The notes under the pieces were generated by a model. The model was not told the origin of the DNA, ran no database searches, and was given only the letters and a program-made list of their open reading frames with translations. The position numbers and the translations under genes are program-made. DNA of 64,000 nt from a sulfur-oxidizing endosymbiont of Gigantopelta aegis (lineage in GTDB: Bacteria; Pseudomonadota; Gammaproteobacteria; GRL18), in assembly GCF_016097415.1 (NCBI RefSeq), contig NZ_JAEHGE010000001.1, positions 2,839,157 to 2,903,156 on the forward strand, read 5' to 3'. Of the stretch, positions 1 to 64,000 are shown piece after piece. Positions within the stretch are counted from its first letter, which is position 1. Each line of letters opens with the position of its first letter.

Positions 1-915
1 GGCAATCAGGATGTTATTATAATAAAGTCGATAGTCACTTGAATGCTTTGTTAAGTCACTATCAGGCTGAAAATCAATATTAATCCCATGTTGAATTTTA
101 TCAAACTCTGCTGCATTAATTTCAATACTGGGAAAATTTTGTATGGCAGTATCAGTGGGCAATAAGAGTTGATCCATTGCCGTATAATCCTGCTCTTCAG
201 GTATAGTTTCCAGCCCTTCTTCAGGTTTAAAACGTGTCAATAAGTCATCTAGAGTAATGGCCTGAGATAAGAGAAAAGGGCCGGAGTCTATGCGTCTTAA
301 AGCACCAATATGCGCACCGCAACCTATTTTAGTGCCTATATCTTCACATAGGGTACGAATATAAGTCCCTTTAGAGCAACGAACTTCTATTTCAATAAAA
401 GGCTTATCACTGTCTTTTGTTAAATCGTAGCTGAGTAACTTGATGCTAAATAGAGTGATGGGGCGTGATTTTCGTTCGATAACGATACCCTTGCGAGCAT
501 ATTCATAGAGAGGTCGGCCATTGTGTTTCAAGGCCGAAAACATGGGTGGTGTTTGCTCTTGAGGGCCTTCAAAATCAGCTAGTATAGCCAATAAGTCACT
601 TTCTAATAATTCTGGTACCGGTGTTTCACCAATAATATCACCATCAGAGTCACCGCTAGTCGTCACTTGGCCTAGAATGCATTTAGCACGATAGCTTTTA
701 TTAGAGTCGAGAAGATAGTGAGAAACTTTGGTGGCTTCCCCTAGGCAAATGGGCAAAACACCCGTTGCTAAAGGATCAAGACTACCGGTATGACCTGCTT
801 TTTGAGCAAAAAACAGTCGTTTAACTTGTTGTAGGGCTTTATTAGATGACATTCCAGTGGGTTTATCTAATACTAGAATACCATTAACGAGACGGCCTTT
901 TTTTCTTCGTGCCAT
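1..915 (-). CDS. truB: tRNA pseudouridine(55) synthase TruB (3' end off the window)
   Basis: TruB converts U55 to pseudouridine in the T-loop of tRNAs. Translating the minus strand from the ATG at 913-915 gives a protein beginning MARRKKGRLVNGILVLDKP. It carries the family motif GHTGSLDPLATG, with the catalytic aspartate at residue 47, and later the RCSKGTYIRTLCEDIG motif. About 305 residues are visible and no stop is reached, so the extreme C-terminus lies left of the window; the family is usually 300-315 residues. The gene follows rbfA after 15 bp and is the last visible gene of the rimP-nusA-infB-rbfA-truB operon. Confidence 0.95.
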   Translation of the reverse strand, partial: MARRKKGRLVNGILVLDKPTGMSSNKALQQVKRLFFAQKAGHTGSLDPLATGVLPICLGEATKVSHYLLDSNKSYRAKCILGQVTTSGDSDGDIIGETPVPELLESDLLAILADFEGPQEQTPPMFSALKHNGRPLYEYARKGIVIERKSRPITLFSIKLLSYDLTKDSDKPFIEIEVRCSKGTYIRTLCEDIGTKIGCGAHIGALRRIDSGPFLLSQAITLDDLLTRFKPEEGLETIPEEQDYTAMDQLLLPTDTAIQNFPSIEINAAEFDKIQHGINIDFQPDSDLTKHSSDYRLYYNNILIA

Positions 916-930
916 TAATTGACTACTTTA

Positions 931-1356
931 TCAGCTCGTTTTATCAGACTTATCATGATCGCTACGATCTTCATCTGTAGCAATGGCATTATCAATGAGT
1001 TGAGTTAATTGTGCACCATGTAAAACTGACTCATCATAGCGAAACTCTAAGCGAGGAACAATGCGTAATTTAATGCGCTGACCTAGTTCATAACGTAAAA
1101 AACCCGACGCTTTAACCAAAGCTTCTTTTACTTTAGCCTTATCTTCAGTGCGTTTCTCTTCGCTGCTCTTACTCTCATCATTATCAGTACTAATAATAGT
1201 GTAAAAGATTTTTGCAAATCCTAGATCTCGGGTCACATCGACCGCTGTTATAGAAACAAATGACAAACGAGGATCTTTAACATCCCGGGTTAGCATCGTT
1301 GCTAGTTCACGTTGAATAAGTTCACCCACGCGGCGACTACGATTAAAATCAGCCAT
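931..1356 (-). CDS. rbfA: 30S ribosome-binding factor RbfA
   Basis: RbfA is a cold-shock 30S maturation factor that binds near helix 1 of 16S rRNA. The 141-residue product starts MADFNRSRRVGELIQREL and has the conserved segments DPRLSFVSITAVDVTRDL and LRYELGQRIKLRIVPRLEF of the single KH-like domain. A charged tail (EDRSDHDKSDK) follows. It lies between infB and truB, the standard position. The 96-bp gap separating it from infB holds a 14-bp tandem repeat, unusual inside a ribosomal operon. Confidence 0.96.
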   Translation of the reverse strand: MADFNRSRRVGELIQRELATMLTRDVKDPRLSFVSITAVDVTRDLGFAKIFYTIISTDNDESKSSEEKRTEDKAKVKEALVKASGFLRYELGQRIKLRIVPRLEFRYDESVLHGAQLTQLIDNAIATDEDRSDHDKSDKTS

Positions 1357-1391
1357 TCCTAATCCCTATTTCTTAGAGCAATCTATTCTTT

Positions 1392-1447
1392 AAGAGCACT
1401 TTTTTATGAGCTATTTTTTAAGAACTACTCTTTAAGAGCTACTCTTT
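1392..1447. repeat. 14-bp tandem repeat, four units, infB-rbfA gap
   Basis: Four consecutive units of exactly 14 bp start at 1392, 1406, 1420 and 1434. On the plus strand they read AAGAGCACTTTTTT, ATGAGCTATTTTTT, AAGAACTACTCTTT and AAGAGCTACTCTTT. A looser unit precedes them near 1373. The array fills most of the non-coding gap between infB and rbfA. Similar short arrays occur in other intergenic gaps of this window. Confidence 0.8.
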
Positions 1448-1452
1448 ATAAA

Positions 1453-4029
1453 CTAAAGTGTCCGCTTAACTTGGACTCGTTCATAGACTTCAATCTGATC
1501 GCCGGGTTTGACATCGTTATAGTTTTTCACGCCGATACCACATTCCAGTCCCGATTTAACTTCCTGAACATCATCTTTGAAACGTCTTAGTGATTCTAGC
1601 TCGCCTTCATAAATGACCACATTTTCACGTAGTACACGGATTGGGCTGCTACGCTTAAGCGTTCCATCAATGACCATACAACCCGCAATAGCACCGAGTT
1701 TAGGTGAACGGAAGACATCACGCACTTCTGCAAGTCCCATGATAACGTCTTTAAATTCAGGCGCTAACATACCGGTCATGGCAGTGGTGATTTCATCAAT
1801 GATGTCATAAATAACACTATAATAATGTAAATCAACCGCTTCATTTTCGATGATACGCTTAGCAGAAGCATCTGCTCGAACATTAAAGCCTATAACTATC
1901 GCATTAGAAGCAACTGCAAGTTGCGCATCAGACTCATTAATTCCACCCACACCATCAGAAACGATAACGACTTTAATTTCATCCGTAGAGAGTTTTTTCA
2001 GCGCATCAGAAATTGCTTCAACGGAACCTTGAACATCGGCTTTTAGAACGATATTGAGGTTTTGTACATGGCCATTTTCCATTTTACTAAACATATTTTC
2101 AAGCTTAGCCGCTTGTTGACGAGCCAGTTTAACATCACGGTATTTACCCTGACGGAATAAAGCAACTTCACGCGCCTTACGCTCGTTTTTAACGACTAGC
2201 ACTTCAGAACCTGCAGTCGGTGTACCGGAAAGACCCAATATTTCAACAGGAATTGAAGGCCCTGCTGACTTAATGATTTTGCCATTTTCATCCATCATGG
2301 CACGAATACGGCCATAATCCTGACCAGCGATAACCATATCACCCTTACTCAATAAACCACCTTGAATAAGAACGGTAGCCACTGTACCACGGCCTTTATC
2401 TAAACGAGACTCAATGACAACACCTTTGGCAGGGCCATTAGGTATCGCTTCGAGTTCCATCATTTCAGCCGTCACAGATATTGCGTCTAACAAGTCATCA
2501 ATACCCTGCCCTGTTTTTGCAGAAACGGGCATAAACATCACATCACCACCCCAATCTTCCGGGATAACATCCAGTGCTGATAATTCATTTTTAACCCGTT
2601 CAGGATCGGAGTCTTCTTTATCAATTTTATTCACTGCGACAATAATAGGCACATTAGCCGCTTTAGCATGTTGAACCGCTTCTTTTGTCTGTGGCATCAC
2701 ACCATCATCAGCGGCAACCACAACAATAACGATATCGGTTGCATTGGCACCACGTGAACGCATTGAGGTGAAGGCAGCGTGTCCTGGTGTATCCAAAAAG
2801 GTAATCATTCCCTTACCTGTCTCAACGTGATATGCACCAATGTGCTGAGTAATACCACCCGCCTCACCATCGGCCACTTTTGCTTCACGAATATAATCAA
2901 GCAAGGAAGTCTTACCATGGTCAACGTGACCCATAATAGTCACCACAGGGGCACGAGGTGCTTTTTCACCATCAAGATGTTCTTCCATCAGGTTTTCTTC
3001 AATTTCTTCCTCTTTCATTAGAACGGGCTTATGACCCATTTCTTCAATAAGGATAGAAGCTGTTTCTTGATCAAGCATTTGGTTAATCGTCACCATACTG
3101 CCCATATTCATCATTATCTTGATGATTTCACCGGCTTTAACCGACATTTTTTGTGCTAAATCGCCCACTTTAATAGTTTCGGGGATCGCAACATCGATAA
3201 CCTTAACTTCTGTTGGCATTTCAAAAACATGGCGCGTCTCGATATCTGGATCGTTAAAACGTTTCTTTTTACCACGATTATTTCCAAAGCGACCGCCTTT
3301 GCGTGACTTATTACCGGCAGCACCCGTATTAGAGCCTTTTTTAGGTGCATCTTTCGAAGTAAATTTCTTAGGCTTATCGGGATGGCGTTTTTTAGCTGCC
3401 GCAATTTTTTCATCAGGACTGGGTGCTCTAGGCGCTTCTTTAAGAATCGGCTTAGTTTGTTTGCGTGCCAATTGCTCTATTTCACGTGTCTCTTTGATCT
3501 TGTCTTGCTTTTGCTGTTGAGTCTTTTCCTGCGCCGCTATTTCCGCAACACGTTTTTTAGCCTCTTCTTCTTTCGCTAACTCATCTGCTTTCTTCGATTC
3601 TAAAGCAGATTCATGTTTGACCTTATCATCAAGGTCTTGTTGTGCTTTTGTTTCTTGTGCAACACGACGCGCCTCAAGTAATTCAGCATCCGCAGTATTT
3701 GGCGTTTCATCTAAAGAACTACGCTTAACATAAGTACGCTTTTTTCTAATTTCGACTTTAACTCTGCTACTCGACTTGCTAGCACCTGAGCCCGATGCAG
3801 AAGTCAATTCACTGGTTGTCTTACGCTTTAAAGTGATTTTATTCGGTGATGCCTTACTGACAGAACCGTGTTTGTCACGTAAATAATTTAATAATTCCTG
3901 CTTTTGCTCATCACTGATCAGCGACTCGGAATTCTCAACTTTAATTCCAGCACTGTGCATCTGTTCTATTAGACGTTCAACGGGCGTGCCGACTGTTTCG
4001 GCAAATTGTGCAACTTTTGTTTCTGACAT
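1453..4029 (-). CDS. infB: Translation initiation factor IF-2
   Basis: IF-2 is the GTPase that brings initiator fMet-tRNA to the 30S subunit and promotes 50S joining. The 858 residues show an N-terminal IF2-N fold ([20 protein letters not shown]), then a long charged Lys/Glu/Ala-rich linker to about residue 270. The G domain follows, with G1 GHVDHGKT near 365, G3 DTPGHAAF and G4 NKID. The C-terminal C1/C2 domains end in [18 protein letters not shown]. It lies 23 bp downstream of nusA. Length and order match gammaproteobacterial IF-2. Confidence 0.98.
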
Positions 4030-4052
4030 TGTATAAATCTCCTCGCCCTAAA

Positions 4053-5624
4053 TTACTGCTTATCTTCAGCGTCTGATGTTACGTTTGTTTCATTAGCGTC
4101 TGATGTGTTTTCTGTAGTCGTAGTATCATCGGCATCTTCAGCAAACCATGGCGCTCTTGCTGTCATAATAAGATCAGCTGCCACTTTTTCATCCATTGCC
4201 TGAACCTCTAATAGTTCATCAATTGATTGTTCGGCCAGATCTTCCATCGTAATGATACCTCTTGAAGCCAATTGATGTGCTAATTGCTCCGTCATACCAT
4301 CCATAGTCAATAAATCTTCAGCGGGTTCTGTATCACCCAGCTGCTCTTCATCTGAAATTGCCTTAGTCAACAGAACATCCTTTGCCCGTTCACGCAATGC
4401 CATCACAGTGTCTTCATCTAAGTTATCTATATCCAGCATTTCCTGTAAAGGAACATAGGCCACTTCTTCAAGGGAAGTAAAACCTTCATTGAGCAGGATA
4501 ATGGCTAAATCTTCATTAACATTCAGATCTTCCATTAACTGATTGAGAATGTTCTGGGTTTCTTCTTCATTTTTGTTTTCAGCATCTTCAACGGTCATGA
4601 CATTTAATGTCCATCCCGTCAGTTGAGAGGCTAGCTTGATATTCTGTCCATTACGACCAATTGCCTGAGACAATTGCGACTCATCAACTGCAATATCCAT
4701 AGAATTACTTTCTTCATCAACGACAATGGATTTCACTTCTGCCGGAGACATCGCATTAATAACAAATTGCGCTTCATTTTCATCCCAGAGAATAATATCA
4801 ACGCGTTCACCTGCCAATTCATTTGAAACCACTTGCACACGTGAACCACGCATACCCACACAAGCACCCACTGGGTCAATACGGTCATCATGCGCTTCTA
4901 CGGCAATTTTTGCGCGTAAACCCGGATCACGCGCAGCATTATGAATTTGAATTAAATCTTCACCTATTTCCGGCACTTCAATTTTAAATAACTCAACTAA
5001 ATATTCTGGAGAAATACGGCTCAGGCTTAATTGCGGCCCTCTGGACTGGTTAGTCGCTTCATATAAATAGCCACGAATTCTATCACCATTTCGGACGGGT
5101 TCACGTGGAATCATATCTTCACGCTTAATGATGGCATCAATATTATTACCAATATCGACAATGACATTGCCACGTTCGATGCGTTTTACGACACCCGAAA
5201 TGAGTTCGCCAATACGTTCCTGGTATTCGTCAGCTACTTTTTTGCGTTCTGCTTCACGTACTTTCTGCACGATAACCTGTTTTGCGGTTTGCGCGGCAAT
5301 GCGGCCAAATTCAACTGAGTCCATCGGTTCTTCAATAAAGTCACCAAAGGCAATACCCGGATTATCATCAATTACACGAGTATATAAAACCTGACGGTCA
5401 TAATATTCAAAAGGCTCTGTTTCATCATCCAGAACCTGCCAGCGTCGAAATGTTTCATAGTCGCCCGTTTCACGATCAATCGCGACACGCACCTCGATTT
5501 CTTTACCACTTTTTTTCTTAGTAGCAGAGGCTAATGCCGTTTCAAGCGCATCAAAAATGATTTCTTTTTCAATGCCACGCTCGTGAGAAACAGCATCTAC
5601 GACTAGAAGGATTTCTTTGCTCAT
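4053..5624 (-). CDS. nusA: Transcription termination/antitermination factor NusA
   Basis: NusA binds RNA polymerase and modulates pausing, termination and antitermination. The 523-residue product has the N-terminal polymerase-binding domain (MSKEILLVVDAVSHERGIEKE), an S1 domain around residues 135-200, and KH1/KH2 with the signature DPVGACVGMRGSRVQ and the second GXXG in AIGRNGQNIKLA. Two acidic helix-hairpin-helix repeats lie in the C-terminal third, as in E. coli NusA. The tail is rich in Asp, Glu and Thr. It is co-directional with rimP 40 bp upstream and infB 23 bp downstream. Confidence 0.98.
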   Translation of the reverse strand: MSKEILLVVDAVSHERGIEKEIIFDALETALASATKKKSGKEIEVRVAIDRETGDYETFRRWQVLDDETEPFEYYDRQVLYTRVIDDNPGIAFGDFIEEPMDSVEFGRIAAQTAKQVIVQKVREAERKKVADEYQERIGELISGVVKRIERGNVIVDIGNNIDAIIKREDMIPREPVRNGDRIRGYLYEATNQSRGPQLSLSRISPEYLVELFKIEVPEIGEDLIQIHNAARDPGLRAKIAVEAHDDRIDPVGACVGMRGSRVQVVSNELAGERVDIILWDENEAQFVINAMSPAEVKSIVVDEESNSMDIAVDESQLSQAIGRNGQNIKLASQLTGWTLNVMTVEDAENKNEEETQNILNQLMEDLNVNEDLAIILLNEGFTSLEEVAYVPLQEMLDIDNLDEDTVMALRERAKDVLLTKAISDEEQLGDTEPAEDLLTMDGMTEQLAHQLASRGIITMEDLAEQSIDELLEVQAMDEKVAADLIMTARAPWFAEDADDTTTTENTSDANETNVTSDAEDKQ

Positions 5625-5664
5625 ATTTTCACCTTAACAATTTCCAGTATTGTCAGTAATAGTA

Positions 5665-6126
5665 TTAAAATTTTGCCACAATATTTGCTTTGTCTATATC
5701 AGAAAAAGGCACAGATAAATTATCACCATCAATTTCAAAGATGATATTGTTATTCTCTATAGCAATTATCTTACCTGTAAACTTGCGTTGACCATTCTCA
5801 AGTTGTGGACGAATGGTCTTAAACTTAACATCTTCGCCAATAAATCGTTCATATTGTGCCAATTTAAAGAGTGGTCTATTGAGTCCAGGAGAAGATATTT
5901 CCAAAGCATACTCAGTAGTAATTGGATCTTCTACATCTAGCACGGCACTCAATTGACGACTGACTTCAGCACAATCATCAACCCCCACTCCGTCTTCTGC
6001 ATCGATAAAAACACGTAAAGTTGAATGGCGTCCCTGAGACATAAATTCCAAGCCCACAAACTCATAGTCCATAGAGCTGACAATAGGTTCCAGCAGTTCT
6101 TCTAATTGTTGTGTTTTAATGGCCAT
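5665..6126 (-). CDS. rimP: Ribosome maturation factor RimP
   Basis: RimP is needed for 30S maturation. The 153-residue product has the typical N-terminal domain (LEPIVSSMDYEFVGLEF), the motif DDCAEVSRQLSAVLDVEDPI and ALEISSPGLNRPLF, and a C-terminal SH3-like domain. It is the first gene of the nusA operon here. No tRNA gene is recognisable upstream, although many gammaproteobacteria place tRNA-Met or tRNA-Leu there. Confidence 0.96.
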   Translation of the reverse strand: MAIKTQQLEELLEPIVSSMDYEFVGLEFMSQGRHSTLRVFIDAEDGVGVDDCAEVSRQLSAVLDVEDPITTEYALEISSPGLNRPLFKLAQYERFIGEDVKFKTIRPQLENGQRKFTGKIIAIENNNIIFEIDGDNLSVPFSDIDKANIVAKF

Positions 6127-6455
6127 TTTATAGCTATCTCAGATATTTTTCTTGCACAAATAAAAAATGGGCCAAAGGCCCACTTAAAAAATCACTGTCT
6201 GTTATAAAAGCAAACAAAACAGCTTAGGAGAATCTATTCTTCCCCTAATAATACGTTAAACAATCTATGTCGTTAAAGTATCAAGTTAAGCACTAAGCCT
6301 AATAATAAGCTCTTGAAAACAAGCACCTTATAACAACAGTAAATTATTTGGCTAGATTATAGGGATATATTCACTTCATGGCAAGTAGTTTTTATTAAAA
6401 TCAAAGTGATTATAATATAACTTGCAGGCCCATTAAAACAGGCATTAGCGAGAAT
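6127..6455. other. Non-coding gap rimP to HPP-CBS gene (329 bp)
   Basis: No open reading frame, tRNA arm pattern or recognisable riboswitch is visible. The only clear structure is the minus-strand terminator-like hairpin near 6161-6187. The rimP-nusA-infB promoter and leader must lie in this gap, but no convincing -35/-10 pair stands out in the AT-rich sequence. Confidence 0.5.
6161..6187 (-). terminator. Rho-independent terminator-like hairpin before rimP
   Basis: The plus sequence 6162-6182 is a run of six A, then TGGGCC AAA GGCCCA. Read on the minus strand this is a 6-bp GC-rich stem with a 3-base loop followed by six T, a classical intrinsic terminator. It lies about 35 bp before the rimP start codon. 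It may end the HPP-CBS transcript or act as an attenuator in the rimP-nusA leader; the sequence alone does not decide. Confidence 0.65.
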
Positions 6456-7619
6456 TTATTGATCACTATTTTGAAAAGCCAATAATAGATCTTTTGGCGT
6501 AATGATTCCGACCAATTTATAATGCTCATTTATCACTGGCAAATGATGTATCTGATGAGAATAAAATAGCTCAAAAAGATCCAGAATATGCTGTTTTTCA
6601 TTAATAGTAATCGCAGGCTTAGTCATTAAATGCCCTGCAAATTCAGGTTTTTCTGTTTTAGAACCATCAGTTTTTAAAATAAATTCAGATAGTTGACTTA
6701 TAATACTCGATTTGAAATTAACTTTGATCTGATTAAGAAAGTCATCCATACTAATAACGCCTAATACATGGCCTACTCGATCAATGACCGGAAATGCATG
6801 TACTCGATATTCAACTAATAACTCCCAGACCTGTTCAATATCCGTATCATAATCAACACTGATCACATTAGAGGTCATTATATCCCGACATAGAATTTCG
6901 CCCATTTTCTTTTTATGCGTATGCATAAGCGATAAATTGAATATTTTATTCAATTCATCTTCTGATACATCAATAAACACATCCATTTCTTTTAAGGCAT
7001 TATGTAAATCATTGCGATGTAATAGATTGGGTCGATTCAAAGCATCTTCCTGAGTGTTATCACTGTGTTTTTTGCTTTTACCTAAGTCCTTAATACCATT
7101 GGGATAACAACGATTGGGCAATAAATTATTAATGATCAAAGCCCAAATAAGCATGACAATAATATTAATAGTAATCGGTGTCAGCATATACCAATACCCC
7201 AAATCTGCGATAGCACTGCCACCCACAACGGCTGTTAAGGCGGTTGCGCCACCCGGCGGATGTAAAGAACGTGTTAAATACATAACAAAAATGGCGAGAG
7301 AAACAGCTAATGACGCGGCTATTAAAGGATCTGAAATGAGCTTTGCAATGGAAATACCTATAAATGCCGATAGCAAATGACCGGCGATAAAGGGCCATGG
7401 CTGTGACAGAGGCCCTTTAGGGACGGCAAAAAGTAACACCGCCGAAGCCCCCATGGAGGCCACTATCCAGGGCAAGGCATAAGCATCTAAAAATTGTTGG
7501 CTAACCAACATAATAAGACCAATACTAACCAATGCGGCCAATGCTGAGATAACTTTTTCATTGACAGAAACGGTTGTCTTAGCGGGACCAAATAATGCTA
7601 AAATTTGTTTAAGATTCAT
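6456..7619 (-). CDS. HPP family membrane protein with two CBS domains
   Basis: This is a 387-residue inner-membrane protein. The first ~170 residues form about five hydrophobic segments and contain the family motif RSLHPPGGATAL that gives the HPP family its name. The C-terminal half holds two CBS modules (about residues 240-305 and 325-385; DIMTSNVISVDYDTDIEQV and HLMTKPAITINEKQHILDL), which usually bind adenine nucleotides and regulate the attached domain. Some HPP proteins have been linked to nitrite transport in plastids and cyanobacteria, but the substrate here is unknown. It is transcribed divergently from the HDOD gene at 7797. Confidence 0.85.
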   Translation of the reverse strand: MNLKQILALFGPAKTTVSVNEKVISALAALVSIGLIMLVSQQFLDAYALPWIVASMGASAVLLFAVPKGPLSQPWPFIAGHLLSAFIGISIAKLISDPLIAASLAVSLAIFVMYLTRSLHPPGGATALTAVVGGSAIADLGYWYMLTPITINIIVMLIWALIINNLLPNRCYPNGIKDLGKSKKHSDNTQEDALNRPNLLHRNDLHNALKEMDVFIDVSEDELNKIFNLSLMHTHKKKMGEILCRDIMTSNVISVDYDTDIEQVWELLVEYRVHAFPVIDRVGHVLGVISMDDFLNQIKVNFKSSIISQLSEFILKTDGSKTEKPEFAGHLMTKPAITINEKQHILDLFELFYSHQIHHLPVINEHYKLVGIITPKDLLLAFQNSDQ

Positions 7620-7722
7620 ATTTAAATAATATTGTTAATAAAATTGTTAATTCAGAGAGAAAAAATACGATAAAGTGCTATAGTCAAATAACACAACACT
7701 CTGCAATGCTCTGAGTTTTATC

Positions 7723-7790
7723 AATTAGAGTGTTCGTTTAATATAGTGTGCGTTTTAAAATAGTATGCTTTTTAATATAGATTGATCTAA
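7723..7790. repeat. 17-bp degenerate tandem repeat upstream of HDOD gene
   Basis: Three full units start at 7723, 7740 and 7757, and a partial fourth starts at 7774, with an exact 17-bp period. They read AATTAGAGTGTTCGTTT, AATATAGTGTGCGTTTT, AAAATAGTATGCTTTTT and AATATAGATTG. The array ends just before the HDOD start codon at 7797 and must overlap its promoter. Each unit contains a TATAGT-like hexamer that resembles a -10 box. Confidence 0.75.
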
Positions 7791-7796
7791 CGAATA

Positions 7797-8719
7797 GTGA
7801 AAATAATGACAGAAATTGATCTCATCATAAATCAGTTTATTCTTGAGCAAGGTAAATTATACACTTTACCTGAAATCTATCATCAAATAGATAAAAAAAT
7901 ACAGTCCAAAACAGCATCCATTAATGAAATTGAAAATATCATTAGTACGGATGCAATTTTAACAGCCAAAGTTTTAAAAATGGCCAATAGTTCTATCTAT
8001 GCCTTTAGGGCTGAAATTAGCACATTAAATCGTGCCCTTACATTGATAGGCATCAATGAAATAAAAACATTATTCTTGTTGAGTCAATGTCTGGTAATTT
8101 TAGCAATGCCTCACAATGCCCCAGCATTAAGTTTGAATCCTTTTGGCTACGCAGCATTTATTTAGCATTAATCGCTAAGCGCCTTGCGCTAAAAATCAAA
8201 CTGTCAAACCCGGATAAACTCTTTGTTGCAGCAATTATGAGTAGGCTGGGGCAGCTAATTTGTTGTTCCACCATGCCTGCAAAAGTCACTCAAATTCTTG
8301 ACTCACATATAAAAACACCGAATGAGGCTGAACTTGACATCGAAACAAGAGTTTTAGGTTTTACCTACAACCAACTCAGTGCAAAAATATTATCCCATTG
8401 GAAGCTTCCCGAAGAAATCATTCTCAGCCTCCAACATTTACATGAACCACACATTGTAGCCGATCCGACATTGCAAATGGAAAATGCCATTTTAAATGTA
8501 GCGACTATTGTTAGTGGATTACTTGAAATTGATGATTTAAGTTCAGGGATTGAAGATAACAATGAACAAGCAAAGCTTTATCTAGCTCAAATACATCCTG
8601 AGATACAAGCGAACCTCGATCTCACTACCGAAAACATGGATACTCTTTTATTTGAAATAGAATTGGATGCACTGGAAATTTTGGGAATTATTTTTCCCAA
8701 TACATCTCTTATATTTTAG
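7797..8719 (+). pseudogene. HDOD-domain protein, frameshifted
   Basis: Two overlapping reading frames (7797-8165 and 8087-8719) together encode one HDOD-domain protein of about 300 residues. The first supplies the N-terminal HDOD helices (IISTDAILTAKVLKMANSS, LNRALTLIGINEIKTLFL). The second supplies the continuation from ALIAKRLALKIKLSNPDKLFVAAIMSRLGQL onward, including FTYNQLSAKILSHWKLPEEI. The frames differ by one base and the break lies near 8087-8110, so a single indel has split the gene. HDOD proteins are non-catalytic HD-domain relatives found in signalling. An apparently intact HDOD gene is at 45182. Confidence 0.8.
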
Positions 8720-8802
8720 AGAAACTATTTACTACTTAATGTGGCTATACTTAACCGGACACACAACTTAAAATAACTAAAAGATAAAAAGTGTGACCTA
8801 AA

Positions 8803-9102
8803 ATGAATGATCAAACAAAAAACCGAATAAAAGCTATACATCAGAATTTAAAGAATCAGCTGTCAAATTAGCTAATGAGACGGATCAACCCGTTTCTCAG
8901 ACTGCCAGGGAGCTAGGTGTTAATGTAAATACTCTACATACCTGGATCAGTAAATATTCCAAACCGGTGAAGACGGTAGCCAATAGAAGTGATGAACACA
9001 TTTATGATGAAGTAAAACGTCTGAAAAAGAATTGGCAAAAGTGATTCAGGAGCGTGATTTATTAAAAAGGCCACAGCGTACTTTGCAAGGGAAACTTTGT
9101 GA
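8803..9102 (+). pseudogene. IS3 OrfA remnant (copy A)
   Basis: OrfA is the small helix-turn-helix DNA-binding subunit of IS3-family transposases. The ATG is at 8803, but the A-run just after it has six A where copies E and F have seven, which breaks the frame at codon 6. A second A-run at the LKK codons (near 9027) is also one short. The intended product, judged from all copies, is about 100 residues with the HTH segment QTARELGVNVNTLHTWISKY. Confidence 0.8.
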
Positions 9103-9233
9103 AGTACGCATGGATAACTGATCAGGCTAAAGATTACCCGGTAACGATTCTGTGCCGTTTTATGGATGTTTCCGTAGTTGCTATTATGATTGGGTTAGCT
9201 CTCCTAAAACGGATAGAGAGAAAGAAAATGAAG

Positions 9234-10735
9234 TGATGTGTCAACACTTTTCCGGACAGTTTTCTAAATATTTTTTGGCTGTTTCAAGTGATTTTTGTCA
9301 TTTTGTATTTCCTATCATTTTAGTTTCTCATGTTAACTTTAAATAGATGAAGAGAAAGGGCTTTGCCCTCTGGAACGATAGAGCCGTTCCATTCACCCAA
9401 GGTATTTTCACAACGGTAATGATCCTGTTACAATATCTTCACGGCACAGGCTGAGGAGCCGATGGCCGTCAACGGTAATGGGCGGCATTTATGTCGCCTT
9501 TTACCCTCTTCAATCAATCGATTTAAGCTATTTCCTGCTGTATTTCATAATCGATTGGTGACAAATAATCATTAGCCGAATGAAGTCGCTCCCGATTATA
9601 AAATACCTCAATATATTCAAATATTGCCTGCTTTGCTTCTACTCTGGTTTTGAATCGACAATGGTGCGTCAATTCAGTTTTCAAACTATGAAAGAAGCTC
9701 TGATACAGCATTGTCCCAGCAATTTCCTTTGCGGCTCATAGACTGAATTATGTTATGATCCGACAATATTTTTCTATGACTATCAGAGGCATATTGGCTA
9801 CCTCGGTCAGTATGCCAAAGCAATCCATCCATTGGTTTACGCTTCCATATGGCCATCAGTAAGCATCATTGACTAGCGGCTTTCATTCGCTCATCCATCG
9901 ACCAGCCAACAATTTGCCTAGAGAATAAGTCAATGACAACCGCTAAATATAACCAGCCTTCCTTGGTGGCAATATAGGTAATATCACCCACATAGTAGCG
10001 ATCAGGTTGAGAGACAGTAAACTCTCTTCCAGTAAATTTGGAGATATACGCTTATTATGCTTGGAATTAGTCGTCGCTTTAAAGCGTCTCTTCGTTTACA
10101 AAACAAACCGGCTTTTTCATTAATCGACCAATTCTCCGGCGGCTTATATGAACGCCTTTTTCAGCCAGTTTTCTTTTAAGACGACGGGTTCCATAAGTCT
10201 TGCGACTGTCTTCAAACAGTTTTTTAGCTGCTCAGTAAGCGCTTCATTTTCTTTCTCTATCCGTTTTAGGAGAGCTAACCCAATCATAATAGCAACTACG
10301 GAAACATCCATAAAACGGCACAGAATCGTTACCGGGTAATCTTTAGCCTGATCAGTTATCCATGCGTACTTCACAAAGTTTCCCTTGCAAAGTACGCTGT
10401 GGCCTTTTTAATAAATCACGCTCCTGAATCACTTTTGCCAATTCTTTTTCAGACGTTTTACTTCATCATAAATGTGTTCATCACTTCTATTGGCTACCGT
10501 CTTCACCGGTTTGGAATATTTACTGATCCAGGTATGTAGAGTATTTACATTAACACCTAGCTCCCTGGCAGTCTGAGAAACGGATTGATCCGTCTCATTA
10601 GCTAATTTGACAGCTGATTCTTTAAATTCTGATGTATAGCTTTTATTCGGTTTTTGTTTGATCATTCATTTTAGGTCACACTTTTTATCTTTTAGTTATT
10701 TTAAGTTGTGTGTCCGGTTAAGTATAGCCACATTA
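9234..10735 (-). mobile_element. IS3-family element, copy B, nested inside copy A
   Basis: Copy B is a full element in reverse orientation, with its right end at 9234 and its left end at 10735. It is flanked by the 3-bp duplication AAG (9231-9233 and 10736-10738). Removing the element and one AAG restores the copy A sequence exactly. At 1502 bp it is 13 bp shorter than copies C-E, with several small deletions inside orfB (for example near 9695 and 9872). OrfA and orfB remnants are broken in multiple places; the longest pieces are 10429-10669 (OrfA) and 9523-9711 (OrfB C-terminus). Confidence 0.93.
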
Positions 10736-10738
10736 AAG

Positions 10739-11465
10739 CGCTTACTGAGCAGCTAAAAAACTGTTTGAAGACAGTCGCAAGACTTATGGAACCCGTCGTC
10801 TTAAAAGAAAACTGGCTGAAAAAGGCGTTCATATAAGCCGCCGGAGAATTGGTCGATTAATGAAAAAAGCCGGTTTGTTTTGTAAAACGAAGAGACGCTT
10901 TAAAGCGACGACTAATTCCAAGCATAATAAGCGTATATCTCCAAATTTACTGGAAAGAGAGTTTACTGTCTCTCAACCTGATCGCTACTATGTGGGTGAT
11001 ATTACCTATATTGCCACCAAGGAAGGCTGGTTATATTTAGCGGTTGTCATTGACTTATTCTCTAGGCAAATTGTTGGCTGGTCGATGGATGAGCGAATGA
11101 AAGCCAAGCTAGTCAATGATGCTTTACTGATGGCCATATGGAAGCGTAAACCAATGGATGGATTGCTTTGGCATACTGACCGAGGTAGCCAATATGCCTC
11201 TGATAGTCATAGAAAAATATTGTCGGATCATAACATAATTCAGTCTATGAGCCGCAAAGGAAATTGCTGGGACAATGCTGTATCAGAGAGCTTCTTTCAT
11301 AGTTTGAAAACTGAATTGACGCACCATTGTCGATTCAAAACCAGAGTAGAAGCAAAGCAGGCAATATTTGAATATATTGAGGTATTTTATAATCGGGAGC
11401 GACTTCATTCGGCTAATGATTATTTGTCACCAGTCGATTATGAAATACAGCAGGAAATAGCTTAA
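10739..11465 (+). pseudogene. IS3 OrfB transposase, 3' part (copy A)
   Basis: This encodes the catalytic rve (DDE) half of the transposase: [30 protein letters not shown] with the first Asp, [11 protein letters not shown] with the second, and [14 protein letters not shown] with the Glu. The last 201 codons (10860-11465) are open. The 5' part of orfB is separated from it by copy B (it begins at the GTG at 9099). An A-run near 10754 also puts the two halves in different frames, so no functional product is expected. Confidence 0.85.
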
Positions 11466-11754
11466 ATCGATTGATTGAAGAGGGGTAAAGGCGACATAAA
11501 TGCCGCCCATTACCGTTGACGGCCATCGGCTCCTCAGCCTGTGCCGTGAAGATATTGTAACAGGATCATTACCGTTGTGAAAATACCTTGGGTGAATGGA
11601 ACGGCTCTATCGTTCCAGAGGGCAAAGCCCTTTCTCTTCATCTGTTTAAAGTTAACATGAGAAACTAAAATGATAGGAAATACAAAATGACAAAAATCAC
11701 TTGAAACAGCCAAAAAATATTTAGAAAACTGTCCGGAAAAGTGTTGACACATCA

Positions 11755-12357
11755 ATGGGATTGGTTTCAGTGGCACCAAAACCCAATACCAGCAAGCCTT
11801 GCAAAGTAAATAACCTCTATCCATATTTGCTCAAAGGAATTGATATTAATAGGAATAACCAGGTTTGGTGCACAGATATCACGTATTTACGGATGCCACA
11901 TGGATTTGTCTACCTAAGTGCTGTTATGGACTGGAGTAGCCGTTTTGTGCTGTCCTGGGAAGTGTCAACCAGCATGGAAGAAAGCTTTTGTATCAGTAGT
12001 CTGGAAACAGCACTGCGACGATATGGAAAGCCAGAAATCTTCAATACGGATCAAGGTGCTCAATATACTAGCAGAGCATTTACAGGTGTTCTAAAGGCCA
12101 ATGATATAAAAATCAGCATGGACGGCAAAGGCAGAGCAATGGATAACATTATGATTGAACGACTCTGGCGAAGTGTAAAATATGAGGAAATTTACCTCAA
12201 GGATTACCAAAGTATTGATGAGCTAAAGAGCTCATTAAAGGAATATTTTGAGTTTTACAACCATGAACGACCACACAGTACACACGGTGGAAAAACGCCT
12301 GCAGAGATCTATGGCGTGATGAAAGAAGTTGTTCCAGACTTAAAACGGGCAGCATGA
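11755..12357 (+). pseudogene. Second IS3-family transposase OrfB, 5'-truncated
   Basis: About 200 codons of a different IS3-family OrfB begin exactly at the right end of copy A. The rve motifs are present: VWCTDITYLRMPHGFVYLSAVMDW (Asp), FNTDQGAQYTS (Asp) and MIERLWRSVKYEEIY (Glu). The N-terminal half and OrfA are missing, so the element was cut when copy A arrived or by a later deletion. Sequence identity with the OrfB of copies A-F is low, so it is a separate IS lineage. Confidence 0.85.
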
Positions 12358-12388
12358 TGAGAGGATAATCAACTTTACTGGCAACCGC

Positions 12389-12480
12389 CTTGTCCACATA
12401 TCCACAGGCCAAGCCAGTAGCCCTGAGATATATCGCAAGCGTCTCTGGACTACTGGCAGACCTGTGGATATGTGGATAAG
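12389..12480. repeat. Long imperfect inverted repeat after the truncated IS
   Basis: Arms of about 31 bp (12389-12420 and 12450-12480) face each other across a ~29-bp spacer. Both contain CCACATATCCACAGG or its complement, and one indel separates the arms. The block probably belongs to the end of the truncated IS3-like element. The right arm contains TTATCCACA (minus strand, 12471-12479), identical to the DnaA-box consensus, but as a single site. Confidence 0.6.
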
Positions 12481-13452
12481 ACTAATACTATAAATAACCA
12501 ACAGAATTATATCTTAATATTTGAGAAAGCTGTCTTGACAATGGGGTCCACTGTAGTTTTCTATACCAATGAATTAAAAAATACCTACTATTCTTTCTCA
12601 ATAAAACCCGAAATATCAACCGTTAAAATAGCGTTCAAGCCAAAAACAGAAGAGCCCTCATTGGTTTCCTATAATCCGGGCATGCTTGACTCTGAGCCTA
12701 ATATTTCAAAATCCTATAAATTTAAACCATTAAACAAAGCAATACAAAATGATAATCCGGCCTGGTTAGGAAAAAAGTGGCCTGGAGATAAAACCAATTG
12801 GTCTAATGATTTCCCCTTTTACATCAATGTATTTATTCAGGATGCCAACCAAAAACAATCATCCTCTGAAAATAGAGATGCCGTTTTTTCCATAAAAACC
12901 AATCTAACACCCTTTATTACACAAAATATTACAGCAATAAAGTTATCTTTACTGGAAAGAAATAAAAGCCAACTTGATCAATTTATTGCATTCCATCAAC
13001 AAGCAATGGATGCTAAAACTGAGGGGGATGATAAATTTTATTTAAGTGTTAATAAGGCCTTTAAATTATCCAAAGACCGTCAAGCCAATAAACATAGCAG
13101 TCATTTGCATGGGGAGTTGACGCTCTATTTACCAAAAACATTTAAAAGTCATTTAGAGCCTTATACATCCTTGGGACAAACAATTGATCTAGGGGAACTC
13201 AGTATAAAAAGCATTCGCCTTGATGGCAAACAGATTACCTTTGAGATCAGAGGTGAATTGCAAAAACTGGTGCAATTAAAACTGTATAATAAGGCTGATG
13301 AATTAATATCTGAGGTGTTTGAGTTACAGCATATTGAGAACAACAAAGCACATCTAAGCCTCGCTTATCAGGGCAATATTGATAAATTTAAAGTCGTTAT
13401 GGCGCAAAGTCTGGCCGAAAAGAAATATCCCTTTTCTTTTTCGGACCAGTAA
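12472..13452 (+). CDS. Hypothetical protein, start uncertain
   Basis: The family is not recognised. The frame is open for 326 codons if it starts at the GTG at 12472, which lies inside the IS-end inverted repeat; the first ATG at 12541 (MGSTVVFYTNELKN) is the more likely host start. No signal peptide or membrane segment is evident. The protein is hydrophilic, with a mid-region rich in Lys and Ser, and a C-terminal third that reads like beta structure (IDLGELSIKSIRLDGKQITFEI). The native 5' end may have been lost to the IS next to it. It converges on the YdbL-like gene. Confidence 0.55.
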   Translation: MDKTNTINNQQNYILIFEKAVLTMGSTVVFYTNELKNTYYSFSIKPEISTVKIAFKPKTEEPSLVSYNPGMLDSEPNISKSYKFKPLNKAIQNDNPAWLGKKWPGDKTNWSNDFPFYINVFIQDANQKQSSSENRDAVFSIKTNLTPFITQNITAIKLSLLERNKSQLDQFIAFHQQAMDAKTEGDDKFYLSVNKAFKLSKDRQANKHSSHLHGELTLYLPKTFKSHLEPYTSLGQTIDLGELSIKSIRLDGKQITFEIRGELQKLVQLKLYNKADELISEVFELQHIENNKAHLSLAYQGNIDKFKVVMAQSLAEKKYPFSFSDQ

Positions 13453-13492
13453 TAACACACTTTTTAATATCGAATGGCTATTTACATTGCCC

Positions 13493-14191
13493 TTATTTAC
13501 GTTGCCATTGCCCCGATGCATTCTGATACATCCAGCCTGATGCGATCTTATTTATCCAGGTTTTGCTAAAAGTTTTCTGAATATCAGCTTGCCATTCTGG
13601 GTGTCCATTAGCCGTCGCTATTTCCGTATACAATGCCATTCTATCGCTATTCTCAGACTTCACTAATTTTTTTACCGTCGATTTTTGTTTAATGGATAAA
13701 CCTTTTTGACTGACGATGGCAATTAAGCCATTATTCGTAAATCCTACGGCACCAGAATTGTAATAAGCACTCAGTTTTGATTGTCGCTTGCCCATACTTT
13801 TGCGAATAGAATTGATTTTCGGCGTATTAATAGAAATGTTTGCCTGTCCTGCAGCAGATGCCGTAGGAACAAAGAAATCAACAATAGCAACTAAGGCTCT
13901 GGTAGAAAAAGGACGTGCTTGATTAGCGGGATTAAAATTAAGTAAACCTTGACTATTATTAACATCAGTTTCAGAATTTTTCTTCTGCCCATCTACAGGT
14001 CTTACGGATTTTAAAACATCATCAACAATCAACTCAGCCGCTTTTTCTGCGGCCGCCGCAGGAAAATAGATGTTTATCGTGACACAGGATACTGCGGTCA
14101 GGCTAAAGAATAATAGGGCAAATAAGTGATTAAGAGGATAGCTTCGTAAAGTATTTGTTGCTGTTTTCATAGTTTCACCAATACGGGTCAT
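13493..14191 (-). CDS. YdbL-like (DUF1318) protein with YnbE-like lipoprotein N-terminus
   Basis: This 232-residue envelope protein has a signal sequence ending near LTAVSC (a probable lipobox), then VTINIYFPAAAAEKAAELIV, typical of DUF1318 proteins. The C-terminal ~110 residues (NSIRKSMGKRQSKLSAYY to GWMYQNASGQWQRK) resemble E. coli YdbL. The gene lies 95 bp downstream of a YdbH homologue. In E. coli the operon is ydbH-ynbE-ydbL, where YdbH and lipoprotein YnbE form an intermembrane phospholipid bridge and YdbL modulates it. No separate ynbE fits in the gap here, so the lipoprotein-like N-terminus may stand in for YnbE (inference). Confidence 0.75.
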   Translation of the reverse strand: MTRIGETMKTATNTLRSYPLNHLFALLFFSLTAVSCVTINIYFPAAAAEKAAELIVDDVLKSVRPVDGQKKNSETDVNNSQGLLNFNPANQARPFSTRALVAIVDFFVPTASAAGQANISINTPKINSIRKSMGKRQSKLSAYYNSGAVGFTNNGLIAIVSQKGLSIKQKSTVKKLVKSENSDRMALYTEIATANGHPEWQADIQKTFSKTWINKIASGWMYQNASGQWQRK

Positions 14192-14286
14192 GTTAATGTC
14201 TAATGTTTAATGTTTTCGATAGTATTGCATAGTTTTACTGAATCAAAACTGAATTAGTGCTTTGATTCTCAATGAGCAGTCATCAA

Positions 14287-16575
14287 TTACTCAATAGTGG
14301 CCTCATTGGCAAGTTGAATAGCTTTTAGGCGTGATGTTAGAGTTGACCAACTGACCTGCCGTTGAAAGCCCATAACGTCAATTCTGGGAATGCCACCACC
14401 TTTAACAATATAGTAGCTATTTCCCTTTGCTTCAACTCCGGACATCTGACAAACATTGTTTTTTAGTTTACAACTTAAACCGATCTTGTCATAGCGAAAG
14501 GATTCAAAAAAGCTTAAAAAGGTGCGTGACAATAAACCTGAAGCACCACCCAAACTAGAGATATTATCAATGGCTGTCTGACTTATACGATGCCGACTAT
14601 CATCATTTTCAGGTGTTTTGAGGCTCGCATCAAAAGCAACGGGTTCCCAGGCACTGAGCTCAAGATCATGTAAATAACCACCAATACGCCCTTCTATTTG
14701 TCCAAAATTATAGGTTTTTGTCAATGATTCTAGGCTCAGGTTTATTAAATCGATATTGGCAAACAATTGTGCATAATCTTGTAAGGGTTCATCAATTCGC
14801 AAATCTTTTATAATGACAACTCCATCAAAGACTTTAAGCATTAATGCGCCACCTACCGTTAAATATTGTTCATTATAGGTGGTTGATGGAATCACTGCAG
14901 ATAAACTTCCAGCTAATAAGGGCCAGTCATAATGTTCCGACAATAATGCTAATGACACGGGTTTGATCATCCCATCAACGGTTAAAGTCATCCCTTTGCT
15001 ATGAGCTTCCTTATTTTTTTTAGATATGGCTTTATTAGATATGTTTTTTTGAGCAGTCCCTCGATTCTGGTGGGCTAATGAGGGATGAATATGGTCAATT
15101 TCAAGACTATTGATATGTAAGGCACCATCAAAAATAGGAATGTCTGTCCCTTTTAATAAGCTTAGATAGTCATTATGAAATACAAAATCAAATTTTGCTG
15201 CACCTAATGGTAATCCATTGAGTAATAGTTCCTGCCATGATAGATAACTATTCACCGCAGCCTTTGAGGATTTATTATTCCAGTTTAGCTTACCGTTGAG
15301 TGCAACCATTGCCAAGTTTTCATTTAATTCAACTGAAAAATCCCTAAATTTTGTATTCGCTGTTATTTTATTTTTATTGATCCTGAAGTGAGCAGTCAGT
15401 GCTCCTTCAACTTTAATTTCTTCATAGTCAGTACCTGATAAAATATTATTGAGATAATATTGATTAAAGCCAGCGAGATTGATAATCTCTAAAGAACTAT
15501 CCAATTGTTTGAATTGCAGCGGTTTCTTATAATCTAACCAGCCTTTAGCATTAAGCTCGATAATCCCTTTTGAGCCTAAACTTAATTGTGCAACATGAAT
15601 TCGCTGATTATTATAAATCGTAAATCGACTACGCAGTTTTTCTTTACCTGTTAAAGAAACATAGGTGTCACTTTGTAAGATCTCACCCGATAATGCATTA
15701 ACAGACAAGCTCACATCATAGTCAGCCTTTGATGTTTTTTTCTTATTTTGTTTTAAATTGATAGCACTGGAAAAATTCAGGGCTAAATTTTCTGCCATAT
15801 CATCACCATATTGATAATGTAGCTCCGATATTTTTCCTTTAATTTTAAGCACATTTAAAACACTTTCTGAAGATGTGTTATTAAAATATCCATTAGCCTG
15901 GCCGGAAAAGCTTACAATAGCACCTGCCTCTGCTAATTTTTCCGCCATTTCAGATAATTCATATTGTTTTAAATAATCCTGAATCAATGTTTTGAAATAT
16001 TTATAATCCAGATCGATAGCCTTAAATGACGTAGACCACTTATCATTAGTGAGTTTAATTGCCAGTGATAATTCTGACTTAGATAAGTGTAAATTTTCCA
16101 GTGCGAATTCCAGACTATTCTTAGGCTTATCAAAATTGAAGGTAAAATCGGACTCTACTTCTGTCTGATTAATTAAACCTTTGAAGGCAATTTTCCCTTG
16201 CTGGCAGCTAATGAGCATTTCTGACAGCACTAGATCTGGGCATGAAATCGTTAATTGACTAACATTTTGATAGGGCGGAGGTAATTTTAACTGAGAAGAA
16301 TTAATAATGAGTTTTAATGGTGACGATGACAGATCAATTGAAACCATTAATTCATCAAGTTTTAATTGTTGCAAAAATTCAATTTGCTGCTTATTTTGTG
16401 AGTCTGAAAGTAGTTGGGCTAGAGATACTTGCCCAATATTTAATTGTATGTTTTTAATCGAAAAACTACGCAGAGAAAATGATAATGCCGATAAAATGAT
16501 GAGAGTTTGTAATACCCCAATAGCGCTTCGGCGGGAAAAAAAAGAACACTTTACCCTTTGCATGGATTTTAGCAT
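14287..16575 (-). CDS. YdbH-family AsmA-like intermembrane lipid transport protein
   Basis: This is a 762-residue protein with one N-terminal membrane anchor (about residues 18-36, AIGVLQTLIILSALSFSLRS) and a long periplasmic beta-rich region. The C-terminal part carries DYAQLFANIDLINLSLESL, FGQIEGRIGGYLHDLELSAWEPVAFDA and ASGLLSRTFLSFFESFRYDKIGLSCKL, which are characteristic of the YdbH family. E. coli YdbH acts with TamB and YhdP in moving phospholipids to the outer membrane. It is followed co-directionally by the YdbL-like gene and preceded by cysM (36 bp gap). Confidence 0.8.
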   Translation of the reverse strand: MLKSMQRVKCSFFSRRSAIGVLQTLIILSALSFSLRSFSIKNIQLNIGQVSLAQLLSDSQNKQQIEFLQQLKLDELMVSIDLSSSPLKLIINSSQLKLPPPYQNVSQLTISCPDLVLSEMLISCQQGKIAFKGLINQTEVESDFTFNFDKPKNSLEFALENLHLSKSELSLAIKLTNDKWSTSFKAIDLDYKYFKTLIQDYLKQYELSEMAEKLAEAGAIVSFSGQANGYFNNTSSESVLNVLKIKGKISELHYQYGDDMAENLALNFSSAINLKQNKKKTSKADYDVSLSVNALSGEILQSDTYVSLTGKEKLRSRFTIYNNQRIHVAQLSLGSKGIIELNAKGWLDYKKPLQFKQLDSSLEIINLAGFNQYYLNNILSGTDYEEIKVEGALTAHFRINKNKITANTKFRDFSVELNENLAMVALNGKLNWNNKSSKAAVNSYLSWQELLLNGLPLGAAKFDFVFHNDYLSLLKGTDIPIFDGALHINSLEIDHIHPSLAHQNRGTAQKNISNKAISKKNKEAHSKGMTLTVDGMIKPVSLALLSEHYDWPLLAGSLSAVIPSTTYNEQYLTVGGALMLKVFDGVVIIKDLRIDEPLQDYAQLFANIDLINLSLESLTKTYNFGQIEGRIGGYLHDLELSAWEPVAFDASLKTPENDDSRHRISQTAIDNISSLGGASGLLSRTFLSFFESFRYDKIGLSCKLKNNVCQMSGVEAKGNSYYIVKGGGIPRIDVMGFQRQVSWSTLTSRLKAIQLANEATIE

Positions 16576-16611
16576 TAAATAGCCACCAGAATTATCAGCA
16601 TAAAGTTTTCA

Positions 16612-17502
16612 TTATGCTGGAAAAACCCCCGTTGAAAGGTATCGATCACCTCGGTCACAAATGATAGCCACAATCGTTGCGTTTTCAATAGTGGCTGATA
16701 ATTTTAAAGCAGCAGCGACAGCACCGCCAGAAGAGACCCCGGCAAAGATACCTTCTTCTGCCGCTAAACGTCTGACCGTCGTTTCTGCTTCATCCTGACT
16801 GACATCCAATAATTGATCAACTTCATCAGCAGAATAAATCTTAGGTAAATATTCTTCTGGCCAACGACGAATACCCGGTATTTTAGAACCTTCTTCTGGT
16901 TGCACACCGACAATTTGAATCATTTCATTTTTTTCTTTTAAAAAACGCGATGTGCCCATTATTGTACCCGTCGTTCCCATGGCACTGACAAAATGCGTAA
17001 TTTCACCCTCAGTATCACGCCATATTTCAGGCCCCGTCCCTAAGTAATGGGCAATTGGATTATCAGCATTGGAAAACTGATCCAACACAATCCCCTCGCC
17101 CTTTGCTTCCATTTCTCTGGAGAGATCAATCGCGGCTTCCATGCTGCCTTCAGCAGGCGTTAGAATAATCTCTGCACCAAAAGCCTTCATGCTACCGCGA
17201 CGTTCTTCACTCATGTTGTCAGGCATAATGAGGATCATTCTATAGCCCTTGATTGCCGCCGCCATCGCCAGCGCAATTCCGGTATTACCACTGGTCGCTT
17301 CAATCAGCGTATCACCCGGCTTAATATCACCTCGCTGTTCAGCACGTTTTATCATACTCAAAGCAGGACGATCTTTAACCGAACCTGCTGGATTATTGCC
17401 TTCAAGTTTGACCAAAATCTGGTTTGTCGTATTTCCGGGTAAACGCTGTAAGCGGACTAATGGGGTGTTGCCTACAAATTCTTCAATCGTGGGATAATTC
17501 AT
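16612..17502 (-). CDS. cysM: Cysteine synthase B (O-acetylserine sulfhydrylase)
   Basis: CysM is a PLP enzyme that makes cysteine (or S-sulfocysteine from thiosulfate) from O-acetylserine. The 296-residue product has the PLP lysine at residue 43 in NNPAGSVKDRPA, the substrate loop EATSGNTGIALA and the phosphate-binding GTTGTIMGTSRFL. The shorter length and the NMSEERRGSMKAFGAEI segment favour CysM over CysK. It is divergent from the Hpt gene at 17609; the two share a short intergenic region with a perfect palindrome. Confidence 0.92.
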   Translation of the reverse strand: MNYPTIEEFVGNTPLVRLQRLPGNTTNQILVKLEGNNPAGSVKDRPALSMIKRAEQRGDIKPGDTLIEATSGNTGIALAMAAAIKGYRMILIMPDNMSEERRGSMKAFGAEIILTPAEGSMEAAIDLSREMEAKGEGIVLDQFSNADNPIAHYLGTGPEIWRDTEGEITHFVSAMGTTGTIMGTSRFLKEKNEMIQIVGVQPEEGSKIPGIRRWPEEYLPKIYSADEVDQLLDVSQDEAETTVRRLAAEEGIFAGVSSGGAVAAALKLSATIENATIVAIICDRGDRYLSTGVFPA

Positions 17503-17563
17503 ACTGTTCCAATATAGATAATGGTATCGTTTTTTTAATAAGATGCGGGTTATTTTAACGCTT

Positions 17564-17590
17564 TATGCTATATTCGTAAAATATAGCATA
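17564..17590. promoter_or_regulatory. Perfect 11-bp inverted repeat before the Hpt gene
   Basis: TATGCTATATT (17564-17574), a 5-base spacer and AATATAGCATA (17580-17590) form an exact dyad 18 bp before the ATG of the Hpt gene and about 60 bp before cysM. Its position and lack of a GC-rich stem or T-run point to an operator rather than a terminator. It would overlap the Hpt promoter. The regulator is unknown. Confidence 0.55.
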
Positions 17591-17608
17591 CATTATAGGA
17601 AAGTTTAT

Positions 17609-17953
17609 ATGTCACAAAGTTTAGCCATACTTGATCAACAAAAAGCGCTAGAACGCGTTTCAGGTAATAAAAAATTAGCGGATGATTTATTAGCCATGTT
17701 GATAAAAGAACTGCCTGACTATAAACTGACCATCAAAGCTGAACTGCAAAAACAAGATAAAGAAGAACTGCGTAAGATAATCCACAAAATCCATGGTGGC
17801 CTGCGCTATTTGGGTGCTCCCGCATTGATGGATATCATCAGTCAAACAGATTATCAGTTATTTGACTTAAGTGACGACCAACTGAATAGTAATATTGAAA
17901 CAATTTTCATGGAAATAGATCGCTTGCTTGAACTGGGGAAATATCCCGAGTAA
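17609..17953 (+). CDS. Hpt-domain histidine phosphotransfer protein
   Basis: The ATG at 17609 is chosen because AGGAAAG lies just before it; an upstream in-frame ATG at 17543 would run through the palindrome. The 114-residue product is a lone Hpt domain. The segment RKIIHKIHGGLRYLGAPALM matches the BarA-type Hpt motif, with His59 as the predicted phosphoacceptor. Such proteins relay phosphate between hybrid kinases and response regulators. No kinase is adjacent; the hybrid kinases at 54098-62164 are possible partners by type only. The gene converges with the membrane protein at 17958, stops 4 bp apart. Confidence 0.82.
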   Translation: MSQSLAILDQQKALERVSGNKKLADDLLAMLIKELPDYKLTIKAELQKQDKEELRKIIHKIHGGLRYLGAPALMDIISQTDYQLFDLSDDQLNSNIETIFMEIDRLLELGKYPE

Positions 17954-17957
17954 ATGG

Positions 17958-18491
17958 CTAACGACGGGCATTTACCTCAAGTAACTTAATCTTCCATTGC
18001 AATGAGTCAACATCAATTGTCTTGTCTTTTTTAGATTCAGACAAATTTTTGGCAAAAAGCTCTGGTTCTAATAAAATATGGCTGTCAATTTTTTTACTTT
18101 GCTGGGCAGCTAGGCGGGTATCAATTTTATGCTTTAATTGCAGTACCGACTGACAATTATTGGGGGTTGGACATTTGAATAATGATATTTGCAATATAAT
18201 TGACTGTAGACGATAACGTGGCGAGTTATTTTTTATCTCTGCATTGAGTTTATAGAAGTTACCATAAGACCATTTGTGCTCAACCGTTGAAAGCTCAACC
18301 TGCTCCAAAGGAATTAGATGCTTTTTCTTTTCAACACGATTATCTTCTTGGAAATAGAAAAATACAGCGGTAATAACCATCACCAGTGCCAGTGCAATAA
18401 CGACTTTACCAAAAGTGGGTTTCTTAATAGTGATATAGACCAATAGAAAAACAACAATTAAACTAACAACAGCACCAATAACAAATCCCAT
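17958..18491 (-). CDS. Small membrane protein of unknown function
   Basis: The 177-residue product starts with two hydrophobic segments (about residues 4-21 and 28-46, GFVIGAVVSLIVVFLLVYI and VVIALALVMVITAVFFYF). A soluble domain follows, probably periplasmic, with EHKWSYGNFYKLNAEIKNNSPRYRL and two cysteines (KCPTPNNC). The soluble part reads like an immunoglobulin-like beta domain, but no family is recognised. It lies downstream of the DAHP synthase on the same strand, with a weak hairpin (18505-18535) between them. Confidence 0.7.
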   Translation of the reverse strand: MGFVIGAVVSLIVVFLLVYITIKKPTFGKVVIALALVMVITAVFFYFQEDNRVEKKKHLIPLEQVELSTVEHKWSYGNFYKLNAEIKNNSPRYRLQSIILQISLFKCPTPNNCQSVLQLKHKIDTRLAAQQSKKIDSHILLEPELFAKNLSESKKDKTIDVDSLQWKIKLLEVNARR

Positions 18492-18539
18492 CCATCTACT
18501 CCATTATGCTCTCCCCATTATCATGGGAAGAGAAAATTA

Positions 18540-19607
18540 TTAGTCACTCGACTGTTGCAAACGACGTTGCTGAACTGCTTTTGATAGTTGTTTCAATACG
18601 TTAAGACTATCTTCCCAATTGATACATGCATCGGTGATACTCTGACCATACTGAAGGTCTTCTTTATTATTGCAATTCTGACGCCCTTCAACTAAATGGC
18701 TTTCTATCATCGCACCAATAATACGCTTATCACCATCAGCAACTTGTTGACTGACGTTTTCAGCCACATCAATTTGTTTCTTAAATTGTTTCTGGCTATT
18801 GGCATGACTAAAGTCAATCATCAAATTGGGTACCAGAGAAGAGCTTTCCATGTCTTGTGCCACCGCTTCGACATGAGAGGCATCATAATTTGGCTCGGCA
18901 CCACCACGTAAAATAATATGACAATCTTCATTACCTGAGGTGGAAAATATCGCCGATTTACCTTGTTTCGTGACCGATAAAAACACATGTGGCCGACTTG
19001 ATGAAGAGATTGCATCAATGGCAACACGACTACCACCATCAGTGGCATTTTTAAATCCAACAGGACACGATAAACCTGAAGCCAATTCACGATGTACCTG
19101 ACTTTCGGTTGTCCGGGCGCCAATGGCTCCCCAGCTGATTAAATCTGCCACATATTGTGGAGAAATCAGATCCAAAAATTCTGTTGCTGTGGGAATTCCC
19201 ATGTTATTAACATTCACTAGAAATTCACGAGCAATTCCCAAACCCTTATTAATTTTAAATGAACCATCTAGATCAGGATCATTAATAAGACCTTTCCAAC
19301 CGACAGTCGTTCGCGGTTTTTCAAAATAAACACGCATTACGATTAATAAATCGTCACTTAATTTTTCCCGGGTGGCTTTTAATAAGTGGGCATATTCAGT
19401 CGCTGCTTTAACATCATGAATAGAACATGGGCCGATAATAATAATTAGCCGATCATCTTCACCGCTTAGGATCTTATGAATTTCCTGACGCGCATTTGAC
19501 ACCGTTATTTTGGCATTTTCTGTACTTGGAAATTGCTCATGAATTTTTTCCGGAGCAATTACTTCATTTATACCAAGAATACGTAAATCGTCAGTTACAA
19601 TAGTCAT
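18540..19607 (-). CDS. aroG: 3-deoxy-7-phosphoheptulonate (DAHP) synthase, class I
   Basis: This enzyme condenses phosphoenolpyruvate with erythrose 4-phosphate, the first step of the shikimate pathway. The 355 residues contain the class I (AroF/G/H) motifs IIIIGPCSIHD, MRVYFEKPRTTVGWKGLINDP, GARTTESQVHRELASGLSCPVGFKN and MIDFSHANSQKQ. The feedback type (Phe, Tyr or Trp) cannot be told from the sequence by eye, so the symbol is a family label. The cap ends in a Gln-rich tail (LQQSSD). Confidence 0.9.
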   Translation of the reverse strand: MTIVTDDLRILGINEVIAPEKIHEQFPSTENAKITVSNARQEIHKILSGEDDRLIIIIGPCSIHDVKAATEYAHLLKATREKLSDDLLIVMRVYFEKPRTTVGWKGLINDPDLDGSFKINKGLGIAREFLVNVNNMGIPTATEFLDLISPQYVADLISWGAIGARTTESQVHRELASGLSCPVGFKNATDGGSRVAIDAISSSSRPHVFLSVTKQGKSAIFSTSGNEDCHIILRGGAEPNYDASHVEAVAQDMESSSLVPNLMIDFSHANSQKQFKKQIDVAENVSQQVADGDKRIIGAMIESHLVEGRQNCNNKEDLQYGQSITDACINWEDSLNVLKQLSKAVQQRRLQQSSD

Positions 19608-19716
19608 ACCAAATTTCCAAATGGTTTATTAAAAATAATCTTAAGGCGTATTTAAGCCACAAAATCGGTGATTATAGCACAATAAAAAAAACAATAATCC
19701 GTAACACAAAGAATTA

Positions 19717-20148
19717 TTATTTAACTGAAATGACTTTATTGCCTTTTTGAATCCAGTTTTTTATGCCGCGCTGCACATGATAAACCTGAGTATAGCCTAA
19801 TTTCTTATCTAAAAAATGAGCAACTGTACCGGTTCGATTTCCGGTCCGACAAATTAAAATAAACTTGTCATTTTTAGCCACTATTTTATCCAATGCTTGT
19901 AACCATGTTTCAACATTATAATTACCTTTGGAGTCAAAAAAAGTAATTAAGTGACTATTTTCAACAATACCGGTCGATTGCCATTCATCATAGCGACGAA
20001 GATCAATAATGGGGACATTATCTGCAAGCATTTGTTTAAGTTGTTTATTACCTAAATTCACTACCTCAGCGGCAACATCAGATAAAAAGAACAGGGAAAT
20101 AAAACAGACAGTCAAAAATGAATTAATTAGTTTGGCACGACAGATCAT
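19717..20148 (-). CDS. Exported single-domain rhodanese
   Basis: The 143-residue product has an N-terminal signal peptide (LINSFLTVCFISLFFLSDVAA, probable cleavage after AA) and one rhodanese domain. The active loop is ILICRTGNRTG, with the catalytic Cys100. The motifs VPIIDLRRYDEWQSTG and VQRGIKNWIQKGNKV complete the fold. A periplasmic sulfurtransferase or sulfide-handling role is usual for such proteins; the actual substrate is unknown. It stands alone between the DAHP synthase and the IS island. Confidence 0.85.
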   Translation of the reverse strand: MICRAKLINSFLTVCFISLFFLSDVAAEVVNLGNKQLKQMLADNVPIIDLRRYDEWQSTGIVENSHLITFFDSKGNYNVETWLQALDKIVAKNDKFILICRTGNRTGTVAHFLDKKLGYTQVYHVQRGIKNWIQKGNKVISVK

Positions 20149-21435
20149 AGCAAAATCCTAAAATGAGGCCCTAAAAGATAAAACCGGATTTTAGCATATA
20201 CTAATATATTTTGACAAAGAGAAGGAAAAAAACCAGCAAAACTCGGTGAAGTAACTTATTCTTATGAATTAAGCTGAAAACAGCATTTTTTGTTTGCCTG
20301 ATGCTTTTTAAAATTTTTTTTGTTCTTTCTTTCTAAATAGCAGGCACGGGAGATGCTGCGTTTAATCGACGCATTTTCCCTAAAATAGGTTTATTTTCTT
20401 ATTTTTACAGGTCTCATCTCCTCATAATCGTCTCTGTACAATAAAAAATCCATTAAATGTTCCCAGGAGTCCATCACAAAAAAGGTAATAACCCCTCTGA
20501 ACTTTTCCCACATTAATTTTTTAGAGCCAAACTTTTTACGACAAGCTTGATAAGCCCCATCGGTTAATTCAAAAATTTGATGGAAATAAAAAGCCAGCAA
20601 GGTTAACAGATACATATTAAAGCTCAGGTGCTTCTTCCCATGACCATAATTATGCTCAATGTGATAGCCTTGGTTCTTTAATGTGTTGAAACATTCGTTT
20701 TCTATTTTCCAACGACATCGACCCGCCTGGGTCATTGTTTGAATATTATGTTCACTGATCTTTATGTCGGTGACCCAGCTATTTCGGTAGATAATTTTCC
20801 CTGCGGTATTGGTGAGGGTATATTCAAAAAGTTAACTTCAATGGCATTTTTTCGCCATGTAAATGGACATTATTTTTCCATCGATAATGATGTTGGTGCC
20901 CTTTTTCGTCAATCCAGTCCATTGATGGGAGTTCAGAAAATGCTTCAAGCCATTCAAATAAATATGTGTGATCACCAGGTTTGGCAACCAATAAATAATG
21001 CATCATTTCTTCAATTATATCTTCTATCATAGGTTGATGTGACATCAAACCATCACCACAAATCATAAATCCTTGTCTTGGATGTGCTTTTTTAGATTGG
21101 CTATAAAACGTTTGGCTGCATTACTTTCACAATCCTGTTTTTTGTACCATCCGTATTTTGTATTGCTTCAGGCATGACAGGGAGCACTTGTTTTTTATCG
21201 GGGTGCATAATGGCACCTTGTAAAACAGCATGACTGTAGGTTATTTCACCCGTTCTATGTTCTTTATGAAGACAACAGTCACAATGGATTTGCTTAGAGG
21301 AATAATATTGCGTGCCATCAATAACACAAAGCAATGTGTTGGGTAATATGGCATACTCTTCAAGATGCTTAATGTGGCTATACTTAACCGGACACACAAC
21401 TTAAAATAACTAAAAGATAAAAAGTGTGACCTAAA

Positions 21436-21734
21436 ATGAATGATCAAACAAAAAACCGAATAAAAGCTATACATCAGAATTTAAAGAATCAGCTGTCAAA
21501 TTAGCTAATGAGACGGATCAACCCGTTTCTCAGACTGCCAGGGAGCTAGGTGTTAATGTAAATACTCTACATACCTGGATCAGTAAATATTCCAAACCGG
21601 TGAAGACGGTAGCCAATAGAAGTGATGAACACATTTATGATGAAGTAAAACGTCTGAAAAAGAATTGGCAAAAGTGATTCAGGAGCGTGATTTATTAAAA
21701 AGGCCACAGCGTACTTTGCAAGGAAACTTTGTGA
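21436..21734 (+). pseudogene. IS3 OrfA remnant (copy C)
   Basis: The ATG is at 21436. The A-run after codon 4 has six A instead of seven and the LKK run is one A short, so the frame is lost early. The C-terminal coding sense (VIQERDLL) continues to just before the orfB GTG at 21731. The protein would be the HTH-carrying partner of OrfB. Confidence 0.75.
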
Positions 21735-22593
21735 AGTACGCATGGATAACTGATCAGGCTAAAGATTACCCGGTAACGATTCTGTGCCGTTTTATGGATG
21801 TTTCCCGTAGTTGCTATTATGATTGGGTTAGCTCTCCTAAAACGGATAGAGAGAAAGAAAATGAAGCGCTTACTGAGCAGCTAAAAAACTGTTTGAAGAC
21901 AGTCGCAAGACTTATGGAACCCGTCGTCTTAAAAGAAAACTGGCTGAAAAAGGCGTTCATATAAGCCGCCGGAGAATTGGTCGATTAATGAAAAAAGCCG
22001 GTTTGTTTTGTAAAACGAAGAGACGCTTTAAAGCGACGACTAATTCCAAGCATAATAAGCGTATATCTCCAAATTTACTGGAAAGAGAGTTTACTGTCTC
22101 TCAACCTGATCGCTACTATGTGGGTGATATTACCTATATTGCCACCAAGGAAGGCTGGTTATATTTAGCGGTTGTCATTGACTTATTCTCTAGGCAAATT
22201 GTTGGCTGGTCGATGGATGAGCGAATGAAAGCCAAGCTAGTCAATGATGCTTTACTGATGGCCATATGGAAGCGTAAACCAATGGATGGATTGCTTTGGC
22301 ATACTGACCGAGGTAGCCAATATGCCTCTGATAGTCATAGAAAAATATTGTCGGATCATAACATAATTCAGTCTATGAGCCGCAAAGGAAATTGCTGGGA
22401 CAATGCTGTATCAGAGAGCTTCTTTCATAGTTTGAAAACTGAATTGACGCACCATTGTCGATTCAAAACCAGAGTAGAAGCAAAGCAGGCAATATTTGAA
22501 TATATTGAGGTATTTTATAATCGGGAGCGACTTCATTCGGCTAATGATTATTTGTCACCAGTCGATTATGAAATACAGCAGGAAATAGCTTAA
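21731..22593 (+). CDS. IS3 OrfB transposase with internal A AAA AAC shift site (copy C)
   Basis: A GTG at 21731 opens [20 protein letters not shown] and reads in frame through [18 protein letters not shown] to QLKN at 21889. The catalytic frame ([18 protein letters not shown], then the rve domain to 22593) is -1 to this. The junction is the heptamer A AAA AAC at 21883-21889, correctly phased for canonical -1 slippage. If slippage occurs, copy C makes a full OrfB of ~287 residues; otherwise translation stops at 21964. DDE residues lie in [15 protein letters not shown] and SESFFHSLK. Confidence 0.6.
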
Positions 22594-23231
22594 ATCGATT
22601 GATTGAAGAGGGGTAAAAGGCGACATAAATGCCGCCCATTACCGTTGACGGCCATCGGCTCCTCAGCCTGTGCCGTGAAGATATTGTAACAGGATCATTA
22701 CCGTTGTGAAAATACCTTGGGTGAATGGAACGGCTCTATCGTTCCAGAGGGCAAAGCCCTTTCTCTTCATCTGTTTAAAGTTAACATGAGAAACTAAAAT
22801 GATAGGAAATACAAAATGACAAAAATCACTTGAAACAGCCAAAAAAATATTTAGAAAACTGTCCGGAAAAGTGTTGACACATCAGCTTATGTCGTCTGAG
22901 TCGTTCAAATAAATCTTTAAATGCAGGTGCAAATGTTTTAGAGGGTATGAGATCCAAAATGTCTCTTAGTTGACTATTTTTAGGAATTTTTCAACATTAA
23001 AAGAGTGCGTAAATTATTTTGATTCTGTTCCTCTTCCATCTGTTTCTGAAATTCACTTAAAGAGGGATCTTGAAAATACATGCAGGCAAAAGCACTCATA
23101 AGCACATCATGTTGACTGTAATCACACTTTCCTTGTACTCGGCTATCTTTGATTGCATGAAAGTGCAGTGAGATGGCCTGTTTCAGGGCAGAAAAACTTA
23201 AATGTTTTTTTTGCTGACTTAAAGAGGCCAA

Positions 23232-23895
23232 AATTCACAGTACCAAGCATATAAAAGGGAAATGTTTTTTAACATGAAGTCATTCAACCAATTGAAAAAC
23301 AAGAGTTTGATCTCTTGTTTCTCAAAATGCAAGCTTTTTATTCGATTTTTTTAATTTTGCTAAAGTTACTGCGAAAAGTTTTTTTATTTCTGCTTGGTAA
23401 GCACCACTACAACTCAATTGGTCATCTCAGCGAGAATTGCTGGAAAAAACTTATGTTTTATGTATGGGGGCTTATTAAAGAGTATGAGCGTAGTGCTATC
23501 AGTTATTACTGAACTGAATTCTAGGCATGAAATTGTGCTGGATTTTAATATTGCTGCGCTTCGTGCCTCAGCAGCACCCTACACTTGTGCGAGTGATATT
23601 TGTAAGACAGTAGGATGCTGCTGAGGAACGAAGCGCATCACAAATGCTACAAACTAAACAATATTGTTAATTATTCACCAAAACACAGGTTAATTAAACG
23701 GTATTTAAAAAACTTATGTCTATGCTGATTTTTTATACTGGAACAGTCATTAACACAAGAAATACGCAGGCTAACACAAATAAAGTCATCATCTCATCTA
23801 CCCTGACTAAAAAATGAGAATGTCCCTATACTTGAATCCATACTTACTCGAGAGTTAAGATTATATTATGATTTCAGGTAAACTAATTCCGTGAA
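23232..23895. other. Non-coding gap between mobile elements (664 bp)
   Basis: No convincing gene is seen. The short frames at 23315-23624 lack family features and have poor start contexts. The gap contains a REP-like palindrome (23552-23640) and otherwise AT-rich sequence with stop codons in all frames. It probably represents host intergenic sequence left beside the IS4-like element and partly deleted next to IS3 copy D. Confidence 0.5.
23552..23640. repeat. REP-like palindrome, single copy
   Basis: Arms of 31 bp (23552-23582 and 23610-23640) match at 28 of 31 positions around a 27-bp spacer. The right arm reads in complement TGATGCGCTTCGTTCCTCAG, related to the palindromes at 44889-45060 and 46226-46319 (TGATGCGGTTCGTACCTCAC). 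All three share the ends TGATGCG and ATCCTAC. Confidence 0.8.
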
Positions 23896-25410
23896 TAATG
23901 TGGCTATACTTAACCGGACACACAACTTAAAATAACTAAAAGATAAAAAGTGTGACCTAAAATGAATGATCAAACAAAAAACCGAATAAAAGCTATACAT
24001 CAGAATTTAAAGAATCAGCTGTCAAATTAGCTAATGAGACGGATCAACCCGTTTCTCAGACTGCCAGGGAGCTAGGTGTTAATGTAAATACTCTACATAC
24101 CTGGATCAGTAAATATTCCAAACCGGTGAAGACGGTAACCAATAGAAGTGATGAACACATTTATGATGAAGTAAAACGTCTGAAAAAGAATTGGCAAAAG
24201 TGATTCAGGAGCGTGATTTATTAAAAGGCCACAGCGTACTTTGCAAGGGAAACTTTGTGAAGTACGCATGGATAACTGATCAGGCTAAAGATTACCCGGT
24301 AACGATTCTGTGCCGTTTTATGGATGTTTCCGTAGTTGCTATTATGATTGGGTTAGCTCTCCTAAAACGGATAGAGAGAAAGAAAATGAAGCGCTTACTG
24401 AGCAGCTAAAAAACTGTTTGAAGACAGTCGCAAGACTTATGGAACCCGTCGTCTTAAAAAGAAAACTGGCTGAAAAAGGCGTTCATATAAGCCGCCGGAG
24501 AATTGGTCGATTAATGAAAAAAGCCGGTTTGTTTTGTAAAACGAAGAGACGCTTTAAAGCGACGACTAATTCCAAGCATAATAAGCGTATATCTCCAAAT
24601 TTACTGGAAAGAGAGTTTACTGTCTCTCAACCTGATCGCTACTATGTGGGTGATATTACCTATATTGCCACCAAGGAAGGCTGGTTATATTTAGCGGTTG
24701 TCATTGACTTATTCTCTAGGCAAATTGTTGGCTGGTCGATGGATGAGCGAATGAAAGCCAAGCTAGTCAATGATGCTTTACTGATGGCCATATGGAAGCG
24801 TAAACCAATGGATGGATTGCTTTGGCATACTGACCGAGGTAGCCAATATGCCTCTGATAGTCATAGAAAAATATTGTCGGATCATAACATAATTCAGTCT
24901 ATGAGCCGCAAAGGAAATTGCTGGGACAATGCTGTATCAGAGAGCTTCTTTCATAGTTTGAAAACTGAATTGACGCACCATTGTCGATTCAAAACCAGAG
25001 TAGAAGCAAAGCAGGCAATATTTGAATATATTGAGGTATTTTATAATCGGGAGCGACTTCATTCGGCTAATGATTATTTGTCACCAGTCGATTATGAAAT
25101 ACAGCAGGAAATAGCTTAAATCGATTGATTGAAGAGGGGTAAAAGGCGACATAAATGCCGCCCATTACCGTTGACGGCCATCGGCTCCTCAGCCTGTGCC
25201 GTGAAGATATTGTAACAGGATCATTACCGTTGTGAAAATACCTTGGGTGAATGGAACGGCTCTATCGTTCCAGAGGGCAAAGCCCTTTCTCTTCATCTGT
25301 TTAAAGTTAACATGAGAAACTAAAATGATAGGAAATACAAAATGACAAAAATCACTTGAAACAGCCAAAAAAATATTTAGAAAACTGTCCGGAAAAGTGT
25401 TGACACATCA
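23896..25410 (+). mobile_element. IS3-family element, copy D
   Basis: A complete 1515-bp copy in plus orientation, ends TAATGTGG at 23896 and CACATCA at 25410. The flanking triplets are GAA and GAC, so there is no exact duplication. The right end cuts the ion-channel gene, and the sequence left of the element does not continue that gene. A deletion or recombination between IS copies has therefore probably removed host DNA here. The orfA remnant starts at 23962 and has the same early frameshift as copies A and C. Confidence 0.92.
24257..25119 (+). pseudogene. IS3 OrfB transposase (copy D), frame partly restored
   Basis: The orfB GTG is at 24257. One C is missing from the run near 24330, but from the ATG at 24310 the frame stays open for 269 codons to 25119. 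An extra A near 24460 returns the reading to the catalytic frame. The stretch between the two indels is mistranslated ([16 protein letters not shown] instead of [16 protein letters not shown]). The rve domain with all three acidic residues is intact. This is the longest continuous OrfB in the window but probably not active. Confidence 0.7.
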
Positions 25411-26001
25411 GACTGCCATGGTTTCATACATCACATCAGTCCAGTCCTCAAAGGTCATCACACGGAACAATGTCAGCATTGAAATAGAAATATCATCCCA
25501 TAACACCGGATTGATAGTAGCGAAGAAGGTACTGCCTATTGCTGCATAGATATAAAAGATAATAAACATCAATGCCACAATATAACCCAGTTGTGGCATT
25601 GCTTTGAGCAGTGAATTGAGCAGCATTTTAAGTTCAGGAATTATAGAAACCATTCTTAACACCCGAAAAATTCGAATCAAGCGCCCAATAATAGCTAATT
25701 CACTGTCTTCCACGGGAATTAAACTGGTAATAACAATCACGGTATCAAAAATATTCCAGCCCTGTTTAAAAAAATTCCGTTTCTTATCTTCACCTAAAAA
25801 ACGAATAACAATTTCTGTGAGAAAGAAAAAGGTGATAAACCAATCCAACAAATGAATAAACCATAGGGTGGTTGGCGAGATATCATAGGTTTTAGCACCA
25901 ATAACCAGTGCTGAAAAAATAATAATTGAAATAACAAAGAGTTCAAAAATTTTATTACTGCGAATACGATTAAATTTCGCTTGTAGTGATAATGACTGCA
26001 T
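25408..26001 (-). pseudogene. Voltage-gated-type cation channel, truncated before S6 by IS3 copy D
   Basis: The 197-residue frame has S1-S5 and the pore loop of a bacterial one-domain voltage-gated channel. S1 is FELFVISIIIFSALVIGA, S2 ends in FFFLTEIVIRFLGE, and S3 contains WNIFDTVIVITSLIPV. S4 has the regular arginines of RLIRIFRVLRM. S5 precedes a filter region TFEDWTDV, which resembles NaChBac-type TLESW and calcium-selective TLDDWSD filters. The reading frame ends on the TGA formed by the IS right end (25408-25410), straight after the pore helix, so S6 is lost. The missing part is not found left of the IS. Confidence 0.8.
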
Positions 26002-26044
26002 AATTTATACTTATTGACTTAAAAATTGGTTTTGATAACTAATT

Positions 26045-26782
26045 TTAGCGACGCGCATCTAGCATTAGTCCCTTCATATCCTTAATAGCCTGATCAAGAC
26101 CACAAAATAACGCCTGAGCGATGATGGCATGGCCAATATTCAACTCTTCAATATCCATCAATGCTGCAATTGCTTGGACATTATGATAATGCAATCCATG
26201 TCCAGCATTGACTTGTAAGCCGAGTGACTTAGCATATAAAACGCCTTCTTTAATGCGTTCAAATTCCTTTTTTTGCTCTTTGCCCTGATAGTCAGCATAG
26301 TGACCGGTATGAATTTCAATCACTGGTGCTTTAACCTGTGCTGCGGCATCGATTTGTTTTTTATCCGCGTCTATAAACAATGAAACTCTGATATCAGCCG
26401 CTGCTAGACGTTGACAGGCATCAGTCATTTTATCTATCTGTGAAGCCACATCTAAACCACCTTCGGTGGTAAGTTCAGCTCTTTTTTCTGGCACCAAACA
26501 ACAATCAGAGGGCTTCACTTTTTCAGCGATGGCCAGCATCGGATCAGTGACAGCCATTTCAAGATTCATGCGTGTTTGTAAGACATCGTTAATCAAGTAC
26601 ACATCACGCTCTTGTATATGCCGCCTGTCTTCACGTAAATGCAAAGTGATGGCATCGGCCCCTGCAAACTCAGCATCCATTGCCGCTTTTACTGGATCAG
26701 GATATCGCGTTCCCCTCGCCTGTCTCAAAGTGGCAATATGGTCAATATTAACACCCAGTAAAATTTCCGGTGAATTGCTCAA
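26045..26782 (-). CDS. pdxJ: Pyridoxine 5'-phosphate synthase PdxJ
   Basis: PdxJ makes pyridoxine 5'-phosphate from 1-deoxyxylulose 5-phosphate and 3-amino-1-hydroxyacetone 1-phosphate. The 245-residue TIM barrel starts [23 protein letters not shown]. It has [41 protein letters not shown] and [12 protein letters not shown], all family signatures. It follows recO, as is usual. The acpS gene that often follows pdxJ is absent; the truncated channel gene is there instead. Confidence 0.95.
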
Positions 26783-26839
26783 GTTTATATCCTCTTATCT
26801 AAATTTTATATCTGTTATATATTAAAAAAAGACGAATGT

Positions 26840-27637
26840 TTAACAATATAATTGCTTAAACATCTCACGACTTTTTAATGGCTGACTACCCAATTGCTCA
26901 GCAAGCGCCCATTTTAATAGTTGTTTACTTTCTTGCAAGGTTTTCTGATCATTTAATTGTGCCTGTGACAAATTCAATAAGGTTTTACCACTAATCAGCA
27001 AACTTTTTGTCCCTTCAAGTGGATTTTCAGTAGGTCCTGCATCTATAAAGTAATGATAGTTTTTGTGACTTTCAATGCTGCTACCGGTATTAATATCCAG
27101 CTCAAAGTTCAAACCATAACCAAGATATTCCAATAGCTTGAGTTCAAATAACCTTAAAGGCAATTCAAGATTCATCATTTCTGAGGCATGTTGGGATTGT
27201 TGTTGAGGCTTTTTGTTAGAAGATTGTGAAAAAAGACTAATAATATGAATATAAAGCTCAAAGATTTCAGTGCAGTCTGAGTGAGTAGGCAGAAGACGCA
27301 ATAATAATTCGTTAAGATAATAGGCACAATAGAGTGATTTACCGGATAAGCGCCATAAATTCAAAGAATTGTCACTTTCTTCACATAATTCAACGCTTTT
27401 TAAAGTCAGCAAATCCCCCTTGCCAACTAAGGATATTTTCAGTTTTTGGAAGGGTTGTAATAAGACAACTTGATTGTTTTTAGCACTTTTACCTTTATTG
27501 CCTTTTATGCCTCTGGCAATAGCACTGACTTTACCAACATCCTGAAGAAATAAATTAACAATAACACTGCTATCGCGATAGCTATAAGAATGCAGGACTA
27601 TCGCAGTTTTATCATCGAGTACGACTCTAGAATGCAT
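26840..27637 (-). CDS. recO: DNA repair protein RecO
   Basis: RecO loads RecA onto SSB-coated single-stranded DNA with RecR. The 265 residues show the N-terminal OB fold (VLHSYSYRDSSVIVNLFLQDVGKVSAIARGIKG) and the helical C-terminal domain with LPLRLFELKLLEYLGYGLNFE. The Cys4 zinc site seen in many RecO proteins is not evident, as in E. coli. The start overlaps the end of era by 11 bp, indicating coupling. Confidence 0.92.
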   Translation of the reverse strand: MHSRVVLDDKTAIVLHSYSYRDSSVIVNLFLQDVGKVSAIARGIKGNKGKSAKNNQVVLLQPFQKLKISLVGKGDLLTLKSVELCEESDNSLNLWRLSGKSLYCAYYLNELLLRLLPTHSDCTEIFELYIHIISLFSQSSNKKPQQQSQHASEMMNLELPLRLFELKLLEYLGYGLNFELDINTGSSIESHKNYHYFIDAGPTENPLEGTKSLLISGKTLLNLSQAQLNDQKTLQESKQLLKWALAEQLGSQPLKSREMFKQLYC

Positions 27638-28559
27638 CTGTTTTTAAATAATCAAAATAACCTAAACTTTTAAGTGCTTTTTGATCATCAGACCAGCCAT
27701 CTTTCACTTTAACCCATAGTTTTAAAAACACCTTTTTATCGTACAAGTGCTCCATGGACTTTCGTGCTTGTTTGCCCACTTCTTTCAGTTGTTGGCCTTT
27801 GTGTCCAATAATAATGCTTTTTTGATTCCTACGCTCTACCCAGATAACAGCGGATATTTTGATGATCTTTTCTTCTTCTTCAAAGGCTTCGACTTCGACT
27901 GCAATCGCATAGGGTACTTCCTGGCCTAATAAACGCATTAATTTTTCACGTATCAGTTCTGAAGCAAGAAAACGATCTGATTTATCCGTTATTTGCTCTT
28001 CTGGAAAATAAGCAGGCGATAAATTCAAGTCAGACTCAATATGCGCTTCAAGTTCAGCAACATTCTTACCCTTGGCAGCTGAAACAGGTACGATATGGGC
28101 AAAATTGAGGCGCTGACTCAGCTGTTCAAGAAAAGGTAATAAAATCTCTTTATCTTTGATTTTATCAACCTTATTTACCGCCAGGATAATAGGCTGATCG
28201 CAGGGCTTGAGTAATTCAATAACATATTCATCTTCTTCCGTTAGCTTAATGCCATCGACAACAAAGACAATCACATCAACATCGTTTAAGGTAGACATGG
28301 CTTCTTTGTTCATATAAGTATGAATCGCACCCTTATGTTTTTGGTGCAAGCCCGGTGTATCAATATAAACTGACTGTGCTGTTTTTGTGGTTTTTATGCC
28401 TAATAAGCGATGCCGTGTTGTCTGCGGTTTTTTTGAGGTAATACTTAAATGAAAGCCCAAAATGTAATTCAATAAAGTAGATTTACCCACATTGGGACGA
28501 CCAATAATAGCCACATAGCCACTTCGATAATTGTCAGGGTATTCAGTTTTTGTCATCAT
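27627..28559 (-). CDS. era: GTPase Era
   Basis: Era is an essential GTPase that binds the 3' end of 16S rRNA in 30S assembly. The 310-residue product has G1 GRPNVGKST near residue 20, G3 DTPGLHQK, G4 NKVDK and a C-terminal KH domain (SIIIGHKGQQLKEVGKQARKSME). It lies between rnc (92-bp gap, containing a 12-bp tandem repeat) and recO (overlapping). Confidence 0.97.
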   Translation of the reverse strand: MMTKTEYPDNYRSGYVAIIGRPNVGKSTLLNYILGFHLSITSKKPQTTRHRLLGIKTTKTAQSVYIDTPGLHQKHKGAIHTYMNKEAMSTLNDVDVIVFVVDGIKLTEEDEYVIELLKPCDQPIILAVNKVDKIKDKEILLPFLEQLSQRLNFAHIVPVSAAKGKNVAELEAHIESDLNLSPAYFPEEQITDKSDRFLASELIREKLMRLLGQEVPYAIAVEVEAFEEEEKIIKISAVIWVERRNQKSIIIGHKGQQLKEVGKQARKSMEHLYDKKVFLKLWVKVKDGWSDDQKALKSLGYFDYLKTDAF

Positions 28560-28577
28560 TTAATTAAAATTCACGTA

Positions 28578-28611
28578 GTTGATAAAAGAGTTGATAAAAG
28601 AGTTGATAATA
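28578..28611. repeat. 12-bp tandem repeat in era-rnc gap
   Basis: GTTGATAAAAGA occurs exactly at 28578-28589 and 28590-28601, followed by a partial third unit GTTGATAA at 28602. It lies in the untranslated gap between rnc and era. Confidence 0.75.
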
Positions 28612-28651
28612 TAATTGGTAAAAAAGCTAATTAAGGATTGAGCATAAATGC

Positions 28652-29326
28652 TTATTCAAATTGAATTTTTTCCAACATCAGCTCAGCACTTTTCTGCTCT
28701 GCTGCACGTCGGCTACTACCTTCAGCAGTAATGTTGAGTTTAAGTTCTTTGACATGGCAATCAACTTGAAAAATCTGCGCATGTTCTTTGCCATTCACTG
28801 AAACAACTGTATATTTAGGCAATTCGAACTTTTTGGCTTGTAGTTGTTCTTGTAAGCGAGTTTTGGGATCTTTTAAATCCAAAGACTTAATATTATCAAG
28901 ACGTTCTTTATACCATGACAATATACACGCTCTAGCTTCATCAATATTCGAATCAAGTGTTATTGCACCAATAATAGCTTCCATCGCATCGGCCAAAATT
29001 GAGGCACGTCGAAAGCCACCGCTTTTAAGCTCACCACCACCTAAGCGGAGGTATTCACCAACGCCCAGTTGACGAGCGATACTGGCTAGCGTATCCCCTT
29101 TTACCAATAAAGAACGATAGCGACTCAGATTACCTTCATTTTCATCACTAAAACGTAGGTAAAGCTCTTCAGCCATCACATAGCCAATTACTGAATCACC
29201 AAGAAATTCAAGGCGTTCATTATTGTTTTTACCTATACTACGATGACTTAAAGCGGTTTTGAGCAATGATGTTTGATTAAAGGTATAGCCTAATTTCTTG
29301 CTTAAACTGTCCAGATTAGTATTCAA
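28652..29326 (-). CDS. rnc: Ribonuclease III
   Basis: RNase III cleaves double-stranded RNA in rRNA processing. The 224 residues have the catalytic signature ERLEFLGDSVIGYVMAEEL, the second acidic cluster ILADAMEAIIGAI and a C-terminal dsRNA-binding domain (DPKTRLQEQLQAKKFELPKY to GSSRRAAEQKSAELML). The start codon overlaps the stop of the DUF4845 gene by 4 bp. Confidence 0.97.
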   Translation of the reverse strand: MNTNLDSLSKKLGYTFNQTSLLKTALSHRSIGKNNNERLEFLGDSVIGYVMAEELYLRFSDENEGNLSRYRSLLVKGDTLASIARQLGVGEYLRLGGGELKSGGFRRASILADAMEAIIGAITLDSNIDEARACILSWYKERLDNIKSLDLKDPKTRLQEQLQAKKFELPKYTVVSVNGKEHAQIFQVDCHVKELKLNITAEGSSRRAAEQKSAELMLEKIQFE

Positions 29327-29730
29327 TTACGAACCAATTCAACCGATTTATTACGTTCAATCACAATAAAAATACTATTAGCAAATTTGATTTTATCATC
29401 ATATTCAAGGTAGACCGTAACCGTATTATTTGACTTTACTATTTCAAAATCATCTTTAGTGATACTTCTCACTTGATTTACAATCATCCTGTTTTCTATC
29501 AGTCGCCAAATTTGACGCTTTGATTTTTGCGTGATGCCCGGTTCCTCTTTTAGAGACTCCAAAATGCGATTCATAGTATTATTACTGATTAAATAAGGCG
29601 TAATAATCATCGCTAGATAAGCAAAAAACAAAAAGATGGTAATGACAACCATCCAGCCTACCATGGTAAAGCCTTTTTGTTGTCTGTAATTGAATCGCTG
29701 TTTAAGCATTATTTTATCCCTTTTCACCAA
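29323..29730 (-). CDS. DUF4845 single-pass membrane protein
   Basis: The 135-residue product has one N-terminal membrane helix (about residues 24-46, MVGWMVVITIFLFFAYLAMII) after a short basic stretch with a prepilin-like KGFTMVGW. A small extracytoplasmic domain follows. DUF4845 proteins are common between lepB and rnc in gammaproteobacteria, and their function is unknown. An internal ATG eight codons in (MLKQRFNYRQ) could be the true start. Confidence 0.8.
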   Translation of the reverse strand: MVKRDKIMLKQRFNYRQQKGFTMVGWMVVITIFLFFAYLAMIITPYLISNNTMNRILESLKEEPGITQKSKRQIWRLIENRMIVNQVRSITKDDFEIVKSNNTVTVYLEYDDKIKFANSIFIVIERNKSVELVRN

Positions 29731-29775
29731 GATTATTCACAATATGATATATTTAAGTATAGTAAATCAGAACAT

Positions 29776-30639
29776 TTATTCAATTGAATTGCCAATGCGT
29801 TGCCAATAAAGACCTTGACCTACGTCCCAATTAAACCAAATCATAAAGGCTTTGCCAACCAGATTGGCTTCTGGCACTAAACCCCAAAAACGGCCATCAT
29901 GGCTTTCATCACGATTATCACCCATAACAAAATAATGTCCTTCTGGCACCACCATATCAATCGTGCCATTTTTATAGAATTCGGGCACATACATGTGGCT
30001 GAGTTCAGGCTTGCCCGGTACTAATAACAAATCATGTTTCACACCTAATAAATCTTCATTAATTAAGCGAGCACCATTCATTTTTTCACCTGAACCCATG
30101 CCCTTATAAGCACCTAAACTCGTCTGACTCATCAGTTTATCATTGATATAAAGTGTTTTATTTTTATAAACCACATGATCACCGGGTATGCCAATGACAC
30201 GCTTAATAAAGTTAATTTTTGGATTAACTGGAAAACGAAATACCGCCACATCACCATTTTTAGGATGCCCTGAATCAATAATCGTGGTATTTAAAACAGG
30301 TAGTTTGACACCATAGCTGAATTTATTCACCAGAATAAAATCACCTACCCATAAATTGGGCATCATGGATTGTGATGGAATGCGGAATGGCTCAAAAATA
30401 AAAGAACGAAGCACTAACACAATGAAAAAAACTGGGAATAATGATTTAGCATAGTCAATAATAACCGGATCAGCCAACATAGCATCACGTTCAAGCTCAG
30501 TAATCTCTTTCCCTTTACTCGCTATCGCTGCCTGTTGTTTAGCCTGACGGTCTTTTTCCCATAAAAATTTATCTAATAGCCAAATAACACCTGACACAAA
30601 GGATAATACGACCAATACTAATGCTATATCAAAATCCAT
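29776..30639 (-). CDS. lepB: Signal peptidase I
   Basis: LepB cleaves signal peptides at the periplasmic face of the inner membrane. The 287 residues have two N-terminal membrane segments (about 5-23 and 66-81), the nucleophile Ser91 in PSQSMMPNL and the general base Lys146 in FIKRVIGIPGD. GDNRDESHDGRFWG is box E. It is directly downstream of lepA, as usual. Confidence 0.97.
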   Translation of the reverse strand: MDFDIALVLVVLSFVSGVIWLLDKFLWEKDRQAKQQAAIASKGKEITELERDAMLADPVIIDYAKSLFPVFFIVLVLRSFIFEPFRIPSQSMMPNLWVGDFILVNKFSYGVKLPVLNTTIIDSGHPKNGDVAVFRFPVNPKINFIKRVIGIPGDHVVYKNKTLYINDKLMSQTSLGAYKGMGSGEKMNGARLINEDLLGVKHDLLLVPGKPELSHMYVPEFYKNGTIDMVVPEGHYFVMGDNRDESHDGRFWGLVPEANLVGKAFMIWFNWDVGQGLYWQRIGNSIE

Positions 30640-30697
30640 TCTTTTCTCTTTTTTACTTTAAAAATTTGTAATTGTTTAGTGTTACTTGCATATCAAC

Positions 30698-32500
30698 CTA
30701 ATCCTTACCAATATGCAATACGGCTAAAAATGCTTCTTGAGGAATTTCCACACTACCAACTTGCTTCATGCGCTTTTTACCGGCTTTTTGTTTTTCCAGT
30801 AATTTACGCTTACGACTAACATCACCACCATAACATTTGGCGGTGACATTTTTTCGTAAGGCTTTCACATTGGTTCTAGCGATGACTTTAGAGCCGATAG
30901 CAGCCTGAATGGCAACATCAAACATTTGCCGTTGAATTAACTCTTTCATTTTTTCAGTTAAATCTCTGCCACGACTCAGGGCTAAATCTTCATGAATAAT
31001 TATTGATAAGGCATCAACCGATTCACCATTAATCAAAATATCCATTTTAACGAGTTTCGCCGCTTCAAAACGCTCAAAATGATACTCAAGAGAAGCAAAA
31101 CCACGACTAACGGATTTAAGGCGGTCAAAAAAGTCCAAAACAACTTCATTCATAGGCATTTCAAAGGTCATGTTGACCTGATTACCCACGTATTGCAATT
31201 TCTTTTGTACGCCACGTTTTTCAATACACAGACCAATCACATTACCAACATATTCATGAGGTAATAGGATATTAGCTGAAATAATCGGCTCTCGAATTTC
31301 ATCAATAGTGGAACGATCGGGTAAAGCGGCAGGATTATCCACTTTTATAGTCTCACCCTTAGTCGTCAACACTTCAAAAATAACCGTGGGCGCAGTAGTG
31401 ATCAAATCCAGATCATATTCACGTTCTAATCGTTCCTGAACAATTTCCATGTGTAACATACCCAGGAAACCACAACGAAAACCAAAGCCTAGTGCCTGAG
31501 AAACTTCTGGCTCAAAAAACAAGGCAGCATCATTGAGTTTTAACTTAGATAAGGCTTCACGCAGTCCCTCATAATCATCCGAGGTAACGGGGAAAAGTCC
31601 GGCAAAAACACGCGGCTGGATTTCTTTAAATCCTTTTAAGGGTTTATCACAGGGATGAGCAGCGGCAGTAAGCGTATCACCAACAGGTGCACCATAGATG
31701 TCTTTAATGCCGGCAATAACATAGCCTACTTCACCAGCCGTTAAATACTCTTTAGCTTCACGTTTAGGTGTAAAGATGCCTACACCATCAACCGTGTGAG
31801 CACGTCCGGTAGACATCACTAACATCTTATCGCGACGCTTAAGTGTACCCTGCATGACTCGCACTAAAGAGACCACGCCCAAATAAGAGTCAAACCAGGA
31901 ATCAATAATTAATGCTTGTAAGGGTGCTTCTCTGTCTCCTTCTGGTGCAGGAATATGTTTAACCAAATACTCTAATAATTCTTCAACGCCTTCACCCGTT
32001 TTAGCACTACACTGCGGTGCTTCCATCGCATCAAGACCAATGACTTCTTCAATCTCAGTAATCACTCTATCAGGATCAGCAGCAGGCAAATCAATTTTGT
32101 TCAAAACAGGTAGGACTTCTAGCCCCTGTTCAATGGCAGTATAACAATTAGCCACACTTTGCGCTTCAACCCCTTGAGAGGCATCGACAACAAGCAAGGC
32201 ACCATCACAAGCCGCTAAAGAACGGGAAACTTCATAGGAGAAATCAACATGACCGGGAGTATCAATGAAGTTAAGCTGATAGGTGTTACCATCTTGTGAC
32301 TTGTAGTCCAGCGAAACGCTCTGCGCCTTAATGGTGATGCCACGTTCACGTTCAATATCCATCGAATCCAGAACCTGAGCTTGCATCTCACGATCAGTCA
32401 GACCTCCACAGAGGTGTATTATCCGATCAGCCAAAGTGGACTTACCATGATCAATATGGGCAATAATTGAAAAATTACGTATAAACTCTAATTCAGCCAC
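30698..32500 (-). CDS. lepA: Elongation factor 4 (LepA)
   Basis: LepA is a ribosome-dependent GTPase that can back-translocate or assist ribosome assembly. The 600 residues begin [24 protein letters not shown] (G1) and have G3 DTPGHVDF, G4 [10 protein letters not shown] and the LepA-specific C-terminal domain ([35 protein letters not shown], shown in part). It heads the lepA-lepB pair. Confidence 0.97.
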
Positions 32501-32588
32501 TCAGTCTCCAGAAGAAAATTCTTTTTTGTCTATTAATAGGCGGAGAATGATAACAAAAAAAGGCGCAAAAGTAGAGCGGTAGCCCTTA

Positions 32589-32825
32589 TTATTCACTCAG
32601 GGCTTGTTCAAAAGCTATTTTATCAAAAAAATAGTGACAGATTTCATTTTCCTCAGCATCACAAAGCACGGGTATTAAAATCCCATACCTTTTTTGTAGC
32701 TCCGGATCTTTGTCAACATTAATCATTTCGATGGAAATATTATGGCTGGATTCATAGGGCTGGAGTAATAAATACATGTCATCACAAAGGTGACAGCCAA
32801 TACGGTAGAAAAACTTAAAATGCAT
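32589..32825 (-). CDS. Glutaredoxin-like protein (DUF836 type)
   Basis: The 78-residue thioredoxin-fold protein has a CxxC redox motif (IGCHLCDDMY) near its N-terminus and the cis-proline segment GILIPVLCD. Small glutaredoxin-like proteins of this type are common next to rseC and lepA in gammaproteobacteria. The gene begins 5 bp after rseC, so it is probably co-transcribed with the rpoE-rseABC genes. The substrate is unknown. Confidence 0.8.
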   Translation of the reverse strand: MHFKFFYRIGCHLCDDMYLLLQPYESSHNISIEMINVDKDPELQKRYGILIPVLCDAEENEICHYFFDKIAFEQALSE

Positions 32826-32830
32826 AAAGC

Positions 32831-33388
32831 TTAGCTATCATATTGTATTTTGATGGGCTTAATATTAATGGGTACAAAGTCAGAGAGTTTCTTTAAAATA
32901 ACTGGCTCATACTGAGCGGCAATAGCGCTATCTGAGCTTGGTTGTGAGCTATCCTGTGAAGAAGGATCAGGAGCGCATCGGGTCAATAAACGCGATATTT
33001 TGAACCCCAAAACAAGACCTAACAATGCGCCAATAATCGAAAACAGATCAACGCCTTCTGGCCACCAGCTTTTTGCACTAAAAACAGCTAAACCCGCAAA
33101 TAAAATCATACTGGCTAGGGGTAATAAATACATAAGAAATGAGCCATTGAGTAAGGCTGATTCTTGTAAACCAATTAAGACACGATCACCCTCTTTGAGC
33201 TTTTGAGTCGCTAAACTATCAGGATTCAAGCAACGTACATAGGTGGTTTTATTACCCAGAACTTTAGACAATAATTGTGTCCCACAGCCATTTTTTACCG
33301 AACAATGTCCACAACTACTTTGCCGCTGAGTTTGCACCCAAACATATTGTTGTTCACATTTAATCACAACGGCCTGTTCTTCAATCAT
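32831..33388 (-). CDS. rseC: RseC/MucC-type sigma-E regulator
   Basis: RseC is an inner-membrane protein with a cysteine-rich N-terminal domain (SCGHCSVKNGCG, four Cys) and two membrane helices (about residues 80-98 and 107-126). It belongs to the rpoE operon; E. coli RseC affects sigma-E and SoxR reduction. The C-terminal ~55 residues are hydrophilic with a run of Ser and Asp. It overlaps the end of rseB by 8 bp. Confidence 0.88.
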   Translation of the reverse strand: MIEEQAVVIKCEQQYVWVQTQRQSSCGHCSVKNGCGTQLLSKVLGNKTTYVRCLNPDSLATQKLKEGDRVLIGLQESALLNGSFLMYLLPLASMILFAGLAVFSAKSWWPEGVDLFSIIGALLGLVLGFKISRLLTRCAPDPSSQDSSQPSSDSAIAAQYEPVILKKLSDFVPINIKPIKIQYDS

Positions 33389-34502
33389 CGTTTTTGCTTA
33401 ATGATGGATATTCATTATCCTTAATTTTGATTGCTTTAAGAAAATGTAAGGTACTGAGCACCGGCACCGCACCAATGACAGTCATCTGTGAATTACCTTT
33501 ATTTCTTCCAGCCACATTAACGGGTCCCAATTGCACAACACCGTTAATCTGTTTTGTATCTGCTTCATTGTCTTCAATAAAAATTGACACCGCAGATAAG
33601 CCGTCACTGAGTTGAAATTGATGCGCTAGATGCTGATTATTATTAATAATGCCTTTACGAAAAGAAATGACTTGATAGCCTGGTGGGATTTTACCTGCAT
33701 AAAAATGCTTACTAAAGGCCATATCCAAGCCTTGAAACTGTGTCTGACAAGTATTTAAAGGCTCAGTGCGCTCGACTTTTGCCACTAATGAATTAATTTT
33801 TATGTCGGTAAAGAAATATTGCTCAACCGCTTTTCCATTCTGGTCTAATAATTGATATTTTAATAAGGTAGCAGTTTTAGGTTCAAACCATAAATGATAA
33901 CTATAACGATAGGCATCTTTGCTTTTGATTGACAAACCAATTGCAGGAATTCCCGCAACTATTTTATCGCCAGACAAAGTAAAGTCATAATTTTCACTCA
34001 GGACTGAATAATAATTATTGATTCGAAAAGGAAAGCTGGAAGACAGTGCCTGAAATTGATAAGCCCAATTATTATCCAATAAACAATATTGGTTTTTAAG
34101 CACTCTTGAAGTCATTTTCTTCTGGCTATCCATGGGCAAGAGTTGCTCAACAATATCACCATTGTCATCGAGTTCTCTATGGACTTTGATCGTTTGCACA
34201 TCATCCTGGAAAAAGTAGACAAAGGTACCGTCGTATAGCTGTCTTGGACCATTCTCAACAAATTGCGTTAATAATGTTTCAATGGATACGTCAGTATTCG
34301 ATTTTTCCTGGGCATAAGCAGATTTTTCTTGAGCATAGGCAAGAGTTGAGGAAAGAAAAAATGCCGCGATAAAGACTTTCCAGTAATAAGATTTTGTCAT
34401 CATTGCAAGTATGAACCTGATGCTCATTTTTTGTGTCATATATTTTTTACCATAACATAACTCTATCGCAGAAAGCTCTGCAAAAACGCATACTTGCAAC
34501 AA
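33381..34502 (-). CDS. rseB: Sigma-E factor regulatory protein RseB
   Basis: RseB is a periplasmic protein that binds RseA and senses lipopolysaccharide or lipoprotein stress. The reading frame gives 373 residues, but the real start is probably the Met at codon 35 (34400), which begins a signal peptide (MTKSYYWKVFIAAFFLSSTLAYA). The mature region shows the MucB/RseB features TFVYFFQDDVQTIKVHRELD and YSYHLWFEPKTATLLKYQLLD. Just after the signal peptide the heptapeptide AYAQEKS is repeated in tandem (34299-34340). Confidence 0.9.
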   Translation of the reverse strand: MLQVCVFAELSAIELCYGKKYMTQKMSIRFILAMMTKSYYWKVFIAAFFLSSTLAYAQEKSAYAQEKSNTDVSIETLLTQFVENGPRQLYDGTFVYFFQDDVQTIKVHRELDDNGDIVEQLLPMDSQKKMTSRVLKNQYCLLDNNWAYQFQALSSSFPFRINNYYSVLSENYDFTLSGDKIVAGIPAIGLSIKSKDAYRYSYHLWFEPKTATLLKYQLLDQNGKAVEQYFFTDIKINSLVAKVERTEPLNTCQTQFQGLDMAFSKHFYAGKIPPGYQVISFRKGIINNNQHLAHQFQLSDGLSAVSIFIEDNEADTKQINGVVQLGPVNVAGRNKGNSQMTVIGAVPVLSTLHFLKAIKIKDNEYPSLSKNDD

Positions 34503-34513
34503 ACAAAAAACTA

Positions 34514-35296
34514 TTATTGGCTTATTTGATAGGTTGCAGTACGAATTTTAGGTTGTAGATTATAAGCCGCACGTTGTCGTTCATGTTCATTAACATATTG
34601 GCGGACTTGTCTTGAAAGCGCTGGATCAGCTTCTATCCATTTATATTGCTGCTTGGTATTTACGCCATTCCCACTCACTGAACCGAACGATGGATTCATG
34701 GAAACATAAGATGCTGGCAAATTATTGGCGGCACGAATTAAAGATGACTGACCAACAGAGGAAGCATTTACTATTGGCGCAATCTGCATTGAGTTAGAAG
34801 CAAAGTTATTCGCCCCCAATTGACTGCTGGCAAGATTGACGGCACGATCAGTGTTTGAATTCATGTCTGGATTAAGGTTAGTCACATTCTGTAGTGCAAA
34901 TAAAGTAACAAACATCACCGAAGCAGCAACGGATAAGCCACTCAGAGTTCTGTTTTCTGATACTTTTTTGAACAGGTTCTGCCAAGCAGTCAGTTTTTCT
35001 ACATCAGTTGTTTCCGTTGATTGCAAGGTCACTGCAGCATCGACAAAGTGCGCGGGCAATCCATCCAAAGTAGCACTGATATTCCCTGTCAGATCAGTCA
35101 TTGAAAACGATTGTACGACTTCATTATGTAAATGGTCACTGCCTGATTGCATTCTAATATATTGTTGCTTAAAATCAGGATCACTCAGCAAGGCATCAAT
35201 AACTTGAGACGTTTCTTGAGTAGATTGTTCAGCATCAATAAAGGCTGATAGCATTTCGTTAGCATGCTGTTCGTTGGTTTGCACTGGCATATTCAT
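34514..35296 (-). CDS. rseA: Anti-sigma-E factor RseA
   Basis: RseA is a single-pass membrane anti-sigma factor. The N-terminal cytoplasmic domain (EMLSAFIDAEQSTQETSQVIDALLSDPD) binds sigma-E. One membrane helix is seen at about residues 117-135 (LSGLSVAASVMFVTLFALQNV). The periplasmic part ends with LQPKIRTATYQISQ. It lies between rpoE and rseB, the classical order. Confidence 0.9.
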   Translation of the reverse strand: MNMPVQTNEQHANEMLSAFIDAEQSTQETSQVIDALLSDPDFKQQYIRMQSGSDHLHNEVVQSFSMTDLTGNISATLDGLPAHFVDAAVTLQSTETTDVEKLTAWQNLFKKVSENRTLSGLSVAASVMFVTLFALQNVTNLNPDMNSNTDRAVNLASSQLGANNFASNSMQIAPIVNASSVGQSSLIRAANNLPASYVSMNPSFGSVSGNGVNTKQQYKWIEADPALSRQVRQYVNEHERQRAAYNLQPKIRTATYQISQ

Positions 35297-35334
35297 CTCA
35301 TCATCTTAAAAAAACAGTCACAAAATAATTAAAG

Positions 35335-35405
35335 CGCTCTTAATACGAGTACTTTCTTAACGAAAGCAGCTTTAATAAAAACACTTTTAACAAGTGTACT
35401 TACTC
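35335..35405. repeat. Degenerate 15-17 bp repeats in rpoE-rseA gap
   Basis: Four successive units of 15-17 bp follow one another: GCTCTTAATACGAGTA, CTTTCTTAACGAAAGCA, GCTTTAATAAAAACA and CTTTTAACAAGTGTA. Two of them are also small palindromes (CTTTC-TTAAC-GAAAG and CACTT-TTAAC-AAGTG). They fill most of the gap between the stop of rpoE and the start of rseA. Confidence 0.6.
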
Positions 35406-35989
35406 TAAAGCAAGGCTTTAATTTCATTATCAATCGCCTCCCTGGCCCTGAAAATCCTTGAACGAACAGTCCCCACGGGACAATCCATAACATCTGCAAT
35501 CTCGTCATAACTCATACCTTCGAATTCACGCAGACTGATGGCAACTTTCAATTCATCCGGTAAATCTGAGATCACCTGATTAATTGCCTCTTTAATCTGT
35601 TCAGTTGCTAAGACCGCTTCGGGTGTTGCATTATCATGCATCACGCTTCCACCATCATAAAATTCCGCATCAGCCGCATCGACATCCGTTCTCGGTGGTC
35701 TTCTGCTTTGTGCAGTCAAATAATTTTTTGACGTATTGATTGCAATTCGGTAAAGCCAGGTATAAAAGGCACTATCGCCCCTGAAGCGAGGCATAGCCTT
35801 ATACGCTTTGATAAATGATTCTTGCACCACATCTAAAACATCGTCACGATCATGAACATAAGGCAGTACCAATTTGGCCAATTTATGCTGATATTTGATC
35901 ACTAATAAATCAAATGCACTTTTATCACCGCGTTGTACTCGTTTCACAATCTCCAGATCAATTTTATTCTGCGATTCATTATCGCTCAT
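35405..35989 (-). CDS. rpoE: RNA polymerase sigma factor RpoE (sigma-24)
   Basis: RpoE is the ECF sigma factor for envelope stress. The 194 residues have region 2 (FDLLVIKYQHKLAKLVLPYVHDRDDVLDVVQESFIKAYKAMPRFRGDSAFYTWLYRIAINTSKNYL, in part) and region 4 (LREFEGMSYDEIADVMDCPVGTVRSRIFRAREAID, in part), both matching E. coli sigma-E closely. It is divergent from nadB, as in E. coli. A TATAAT-like box lies upstream on the minus strand near 36030-36036, but no clear sigma-E promoter was found. Confidence 0.97.
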   Translation of the reverse strand: MSDNESQNKIDLEIVKRVQRGDKSAFDLLVIKYQHKLAKLVLPYVHDRDDVLDVVQESFIKAYKAMPRFRGDSAFYTWLYRIAINTSKNYLTAQSRRPPRTDVDAADAEFYDGGSVMHDNATPEAVLATEQIKEAINQVISDLPDELKVAISLREFEGMSYDEIADVMDCPVGTVRSRIFRAREAIDNEIKALL

Positions 35990-36265
35990 CAGCTTCCCAT
36001 TTTTCCATTTGAAGAGGTATACTCAAACCGTATTATAAAACAAATTAGCGCATAAGTGACCGAGTTTACAGTAATAAATACCTCACAAATGAATAATTGC
36101 TCGTTCTTGCTTATTATGACCGAGGCAATAGCAATAAGTTCACTTGCAACTCACTTTTATTGATGTGAATCAAGCAATAAAACCCACATTATTTGTTACT
36201 AGGTTTAAAACTATTAATTGTGCATAATATAGGCAGTTATATGAAGAGACTTATTAGCTAAAATT

Positions 36266-37900
36266 ATGAATAACACATGTTTTGATGTCATTATCATTGG
36301 TACTGGTGCAGCAGGCTTAACGGTGGCTCTGGAGTTAGCAGATAAAATCAACGCTACAAGCCCTAAAGAGCAAACGCCAAAACCCAGTATTGCACTCATT
36401 TCCAAGGGGCCTATTCAGGAAGGCTCAACACTCTATGCACAGGGTGGGATTGCTGCTGTTCTGGATGAAGATAATGACAGTATCAGCTCTCATATCAATG
36501 ACACCATCAATGCCGGTGCTGGATTATGCCATCCAGAACGGGTTAAATACACCATTGAACAGGGTAAAGAAGCCATACAATGGGTGATAGCAAAAGGCGT
36601 GAAATTTTCCCATGAAGCACAAACTGACGACTATCATCTGACTCGTGAAGGGGGTCATAGTCATCGACGTGTTATACACGCAGCCGACGCAACAGGCAAA
36701 GCACTTTCCGATGGTCTTTTGGCACAAGTGAAGCGAAACCCACACATACAAACCCTTGAACATCACATGGTTGTGGATCTAATTTTATCCAGCAACGCAT
36801 CAAATCCCAAGCAATGCGTTGGCATTTACTTACTCAACACCAAAACAGATAAGGTCACAGGAGTCCCTGCAAAATTCACTATTTTAGCAACCGGTGGTGC
36901 CAGTAAGGTGTATTTGTATACCAGTAATCCAGATAGTTCTACAGGGGATGGCATTGCCATGGCCTGGCGAGCAGGATGCCGGGTTGTTAATATGGAATTC
37001 AATCAATTTCATCCGACCTGTCTCTATCACCCCAAGGCTAAATCATTTCTAGTTTCCGAAGCCCTACGGGGTGAGGGTGCAAAACTGACCTTGCCTGATG
37101 GTAGTGCATTTATGCACAAATTTGATGAACGTGAAGAATTAGCTCCACGGGATATTGTCGCTCAGGCCATTGATTATGAGATGAAACGCACCGGTTCTGA
37201 TTTTGTTTATCTGGACATTAGTCATAAATCAGCTGATTTCATTAAATCACACTTCCCGACGATTTATAAACGCTGTTTATCTTATGGGATTGATATTACT
37301 CGTGAACCCATGCCCGTTGTCCCTGCGGCACACTATACCTGTGGCGGTGTAATGACCGATCTCAATGGCCAAACCGATATTAGCAATCTATATGCGATTG
37401 GTGAAACCGCTTTTACCGGTTTACATGGTGCAAATCGCATGGCAAGCAATTCCTTACTTGAATGTTTGGTATTTGCGAGGGCGGCGGCTAACAATATTAG
37501 TCTTGAACTAAAAGATTATGAATGTGAACCATTATTACCTGCCTGGGATGATAGTCGGGTAACGGGCTCTGAAGAAGTCGTGGTAGTGACGCATAACTGG
37601 GATGAATTACGACGTTTTATGTGGAACTATGTCGGTATTGTACGTAAAAACAAACGTTTATTATTAGCCAAGCAACGGGTTAAATTATTACAGCGTGAAA
37701 TTGATGACTATTACCGTCAATATCATATTAATGGTGATTTAATTGAGTTACGGAATTTGGCCACTGTGGCAGAATTGATCATTGATAGTGCAATGCAAAG
37801 AAAAGAAAGTCGTGGCTTGCATTATACTTTGGATTATCCGTTTAAGGATGATAAGAAATTCTTACACGATACGGTATTAGTGCCAGAAAACTATTCTTAA
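36266..37900 (+). CDS. nadB: L-aspartate oxidase
   Basis: NadB oxidises L-aspartate to iminoaspartate, the first step of NAD biosynthesis. The 544 residues have the FAD-binding DVIIIGTGAAGLTVALEL, the STLYAQGGIAAVLDEDND loop, DATGKALSDGLL and the active-site region ATGGASKVY. HGANRMASNSLLECLVF and the C-terminal RKESRGLHYTLDYPF complete the family pattern. It ends just before MITE copy 1. Confidence 0.96.
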   Translation: MNNTCFDVIIIGTGAAGLTVALELADKINATSPKEQTPKPSIALISKGPIQEGSTLYAQGGIAAVLDEDNDSISSHINDTINAGAGLCHPERVKYTIEQGKEAIQWVIAKGVKFSHEAQTDDYHLTREGGHSHRRVIHAADATGKALSDGLLAQVKRNPHIQTLEHHMVVDLILSSNASNPKQCVGIYLLNTKTDKVTGVPAKFTILATGGASKVYLYTSNPDSSTGDGIAMAWRAGCRVVNMEFNQFHPTCLYHPKAKSFLVSEALRGEGAKLTLPDGSAFMHKFDEREELAPRDIVAQAIDYEMKRTGSDFVYLDISHKSADFIKSHFPTIYKRCLSYGIDITREPMPVVPAAHYTCGGVMTDLNGQTDISNLYAIGETAFTGLHGANRMASNSLLECLVFARAAANNISLELKDYECEPLLPAWDDSRVTGSEEVVVVTHNWDELRRFMWNYVGIVRKNKRLLLAKQRVKLLQREIDDYYRQYHINGDLIELRNLATVAELIIDSAMQRKESRGLHYTLDYPFKDDKKFLHDTVLVPENYS

Positions 37901-37918
37901 TACCCTTCAAATTATAAA

Positions 37919-38094
37919 CCTAAAATAATCAGTTGAATCGTAGCGAGAGCGACTTAGTTGCTGAAGATTAAGGGTTTTACAGGTTATTTTGGCTTTATTC
38001 GTAGTCACCCTACGGGTGAAGTCAAAATATTCTGGAAAATCCTTAAGATTCAGTGCATAAGGCGGTCGCAGTAGGTTCAACTGATTTTTTTAGG
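37919..38094. mobile_element. Foldback MITE, copy 1
   Basis: This is a 176-bp non-coding element with terminal inverted repeats CCTAAAATAATCAGTTGAA and (complement of the right end) CCTAAAAAAATCAGTTGAA. It is flanked by a 5-bp duplication ATAAA (37914-37918 and 38095-38099). Most of the interior is also self-complementary, so a single strand could fold into one long hairpin with CACCCTACGGGTG at the tip. A second copy is at 46029. It lies between nadB and ygfX. Confidence 0.88.
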
Positions 38095-38108
38095 ATAAAT
38101 ATAACCAG

Positions 38109-38681
38109 TCACTTATTATCAGGCGCTTTGTGAAAATTTATAAAACGTAAATGGCGTTTCAGCTCTCTGAATTTTTCTTTAGTCAGTCTATTTTTGGTAA
38201 GAATGATTGAATGTTGATTGAGGATATTGAGTTTTTGCCAAAGTGATTCTGGGCTTTGTGGCTTTAAATTGAGAATGACTAAATGCTCTGTAAGAATGGT
38301 ATCTTCGCTAATATCAGCCTTAAATACCCGATCATTATTGAGCTGCACATAACACCAGCCTAACTCGGTAAAAACCAGTTGTTTAATTGCGCTCGGTAAA
38401 CTGAGCAGTATGTGTTGACGAAAAATTATTTGGCAATAAAAAGCTAAAATCACTATAAGGGGCAGTAATTGCCAGAAGTTTAGCGGCAATTGCAGTAAGG
38501 CAATCAATAAAAGTAGAAAGAAGCTAAGATAACAGTGGCTCAAGGCCGAGCTTAGAGACTCAGTAATTGAGTTCTGCTTCAGCTTAAAGACTAACCCGCT
38601 GGCGGGTAGCTGTTCTAATTGTTTGGACAATATCCCTAAGTCCATGATCATCCGGCTCGTCTGTTCCCATAAGATAGTCAA
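38109..38681 (-). CDS. YgfX-like membrane protein
   Basis: This is the small inner-membrane protein usually encoded next to sdhE. The frame allows 190 residues, but the first ~12 overlap sdhE and a later start (MDLGILSKQ at 38645) is more likely. Two membrane helices are visible (FFLLLLIALLQLPLNFW and LLPLIVILAFYCQIIF). The soluble tail contains WCYVQLNNDRVFKADIS, a YgfX feature. In E. coli, YgfX (CptA) is paired with SdhE (CptB), once described as a toxin-antitoxin pair, though SdhE is now known as a flavinylation factor. Confidence 0.75.
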   Translation of the reverse strand: MTILWEQTSRMIMDLGILSKQLEQLPASGLVFKLKQNSITESLSSALSHCYLSFFLLLLIALLQLPLNFWQLLPLIVILAFYCQIIFRQHILLSLPSAIKQLVFTELGWCYVQLNNDRVFKADISEDTILTEHLVILNLKPQSPESLWQKLNILNQHSIILTKNRLTKEKFRELKRHLRFINFHKAPDNK

Positions 38682-38853
38682 ATAATACCGGATCGATGAC
38701 CTTTAATAAATCAACAAAGTCACTTTTTTTGTCTGTGGATAAATTTTCATAGTCATTTTCTAAAAAATCATTTAAAAAAAGTTCCAGTTCCAACATACCA
38801 CGACGACATTGCCAGCGTAATCTATCTTTATTAGGGAGGTTAATATTTGCCAT
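38584..38853 (-). CDS. sdhE: FAD assembly factor SdhE
   Basis: SdhE promotes covalent attachment of FAD to SdhA. The 89-residue helical protein has the conserved RGMLELE (RGxxE) motif near residue 17 and FLENDYENLSTDKKSDFVDLLK. It starts directly after sdhB (the start codon is adjacent to the sdhB stop) and is probably part of the sdhCDAB transcript. Confidence 0.92.
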   Translation of the reverse strand: MANINLPNKDRLRWQCRRGMLELELFLNDFLENDYENLSTDKKSDFVDLLKVIDPVLFDYLMGTDEPDDHGLRDIVQTIRTATRQRVSL

Positions 38854-39552
38854 TTAAACCATTTTCTTCAGCATCAGTTTTTTAATATGACCAATGGCCT
38901 TGGTTGGGTTAAGGTGTTTAGGACACACGTCAACACAATTCATAATGGTATGACAGCGGAATAATTTATACGGCCCTTCCAATTCCTCCAAGCGCTCTTC
39001 TGTCGCCTGATCACGACTATCTGAGAGAAAACGCCAAGATTGTAATAAGGCTGCCGGCCCCATGAATTTATCAGGGTTCCACCAGAATGAGGGGCAAGAA
39101 GTGGAACAACAAGCACAAAGTATGCACTCATAGAGGCCATCGAGTTTATCGCGTTGCTCCGGTAATTGTTTAAATTCAACTTCAGGGATAGGATCTTTAA
39201 CAATGAGCCAAGGTTTAACTGCTCGGTATTGGGTATAAAACTGAGTCATGTCAATAACGAGATCACGAATGACCGGCATACCCGGTAAAGGGCGAATAAC
39301 AATAGGCGTTTTTAAATCATCCACTGCCGTGACACAGGCTAAACCATTGCGACCATTAATATTCATACCATCTGAGCCACACACACCCTCACCACAGGAA
39401 TGACGAAAAGAAAGACTTTGATCTTGTTCGTTTTTGATCCGTAATAAGGCATCACGCAGCATTGTGCCAGGCTCTACATCATGCAAGTCATATTGCTGCA
39501 TATAAGGTTCAGCATCATTTTCTGGATTATAGCGATAAATAGTAAACTGCAT
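38854..39552 (-). CDS. sdhB: Succinate dehydrogenase iron-sulfur subunit
   Basis: SdhB carries the three Fe-S clusters that pass electrons from SdhA to quinone. The 232 residues show the [2Fe-2S] ligands in SCGEGVCGSDGMNINGRNGLAC and the [4Fe-4S]/[3Fe-4S] ligands in CILCACCSTSCPSFWW and CHTIMNCVDVCPKHLNP. It follows sdhA by 3 bp. Confidence 0.97.
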   Translation of the reverse strand: MQFTIYRYNPENDAEPYMQQYDLHDVEPGTMLRDALLRIKNEQDQSLSFRHSCGEGVCGSDGMNINGRNGLACVTAVDDLKTPIVIRPLPGMPVIRDLVIDMTQFYTQYRAVKPWLIVKDPIPEVEFKQLPEQRDKLDGLYECILCACCSTSCPSFWWNPDKFMGPAALLQSWRFLSDSRDQATEERLEELEGPYKLFRCHTIMNCVDVCPKHLNPTKAIGHIKKLMLKKMV

Positions 39553-39555
39553 GGC

Positions 39556-41331
39556 TTAGTAAACCCGTTCTTTAGGAGGAAAAGTATCAACCGTCAACGC
39601 TTTGGTTCGAACCGGCTTATAAAGTAATTTATTGTCCTGCATATAATACAGACTGTGTTTCATCCAGCTTTCGTCATCACGTTTGGTGAAATCAATACGC
39701 GAATGCGCGCCTCGACTTTCTTTACGTGCCTGAGCACTGATAACCGTTGCCAGACCAATTTCTATCAAATTTTCCAATTCCAATGCTTCAACACGAGCGG
39801 TATTAAAGACCGAAGAATGATCCGTTATAAAGGCTTTGTTTAGTTTCTCCTTAATACGTTTAACATCTTCTACACATTCAATAAGGACATCATCGGTGCG
39901 AAAAACTCCGCATTTTTCTTCCATAACACGCATCAGTTCGGCTTTTAATTCAGGTACAGAATAGGATTCCTCCGCAGGATCTTTTTTCTGCTCCCAACGC
40001 TCTAATCGGGCTAGGGCATCATTGATGCAATCATCCGATAAAATTTCATGATAACGATGTGATTTAAGGTACTCAATAATATGATTGCCCGCAGCACGAC
40101 CAAAGACCACGATATCCAATAAAGAATTACCCCCCAGGCGATTAGCGCCATGAACGGATGCGCAGGCACATTCACCCGCTGCATACAAACCGGGTATGGC
40201 TTCTTCACCTCCTGTGCCGGCAGGAACAACTACTTCACCATGGCGGTTTGTAGGAATACCACCCATAGTATAATGTGCCGTTGGGAAAACAGGGATGGGT
40301 TCTTCGATGGGATCGATACCCAAAAAAGTCATACTGGTATCACGGATTCCCGGCAGGCGTTTTTTAATGACTTCACTGCCTAGATGATCCAGTTTTAATA
40401 ATACATAATCTTTGTTGGGTCCACAGCCACGACCATCTCTGATCTCAATGGCAATGGCTCGACTAACCACATCCCGTGAAGCCAAATCTTTGGCATGAGG
40501 CGCATAGCGTTCCATAAAACGTTCGCCATCACCATTAACCAAATAGCCGCCTTCACCGCGCACACCTTCGGTGATCAGCATCCCTTTACCCGCAATGCCC
40601 GTGGGATGAAATTGAAAAAACTCCATGTCTTGCAAAGGAATGCCTGCTCTTAAAGCCATCGCCATGCCATCGCCGGTATTAATACTGGCATTGGTATTGG
40701 TACGGAACAACTGCCCTGCTCCACCGGTGGCAATCAAGGTGGTTTTTGCTTCAATAATAATTTTTTCACTGGTTTCAATATCATAAGCAATAGCACCTAA
40801 GACATCACCGGCATCATTCTTTAACAAATCCACAGCAAAATATTCATCGAAAAAATGCGTCTTGGCACGTATGTTTTGTTGATAGAGGGAATGTAACATG
40901 GCATGACCAGTACGATCAGCAGCGGCACAGGTACGAGCTGCCTGATCGCCACCAAAATCCTGGCTTTGACCACCAAAAGGACGCTGATAAATCTTGCCAT
41001 TTTCTAAGCGTGAAAATGGCACACCAAAATGTTCCAGTTCGATTACGGTATTAGGGGCAGCACGGCACATATATTCGATGGCATCCTGATCACCCAGATA
41101 ATCACTGCCTTTCACCGTATCATACATATGCCAATGCCAATTGTCTGGTGTGACATTGCCTAAGGCCGCATTCATACCGCCTTGTGCCGCCACAGTATGA
41201 GAGCGAGTCGGGAAAACTTTGGAGACTACCGCGACTTTGGTATCTGCCTGAGACAATTGTAATGCTGCTCTTAAGCCCGCACCACCAGCTCCAATCACTA
41301 ACGTATCAAATTTTCTTCTAATAATATTCAT
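39556..41331 (-). CDS. sdhA: Succinate dehydrogenase flavoprotein subunit
   Basis: SdhA oxidises succinate to fumarate. The 591 residues have the FAD fold (FDTLVIGAGGAGLRAALQL) and the covalent FAD histidine at residue 45 in TRSHTVAAQGGM. The substrate region HPTGIAGKGMLITEGVRGEGG and HYTMGGIPTNRHGE are also present, as is the C-terminal RKESRGAHSRIDF. Co-directional with sdhD and sdhB. Confidence 0.98.
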   Translation of the reverse strand: MNIIRRKFDTLVIGAGGAGLRAALQLSQADTKVAVVSKVFPTRSHTVAAQGGMNAALGNVTPDNWHWHMYDTVKGSDYLGDQDAIEYMCRAAPNTVIELEHFGVPFSRLENGKIYQRPFGGQSQDFGGDQAARTCAAADRTGHAMLHSLYQQNIRAKTHFFDEYFAVDLLKNDAGDVLGAIAYDIETSEKIIIEAKTTLIATGGAGQLFRTNTNASINTGDGMAMALRAGIPLQDMEFFQFHPTGIAGKGMLITEGVRGEGGYLVNGDGERFMERYAPHAKDLASRDVVSRAIAIEIRDGRGCGPNKDYVLLKLDHLGSEVIKKRLPGIRDTSMTFLGIDPIEEPIPVFPTAHYTMGGIPTNRHGEVVVPAGTGGEEAIPGLYAAGECACASVHGANRLGGNSLLDIVVFGRAAGNHIIEYLKSHRYHEILSDDCINDALARLERWEQKKDPAEESYSVPELKAELMRVMEEKCGVFRTDDVLIECVEDVKRIKEKLNKAFITDHSSVFNTARVEALELENLIEIGLATVISAQARKESRGAHSRIDFTKRDDESWMKHSLYYMQDNKLLYKPVRTKALTVDTFPPKERVY

Positions 41332-41358
41332 TTAAGATGCCGTAGCGCCCTCGTGCAA

Positions 41359-41691
41359 TTAAAGCGAAAAAAGTATTCGTAACATACCCAGACTGATGAT
41401 GATAAGGAAAAAACTAATACAGGTTAAACTTAATAAGCGTAGACTATCATTACTTACATAATCCAAAACAATGTCTCTCATTCCTACCCAGGCATGGACT
41501 GCAAGATGGATAAAAAAGAGCCCTGATGCCGTGTTCATTAGCGGATGTGAAAACCATTCAAGCCATGCAACATAAGTCATTTCACTGGTCGTTAATATGA
41601 CGCCCAAGAAATAAAGAATATAAAGCGCCATAAAAGCAGCGGTTAGCCGTTGAAACAGCCATGCTTGAAGGCCTTTTGCCTGATAAGTCAT
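41359..41691 (-). CDS. sdhD: Succinate dehydrogenase membrane anchor SdhD
   Basis: SdhD is a three-helix heme/quinone anchor subunit. The 110-residue product has hydrophobic helices at about residues 15-34, 54-75 and 88-108. HLAVHAWVGMRDIVLDYV carries the conserved His and Arg-Asp of the family. An IS3 copy separates it from sdhC, and its ribosome-binding region (AGGTGTAGG) between the IS and the ATG is preserved. Confidence 0.9.
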   Translation of the reverse strand: MTYQAKGLQAWLFQRLTAAFMALYILYFLGVILTTSEMTYVAWLEWFSHPLMNTASGLFFIHLAVHAWVGMRDIVLDYVSNDSLRLLSLTCISFFLIIISLGMLRILFSL

Positions 41692-42007
41692 ATTTGCCTA
41701 CACCTATTTAGCATAATGATGTGTCAACACTTTTCCGGACAGTTTTCTAAATATTTTTTTGGCTGTTTCAAGTGATTTTTGTCATTTTGTATTTCCTATC
41801 ATTTTAGTTTCTCATGTTAACTTTAAACAGATGAAGAGAAAGGGCTTTGCCCTCTGGAACGATAGAGCCGTTCCATTCACCCAAGGTATTTTCACAACGG
41901 TAATGATCCTGTTACAATATCTTCACGGCACAGGCTGAGGAGCCGATGGCCGTCAACGGTAATGGGCGGCATTTATGTCGCCTTTTACCCCTCTTCAATC
42001 AATCGAT

Positions 42008-42868
42008 TTAAGCTATTTCCTGCTGTATTTCATAATCGACTGGTGACAAATAATCATTAGCCGAATGAAGTCGCTCCCGATTATAAAATACCTCAATATA
42101 TTCAAATATTGCCTGCTTTGCTTCTACTCTGGTTTTGAATCGACAATGGTGCGTCAATTCAGTTTTCAAACTATGAAAGAAGCTCTCTGATACAGCATTG
42201 TCCCAGCAATTTCCTTTGCGGCTCATAGACTGAATTATGTTATGATCCGACAATATTTTTCTATGACTATCAGAGGCATATTGGCTACCTCGGTCAGTAT
42301 GCCAAAGCAATCCATCCATTGGTTTACGCTTCCATATGGCCATCAGTAAAGCATCATTGACTAGCTTGGCTTTCATTCGCTCATCCATCGACCAGCCAAC
42401 AATTTGCCTAGAGAATAAGTCAATGACAACCGCTAAATATAACCAGCCTTCCTTGGTGGCAATATAGGTAATATCACCCACATAGTAGCGATCAGGTTGA
42501 GAGACAGTAAACTCTCTTTCCAGTAAATTTGGAGATATACGCTTATTATGCTTGGAATTAGTCGTCGCTTTAAAGCGTCTCTTCGTTTTACAAAACAAAC
42601 CGGCTTTTTTCATTAATCGACCAATTCTCCGGCGGCTTATATGAACGCCTTTTTCAGCCAGTTTTCTTTTAAGACGACGGGTTCCATAAGTCTTGCGACT
42701 GTCTTCAAACAGTTTTTTAGCTGCTCAGTAAGCGCTTCATTTTCTTTCTCTCTATCCGTTTTAGGAGAGCTAACCCAATCATAATAGCAACTACGGAAAC
42801 ATCCATAAACGGCACAGAATCGTTACCGGGTAATCTTTAGCCTGATCAGTTATCCATGCGTACTTCAC
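42008..42868 (-). pseudogene. IS3 OrfB transposase (copy E)
   Basis: The GTG start is at 42866-42868. The catalytic 201 codons (42008-42613) with the three acidic residues are open. Upstream the frame is broken by missing bases near 42800-42815 (a C-run and a T-run), and the A AAA AAC site near 42715 requires a -1 shift, as in all copies. Confidence 0.8.
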
Positions 42869-43165
42869 AAAGTTTCCCTTGCAAAGTACGCTGTGGCCTT
42901 TTAATAAATCACGCTCCTGAATCACTTTTGCCAATTCTTTTTTCAGACGTTTTACTTCATCATAAATGTGTTCATCACTTCTATTGGCTACCGTCTTCAC
43001 CGGTTTGGAATATTTACTGATCCAGGTATGTAGAGTATTTACATTAACACCTAGCTCCCTGGCAGTCTGAGAAACGGGTTGATCCGTCTCATTAGCTAAT
43101 TTGACAGCTGATTCTTTAAATTCTGATGTATAGCTTTTATTCGGTTTTTTTGTTTGATCATTCAT
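42865..43165 (-). pseudogene. IS3 OrfA (copy E), nearly intact
   Basis: This is the best-preserved OrfA in the window. From 43165 it reads MNDQTKKPNKSYTSEFKESA through the helix-turn-helix QTARELGVNVNTLHTWISKY to LKKELAKVIQERDLLK without interruption. A shortened A-run (four A, where six would give LLKKATAYFARETL) then shifts the frame, so the stop at the orfB junction is missed and the frame runs on to 42791. Confidence 0.8.
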
Positions 43166-43266
43166 TTTAGGTCACACTTTTTATCTTTTAGTTATTTTAA
43201 GTTGTGTGTCCGGTTAAGTATAGCCACATTATAATCATTTTTTGCATAATCATTGTTTTAGCCTTT

Positions 43267-43671
43267 TCAAAAGAGTATAACTGCGCAGATAACGGCCACC
43301 ACAAAACCACCTATCATTACAAATACAGCACTTTTTTGTGCCATTTCTCTTTTAATAGCAATATCAAAATCTAATAAAAAATACCGAATGCCGGCCAGAA
43401 AGTGATGTGCCAAGGCCCAAATAGCAATCAGCCAGAAAATTTTTGCCAGAGGACTTTGAAGTTCAGCCTTCGCCAGCGCAAAACCCGCCTCACTTGTCAG
43501 TGATAATTGTAATAAATACAGTAAATAAGGAATGGTGAGAAAGAGAAAAACACCTGCAGCTCTATGACCCACCGACATCACTGCTGACATAGGAAATTTA
43601 ACTGAAAGCAAGTTAAGATTTTTAGGTCGCTTTCTTGGATGATTCGTATGTGGTTGACTGGGATCCAGCAT
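43267..43671 (-). CDS. sdhC: Succinate dehydrogenase cytochrome b556 subunit SdhC
   Basis: SdhC is the first membrane anchor of complex II. The 134 residues include NLLSVKFPMSAVMSVGHRAAGVFLFL, with the conserved Ser and Arg of the quinone site. The heme-ligand His is in WALAHHFLAGIRYFLLDFD. Three membrane helices are visible. It is the first gene of sdhCDAB and is separated from sdhD by IS3 copy E. Confidence 0.93.
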   Translation of the reverse strand: MLDPSQPHTNHPRKRPKNLNLLSVKFPMSAVMSVGHRAAGVFLFLTIPYLLYLLQLSLTSEAGFALAKAELQSPLAKIFWLIAIWALAHHFLAGIRYFLLDFDIAIKREMAQKSAVFVMIGGFVVAVICAVILF

Positions 43672-43826
43672 TATGTTCCTTAGGCAAAGCCTAATAATAT
43701 GCAGTACATTTAATAGGGCTATTCACAAGACAGGTGTAAAAAAAAATTGATCGGCTCACAAACATTGATTACTCGTTAAAACGTCATTATATATAGCATA
43801 TACAATAATCAGAGTAGATCAAGCCC

Positions 43827-44882
43827 ATGTCAAACAATTGGTACAATTTCCTTAGTCCTTTAGGGGCTATATTTAATGACGATAAAGAAGTCAGCTTTAA
43901 CGCATCCGAACAATCCACTATTAGTTCATTGCAAGGTGATTTATATTTAACCGATTTATCCTATCTGGGATTAATTGAAGTCAGTGGTGATGATAAAAAA
44001 ACCTACTTACAAGGGCAATTGACCAATGACATCAATGCCATCAGCTCAACATTGTCCCATCTAAGCGGTCTTTGTACGCCCAAAGGTCGTTTACGCGCAT
44101 TATTTACCATCTTTGCACAGGGCAACAAGCTTTACTTGCAACTGCCTTATCCTTTATTAGAAGAAACACTCAAACGTCTTAAAATGTTTGTCATGATGAG
44201 TAAGGTTGAACTGACCAATGTTTCCGACAGCCTGATAAAAATTGGCGTTTTTGGCCAGCAGGCCATCAATCAACTCAAAGCATCTAATTTATCCATCCCC
44301 GGCGAGCCCAATATGGTCACCGAAACAGATGGTATTCAATTAATTCGCCTTGCCGGTGAAACTCCCCGCTTTGAATGTATTGGCTGTGTGGAAAAAATAA
44401 CGGCATTATGGCAAGCATTACAGCCTAAAGCACAACTCATTAACACCAGTCATTGGCGTATTATGGATATTGAAGCAGGTATTCCCAACGTCTTTGCCAG
44501 TTCAAAAGAAGCCTTTATCCCACAGATGCTTAATTTACAGATTTTAAACGGCATCAACTTCAAAAAAGGCTGTTATACCGGTCAGGAAGTCGTTGCCAGA
44601 ATGCAGTACCTGGGTAAACTTAAACGCAAAATGTACCGTGCTCATTGCGATGCAGAGCAAAATGTCCTACCCGGCGATTTGCTCTACTCTGAAAAATCCA
44701 AGAGTGGTCAGGGGGCGGGTCATATTGTTGATGCACAATTATCACCCAAGGGTGGTTTGGATTTGCTTGCTGTTATTACTAGCGATGCGGTTGATAATAA
44801 TGACATTTTTCTTGATGAGGCGATGCAGCTACCACTAACAATTGTAGATCTACCTTATTCGCTTGAAATTGAGGAAAGTTAG
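43827..44882 (+). CDS. ygfZ: Folate-binding protein YgfZ
   Basis: YgfZ is a tetrahydrofolate-dependent protein needed for assembly or repair of certain Fe-S enzymes. The 351-residue GcvT-like protein carries the diagnostic motif KKGCYTGQEVVARMQYLGKLKRKMYR (abbreviated core KGCYTGQE) and the N-terminal GDDKKTYLQGQLTNDI. It is divergent from sdhC; linkage of ygfZ with sdhE and ygfX is common in gammaproteobacteria. Confidence 0.93.
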   Translation: MSNNWYNFLSPLGAIFNDDKEVSFNASEQSTISSLQGDLYLTDLSYLGLIEVSGDDKKTYLQGQLTNDINAISSTLSHLSGLCTPKGRLRALFTIFAQGNKLYLQLPYPLLEETLKRLKMFVMMSKVELTNVSDSLIKIGVFGQQAINQLKASNLSIPGEPNMVTETDGIQLIRLAGETPRFECIGCVEKITALWQALQPKAQLINTSHWRIMDIEAGIPNVFASSKEAFIPQMLNLQILNGINFKKGCYTGQEVVARMQYLGKLKRKMYRAHCDAEQNVLPGDLLYSEKSKSGQGAGHIVDAQLSPKGGLDLLAVITSDAVDNNDIFLDEAMQLPLTIVDLPYSLEIEES

Positions 44883-44888
44883 TCTAAT

Positions 44889-45060
44889 TGATGCGGTTCG
44901 TGCTTCACCACATCCTATGCCCTGTTCATACGTAGGGTGGGCATGGCTTCATTTGCCCACGCTGACTCAACTCCTTATTCACACTTTCAGCGTGGGCACA
45001 AAAAGCGTGCCCACCCTACGCATAAACCAGTAGGATGCGGTGAGGTGCGAACCGCATCAA
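44889..45060. repeat. Nested palindromes: REP-like outer pair around an inner pair
   Basis: The outer arms (44889-44918 and 45031-45060) are ~30 bp and related to TGATGCGGTTCG...CATCCTA. Inside lies a second, unrelated palindrome (44931-44965 and 44987-45020) with arms beginning CGTAGGGTGGGCA and ending CCCACGCTGA. The inner unit seems to have inserted into the spacer of the outer one. The block lies between ygfZ and the HDOD gene. A frame through it at 44937 is not considered a gene. Confidence 0.8.
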
Positions 45061-45181
45061 TACCTACTTATTTAAAAATTTTCAGATCGACAGCACATAA
45101 TTTTTTATTTTTCTTCAATTATATGCTATACCTAAAGTCAGTAAATATTTTAATAACATTTTCAATACATAAAGGTTTCCC

Positions 45182-46027
45182 TTGAGTAATAAAGTTCTTG
45201 AAGATAAATTTTATGTTGCCCTATTAGATGACCTGGAAAAACAAAAGCTGGTCTTGCCCATATTGCCTGAGGTCGCATTAAAAGTACGTGACGCTGTTGC
45301 TGACGAAGATGCCAGTGCCAAGCAAATTGCAGAAGTCATTAGCTTAGATCCGGTGATTGCTGCCCGCATGATTCAGGTAGCCAATAGTCCATTATTGCGT
45401 GGTTCACAAAAAACGGACACTGTGGAACAAGCCATCACTCGAATGGGTCACTCGCTGGTAAAATCCATGGTCACCACCATGGCAATGGAACAAATCTTCA
45501 AAGCGACCAACCCGATCACTAAAAAATATATGGATGAGATTTGGACTCAAAGTACCCAAGTCGCATCCATCGCCTCGGCTATGGCCAAGCACTTCACCAA
45601 ACTTAAGCCTGATCAGGCCATGCTAGCAGGCTTGGTGCATAATATTGGTGCCTTGCCCATCTTAACTCGGGCAGAAGAAATTCCAGCATTGGTTCAGGAT
45701 GAAGAAGTTTTTAAATCCCTATTAGATCGTTTATCTGGGCCAGTAGGGACGTCCATTATGCAGAACTGGCATTTTCCAGAGGATCTGATTGCAGTCGCAA
45801 ATGAACACAATAATTATCAATATGATAGTGAGAAAATTGATTATATCGATGTCGTTATTGTGGCTAAGTTACAAAATCTGGCCGATACCGATCATCCCGA
45901 TGCACAATTAGACTGGAATACCATTCCGTCTTTTTGTAAGTTAGGCTTGGCCGGTGAAACGGAAGTGCTTGAGATTGAAGATGTGATTATTGAAGAGATT
46001 GAAATCACCCAACAGTTGTTTAGTTAA
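45182..46027 (+). CDS. HDOD-domain signalling protein
   Basis: The 281-residue product begins at TTG 45182 (AAAGG lies just upstream). Its HDOD domain spans about residues 18-220: LPILPEVALKVRDAVADEDASAKQIAEVISLDPVIAARMIQVANSP (in part), then AITRMGHSLVKSMV and QAMLAGLVHNIGALPIL. HDOD domains resemble HD phosphohydrolases but lack the full catalytic set and act in regulation. The short C-terminal tail contains EIEDVIIEEIEITQQLF. MITE copy 2 has inserted exactly at its stop codon. Confidence 0.85.
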   Translation: MSNKVLEDKFYVALLDDLEKQKLVLPILPEVALKVRDAVADEDASAKQIAEVISLDPVIAARMIQVANSPLLRGSQKTDTVEQAITRMGHSLVKSMVTTMAMEQIFKATNPITKKYMDEIWTQSTQVASIASAMAKHFTKLKPDQAMLAGLVHNIGALPILTRAEEIPALVQDEEVFKSLLDRLSGPVGTSIMQNWHFPEDLIAVANEHNNYQYDSEKIDYIDVVIVAKLQNLADTDHPDAQLDWNTIPSFCKLGLAGETEVLEIEDVIIEEIEITQQLFS

Positions 46028-46028
46028 A

Positions 46029-46203
46029 CCTAAAATAATCAGTTGAATCGTAGCAAGAGCGACTTAGGTGCTGAAGATTAAGGGTTTACAGGTTATTTTG
46101 GCTTTATTCGTAGTCACCCTACGGGTGAAGTCAAAATGTTCTGGAAAAACCTTAAGATTCAGTGCATAAGGCGGTCGCAGTAGGTTCAACTGATTTTTTT
46201 AGG
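46029..46203. mobile_element. Foldback MITE, copy 2
   Basis: A 175-bp copy about 95% identical to the element at 37919, with the same terminal repeats. It is flanked by a 5-bp duplication TTAAA (46024-46028 and 46204-46208). The left duplication includes the TAA stop of the HDOD gene, so the gene kept its stop. No reading frame of note is present; mobility would need a transposase in trans. Confidence 0.88.
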
Positions 46204-46225
46204 TTAAAGGCTATGGGTAGGTCTA

Positions 46226-46319
46226 GTAGGATGTGGTGAGGCACGAACCGCATCATTGGTTTTAAACGAATATCTTAAATAAATGGCTTTGATGCGGTTC
46301 GTACCTCACCACATCCTAC
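46226..46319. repeat. REP-like palindrome downstream of lysS
   Basis: The arms 46226-46255 and 46290-46319 (30 bp) match at 29 positions around a 34-bp spacer, with ends GTAGGATGTGG and CCACATCCTAC. It sits 8 bp beyond the lysS stop, and could serve as a transcription terminator for lysS. It is followed on the left by MITE copy 2, so the HDOD-lysS gap is made almost wholly of repeats. Confidence 0.85.
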
Positions 46320-46327
46320 CTGTGCAA

Positions 46328-47845
46328 TTAGGCTTCAGGCCTCATGTGCGGAAACAATAACACGTCTCTAATTGATGGTGCATCGGTCAATAACATCACC
46401 AATCGATCAATACCAATACCCTCACCTGCTGTAGGTGGCATTCCATGTTCTAAAGCAATGATATAATCTGCATCAAAATGCATCGCTTCATCATCACCGG
46501 CCTCTTTTTCTTCAACCTGTTTCTTAAAACGCTCGGCCTGATCTTCAGGGTCATTTAACTCAGAAAAACCATTAGCTAATTCACGGCCACCAACAAAAAA
46601 TTCAAAGCGATCAGTCACAAACGGGTCGTCATTATTACGTCTTGCCAAGGGTGAAACTTCAGTGGGATAAGCAGTAATAAAAGTAGGTTCCAGCAAACGA
46701 TCTTCAACCGTTTTCTCAAAAATTTCAATTTGTACCTTGCCCAAACCATAACCGTCTTTTAGAGGAATATCTAAAGACTCGGCAATCTGACGTGCGCTAT
46801 CAATATCATCTAACTGACTTTCAGTCAGCTCAGGATTGAAATGCAAAATTGACTCTTTAATGGTCATCCGGGTAAAAGGCTTACCAAAATCAACTTCCAT
46901 GCCCTGATATTGAAATACCGGACTGCCTAATACGCTTTGCGCCAAACCACGAAGCATTTCTTCAGTAATATCCATCAGATCATGATAATCAGCATAGGCC
47001 TGATAAAACTCAATCATGGTGAACTCAGGATTATGTCGCGTTGACAAACCTTCATTTCTGAAATTACGATTGATTTCAAATACCCGTTCAAAACCACCGA
47101 CAACCAAACGTTTTAAGTATAATTCTGGAGCAATGCGTAAAAACAATTCCATATCCAAGGCATTATGATAGGTCGTAAACGGACGTGCCGTTGCACCACC
47201 AGGAATCGCCTGCATCATCGGCGTTTCAACTTCCATAAAATCTTTTTGTAACATGAAATTACGAATATAGGTAATGATCTTAGAACGTAGGGCAAACGTC
47301 TTACGGGTTTCAGCACTGGTGATCAAATCAATATAACGCTGACGATAGCGTGTTTCTTGATCAGACAAGCCTTTAAATTTTTCTGGTAACGGACGTAAGG
47401 CCTTGGTTAATAGCTCAATACTATCCACTCTAACCGATAGTTCATCTGTTTTAGTTTTAAACAACACACCTTTAGCGCCAATAATGTCACCCAAATCCCA
47501 TTTTTTGAACTGTTCGTTATAAAACCCTTCAGGCAATGAATCACGCTGGACAAATAATTGTATCGAGCCGGACATGTCCTGAATAGTGGCAAAACTGGCC
47601 TTGCCCATAATACGTTGTAACATCATACGACCGGCAACAATGACTGACACATTTTTTTCAGCCAGTTCTTCTTTAGTCAAAGAGTCATAATCTTCATGTA
47701 ATTTTTCAGCTAAGGAATCACGACGAAAATGATTAGGAAAGGCATTGCCCTGCTCTCTCAATTTAGCTAATTTTTCACGTCGTTGCGCAATTAGCTTATT
47801 TTCATCAACAGGTTCTTTCGCTTGTTCTTGTGCAGATTCTGACAT
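46328..47845 (-). CDS. lysS: Lysyl-tRNA synthetase (class II)
   Basis: LysS charges tRNA-Lys. The 505 residues have the N-terminal OB fold ([23 protein letters not shown]), class II motif 2 ([23 protein letters not shown], in part) and motif 3 ([15 protein letters not shown]). The family ending LLFPHMRPE is present. It is downstream of prfB, the usual order. Confidence 0.97.
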
Positions 47846-47924
47846 CTATTTACTCACTTAAATATACTTGCAAATTAGTTTAATTTTTTAAAATTCTAAT
47901 GACCATTCATTAAAATACATCAAC

Positions 47925-49023
47925 TCACATATTAGACTTTAATGAAGCCTCAACAAAGGGTCTTAAATCGCCATCGAGTACCGCTTGGGTATTACTCGAC
48001 TCATGTCCGGTGCGTAAATCTTTAATACGCGACTGATCCAATACATAGGAACGAATCTGGCTACCCCAGCCAATATCCGACTTAGTTTCTTCTAATTCTT
48101 GTTTTTCTGCATTACGCTTTTGCATTTCAACTTCATACAGTTTAGCTTTGAGCATTTTCATCGCAGCAGCTTTATTTTTATGCTGAGAACGATCACTTTG
48201 ACACTGTACCACGACATTAGTCGGTAAATGAGTGATACGAATAGCAGAATCGGTTTTATTAATATGCTGACCACCCGCACCACTGGCACGATAGGTATCA
48301 ATGCGTAAATCCGCAGGGTTGATATCAATGTCAATGTCATCATCCACTTCAGGGTAGGCAAACACCGATGCAAAGGAAGTATGACGGCGATTACCTGAAT
48401 CAAAGGGTGATTTTCTCACCAGACGATGCACGCCGGTTTCTGTTCTTAGCCAACCAAAAGCATACTCACCCGTGAACTTAATAGTCGCACCTTTAATGCC
48501 CGCGACATCACCATCAGAGACTTCCAAAACTTCGGTTTTAAAACCTTCTTTTTCGCCAAAACGTAAAAACATTCTGAGCAACATACTGGCCCAATCCTGA
48601 GCTTCCGTTCCGCCCGAACCAGACTGAATGTCAATAAAGGCATTATTGGCATCCATTTCACCGGAAAACATCCGTCTGAATTCAAGCTCTTCGACTTCTT
48701 TTTCTAATTCATCCAATTCGGCAATAATATCACTGACAGCCTCTTCATCATCTTCTGCCAATGCCATTTCCAGTAATTCACCAATATCGGCCAAGCCGGA
48801 AAATAAGGTTTCTAAGCCATTGACTATTTTTTCCAGAGTAACTTTTTTCTGCCCTAAAGCCTGAGCATTTTCAGGGTTGTCCCAAACCTGCGGAGATTCA
48901 AGCTCTAAATTGACTTCTTCAAGTTGTTCTTTGCGCAGATCAAAGTCAAAGATACCCCCTAAGCAGTTCTGAACGCTTGCTTATATCAGAGATTCTGGAT
49001 TTTAATCCCGTGGTTTCGATCAT
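47925..49023 (-). CDS. prfB: Peptide chain release factor 2 with programmed +1 frameshift
   Basis: RF2 terminates translation at UGA and UAA. Translation starts at the ATG at 49021-49023 and reads [25 protein letters not shown], then meets TGA at 48946-48948. The sequence AGGGGGTATCTTTGAC there is identical in layout to the E. coli site (internal Shine-Dalgarno-like AGGGGG, slippery CTT, TGA). After the +1 shift it continues [15 protein letters not shown] in the main frame to 47925. The stop-recognition tripeptide SPF (RKSPFDSG) and the catalytic GGQ (GAGGQHINK) are present. The site makes RF2 level self-regulating. Confidence 0.96.
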
Positions 49024-49230
49024 GTGTTTGCCTAAATGCCAGTATAATTAAAGAATTCTTAAAATAGCCCGACATTTTACACCAGAATGGCCTAATATCT
49101 TAGATATTTATGCGACAAAACTCAGAATAAATAACAAATAAATGTATTTTTTCAATAAATTGACTGCAATTGTTAATTTTACATCTATAATTGAAAGAAA
49201 TTATAGAAAATTCAGCTTTTAAGGAACATC

Positions 49231-49800
49231 ATGACGACTTCTACGACAGGTTCATCCGCATTAAATCCTGATTTAGACTGGAGCCAATTAAAAGAAACGG
49301 TATTAATGCTCAATTTATCCGTGGCGCAAATTGATCAGTCGATGAATGAAGGTAATGCCTCAGTCGATACCCTGGCCAGTTCATTCACAACTTTGGCAAG
49401 TAATTTAAGTGAAATTCAAAACTCTGTCACACAGCTGAATGAAGGTGATAATAGTGAACAAATAAAACAAGCAATACAACATTCAGCGGCCACTGCATTA
49501 GACAAAGTTCAATCAGCCATTATCGCCTTTCAATTTTACGACAAACTCACTCAACGACTGGATCATGTCAGCCAGAGTTTATCTTCGCTAACGGCCTTGA
49601 TTGCAAACCCTGCGGCATTATATTCACCACCTGAATGGCAAGCCTTGCAAGAAGCTATTCGCAGCAAATACACCATGGAAGAAGAACGCAGAATGTTTGA
49701 CAAAGTGCTGTCTGGTATTCCCATTGAAAAAGCCTTAGAAGAATTTAAAACAGAAATGGATAACAAGGCTGAGGAAGATGATGATATCGAGCTTTTTTAA
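49231..49800 (+). CDS. CheZ-like helical protein (tentative)
   Basis: The 189-residue product is almost wholly helical. It contains SAIIAFQFYDKLTQRLDHVSQSLSSL, which resembles the phosphatase helix region of CheZ-like proteins, and ends in an acidic tail EEDDDIELF, reminiscent of the CheY-binding C-terminus of CheZ. No chemotaxis gene is nearby and the resemblance is by eye only; it could be an unrelated helical protein. AAGGA just upstream of the ATG supports the start. It converges with recJ. Confidence 0.5.
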   Translation: MTTSTTGSSALNPDLDWSQLKETVLMLNLSVAQIDQSMNEGNASVDTLASSFTTLASNLSEIQNSVTQLNEGDNSEQIKQAIQHSAATALDKVQSAIIAFQFYDKLTQRLDHVSQSLSSLTALIANPAALYSPPEWQALQEAIRSKYTMEEERRMFDKVLSGIPIEKALEEFKTEMDNKAEEDDDIELF

Positions 49801-49813
49801 CATTTTTATAGAA

Positions 49814-51618
49814 TTATAAACTGGCATGTTCGATATGCAATTGAATGGAAAAATTGCCTCGATAATAATTCTCTTTGAGTTGATAAACAGCTCGAATCAA
49901 CTGCCCTTGCACAAAGGGAAATGGATCAGATTTTTTTTCTAAAGCACGAAACCATACGGCTCGAAATACGTGTTTTTCAGTGGCTAAGTCTAACATTAAA
50001 TGGTTAGCCTCAGAACCAATTGCGCGAATACTCTGGACTTTAAAATCACCTTCAAAAATCGGCACTTCAAACTCTCGGCCATAAGGTTCTAAATACTTTA
50101 AATCCGCAATCGTCTGAAAGCTCATATCACTTTCGTCCAATTCACCATCGGTTAAAATAATCGGTCTAAGATTGTCACTTCCCTCTAATTGCAGCGCTAC
50201 TGCAGCATCAAACAAGCCCCTAAAGGCATCGACTGATTCACTATTCAATTTTAAACCCGCAGCGCCTTTATGACCGCCAAAGCCTAATACCATTTCTGGA
50301 TGCGCATTAGCCACCTGTTCAATGGCATCACGGATATGTACGCCGGGTATAGTACGAGCAGAACCGGTGTGTTTTTGCTTATCATTGGTTGGACTCAAAA
50401 CAATCACCGGGCGACCAAATTTATCCATCAATCTTGAAGCCACAATCCCCTGCACACCGGCATGAAAGGCATCATCATAAATCACTAAAGACCATTTTTG
50501 GCTGACCAATTGCTCTTTTGCCAGGCGATAGGCAATTTCCAGCATATCCTTTTCAGTGTCTTTACGGGTTTGATTATCCTTATCTAATTCCTGTAAATAT
50601 TGCATGGACTTCATCGCTGTTGGGGCACAAAGATAATGCAATGCCATATAGGGATCGGACATGCGACTGCGGGCATTAATTCTAGGCCCTATCTGAAAGC
50701 CTAAATCCTCTGCAGTAAAGACCTGAAAGTCTCGATCAAGTAGTTTTTTTATCACTTGCCAGCAGGGTCGTTGCAATTGGTTCATGACTTTTAAGCCGAC
50801 ATTCACCACTGCGCGATTAATCGGGCTACTTAAGGACACAGCATCAGCCACCGTACCCAAAGCAACAAAGTCCAATAAGCCCGATAGTTTTGCCGTGTTT
50901 TTAGCAAGCGAATCTGCTTGAATTAAATGTGTGCGTAATTGGCTCATGAGCAACCAACTCACCATACAGCCCGCAATGGTATTATCAGGATAATCACAAT
51001 CATCACGGGTAGGATTAATGGTAGCCAGAGCGGAGCCAGGAATTCCTTCCTGTGGTATTGCATGGTGATCAGTCACAATCACATCAATGCCCCGCTGTTT
51101 AAGCTGGGCTATTTGCAACTCATCAGAAGAGCCACAATCAGCACTAATGATTAAATCAGGTAGCGTATCATCATTAAGAATACGCTCGATTAAGCCCTGA
51201 CTAATGCCATAACCATCTTCTATGCGATGACCGATTAGGTGCAGAATGTTTTTTTCTTCAACAACAAAATAATCTCGTAGAGCATGAAATAAAATAGCAT
51301 GTGAAGTAATACCATCCACATCATAATCAGTGAGCAAGCCTATGGTTTCATCCTGCTTTATCGCCAGAGCAATACGTTGCACCGCAATATCACTGTCTTT
51401 TAATAAGGCCGGTGAAGCAATATTTTTTAATGAGGGCGTAACGAGAGCTTCTAAGGACTGAGCAGGATCGGTCAAAGAATTATGAGTTAAAGCGCTGCGA
51501 TTCGCAACAATTCTTGCTTGCAAAGAAGATAAGGACAAGGTTTGCGAAAGAGTCATTACCCGTTCAGCAAAGCTTGTCTCGTCCTGTCCCGCATGACGGG
51601 AAACAATTTCAGGTACCA

Positions 51619-51619
<1 letters not shown>
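49814..51619 (-). CDS. recJ: Single-strand-specific exonuclease RecJ
   Basis: RecJ degrades single-stranded DNA 5' to 3' in recombination and mismatch repair. The 601 residues have the DHH-family motifs DYDVDGITSHAI, ISADCGSSDE, VTDHHAIPQ and, near the C-terminal half, GFGGHKGAAGLKL (DHHA1). The start is GTG at 51617-51619, overlapping the stop of serS by one base. recJ beside prfB-lysS is a common gammaproteobacterial arrangement. Confidence 0.95.
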
Positions 51620-53282
<1,663 letters not shown>

Positions 53283-53338
53283 TTATTTGTCACCTACTTG
53301 TGAGTTGCTCGTAAACTGCACGTAAAGATAGTCCCATT

Positions 53339-53713
53339 TTATATTGATCTAGCCAGCATAATCCCAGCCCAAGTTGCAAAAAGGCATAGCGTAACACTGA
53401 GAACCATATTGAGTGCCGCCCTAAGTAACAAGCCTTCTTGTAGTAATAATAATGTTTCTAAAGAAAAAGTAGAAAAAGTAGTAAATGCACCAAGAAAACC
53501 AATGAGGATAAAGGCTCTCATTTCACTGCCCAGACTTAAGCGCTCAGTCAAAAAGATAAATGCGATACCGATAAAAAAAGATCCCAACAAGTTGACACTC
53601 AGCGTACCATAAGGAAAATTACGGCCTAAGAGTGTATAAATTCCACCTGACATCCAAAAGCGCATGACAGATCCTAATGCACCACCCGCCGCAATTGCAC
53701 TCAATTCACCCAA
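53339..53713 (-). CDS. crcB: Fluoride channel CrcB/Fluc
   Basis: CrcB exports fluoride as a dual-topology dimer. The 124 residues hold four membrane helices with the signature GGALGSVMRFWM, NLLGSFFIG and GFLGAFTTFSTFSLE (the phenylalanine box and Na+ site region). No fluoride riboswitch is recognisable upstream. Confidence 0.95.
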   Translation of the reverse strand: MGELSAIAAGGALGSVMRFWMSGGIYTLLGRNFPYGTLSVNLLGSFFIGIAFIFLTERLSLGSEMRAFILIGFLGAFTTFSTFSLETLLLLQEGLLLRAALNMVLSVTLCLFATWAGIMLARSI

Positions 53714-53854
53714 AATTATTTCCCAGAGACATAAAAAGGCATTATTTTATGCTTTTATAGTGATTTTTTCATGTTTTTTAATAAATTATTGTTATTTTGT
53801 CAATAAAAATAACTTAATTATCTTTATCTTACGTTACTTCATACAAAAAATGTC

Positions 53855-53860
53855 TATAAT
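53855..53860 (+). promoter_or_regulatory. Candidate -10 box for the micro-ORF
   Basis: TATAAT lies 37 bp before the ATG at 53897, with a weak TTAC-type -35 about 16-17 bp upstream. It is a fair sigma-70 candidate in AT-rich sequence, where such hexamers also arise by chance. Confidence 0.35.
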
Positions 53861-53896
53861 AGATATTAAAAATCTGTCAATGGGGAATACTGCAAT

Positions 53897-53983
53897 ATGC
53901 TAAAACAAGTCATCTCACTCACACTGGTAAGCGTCACCAGTTTATCAATTATCATTGGTTTTTTATTTGTTTATCCAATCTGA
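53897..53983 (+). CDS. Putative 28-residue single-helix membrane peptide
   Basis: A short frame reads MLKQVISLTLVSVTSLSIIIG then FLFVYPI. Nearly the whole peptide is one hydrophobic helix after a single Lys. A good Shine-Dalgarno (GGGGAA, 53882-53887) lies about 9 bp upstream, and a TATAAT box precedes it. It sits in the gap between crcB and the kinase cluster. Chance occurrence of such a short frame is possible; no homologue is known to me. Confidence 0.4.
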   Translation: MLKQVISLTLVSVTSLSIIIGFLFVYPI

Positions 53984-54080
53984 AACTGATTAGATTAAAC
54001 ACCCTATTCTCATGCAAATCTATTTATTTTAGCTATACTGAATATTGACTGTTAAAAAAATTATCAATTAGGGAGAACAA

Positions 54081-54161
54081 ATGGATTTCAGTAATTTATG
54101 TTCTTTTTTGGACATAATACTAAACAAAATAATATTAGTCAGAATAAGGCATATTTTATGA
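54081..54161 (+). CDS. Possible 26-residue leader peptide before hybrid kinase 1
   Basis: The strongest ribosome-binding site of this region (GGGAGAACAA) lies before the ATG at 54081. That frame, MDFSNLCSFLDIILNKIILV..., ends at TGA 54159-54161, overlapping the ATG at 54158 (ATGA) that starts MSNIFDKYERYTVFLIF of the kinase. It could couple translation to the kinase. Alternatively the six-T run at 54107-54112 carries a lost base; restoring it fuses the leader directly to the kinase frame. Confidence 0.45.
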   Translation: MDFSNLCSFLDIILNKIILVRIRHIL

Positions 54162-56956
54162 GTAATATTTTTGATAAATATGAACGCTACACAGTATTTC
54201 TTATTTTTTTATCCCTTGCCCTTTTTTCTGCGCTTGGAAGCGCTACATTTTATTATTTTGAACGTAATAAACAACTCGATGAATCAAAAGAACATGCCAC
54301 TAATGAAATAAAATCCTTAACTCAGCTTATAGCACCGGCCATACAAAACAAGCAATTATTCAAGGTAAAAGAACAGGCTCGCCAATGGGCTAAGAATCAC
54401 CCTGAATTAATAGAAATATTACTCATAGATAATAAAGGGGAAAACCTTGCATTTCAGAACCATGAAATAACATCAGCCTATTCAATTGATATTTTCCATA
54501 AGTTTCCACTCAATAAGCATGAAAACATTAATATTAAACTGGTTTGGGATACCACTCCCGTTCACCAAAATCTAAATCACTTACTCATTTACTTAATTAC
54601 AATCGCACTTGTATTTATAATATTTATACTGTCATTTCTCTGGATCATTTTAAAGCGTACATTATTGAATCCTTTGCAGAATGAGTTGAAAACCAGCGAG
54701 CATTACAATCGCATGCTCTTCGAAAATACACCTATTGGCCTGGCTCTAAGTAAAATGGATGGTGAACTGGTTGATATAAATCCGGCCTTAGCTAAAATTC
54801 TTGGTCGCACTATCATTGAAACACTACAAATAAATTATCACGACATCAATCCTAAAAGCCGTGGAACCATAGAACAACAGCAATTTAAGCAGTTTATCGA
54901 TACCGAGCATTATGGCCCTTATGATAAAGAATTTTTGCACAAAGATGGTCGTTTAATCCCAGTTCGAATACAGGGAATTATTTTAGATAAAAATGGTGAA
55001 CAATTAATTTTATCCAGCATAGAAAATATTTCTGAACAAAAAAATACTGAAGAAATGGTACTGAATATTGCAGAAGGCATATCAGAACAAACTGGCGAAG
55101 CTTTTTTTTATTCCTTAATACACCATTTAGCTAATATTTTTACATCCAAGTATATTTTTATCGGCCTGCTCAACAAGGACGACAATGAACTTGTTGAAAC
55201 TCTCGTGGTGAGTGTTCATGGTAAAATAGTCGATAACATTCGCTATAATTTGAATAAAACACCCTGTGAACACGTTATAAAAAGTATTTGTCCCAGTATC
55301 CAGGCTTTCCCCGAAAATCTCCAACAATTATTCCCCGATGATGAAATGATCATTGAAATGAATGCCCAAAGCTATGTTGGCGTACCATTGGTCGATAGCT
55401 ATAATAAGCCCATAGGTCTGATTAGTATTCTCGATAGCAAGCCCATGGAAAACACCGAGCAAATCAGCATTATTTTGAAAATATTTGCCGCAAGAGCTGC
55501 CTGGGAGATGGAGCATTTAAAATCAGAAGCGGCATTACATGAACAAGAACAACAAATCAGAGATTTACTTGAATCCACCGCTGAGGCTATTTATGGCTTG
55601 GATACAAATGGTTTATGCACTTTCGCTAATCCTGCTTGTTTACGCATGTTAGGCTATAAAAAAGAGCATCATTTACTGGGCAAGGATATGCATTTATTAA
55701 ACCATCATACCCGTATTGATGGCAGCGATTATCCAGCGGATCAATGCCCCATATACCAGGTCATAGAAACAGGCATTAGCGTTAACTTAGACAACGAACA
55801 CTTTTGGCGGGCTGATGGTAGTAGCTTTCCTGTAGAATATTGGTCATATCCCATCAAGCGCGGCACAAAAATCACCGGCGCTGTGGTCACCTTTCTCGAT
55901 ATTAGCAAACGTATACAAACAGAAGAAAGCCTTAGACGTTCACAAAAAATGGAAGCTATCGGGCAATTATCCGGTGGTATTGCCCATGACTTTAATAATC
56001 AACTAGGTGTTATTATTGGTTATCTAGACTTTCTTGATGATTATACTCACGCTCAAAAAGATGCTCAGCAATGGGTTAAAACTGCTACCCGAGCGACCCT
56101 GCGTTGCATGGATCTCACCCGTCAATTACTGGCATTTTCCCGTCGTCAGGTGATGGAAAAAAGCATCGTAAGCCTCAATGACTCTTTTAGCGAATTAGAA
56201 ACCATGATCACCCGTTCCGTCACCCCTGAAGTGCAAGTACAATATCATCTAGCGCCTGATTTATGCTTAACAGAAATTGATTCAGGTGAATTCCATGATG
56301 CTATTCTCAACCTCATCATCAATGCAAGAGATGCTATGCTAAATGGTGGTCAATTACTCATAGAAACAAAAAACACTTTTTTAGATGCCGATTTTGTTGC
56401 CCTTAACCCTGAAGCAAAAACAGGTGACTATATTCAATTAAGTATCAGTGATACTGGCACGGGTATGGACAAAGAAACACTGGAGCATATTTTTGAACCT
56501 TTCTTTAGCACCAAATCAAAGGACAAAGGCACTGGTCTCGGCATGGCAATGGTTTATGGTTTTATGCAGCGCTATGATGGCTTTATAAAAGTTTACTCTG
56601 AGCAGGATATCGGCACTACAATAGATCTTTATTTCCCTCGCTCCACTGATAATAAAACACTTGCTAATAATAGTTTAATTCAGGATACAGAACTCCCTCA
56701 TGGCAATGAAAGCATTTTAATTGTCGATGATGAAACCAGTCTCTTAGAGTTGGCTAATAAATATTTGCAGGATTTAGGCTATACTACTTATTTAGCTAAA
56801 AATGCTCAGCAAGCATTAGATATTTTATCTAAAAATAACAATATTGATTTACTTTTCAGTGATGTAGTCATGCCTGGTGGAATGAATGGCTACGAGTTAG
56901 CCCAACAGGCAACAACTGATAACACTGAATTAAAAGTTTCGCGGATTCAACTCTGA
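54158..56956 (+). pseudogene. Hybrid sensor histidine kinase 1, 3' end cut by IS30
   Basis: The frame is open from 54098, but ATG 54158 is the more likely start. Domains in order (numbered from 54098): membrane helix ~30-52, periplasmic sensor ~55-160, second helix ~162-187, PAS ~200-310, GAF ~320-475, PAS ~485-605, HisKA with phospho-acceptor His630 in GGIAHDFNNQLG, HATPase ([23 protein letters not shown]) and a receiver with Asp922 in LLFSDVVMPGG. The receiver stops after TELKV, where the IS30 element begins; the last residues before the stop (SRIQL) come from the IS. The missing 46 residues lie beyond the IS at 58185-58325. It is a paralogue of kinase 2. Confidence 0.88.
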
Positions 56957-57942
56957 AGTGCAACGCAGGAAATTCCAGTTCTTGCAAATGATTTTTTCAT
57001 TGCCTGGAATGGTGTTTGAAAGCCGAGTGCCTTTCTAGGTCTATTATTAAGTTTTTCCATCATGTTGTAAACCTCTTTATCAGTCACTTCTTTAAAGTCT
57101 GTATCTTTAGGAAAATATTGTCTAATCAGTCCATTAGTATTTTCATTTAACCCTCGCTCCCATGAAGAATAAGGGTGGGCAAAATAAAATGCTGTATCAA
57201 GAGCTTTGCTTACCTGCTCATGATAAGCAAACTCTTTACCATTGTCTGCGGTAATACTATGAAGCCTGTCTTTAAAGGGTTTAAGCAATTGTATTGTTGC
57301 TTGTGTCACCCAATCAGCCTGTTTGCCATTCACTCTTGCTACTAATGTGTAAAGCGTTTTTCTTTCTACAATCGTGACCAGAGCACCACTGTGTCCTTTA
57401 CCGATCACTGTATCAATTTCCCAGTCACCAACACGACGTTTATCATCAACAATCTTAGGACGGTCATCAATGGAAATTCGATTAATTATTTGTCCTCGAC
57501 TGCTTTTACCGTTACTACCACGCTTTTGGTATTTCTTTCCCTGACGCCTTAAATACTGATGTAAATCACCACCTTGCTTCTTATCATCCCATATGTGTTG
57601 ATAAATACGTTCATGGCTAAGAAGTAGCATTTTGTCATTCAGTAACCAACCTGATATCTGTTCAGGACTCCACTGGTGCTGTGAAAGCTTTTCATCAATA
57701 AGGGCAATCATGTCATCCGTCATTTTAATTGCTTTAGAAGCATTGTAGCGACGCTTAACGGCTTTTTCTTGAGCTTGCTTAAATCGATAGCCACGTAAAC
57801 CAGCGTTGCGTTTAATTTCACGGCATATAGTAGATTTACTCACCTCAATCGCCTGAGCAATTTTAGACTGGGAAATGCCATTTTTAATCTCAGTCGAAAT
57901 GTAGTATCTTTGTTCTTGTGTCAATTGCTTGTAAGTTCTCAT
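56947..57942 (-). CDS. IS30-family transposase
   Basis: The 331-residue product is apparently intact. The N-terminal helix-turn-helix is TQEQRYYISTEIKNGISQSKIAQAIEVSKSTICREIKRN (in part). The DDE core has GDWEIDTVIGKGHSGALVTIVERK (Asp), SITADNGKEFAYHE (Asp) and ERGLNENTNGLIRQYFPK (Glu). Unlike the IS3 copies it carries no frameshift, so it may be the most recent or only active element here. Confidence 0.93.
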   Translation of the reverse strand: MRTYKQLTQEQRYYISTEIKNGISQSKIAQAIEVSKSTICREIKRNAGLRGYRFKQAQEKAVKRRYNASKAIKMTDDMIALIDEKLSQHQWSPEQISGWLLNDKMLLLSHERIYQHIWDDKKQGGDLHQYLRRQGKKYQKRGSNGKSSRGQIINRISIDDRPKIVDDKRRVGDWEIDTVIGKGHSGALVTIVERKTLYTLVARVNGKQADWVTQATIQLLKPFKDRLHSITADNGKEFAYHEQVSKALDTAFYFAHPYSSWERGLNENTNGLIRQYFPKDTDFKEVTDKEVYNMMEKLNNRPRKALGFQTPFQAMKKSFARTGISCVALQS

Positions 57943-58053
57943 AAGTCACTTTACTCTTGCAGGAGAAAATGGCCGATTTTACAAGCAATTGGCCATTTTT
58001 TCGAGCAAATCATTGCTGTACTTATGATTTTTTTAGTAGCGCCGTCAGGCGCG

Positions 58054-58125
58054 TCGCTGGCTCATGAAATTCCCGGGGTGGCCATCGCTACGCTCGGCCA
58101 CCCCGGGAATTTCATGAGCCAGCGA
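58054..58125. repeat. Perfect 30-bp GC-rich palindrome within the IS30 element
   Basis: The arms 58054-58083 and 58096-58125 are exact complements over 30 bp with a 12-base loop (ATCGCTACGCTC). The arm contains CATGAAATTCCCGGGGTGGCC. Its GC content is far above that of the surrounding DNA. It lies between the transposase start and the element's right end; a short GGCCATTTT/AATGGCC pair precedes it at 57968-57997. Confidence 0.9.
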
Positions 58126-58184
58126 TAAACCAGCAAATATCACAAATACAACCAAATAGTGTTGCACTTATGAGTTGAATCTAA

Positions 58185-58325
58185 GTTTTATTAAGCTCTG
58201 GCTTTACCTCAAAAACCATTGTACAACAGGGTTTATTAAAATTTTCCAAGCAACTTTTAGCTAAGCCTTATCGTAAAGCAGAATTAGCGCATCGCATTCG
58301 ACTTATCCTCGATAAAAAACAATAA
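58185..58325 (+). pseudogene. Hybrid kinase 1, 3' fragment after IS30
   Basis: Forty-six codons continue the kinase 1 receiver: VLLSSGFTSKTIVQQG, then LAKPYRKAELAHRIRLILDK and TAA. They align with the end of kinase 2 (VLLSSGFTSKAIADSG, LNKPYRKIELAKSIRKTLD). The invariant receiver Lys is in KPYRK. The fragment ends 21 bp before the cytochrome c peroxidase start, which shows that the two genes were originally adjacent. Confidence 0.9.
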
Positions 58326-58346
58326 GATTAATGGATTTATTGGTAC

Positions 58347-59393
58347 ATGATAAAATTTAAAATATTAACAATGGAAATATTAAGCACAATAAGCATCACT
58401 CTGATCTGCTTAATTAATTCCCCCGTACAAGCCATCGAAAGTAAAACCGCTTTAAATCAGGCCTTACAACATGAGCCCATCCAACCGATACATGCAGCTG
58501 AGGGACTTGACAAAGACAAAATAGCATTAGGTGAAGCCTTGTTTGTTGACTCCCGTTTAAGTTTCGATAATACAATGGCCTGTATTACCTGCCATGCTCT
58601 GGGAGACAATGGTGCCGATCATCAAGCACTCACACCCGGTCGCAATAGTCAGCAATTAGATGTTAACACACCTACGGTTTTTAATAGCAGCTTGAATCAT
58701 CAACAGTTTTGGGATGGTCGTGCTCAAAATCTTGAAGATCAAATAAACTTTGTCGTCGATAGCAAAAAAGAGTTTGCCTCCAATTGGCCATTAATTATAA
58801 GCAAGCTCAATCAAGATAATAATTATAAAACGAATTTTAACAAGCTTTATTCTGATGGTATTACAGCAGATAATATCCGCAACGCCATTGCTATTTTTGA
58901 ACAAAGCTTGCTCACCATCAATTCTCCTTTTGATCGTTATCTTTTGGGTGATGCTAGTGCTATTAGCTCGGATGCTAAGGAAGGTTATCGTTTATTTAAA
59001 GATTATGGCTGTGTCGCCTGCCATCAAGGCAGTAATATTGGTGGTAATCTATTTATGAAATTTGGTGTATTTGGTGACTATTTTGTCAAAAAGGGCAACA
59101 ATACACGGGCTGATCTCGGACGCTATAATATCACGGGAAAAGCATCTGACCGCCATGTGTTTCGTGTGCCCAGCCTACGACTCAGCGTACTGACAGCGCC
59201 CTACTTTCACGATGGTTCGGTCGACAATCTGAGTGATGCAATTAAAATCATGGCAAAGCATCAACTAGGACGAACTATATCAACACAAGATATTGATTAT
59301 ATTATTGCCTTTTTAAAAACACTACCGGGTGAATACAAAGGACAAGCTCTGGGTGCAACAATGAGATTGCAAGCTCAGGAAAAATTAAAATGA
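58347..59393 (+). CDS. Di-heme cytochrome c peroxidase (MauG/CcpA family)
   Basis: The 348-residue exported protein has a signal peptide (about residues 10-29). Two CxxCH heme sites occur at Cys79-His83 (CITCH) and Cys222-His226 (CVACH). Family motifs are ALFVDSRLSFDNTMAC, NTPTVFNSSLNHQQFWDGRAQNLEDQ (in part) and YFHDGSVDNLSDAIKIMAKHQLG. Such enzymes reduce hydrogen peroxide with cytochrome c electrons or, as in MauG, oxidise proteins. It overlaps kinase 2 by 4 bp (ATGA), so it is translationally coupled to a sensor kinase, a less usual setting than respiratory operons. Confidence 0.9.
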   Translation: MIKFKILTMEILSTISITLICLINSPVQAIESKTALNQALQHEPIQPIHAAEGLDKDKIALGEALFVDSRLSFDNTMACITCHALGDNGADHQALTPGRNSQQLDVNTPTVFNSSLNHQQFWDGRAQNLEDQINFVVDSKKEFASNWPLIISKLNQDNNYKTNFNKLYSDGITADNIRNAIAIFEQSLLTINSPFDRYLLGDASAISSDAKEGYRLFKDYGCVACHQGSNIGGNLFMKFGVFGDYFVKKGNNTRADLGRYNITGKASDRHVFRVPSLRLSVLTAPYFHDGSVDNLSDAIKIMAKHQLGRTISTQDIDYIIAFLKTLPGEYKGQALGATMRLQAQEKLK

Positions 59394-62164
59394 GTCAATT
59401 TCGTATAAAATATATGTTGTTAGGCGCTTGTGCATTAATAGTGATGTCCTTTCTCTATTTTAAAACGCAATCAGCCGACATTGAACAACATAATAAAATT
59501 ATCAGTAAAATCAGTCAATTCAAACATATTGATGCGTCATTAAATCAGTCTATTTTAGAAGTACGTTTGGGTCTGCTGCCTTATTATGATCCCGTTGTAT
59601 CCAGGCTGAAAGATCTTGAAACCCTTTATCAAAAAATCAATGCAAACTTTAAAAAGGCTAATAAAAACACCACGAAAATAATAATAGAGGACAGTGAAGT
59701 TGTTAAACAAGCCTTATTAATAAAAAAACAAGCCATCGAATCATTTAAGTCCAGCAATGCCATATTGAATAATTCATTACGCTATCTTCCTACAGCAACA
59801 ATTGAACTAACATCTCAATTAAGTTATCAAACGGCAGATAACAATTTAAGACAAGCGGTGAATACTTTATTACGTGACATCATGATCTACAACATGACGA
59901 GTGATGTACTATTATACGAAAAAATAACTACATCAAGCCAGGCGCTTGACAAACAATTCAGTCATTATTCAAGCAACATTCAGGATACCTTTTTTCTGTT
60001 CAACACCCATATTCATATTGTCCTAGATAACAAAAAGCAACTGAATAAATTACTCTATGAATTACTCAATGTACCTACTTCAATCGGCATAGATAACTTA
60101 TTGCAAGTCTATACCCGTCAATACAATCAAATAGCTCAGACCGCTGACAACTATCGCTTACTTTTATATGCCTTTTCATTGTTTTTATTGGCTTATATCG
60201 GGCTTATCTTATTTCGTCTCAATCAGACAACCAGCACTTTACGTCACACAGTTAAAGATCTAAATTATCAAAAGTTCGCCTTGGATCAACATGCCATTGT
60301 CAGTATCAGTGATAAAGATGGAATCATTACCTATGTTAATGATAAATTTTGTCAGATAAGTCAACAAAGCGCCGAAGAACTGATTGGTAAAAACCATCGA
60401 GTTTCTAAGTCTGGTTATCATCCCGATTCTTTTTACCAAGCCATGTGGGATGTAATTTCTTCTGGTGAAGTCTGGCATGGAAAAATCAAAAATCGAAATA
60501 AAAATGGTCAATTCTTCTGGGTAGATACGACTATCGTTCCCTATATGGATGATAATGGTGTGCCCTATCAATATGTTGCTATTCGCACAGATATTAGCGA
60601 AATAAAAAAAGCGGAAGAACAACTACGGTTGCAATCCGCAGCACTCAAAATGGCCGCCAATGGCATCGTCATTACCGATCAGAATGGTAAAATTCAATGG
60701 GTTAATGATGCCTTTAGTCATTTAACCGGCTATGACCGGGATGAAGTGATAGGACAAAAACCAAGCATACTGAAATCAGACAAACAGACAGACAAATTTT
60801 ATAAAAACATGTGGGACACCGTTTTATCAGGCCAAATATGGCATGGTGAACTCATTAACCGCAAAAAAAATGGTAATCAATACACTGAAGAACAAACCAT
60901 CTCCCCCGTCTATGACATGAAGGGTAACATCAGTCATTTTATCGCCATTAAGCAGGATATCAGCGATCGTCTTCAAACAGAAGAAGCCTTACGCCGCTCA
61001 CAAAAAATGGATGCTATCGGTCAACTATCCGGTGGTATTGCCCATGACTTTAATAATCAATTGGGTGTGATCATCGGCTATCTGGATTTTCTTGATGAAT
61101 ATCTTGAAAACACCGATTGTTTAAACGAAACCGACTCGAAAAAAACCAAACAATGGATTAACACTGCCACACGTGCAACTATTCGTTGTATTGATTTAAC
61201 CCGTCAATTATTGTCTTTTTCACGCAAACAAACACAGGCCAAAACAAGACTAAAACTGAACGACACTTTAAGCGAGATGAAGACAGTTATTAGCGGCTCA
61301 ATAACGCCTCAAGTGGAAGTAAACTATGCTTTAAATCAAGACCAATGGTTTACAGAAGTGAACTCAGGTGAATTGCAGGATGCTATCTTAAATATTATCA
61401 TCAATGCCCGTGATGCCATGCCCAAGGGGGGTAAATTATTAATTCAAACATCTAATCAATCTCTTGGCGAAGAAAGTAATAAAATCAATCCCGAAGCACA
61501 TTCAGGTAATTATGTACAAATAAGTGTCAGTGACACGGGTCATGGCATGAATCAAGAATCAAGAGAACGCATATTTGAACCTTTTTTTACCACCAAAGAA
61601 AAAGACAAGGGCACAGGCTTGGGTATGTCTATTGTCTATGGTTTTGTTAAACGTTCTGGTGGTTTTATTAATATAGAATCAGAAGTAAATGTTGGTACAA
61701 TTGTGCACCTCTATTTACCCTGTAGTAATGAAGAATCTTCATCGCAAATACATAACAGTGATAGCTCCAGTATAGAAGGAAAAGAAATACTCGGTGGCAA
61801 GGAATGTATATTAATTGTTGATGATGAAAATGACCTATTACACCTCGCGGACAAATATCTAAAAGAATTGGGTTATAGCACCTACTTAGCAGAAAATGCC
61901 TCTCAAGCAATGGATGTTCTCTCGACACAGCCCAATATTGACCTGCTGTTTAGTGACATTATTATGCCTGGAGAAATGAATGGCTATGAATTAGCAGAAA
62001 AGGCAACTCATGTTCATAGTAAGCTAAAGGTTTTACTCTCATCAGGTTTTACTTCAAAAGCAATTGCTGACAGTGGGCAAATTCGTTTTCAGAATAATCT
62101 CCTCAATAAGCCCTATCGAAAGATCGAACTGGCAAAGTCTATTCGAAAAACGCTTGATTCATAA
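59390..62164 (+). CDS. Hybrid sensor histidine kinase 2
   Basis: The 924-residue inner-membrane kinase has a membrane helix at ~7-25 and a helical periplasmic domain at ~28-258. A second helix lies at ~262-282, followed by two PAS domains (~295-410 and ~415-530). The HisKA site is His552 (GGIAHDFNNQLGVIIGY), then HATPase (NARDAMPKGG, DTGHGMNQES, GTGLGMSI) and a C-terminal receiver with Asp856 (LLFSDIIMPGE). The architecture and the kinase core are close to kinase 1, but the periplasmic domains differ and there is no GAF. No output regulator is adjacent, so it would need a phosphorelay such as an Hpt protein. Confidence 0.92.
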   Translation: MSQFRIKYMLLGACALIVMSFLYFKTQSADIEQHNKIISKISQFKHIDASLNQSILEVRLGLLPYYDPVVSRLKDLETLYQKINANFKKANKNTTKIIIEDSEVVKQALLIKKQAIESFKSSNAILNNSLRYLPTATIELTSQLSYQTADNNLRQAVNTLLRDIMIYNMTSDVLLYEKITTSSQALDKQFSHYSSNIQDTFFLFNTHIHIVLDNKKQLNKLLYELLNVPTSIGIDNLLQVYTRQYNQIAQTADNYRLLLYAFSLFLLAYIGLILFRLNQTTSTLRHTVKDLNYQKFALDQHAIVSISDKDGIITYVNDKFCQISQQSAEELIGKNHRVSKSGYHPDSFYQAMWDVISSGEVWHGKIKNRNKNGQFFWVDTTIVPYMDDNGVPYQYVAIRTDISEIKKAEEQLRLQSAALKMAANGIVITDQNGKIQWVNDAFSHLTGYDRDEVIGQKPSILKSDKQTDKFYKNMWDTVLSGQIWHGELINRKKNGNQYTEEQTISPVYDMKGNISHFIAIKQDISDRLQTEEALRRSQKMDAIGQLSGGIAHDFNNQLGVIIGYLDFLDEYLENTDCLNETDSKKTKQWINTATRATIRCIDLTRQLLSFSRKQTQAKTRLKLNDTLSEMKTVISGSITPQVEVNYALNQDQWFTEVNSGELQDAILNIIINARDAMPKGGKLLIQTSNQSLGEESNKINPEAHSGNYVQISVSDTGHGMNQESRERIFEPFFTTKEKDKGTGLGMSIVYGFVKRSGGFINIESEVNVGTIVHLYLPCSNEESSSQIHNSDSSSIEGKEILGGKECILIVDDENDLLHLADKYLKELGYSTYLAENASQAMDVLSTQPNIDLLFSDIIMPGEMNGYELAEKATHVHSKLKVLLSSGFTSKAIADSGQIRFQNNLLNKPYRKIELAKSIRKTLDS

Positions 62165-62199
62165 CAATATTTTAATCAATAACATAAGGACTACTTAAC

Positions 62200-63174
62200 A
62201 TGTCGTTGAAGCGACCATTTTTTGTCATCATACTAATATCAAGTTTGCTTTTGGGCTGTGATTCATCGGATAACATTCAAGTGCAGAATGTCGATGACAA
62301 TCAACGCTTAAGTGATGTTGAATTACAAAAAATCCAAAAACAATCATTCCCTGCTGTTACAGGAATTTATAAATTTGGCTTTGATTTACGTGCTAGTCCA
62401 CAAGAAGATACAGCACAATACCTACCCTTTTTAGACTATCTTAAACAAGCTACTGGCTACCAGTTTAAATTGCATTTTACCCCCAGAGGCAGTACCGCTG
62501 CAGATGAGTTAGGCTTAAATCATACTCAATTTGCTTCCATCGGTGCAACCAGTTTCCTTTATGCCCAAACTCGCTTTAACGCTATCACCCTAGTACGAGG
62601 GCTCAACCCACAAGGTAAAGCAGAATATCAATCCGTTTTTGTTGTCGCTCCCGATAGTGATATTAGTAGCATTAGTGATTTTATTGGTCGTAAACTGGCT
62701 TTTGGCAGTATGGATTCAACTCAGGGACATCTTATTCCTCGCATTATGCTCAATGACCATAATATAAATTTGCAAGCATTAAACAATTATCAGTATACCG
62801 GCTCACATCAAAATTGTGCCGAAGCGGTAGTTTCCAAAAAAGTAGATATCTGTGGAATGCAAGATCAATTAGCGAAAAAATTACAAGATGAGGGCAAAGT
62901 AAAAATCATTCATAGCTCACGTTATTATCCTTCTAGTGGTATAGCGGCTAATAAAGATGTGCCGTCAGAAGTTCGAGAAAAAGTGAAGCAAGCCTTATTG
63001 GATTTCGATCCAATAGGTGCTGATAGTGCCACCATGTATCATTGGGAACGCACTGAAATGCCCAAAGGTTTTACCGATAGTAAAGATGGTGATTATGCTG
63101 AATTACGTCAATGGTCGATTAAGCTCGGTTTTTTGCCTGAGCCAGAAACAGCGGTATCGGAAGAAAAACAATGA
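62200..63174 (+). CDS. PhnD-like periplasmic substrate-binding lipoprotein
   Basis: The 324-residue product has a lipoprotein signal peptide (lipobox LLLGC). It carries a type II periplasmic-binding fold of the PhnD/SsuA/transferrin group: LRASPQEDTAQYLPFLDYLKQATGYQFKLHF (in part), FASIGATSFLYAQ, LAFGSMDSTQGHLIPRIML and VDICGMQDQLAKKL. No transporter permease or ATPase accompanies it; it sits between two sensor proteins, so it more likely presents a ligand to a kinase than imports it (inference). ATGA overlaps the next gene. Confidence 0.85.
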   Translation: MSLKRPFFVIILISSLLLGCDSSDNIQVQNVDDNQRLSDVELQKIQKQSFPAVTGIYKFGFDLRASPQEDTAQYLPFLDYLKQATGYQFKLHFTPRGSTAADELGLNHTQFASIGATSFLYAQTRFNAITLVRGLNPQGKAEYQSVFVVAPDSDISSISDFIGRKLAFGSMDSTQGHLIPRIMLNDHNINLQALNNYQYTGSHQNCAEAVVSKKVDICGMQDQLAKKLQDEGKVKIIHSSRYYPSSGIAANKDVPSEVREKVKQALLDFDPIGADSATMYHWERTEMPKGFTDSKDGDYAELRQWSIKLGFLPEPETAVSEEKQ

Positions 63175-63270
63175 GACTTACCCAACGTATTTTTTTATTA
63201 ATTTTCATTACTGTCTCACTCAGTAGTCTGGGCAATTTTTTCCTCACCCAATACCAGGAATATGAACTAC
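63171..63270 (+). pseudogene. N-terminus of a third membrane sensor, cut by IS3 copy F
   Basis: A frame starting at ATG 63171, overlapping the binding-protein stop by 4 bp, reads MRLTQRIFLLIFITVSLSSL GNFFLTQYQEYELL before the IS begins at 63271. This is a typical N-terminal signal-anchor of a sensor kinase or diguanylate cyclase, with one hydrophobic helix at about residues 7-25. The rest of the gene is beyond the window, so the class is unknown. Confidence 0.65.
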
Positions 63271-64000
63271 TAATGTGGCTATACTTAACCGGACACACAA
63301 CTTAAAATAACTAAAAGATAAAAAGTGTGACCTAAAATGAATGATCAAACAAAAAAACCGAATAAAAGCTATACATCAGAATTTAAAGAATCAGCTGTCA
63401 AATTAGCTAATGAGACGGATCAACCCGTTTCTCAGACTGCCAGGGAGCTAGGTGTTAATGTAAATACTCTACATACCTGGATCAGTAAATATTCCAAACC
63501 GGTGAAGACGGTAGCCAATAGAAGTGATGAACACATTTATGATGAAGTAAAACGTCTGAAAAAGAATTGGCAAAAGTGATTCAGGAGCGTGATTTATTAA
63601 AAGGCCACAGCGTACTTTGCAAGGGAAACTTTGTGAAGTACGCATGGATAACTGATCAGGCTAAAGATTACCCGGTAACGATTCTGTGCCGTTTTATGGA
63701 TGTTTCCGTAGTTGCTATTATGATTGGGTTAGCTCTCCTAAAACGGATAGAGAGAAAGAAAATGAAGCGCTTACTGAGCAGCTAAAAAACTGTTTGAAGA
63801 CAGTCGCAAGACTTATGGAACCCGTCGTCTTAAAAGAAAACTGGCTGAAAAAGGCGTTCATATAAGCCGCCGGAGAATTGGTCGATTAATGAAAAAGCCG
63901 GTTTGTTTTGTAAAACGAAGAGACGCTTTAAAGCGACGACTAATTCCAAGCATAATAAGCGTATATCTCCAAATTTACTGGAAAGAGAGTTTACTGTCTC
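63271..64000 (+). mobile_element. IS3-family element, copy F (right part off the window)
   Basis: The left end TAATGTGG is at 63271, and the first 730 bp match the other copies. The left flanking triplet is TAC; the right flank is not visible. The sequence is most similar to copies D and E, with seven A after the OrfA start codon and four A at the LLK run. The orfB GTG is at 63633, and the A AAA AAC site near 63782-63789 is present. Confidence 0.92.
63337..63634 (+). pseudogene. IS3 OrfA (copy F)
   Basis: From ATG 63337 the frame reads MNDQTKKPNKSYTSEFKESA to VKRLKK and then, because the A-run at the LKK codons is one short, NWQK and a stop at 63579. Copy E has the extra A and reads on (LKKELAK). 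The helix-turn-helix region is intact. Confidence 0.8.

Follow-up and report, generated by a model that had tools for sequence, protein, structure and literature searches.

A joined lipoprotein–YdbL gene beside a ydbH-like gene: a probable two-gene counterpart of E. coli ydbH-ynbE-ydbL

It is not settled how phospholipids are carried to the outer membrane; one proposed route runs through YdbH together with YnbE. In E. coli, YdbL, the product of a third gene, is proposed to limit the self-assembly of YnbE. YdbH interacts with the lipoprotein YnbE in that species, according to passages of PMC12977461 and PMC11784454. The window studied here (the whole analysed stretch of 64,000 nucleotides) carries, next to a gene for a YdbH-like protein, one gene whose product combines a lipoprotein with a YdbL domain, raising the question of whether two genes stand here for the three of E. 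coli and whether the joined chain stays in one piece. We consider it probable (roughly 60%) that this locus corresponds to E. coli ydbH-ynbE-ydbL reduced to two genes, with a groove protein and a two-module precursor.

Both genes lie on the minus strand, in the order YdbH-like ORF (14287–16575; 762 aa, divergent, long and beta-rich, recognized from the ORF, its homologues and weak YdbH profile similarity), a 95-nt spacer (14192–14286) and the joined lipoprotein–YdbL ORF (13493–14191 with the stop codon; 232 aa). Translation of the latter probably starts at Met8 (14168–14170), invariant in 13 aligned proteins, rather than at the first codon, giving a product of about 225 aa. The layout described in the first-pass annotation, namely the coordinates, the 95-nt gap, the 232-residue length, the lipobox-like N-terminus, VTINIYF, the linker and the YdbL domain, is present in the sequence in full. 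The joined lipoprotein was matched in 24 of 40 genomes searched, including that of the bacterium carrying the window (the host), which together with the conserved layout rules out a chance ORF; the YdbH-like protein was found in 23 of 40. Beyond the end of both genes, several transposase-like ORFs are seen by eye (9523–12357), adjoined by a 326-aa ORF (12472–13452) without a Pfam family.

The joined protein begins with a putative lipoprotein signal peptide (residues 8–35; 14087–14170), recognized by the lipobox ahead of Cys36. Cys36 and the following VTINIYF (residues 37–43; 14063–14086 with the cysteine), the candidate for a strand at the YnbE position, are conserved almost without exception across 66 aligned joined proteins (C 66/66, V, T, N and Y 65/66 each, F 66/66). 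This set leaves out L137, with its parts in different frames, L151, with a variant motif, and L020, with masked letters. A predicted helix follows (residues 45–62, AAAAEKAAELIVDDVLKS; 14006–14059), indicated by its conservation in the alignment and by an AF2 model with a mean pLDDT of 84 for residues 41–50 and 94 for residues 51–60; from residue 65, within the variable linker (residues 63–98; 13898–14005), pLDDT falls below 50. The minimum that the locus shows to be retained of the lipoprotein is one predicted strand plus a helix. The residue following a lipidated cysteine steers lipoprotein sorting toward the outer membrane or not (the +2 rule). Here that residue is V or I in all 66 proteins, which by this rule points to the outer membrane.

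After the linker come the junction segment (residues 99–114, ALVAIVDFFVPTASAA; 13850–13897), an amphipathic run followed by a small-residue motif resembling a signal peptidase I site, and the YdbL domain (residues 115–232; 13496–13849). DUF1318 (PF07027) matches residues 135–232 with E 1.3e-22 and 80.6 bits against a cut-off of 27, and the AF2 model resembles the solved structure of YdbL from E. coli, 28oj (TM 0.82 normalized to the target length; Foldseek E 6.8e-4, probability 1.00). Unlike a separate periplasmic YdbL with its own signal peptide, this domain sits behind the lipoprotein in one chain. An internal start for the YdbL part was considered and rejected as a general explanation: in the window, Met8 and residue 133 enclose a single in-frame ATG, GTG or TTG, the TTG of codon 54 inside the conserved helix, and 14 of the 66 proteins have a linker Met (GTG and TTG uncounted).

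That the chain really consists of two modules is indicated by a family, f163, in which they are encoded apart. At locus L210 (genome G388), the order is a ydbH-like gene, a gene for a 56-aa lipoprotein with CVTINIYFPAAAAEKAAD and a separate YdbL gene with its own signal peptide; the YdbH-like protein matches the window's YdbH-like family with E 1.3e-164. A search of 100 f163 genomes gave 39 matches, and in all 30 loci fetched from these the lipoprotein (CVTINIYF) and YdbL are separate, with a YdbH-like sequence within the locus. This split form (L210, L218–L247) thus shares with the host the CVTINIYFPAAAAEKAAD-type lipoprotein, the YdbL type and the YdbH-like family, and differs in having separate lipoprotein and YdbL genes and a full signal peptide on YdbL.

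A quick tree built from 80 YdbH-like proteins places the split form in a single clade (SH-aLRT 100), with joined forms coming from the same class and from another class. When the tree is rooted on that other class, a single split event would be the shorter account, but the deep forks leave the direction from joined to split unproven. The lone split clade, set among joined forms from two classes, suggests that the joined form and its junction motif are old. A phylum survey found 82 genomes with DUF1318, and 20 loci, mostly with long frames or weak scores, were chosen and fetched: 8 are joined, 1 is split, 7 encode other lipoproteins and 4 are short, counts that yield no frequencies. At L201 and L204–L209, all of another class, other DUF1318 lipoproteins carry CGGPLLEVTLVDERT..., CSNGPLLEV... 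or CATTQPQF..., with no A-x-A junction by eye.

Distribution within the host class, surveyed in an even sample of 276 genomes, sets the joined form apart from the E. coli form. DUF1318 occurs in 76 genomes, YnbE in 27 and the Pfam YdbH family PF11739 in 28 (27 over cut-off); the 27 YnbE genomes are those with PF11739 over cut-off, and 26 of them have DUF1318. The remaining 50 DUF1318 genomes have neither YnbE nor Pfam-YdbH. Our YdbH-like profile (A3) matched strongly in 49 of these 50 and in 0 of the 26 with YnbE; 27 of the 49 supplied rows of the profile and match by construction, the independent count being 22 of 23. Two other genomes of the survey matched it weakly. The joined form and a separate ynbE are therefore mutually exclusive in this survey. 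The lipoprotein motif is in frame with DUF1318 in 47 of 49 fetched loci (the window aside), the other two showing a variant motif in one case and, in L137, the two parts in separate frames. A YdbH-like gene lies at most 4.5 kb upstream in 40 of the 49 and elsewhere in the genome in 8; none was found in G063. At L137 (G257), the lipoprotein and YdbL parts occupy different overlapping frames, and the gene is probably broken by a frame break in the linker. In G078, G198 and G286 the DUF1318 match spans one in-frame stop codon.

A separate ynbE elsewhere in the genome would speak against a joined function; a Pfam search of the whole host genome for ynbE (PF13617), with a positive E. coli control, did not find one. 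The joined protein itself gave no PF13617 match. Likeness of VTINIYF to the YnbE strand, as first proposed, found no backing at profile level: against a YnbE profile of 14 sequences (13 of 26 loci plus E. coli) there was no detectable homology (4 columns, probability 1.3), and direct YnbE homology was rejected at that level. The lipoprotein is nevertheless encoded between a ydbH-type gene and ydbL, as ynbE is. Thus, of the claim that YnbE and YdbL functions are united in one chain, the joining of a lipoprotein at the YnbE position to YdbL is well supported by gene order, the exclusive distribution relative to separate ynbE and the split orthologues, and the part that rested on YnbE homology of VTINIYF is not.

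Strand addition to the YdbH-like protein, as proposed for YnbE, was also modelled, the YdbH-like protein and the lipoprotein being folded as one read-through chain. The model has a mean pLDDT of 65.4 and, at low confidence, shows no strand pairing; VTINIYF falls inside a low-confidence helix, and the C-terminal residues 634–714 of the YdbH-like protein are mostly below 50 pLDDT. The alignment behind it is shallow and contains an 11-residue misfit, the last 11 residues being misplaced to the wrong end in 11 of 13 YdbH rows, so the prediction settles neither side.

It is unlikely, in our estimate, that the lipoprotein end is unrelated to YnbE and a mere anchor for a YdbL-like protein that acts otherwise on the YdbH-like protein. 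Such a role would agree with the shortness of VTINIYF and with the lack of similarity to the YnbE profile. However, VTINIYF plus the helix is the very part conserved in the stand-alone split lipoprotein, whose gene lies between ydbH-like and ydbL genes like E. coli ynbE.

The 762-aa protein gave no Pfam match above cut-off. PF11739 yielded nothing in the whole host genome at E up to 10 and was listed for none of 27 YdbH-like family members at E up to 0.1, and direct membership was rejected on these searches. Against a YdbH profile built from 23 E. coli-type upstream ORFs, in which the L104 row is probably another ORF, the YdbH-like profile scored E 3.5e-8 and probability 95 over 152 columns with 13% identity, or E 7.4e-9 and probability 95.8 over 151 columns without L104, these being pairwise and not database values. 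In addition, L202, from another class, is matched by both the YdbH profile (38 bits, 29 without L104) and the YdbH-like profile (268 bits). The pairwise match and this doubly matched locus suggest that the 762-aa protein is probably a remote YdbH; the initial designation as YdbH may thus hold as a distant relationship but does not as a Pfam-level assignment.

Like members of the AsmA-like family (YhdP, TamB, GspN), the YdbH-like protein is long, beta-rich and presumably of the envelope, and a few members of its family have weak matches to YhdP, DUF748, AsmA or T2SSN. Unlike in that family, the matches of four such proteins lie below Pfam cut-offs, and the best E among the 27 members is 0.0044, to YhdP. 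A PDB sequence search with the YdbH-like protein returned nothing useful. Its predicted structure is long and beta; the best Foldseek match is the LPD-3 complex (E 7.9e-3, probability 0.23), and VIA ranks a fragment of apolipoprotein B first (Z 13.8, rmsd 10.2, 263 aligned), followed by porins and other barrels that say little.

A putative N-terminal signal of the YdbH-like protein (residues 1–39, ...SFS then IKNIQ; 16459–16575) is visible in aligned columns. Of 52 aligned rows, 50 have letters there; 41 of these carry A, S or G at the −1 place and 39 also fit at −3. In the host class the N-terminus thus resembles a cleavable signal more than it does an anchor in the membrane, and the protein may lack an inner-membrane anchor. 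This claim rests on the aligned columns, as an automatic test for cleavable signals, which left out two partial rows, did not separate the types (50/50 versus 19/23). Some relatives from another class, such as L203, have starts that look anchor-like by eye.

Building on the observed modules, their conservation, the link to a YdbH-like gene and the split version elsewhere, we propose the following mechanism. The first gene would supply a long, beta-rich YdbH-like protein, probably forming a groove for phospholipids. The second would supply a precursor made of an outer-membrane lipoprotein (the lipidated cysteine, VTINIYF and a short helix) and the YdbL domain. By analogy with E. coli, VTINIYF may dock where the groove meets the outer membrane, and a chaperone role of the YdbL domain may stop the strand from aggregating. 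After export, with the lipid anchor holding the chain at the membrane, signal peptidase I would cut it at A-x-A. We hold this cut to be a tentative step, falling just short of even odds but slightly ahead of a chain left intact.

It was suggested by the junction. All 66 joined proteins, the window's included, have Ala at the −1 place of the alignment and Ala or Val at −3 (Ala in 63, Val in 3), and the linker around this [AV]-x-A is otherwise variable. Shuffled linkers carried the motif in a mean of 8.1 and a maximum of 16 proteins at distances of 8–12, a range chosen after the alignment was seen; widening the distances to 1–16 raised this to 21.8 on average and 33 at most, still against all 66 real proteins. 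If −3 is restricted to Ala, 64 of the 66 carry the motif. The window protein has one extra residue at the motif, and the putative cut may fall after Ala113 or Ala114. In the AF2 model, A-x-A stands where the disordered linker meets the folded YdbL domain. It also coincides with the place where the signal peptides of split YdbL end: counted back from a common anchor, a fitting Ala is 7–10 residues away in 28 of the 30 split YdbL proteins and 7–14 residues away in joined proteins, the choice of −3 residue being broader in the split ones. This conservation between the modules suggests that they may be cut apart, and speaks against tethering.

The segment preceding the motif is, however, no ordinary signal. 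Its best 11-mer has a mean hydrophobicity of 1.94, against 2.38 for the lipoprotein signals (24-residue stretches each), 2.57 for 21 E. coli-type YdbL proteins (40 residues) and 2.76 for split YdbL (34 residues), and D, N or E occupies alignment position 105, in the junction run, in 56 of 66 joined proteins. A run so weakly hydrophobic argues against a normal signal, and its orientation would be wrong for one, given that the preceding part of the chain has by then been exported. By its residues, the junction appears to retain the cutting part of a signal without its hydrophobic part.

The same polarity favours a chain that stays whole, in which the YdbL chaperone would be kept at the outer membrane, close to the strand, by its flexible linker, and A-x-A would be a structural or membrane-contact motif. 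We regard this alternative as a serious one, if somewhat short of even, and 7 of the 20 fetched phylum-survey loci, whose DUF1318 lipoproteins lack A-x-A there by eye, are in line with it. Against it stand a motif kept in every aligned protein amid a varying linker, its coincidence with a true signal-peptide end in the split family, and the split lipoproteins of 30 loci, which by eye do not keep the junction segment. The tie of YdbL to the outer membrane that the first-pass annotation expected, which presupposes an intact chain, is accordingly doubtful. That A-x-A is a functionless leftover from an earlier gene fusion is quite improbable: the hydrophobic part is indeed degenerate, but the motif is kept in all 66 aligned proteins, recurs by eye in all eight additional joined loci, of which five belong to another class, and appears to be old, like the joined form.

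Carrying the cleavage reading further, we speculate, more loosely than for the cut itself, that the product is a bacterial polyprotein, cut internally into a strand lipoprotein and a soluble chaperone at 1:1 and belonging to a second, anchorless form of the YdbH bridge; the lipid anchor would then stand in for the missing hydrophobic region. Bradyrhizobium FbcH, the precursor of cytochromes b and c1, comprises two envelope proteins and is cut inside by signal peptidase I. Its internal signal is hydrophobic and correctly oriented, whereas the host junction segment is neither. E. coli ydbH-ynbE-ydbL (L049) is alike in the order YdbH-type, lipoprotein, YdbL, in the YdbL fold (28oj) and in a TIN strand near the lipidated cysteine of the lipoprotein; it differs in having two helper genes to the host's one, in YnbE and YdbH Pfam models that do not match the host proteins, and in the host YdbH-like protein showing no evident inner-membrane anchor.

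Each part is of a known kind; their joining in one gene, the orthologues encoded apart and the conservation of the junction are absent from the literature searched (titles and abstract openings), although Kumar, Davis and Ruiz 2024 may mention fusions. No such fusion appears in the passages of PMC8593681, PMC10900882, PMC12977461, PMC11784454 and PMC12802150 that were consulted, and a literature search for signal peptidase I polyproteins found no paper. If the locus is a second form of the YdbH route, it is the commoner one in our sample (50/276 genomes versus 26/276 with YnbE and DUF1318), and the Pfam YdbH and YnbE models miss it. Were the polyprotein reading true, a Pfam-invisible YdbH lipid bridge would be present in about twice as many genomes of the class sample as the E. 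coli form.

A whole-genome search of the host (G000) did not find TamB (PF04357); the genome encodes a 1337-aa YhdP ORF and another ORF, of 722 aa, that narrowly passes the YhdP cut-off. The host may rely more on its YdbH-like protein than E. coli does on YdbH. The YdbH-like family has two invariant cysteines, C112 and C124, and the consensus shows by eye a second cysteine pair near the C-terminus; these pairs are possibly disulphides.
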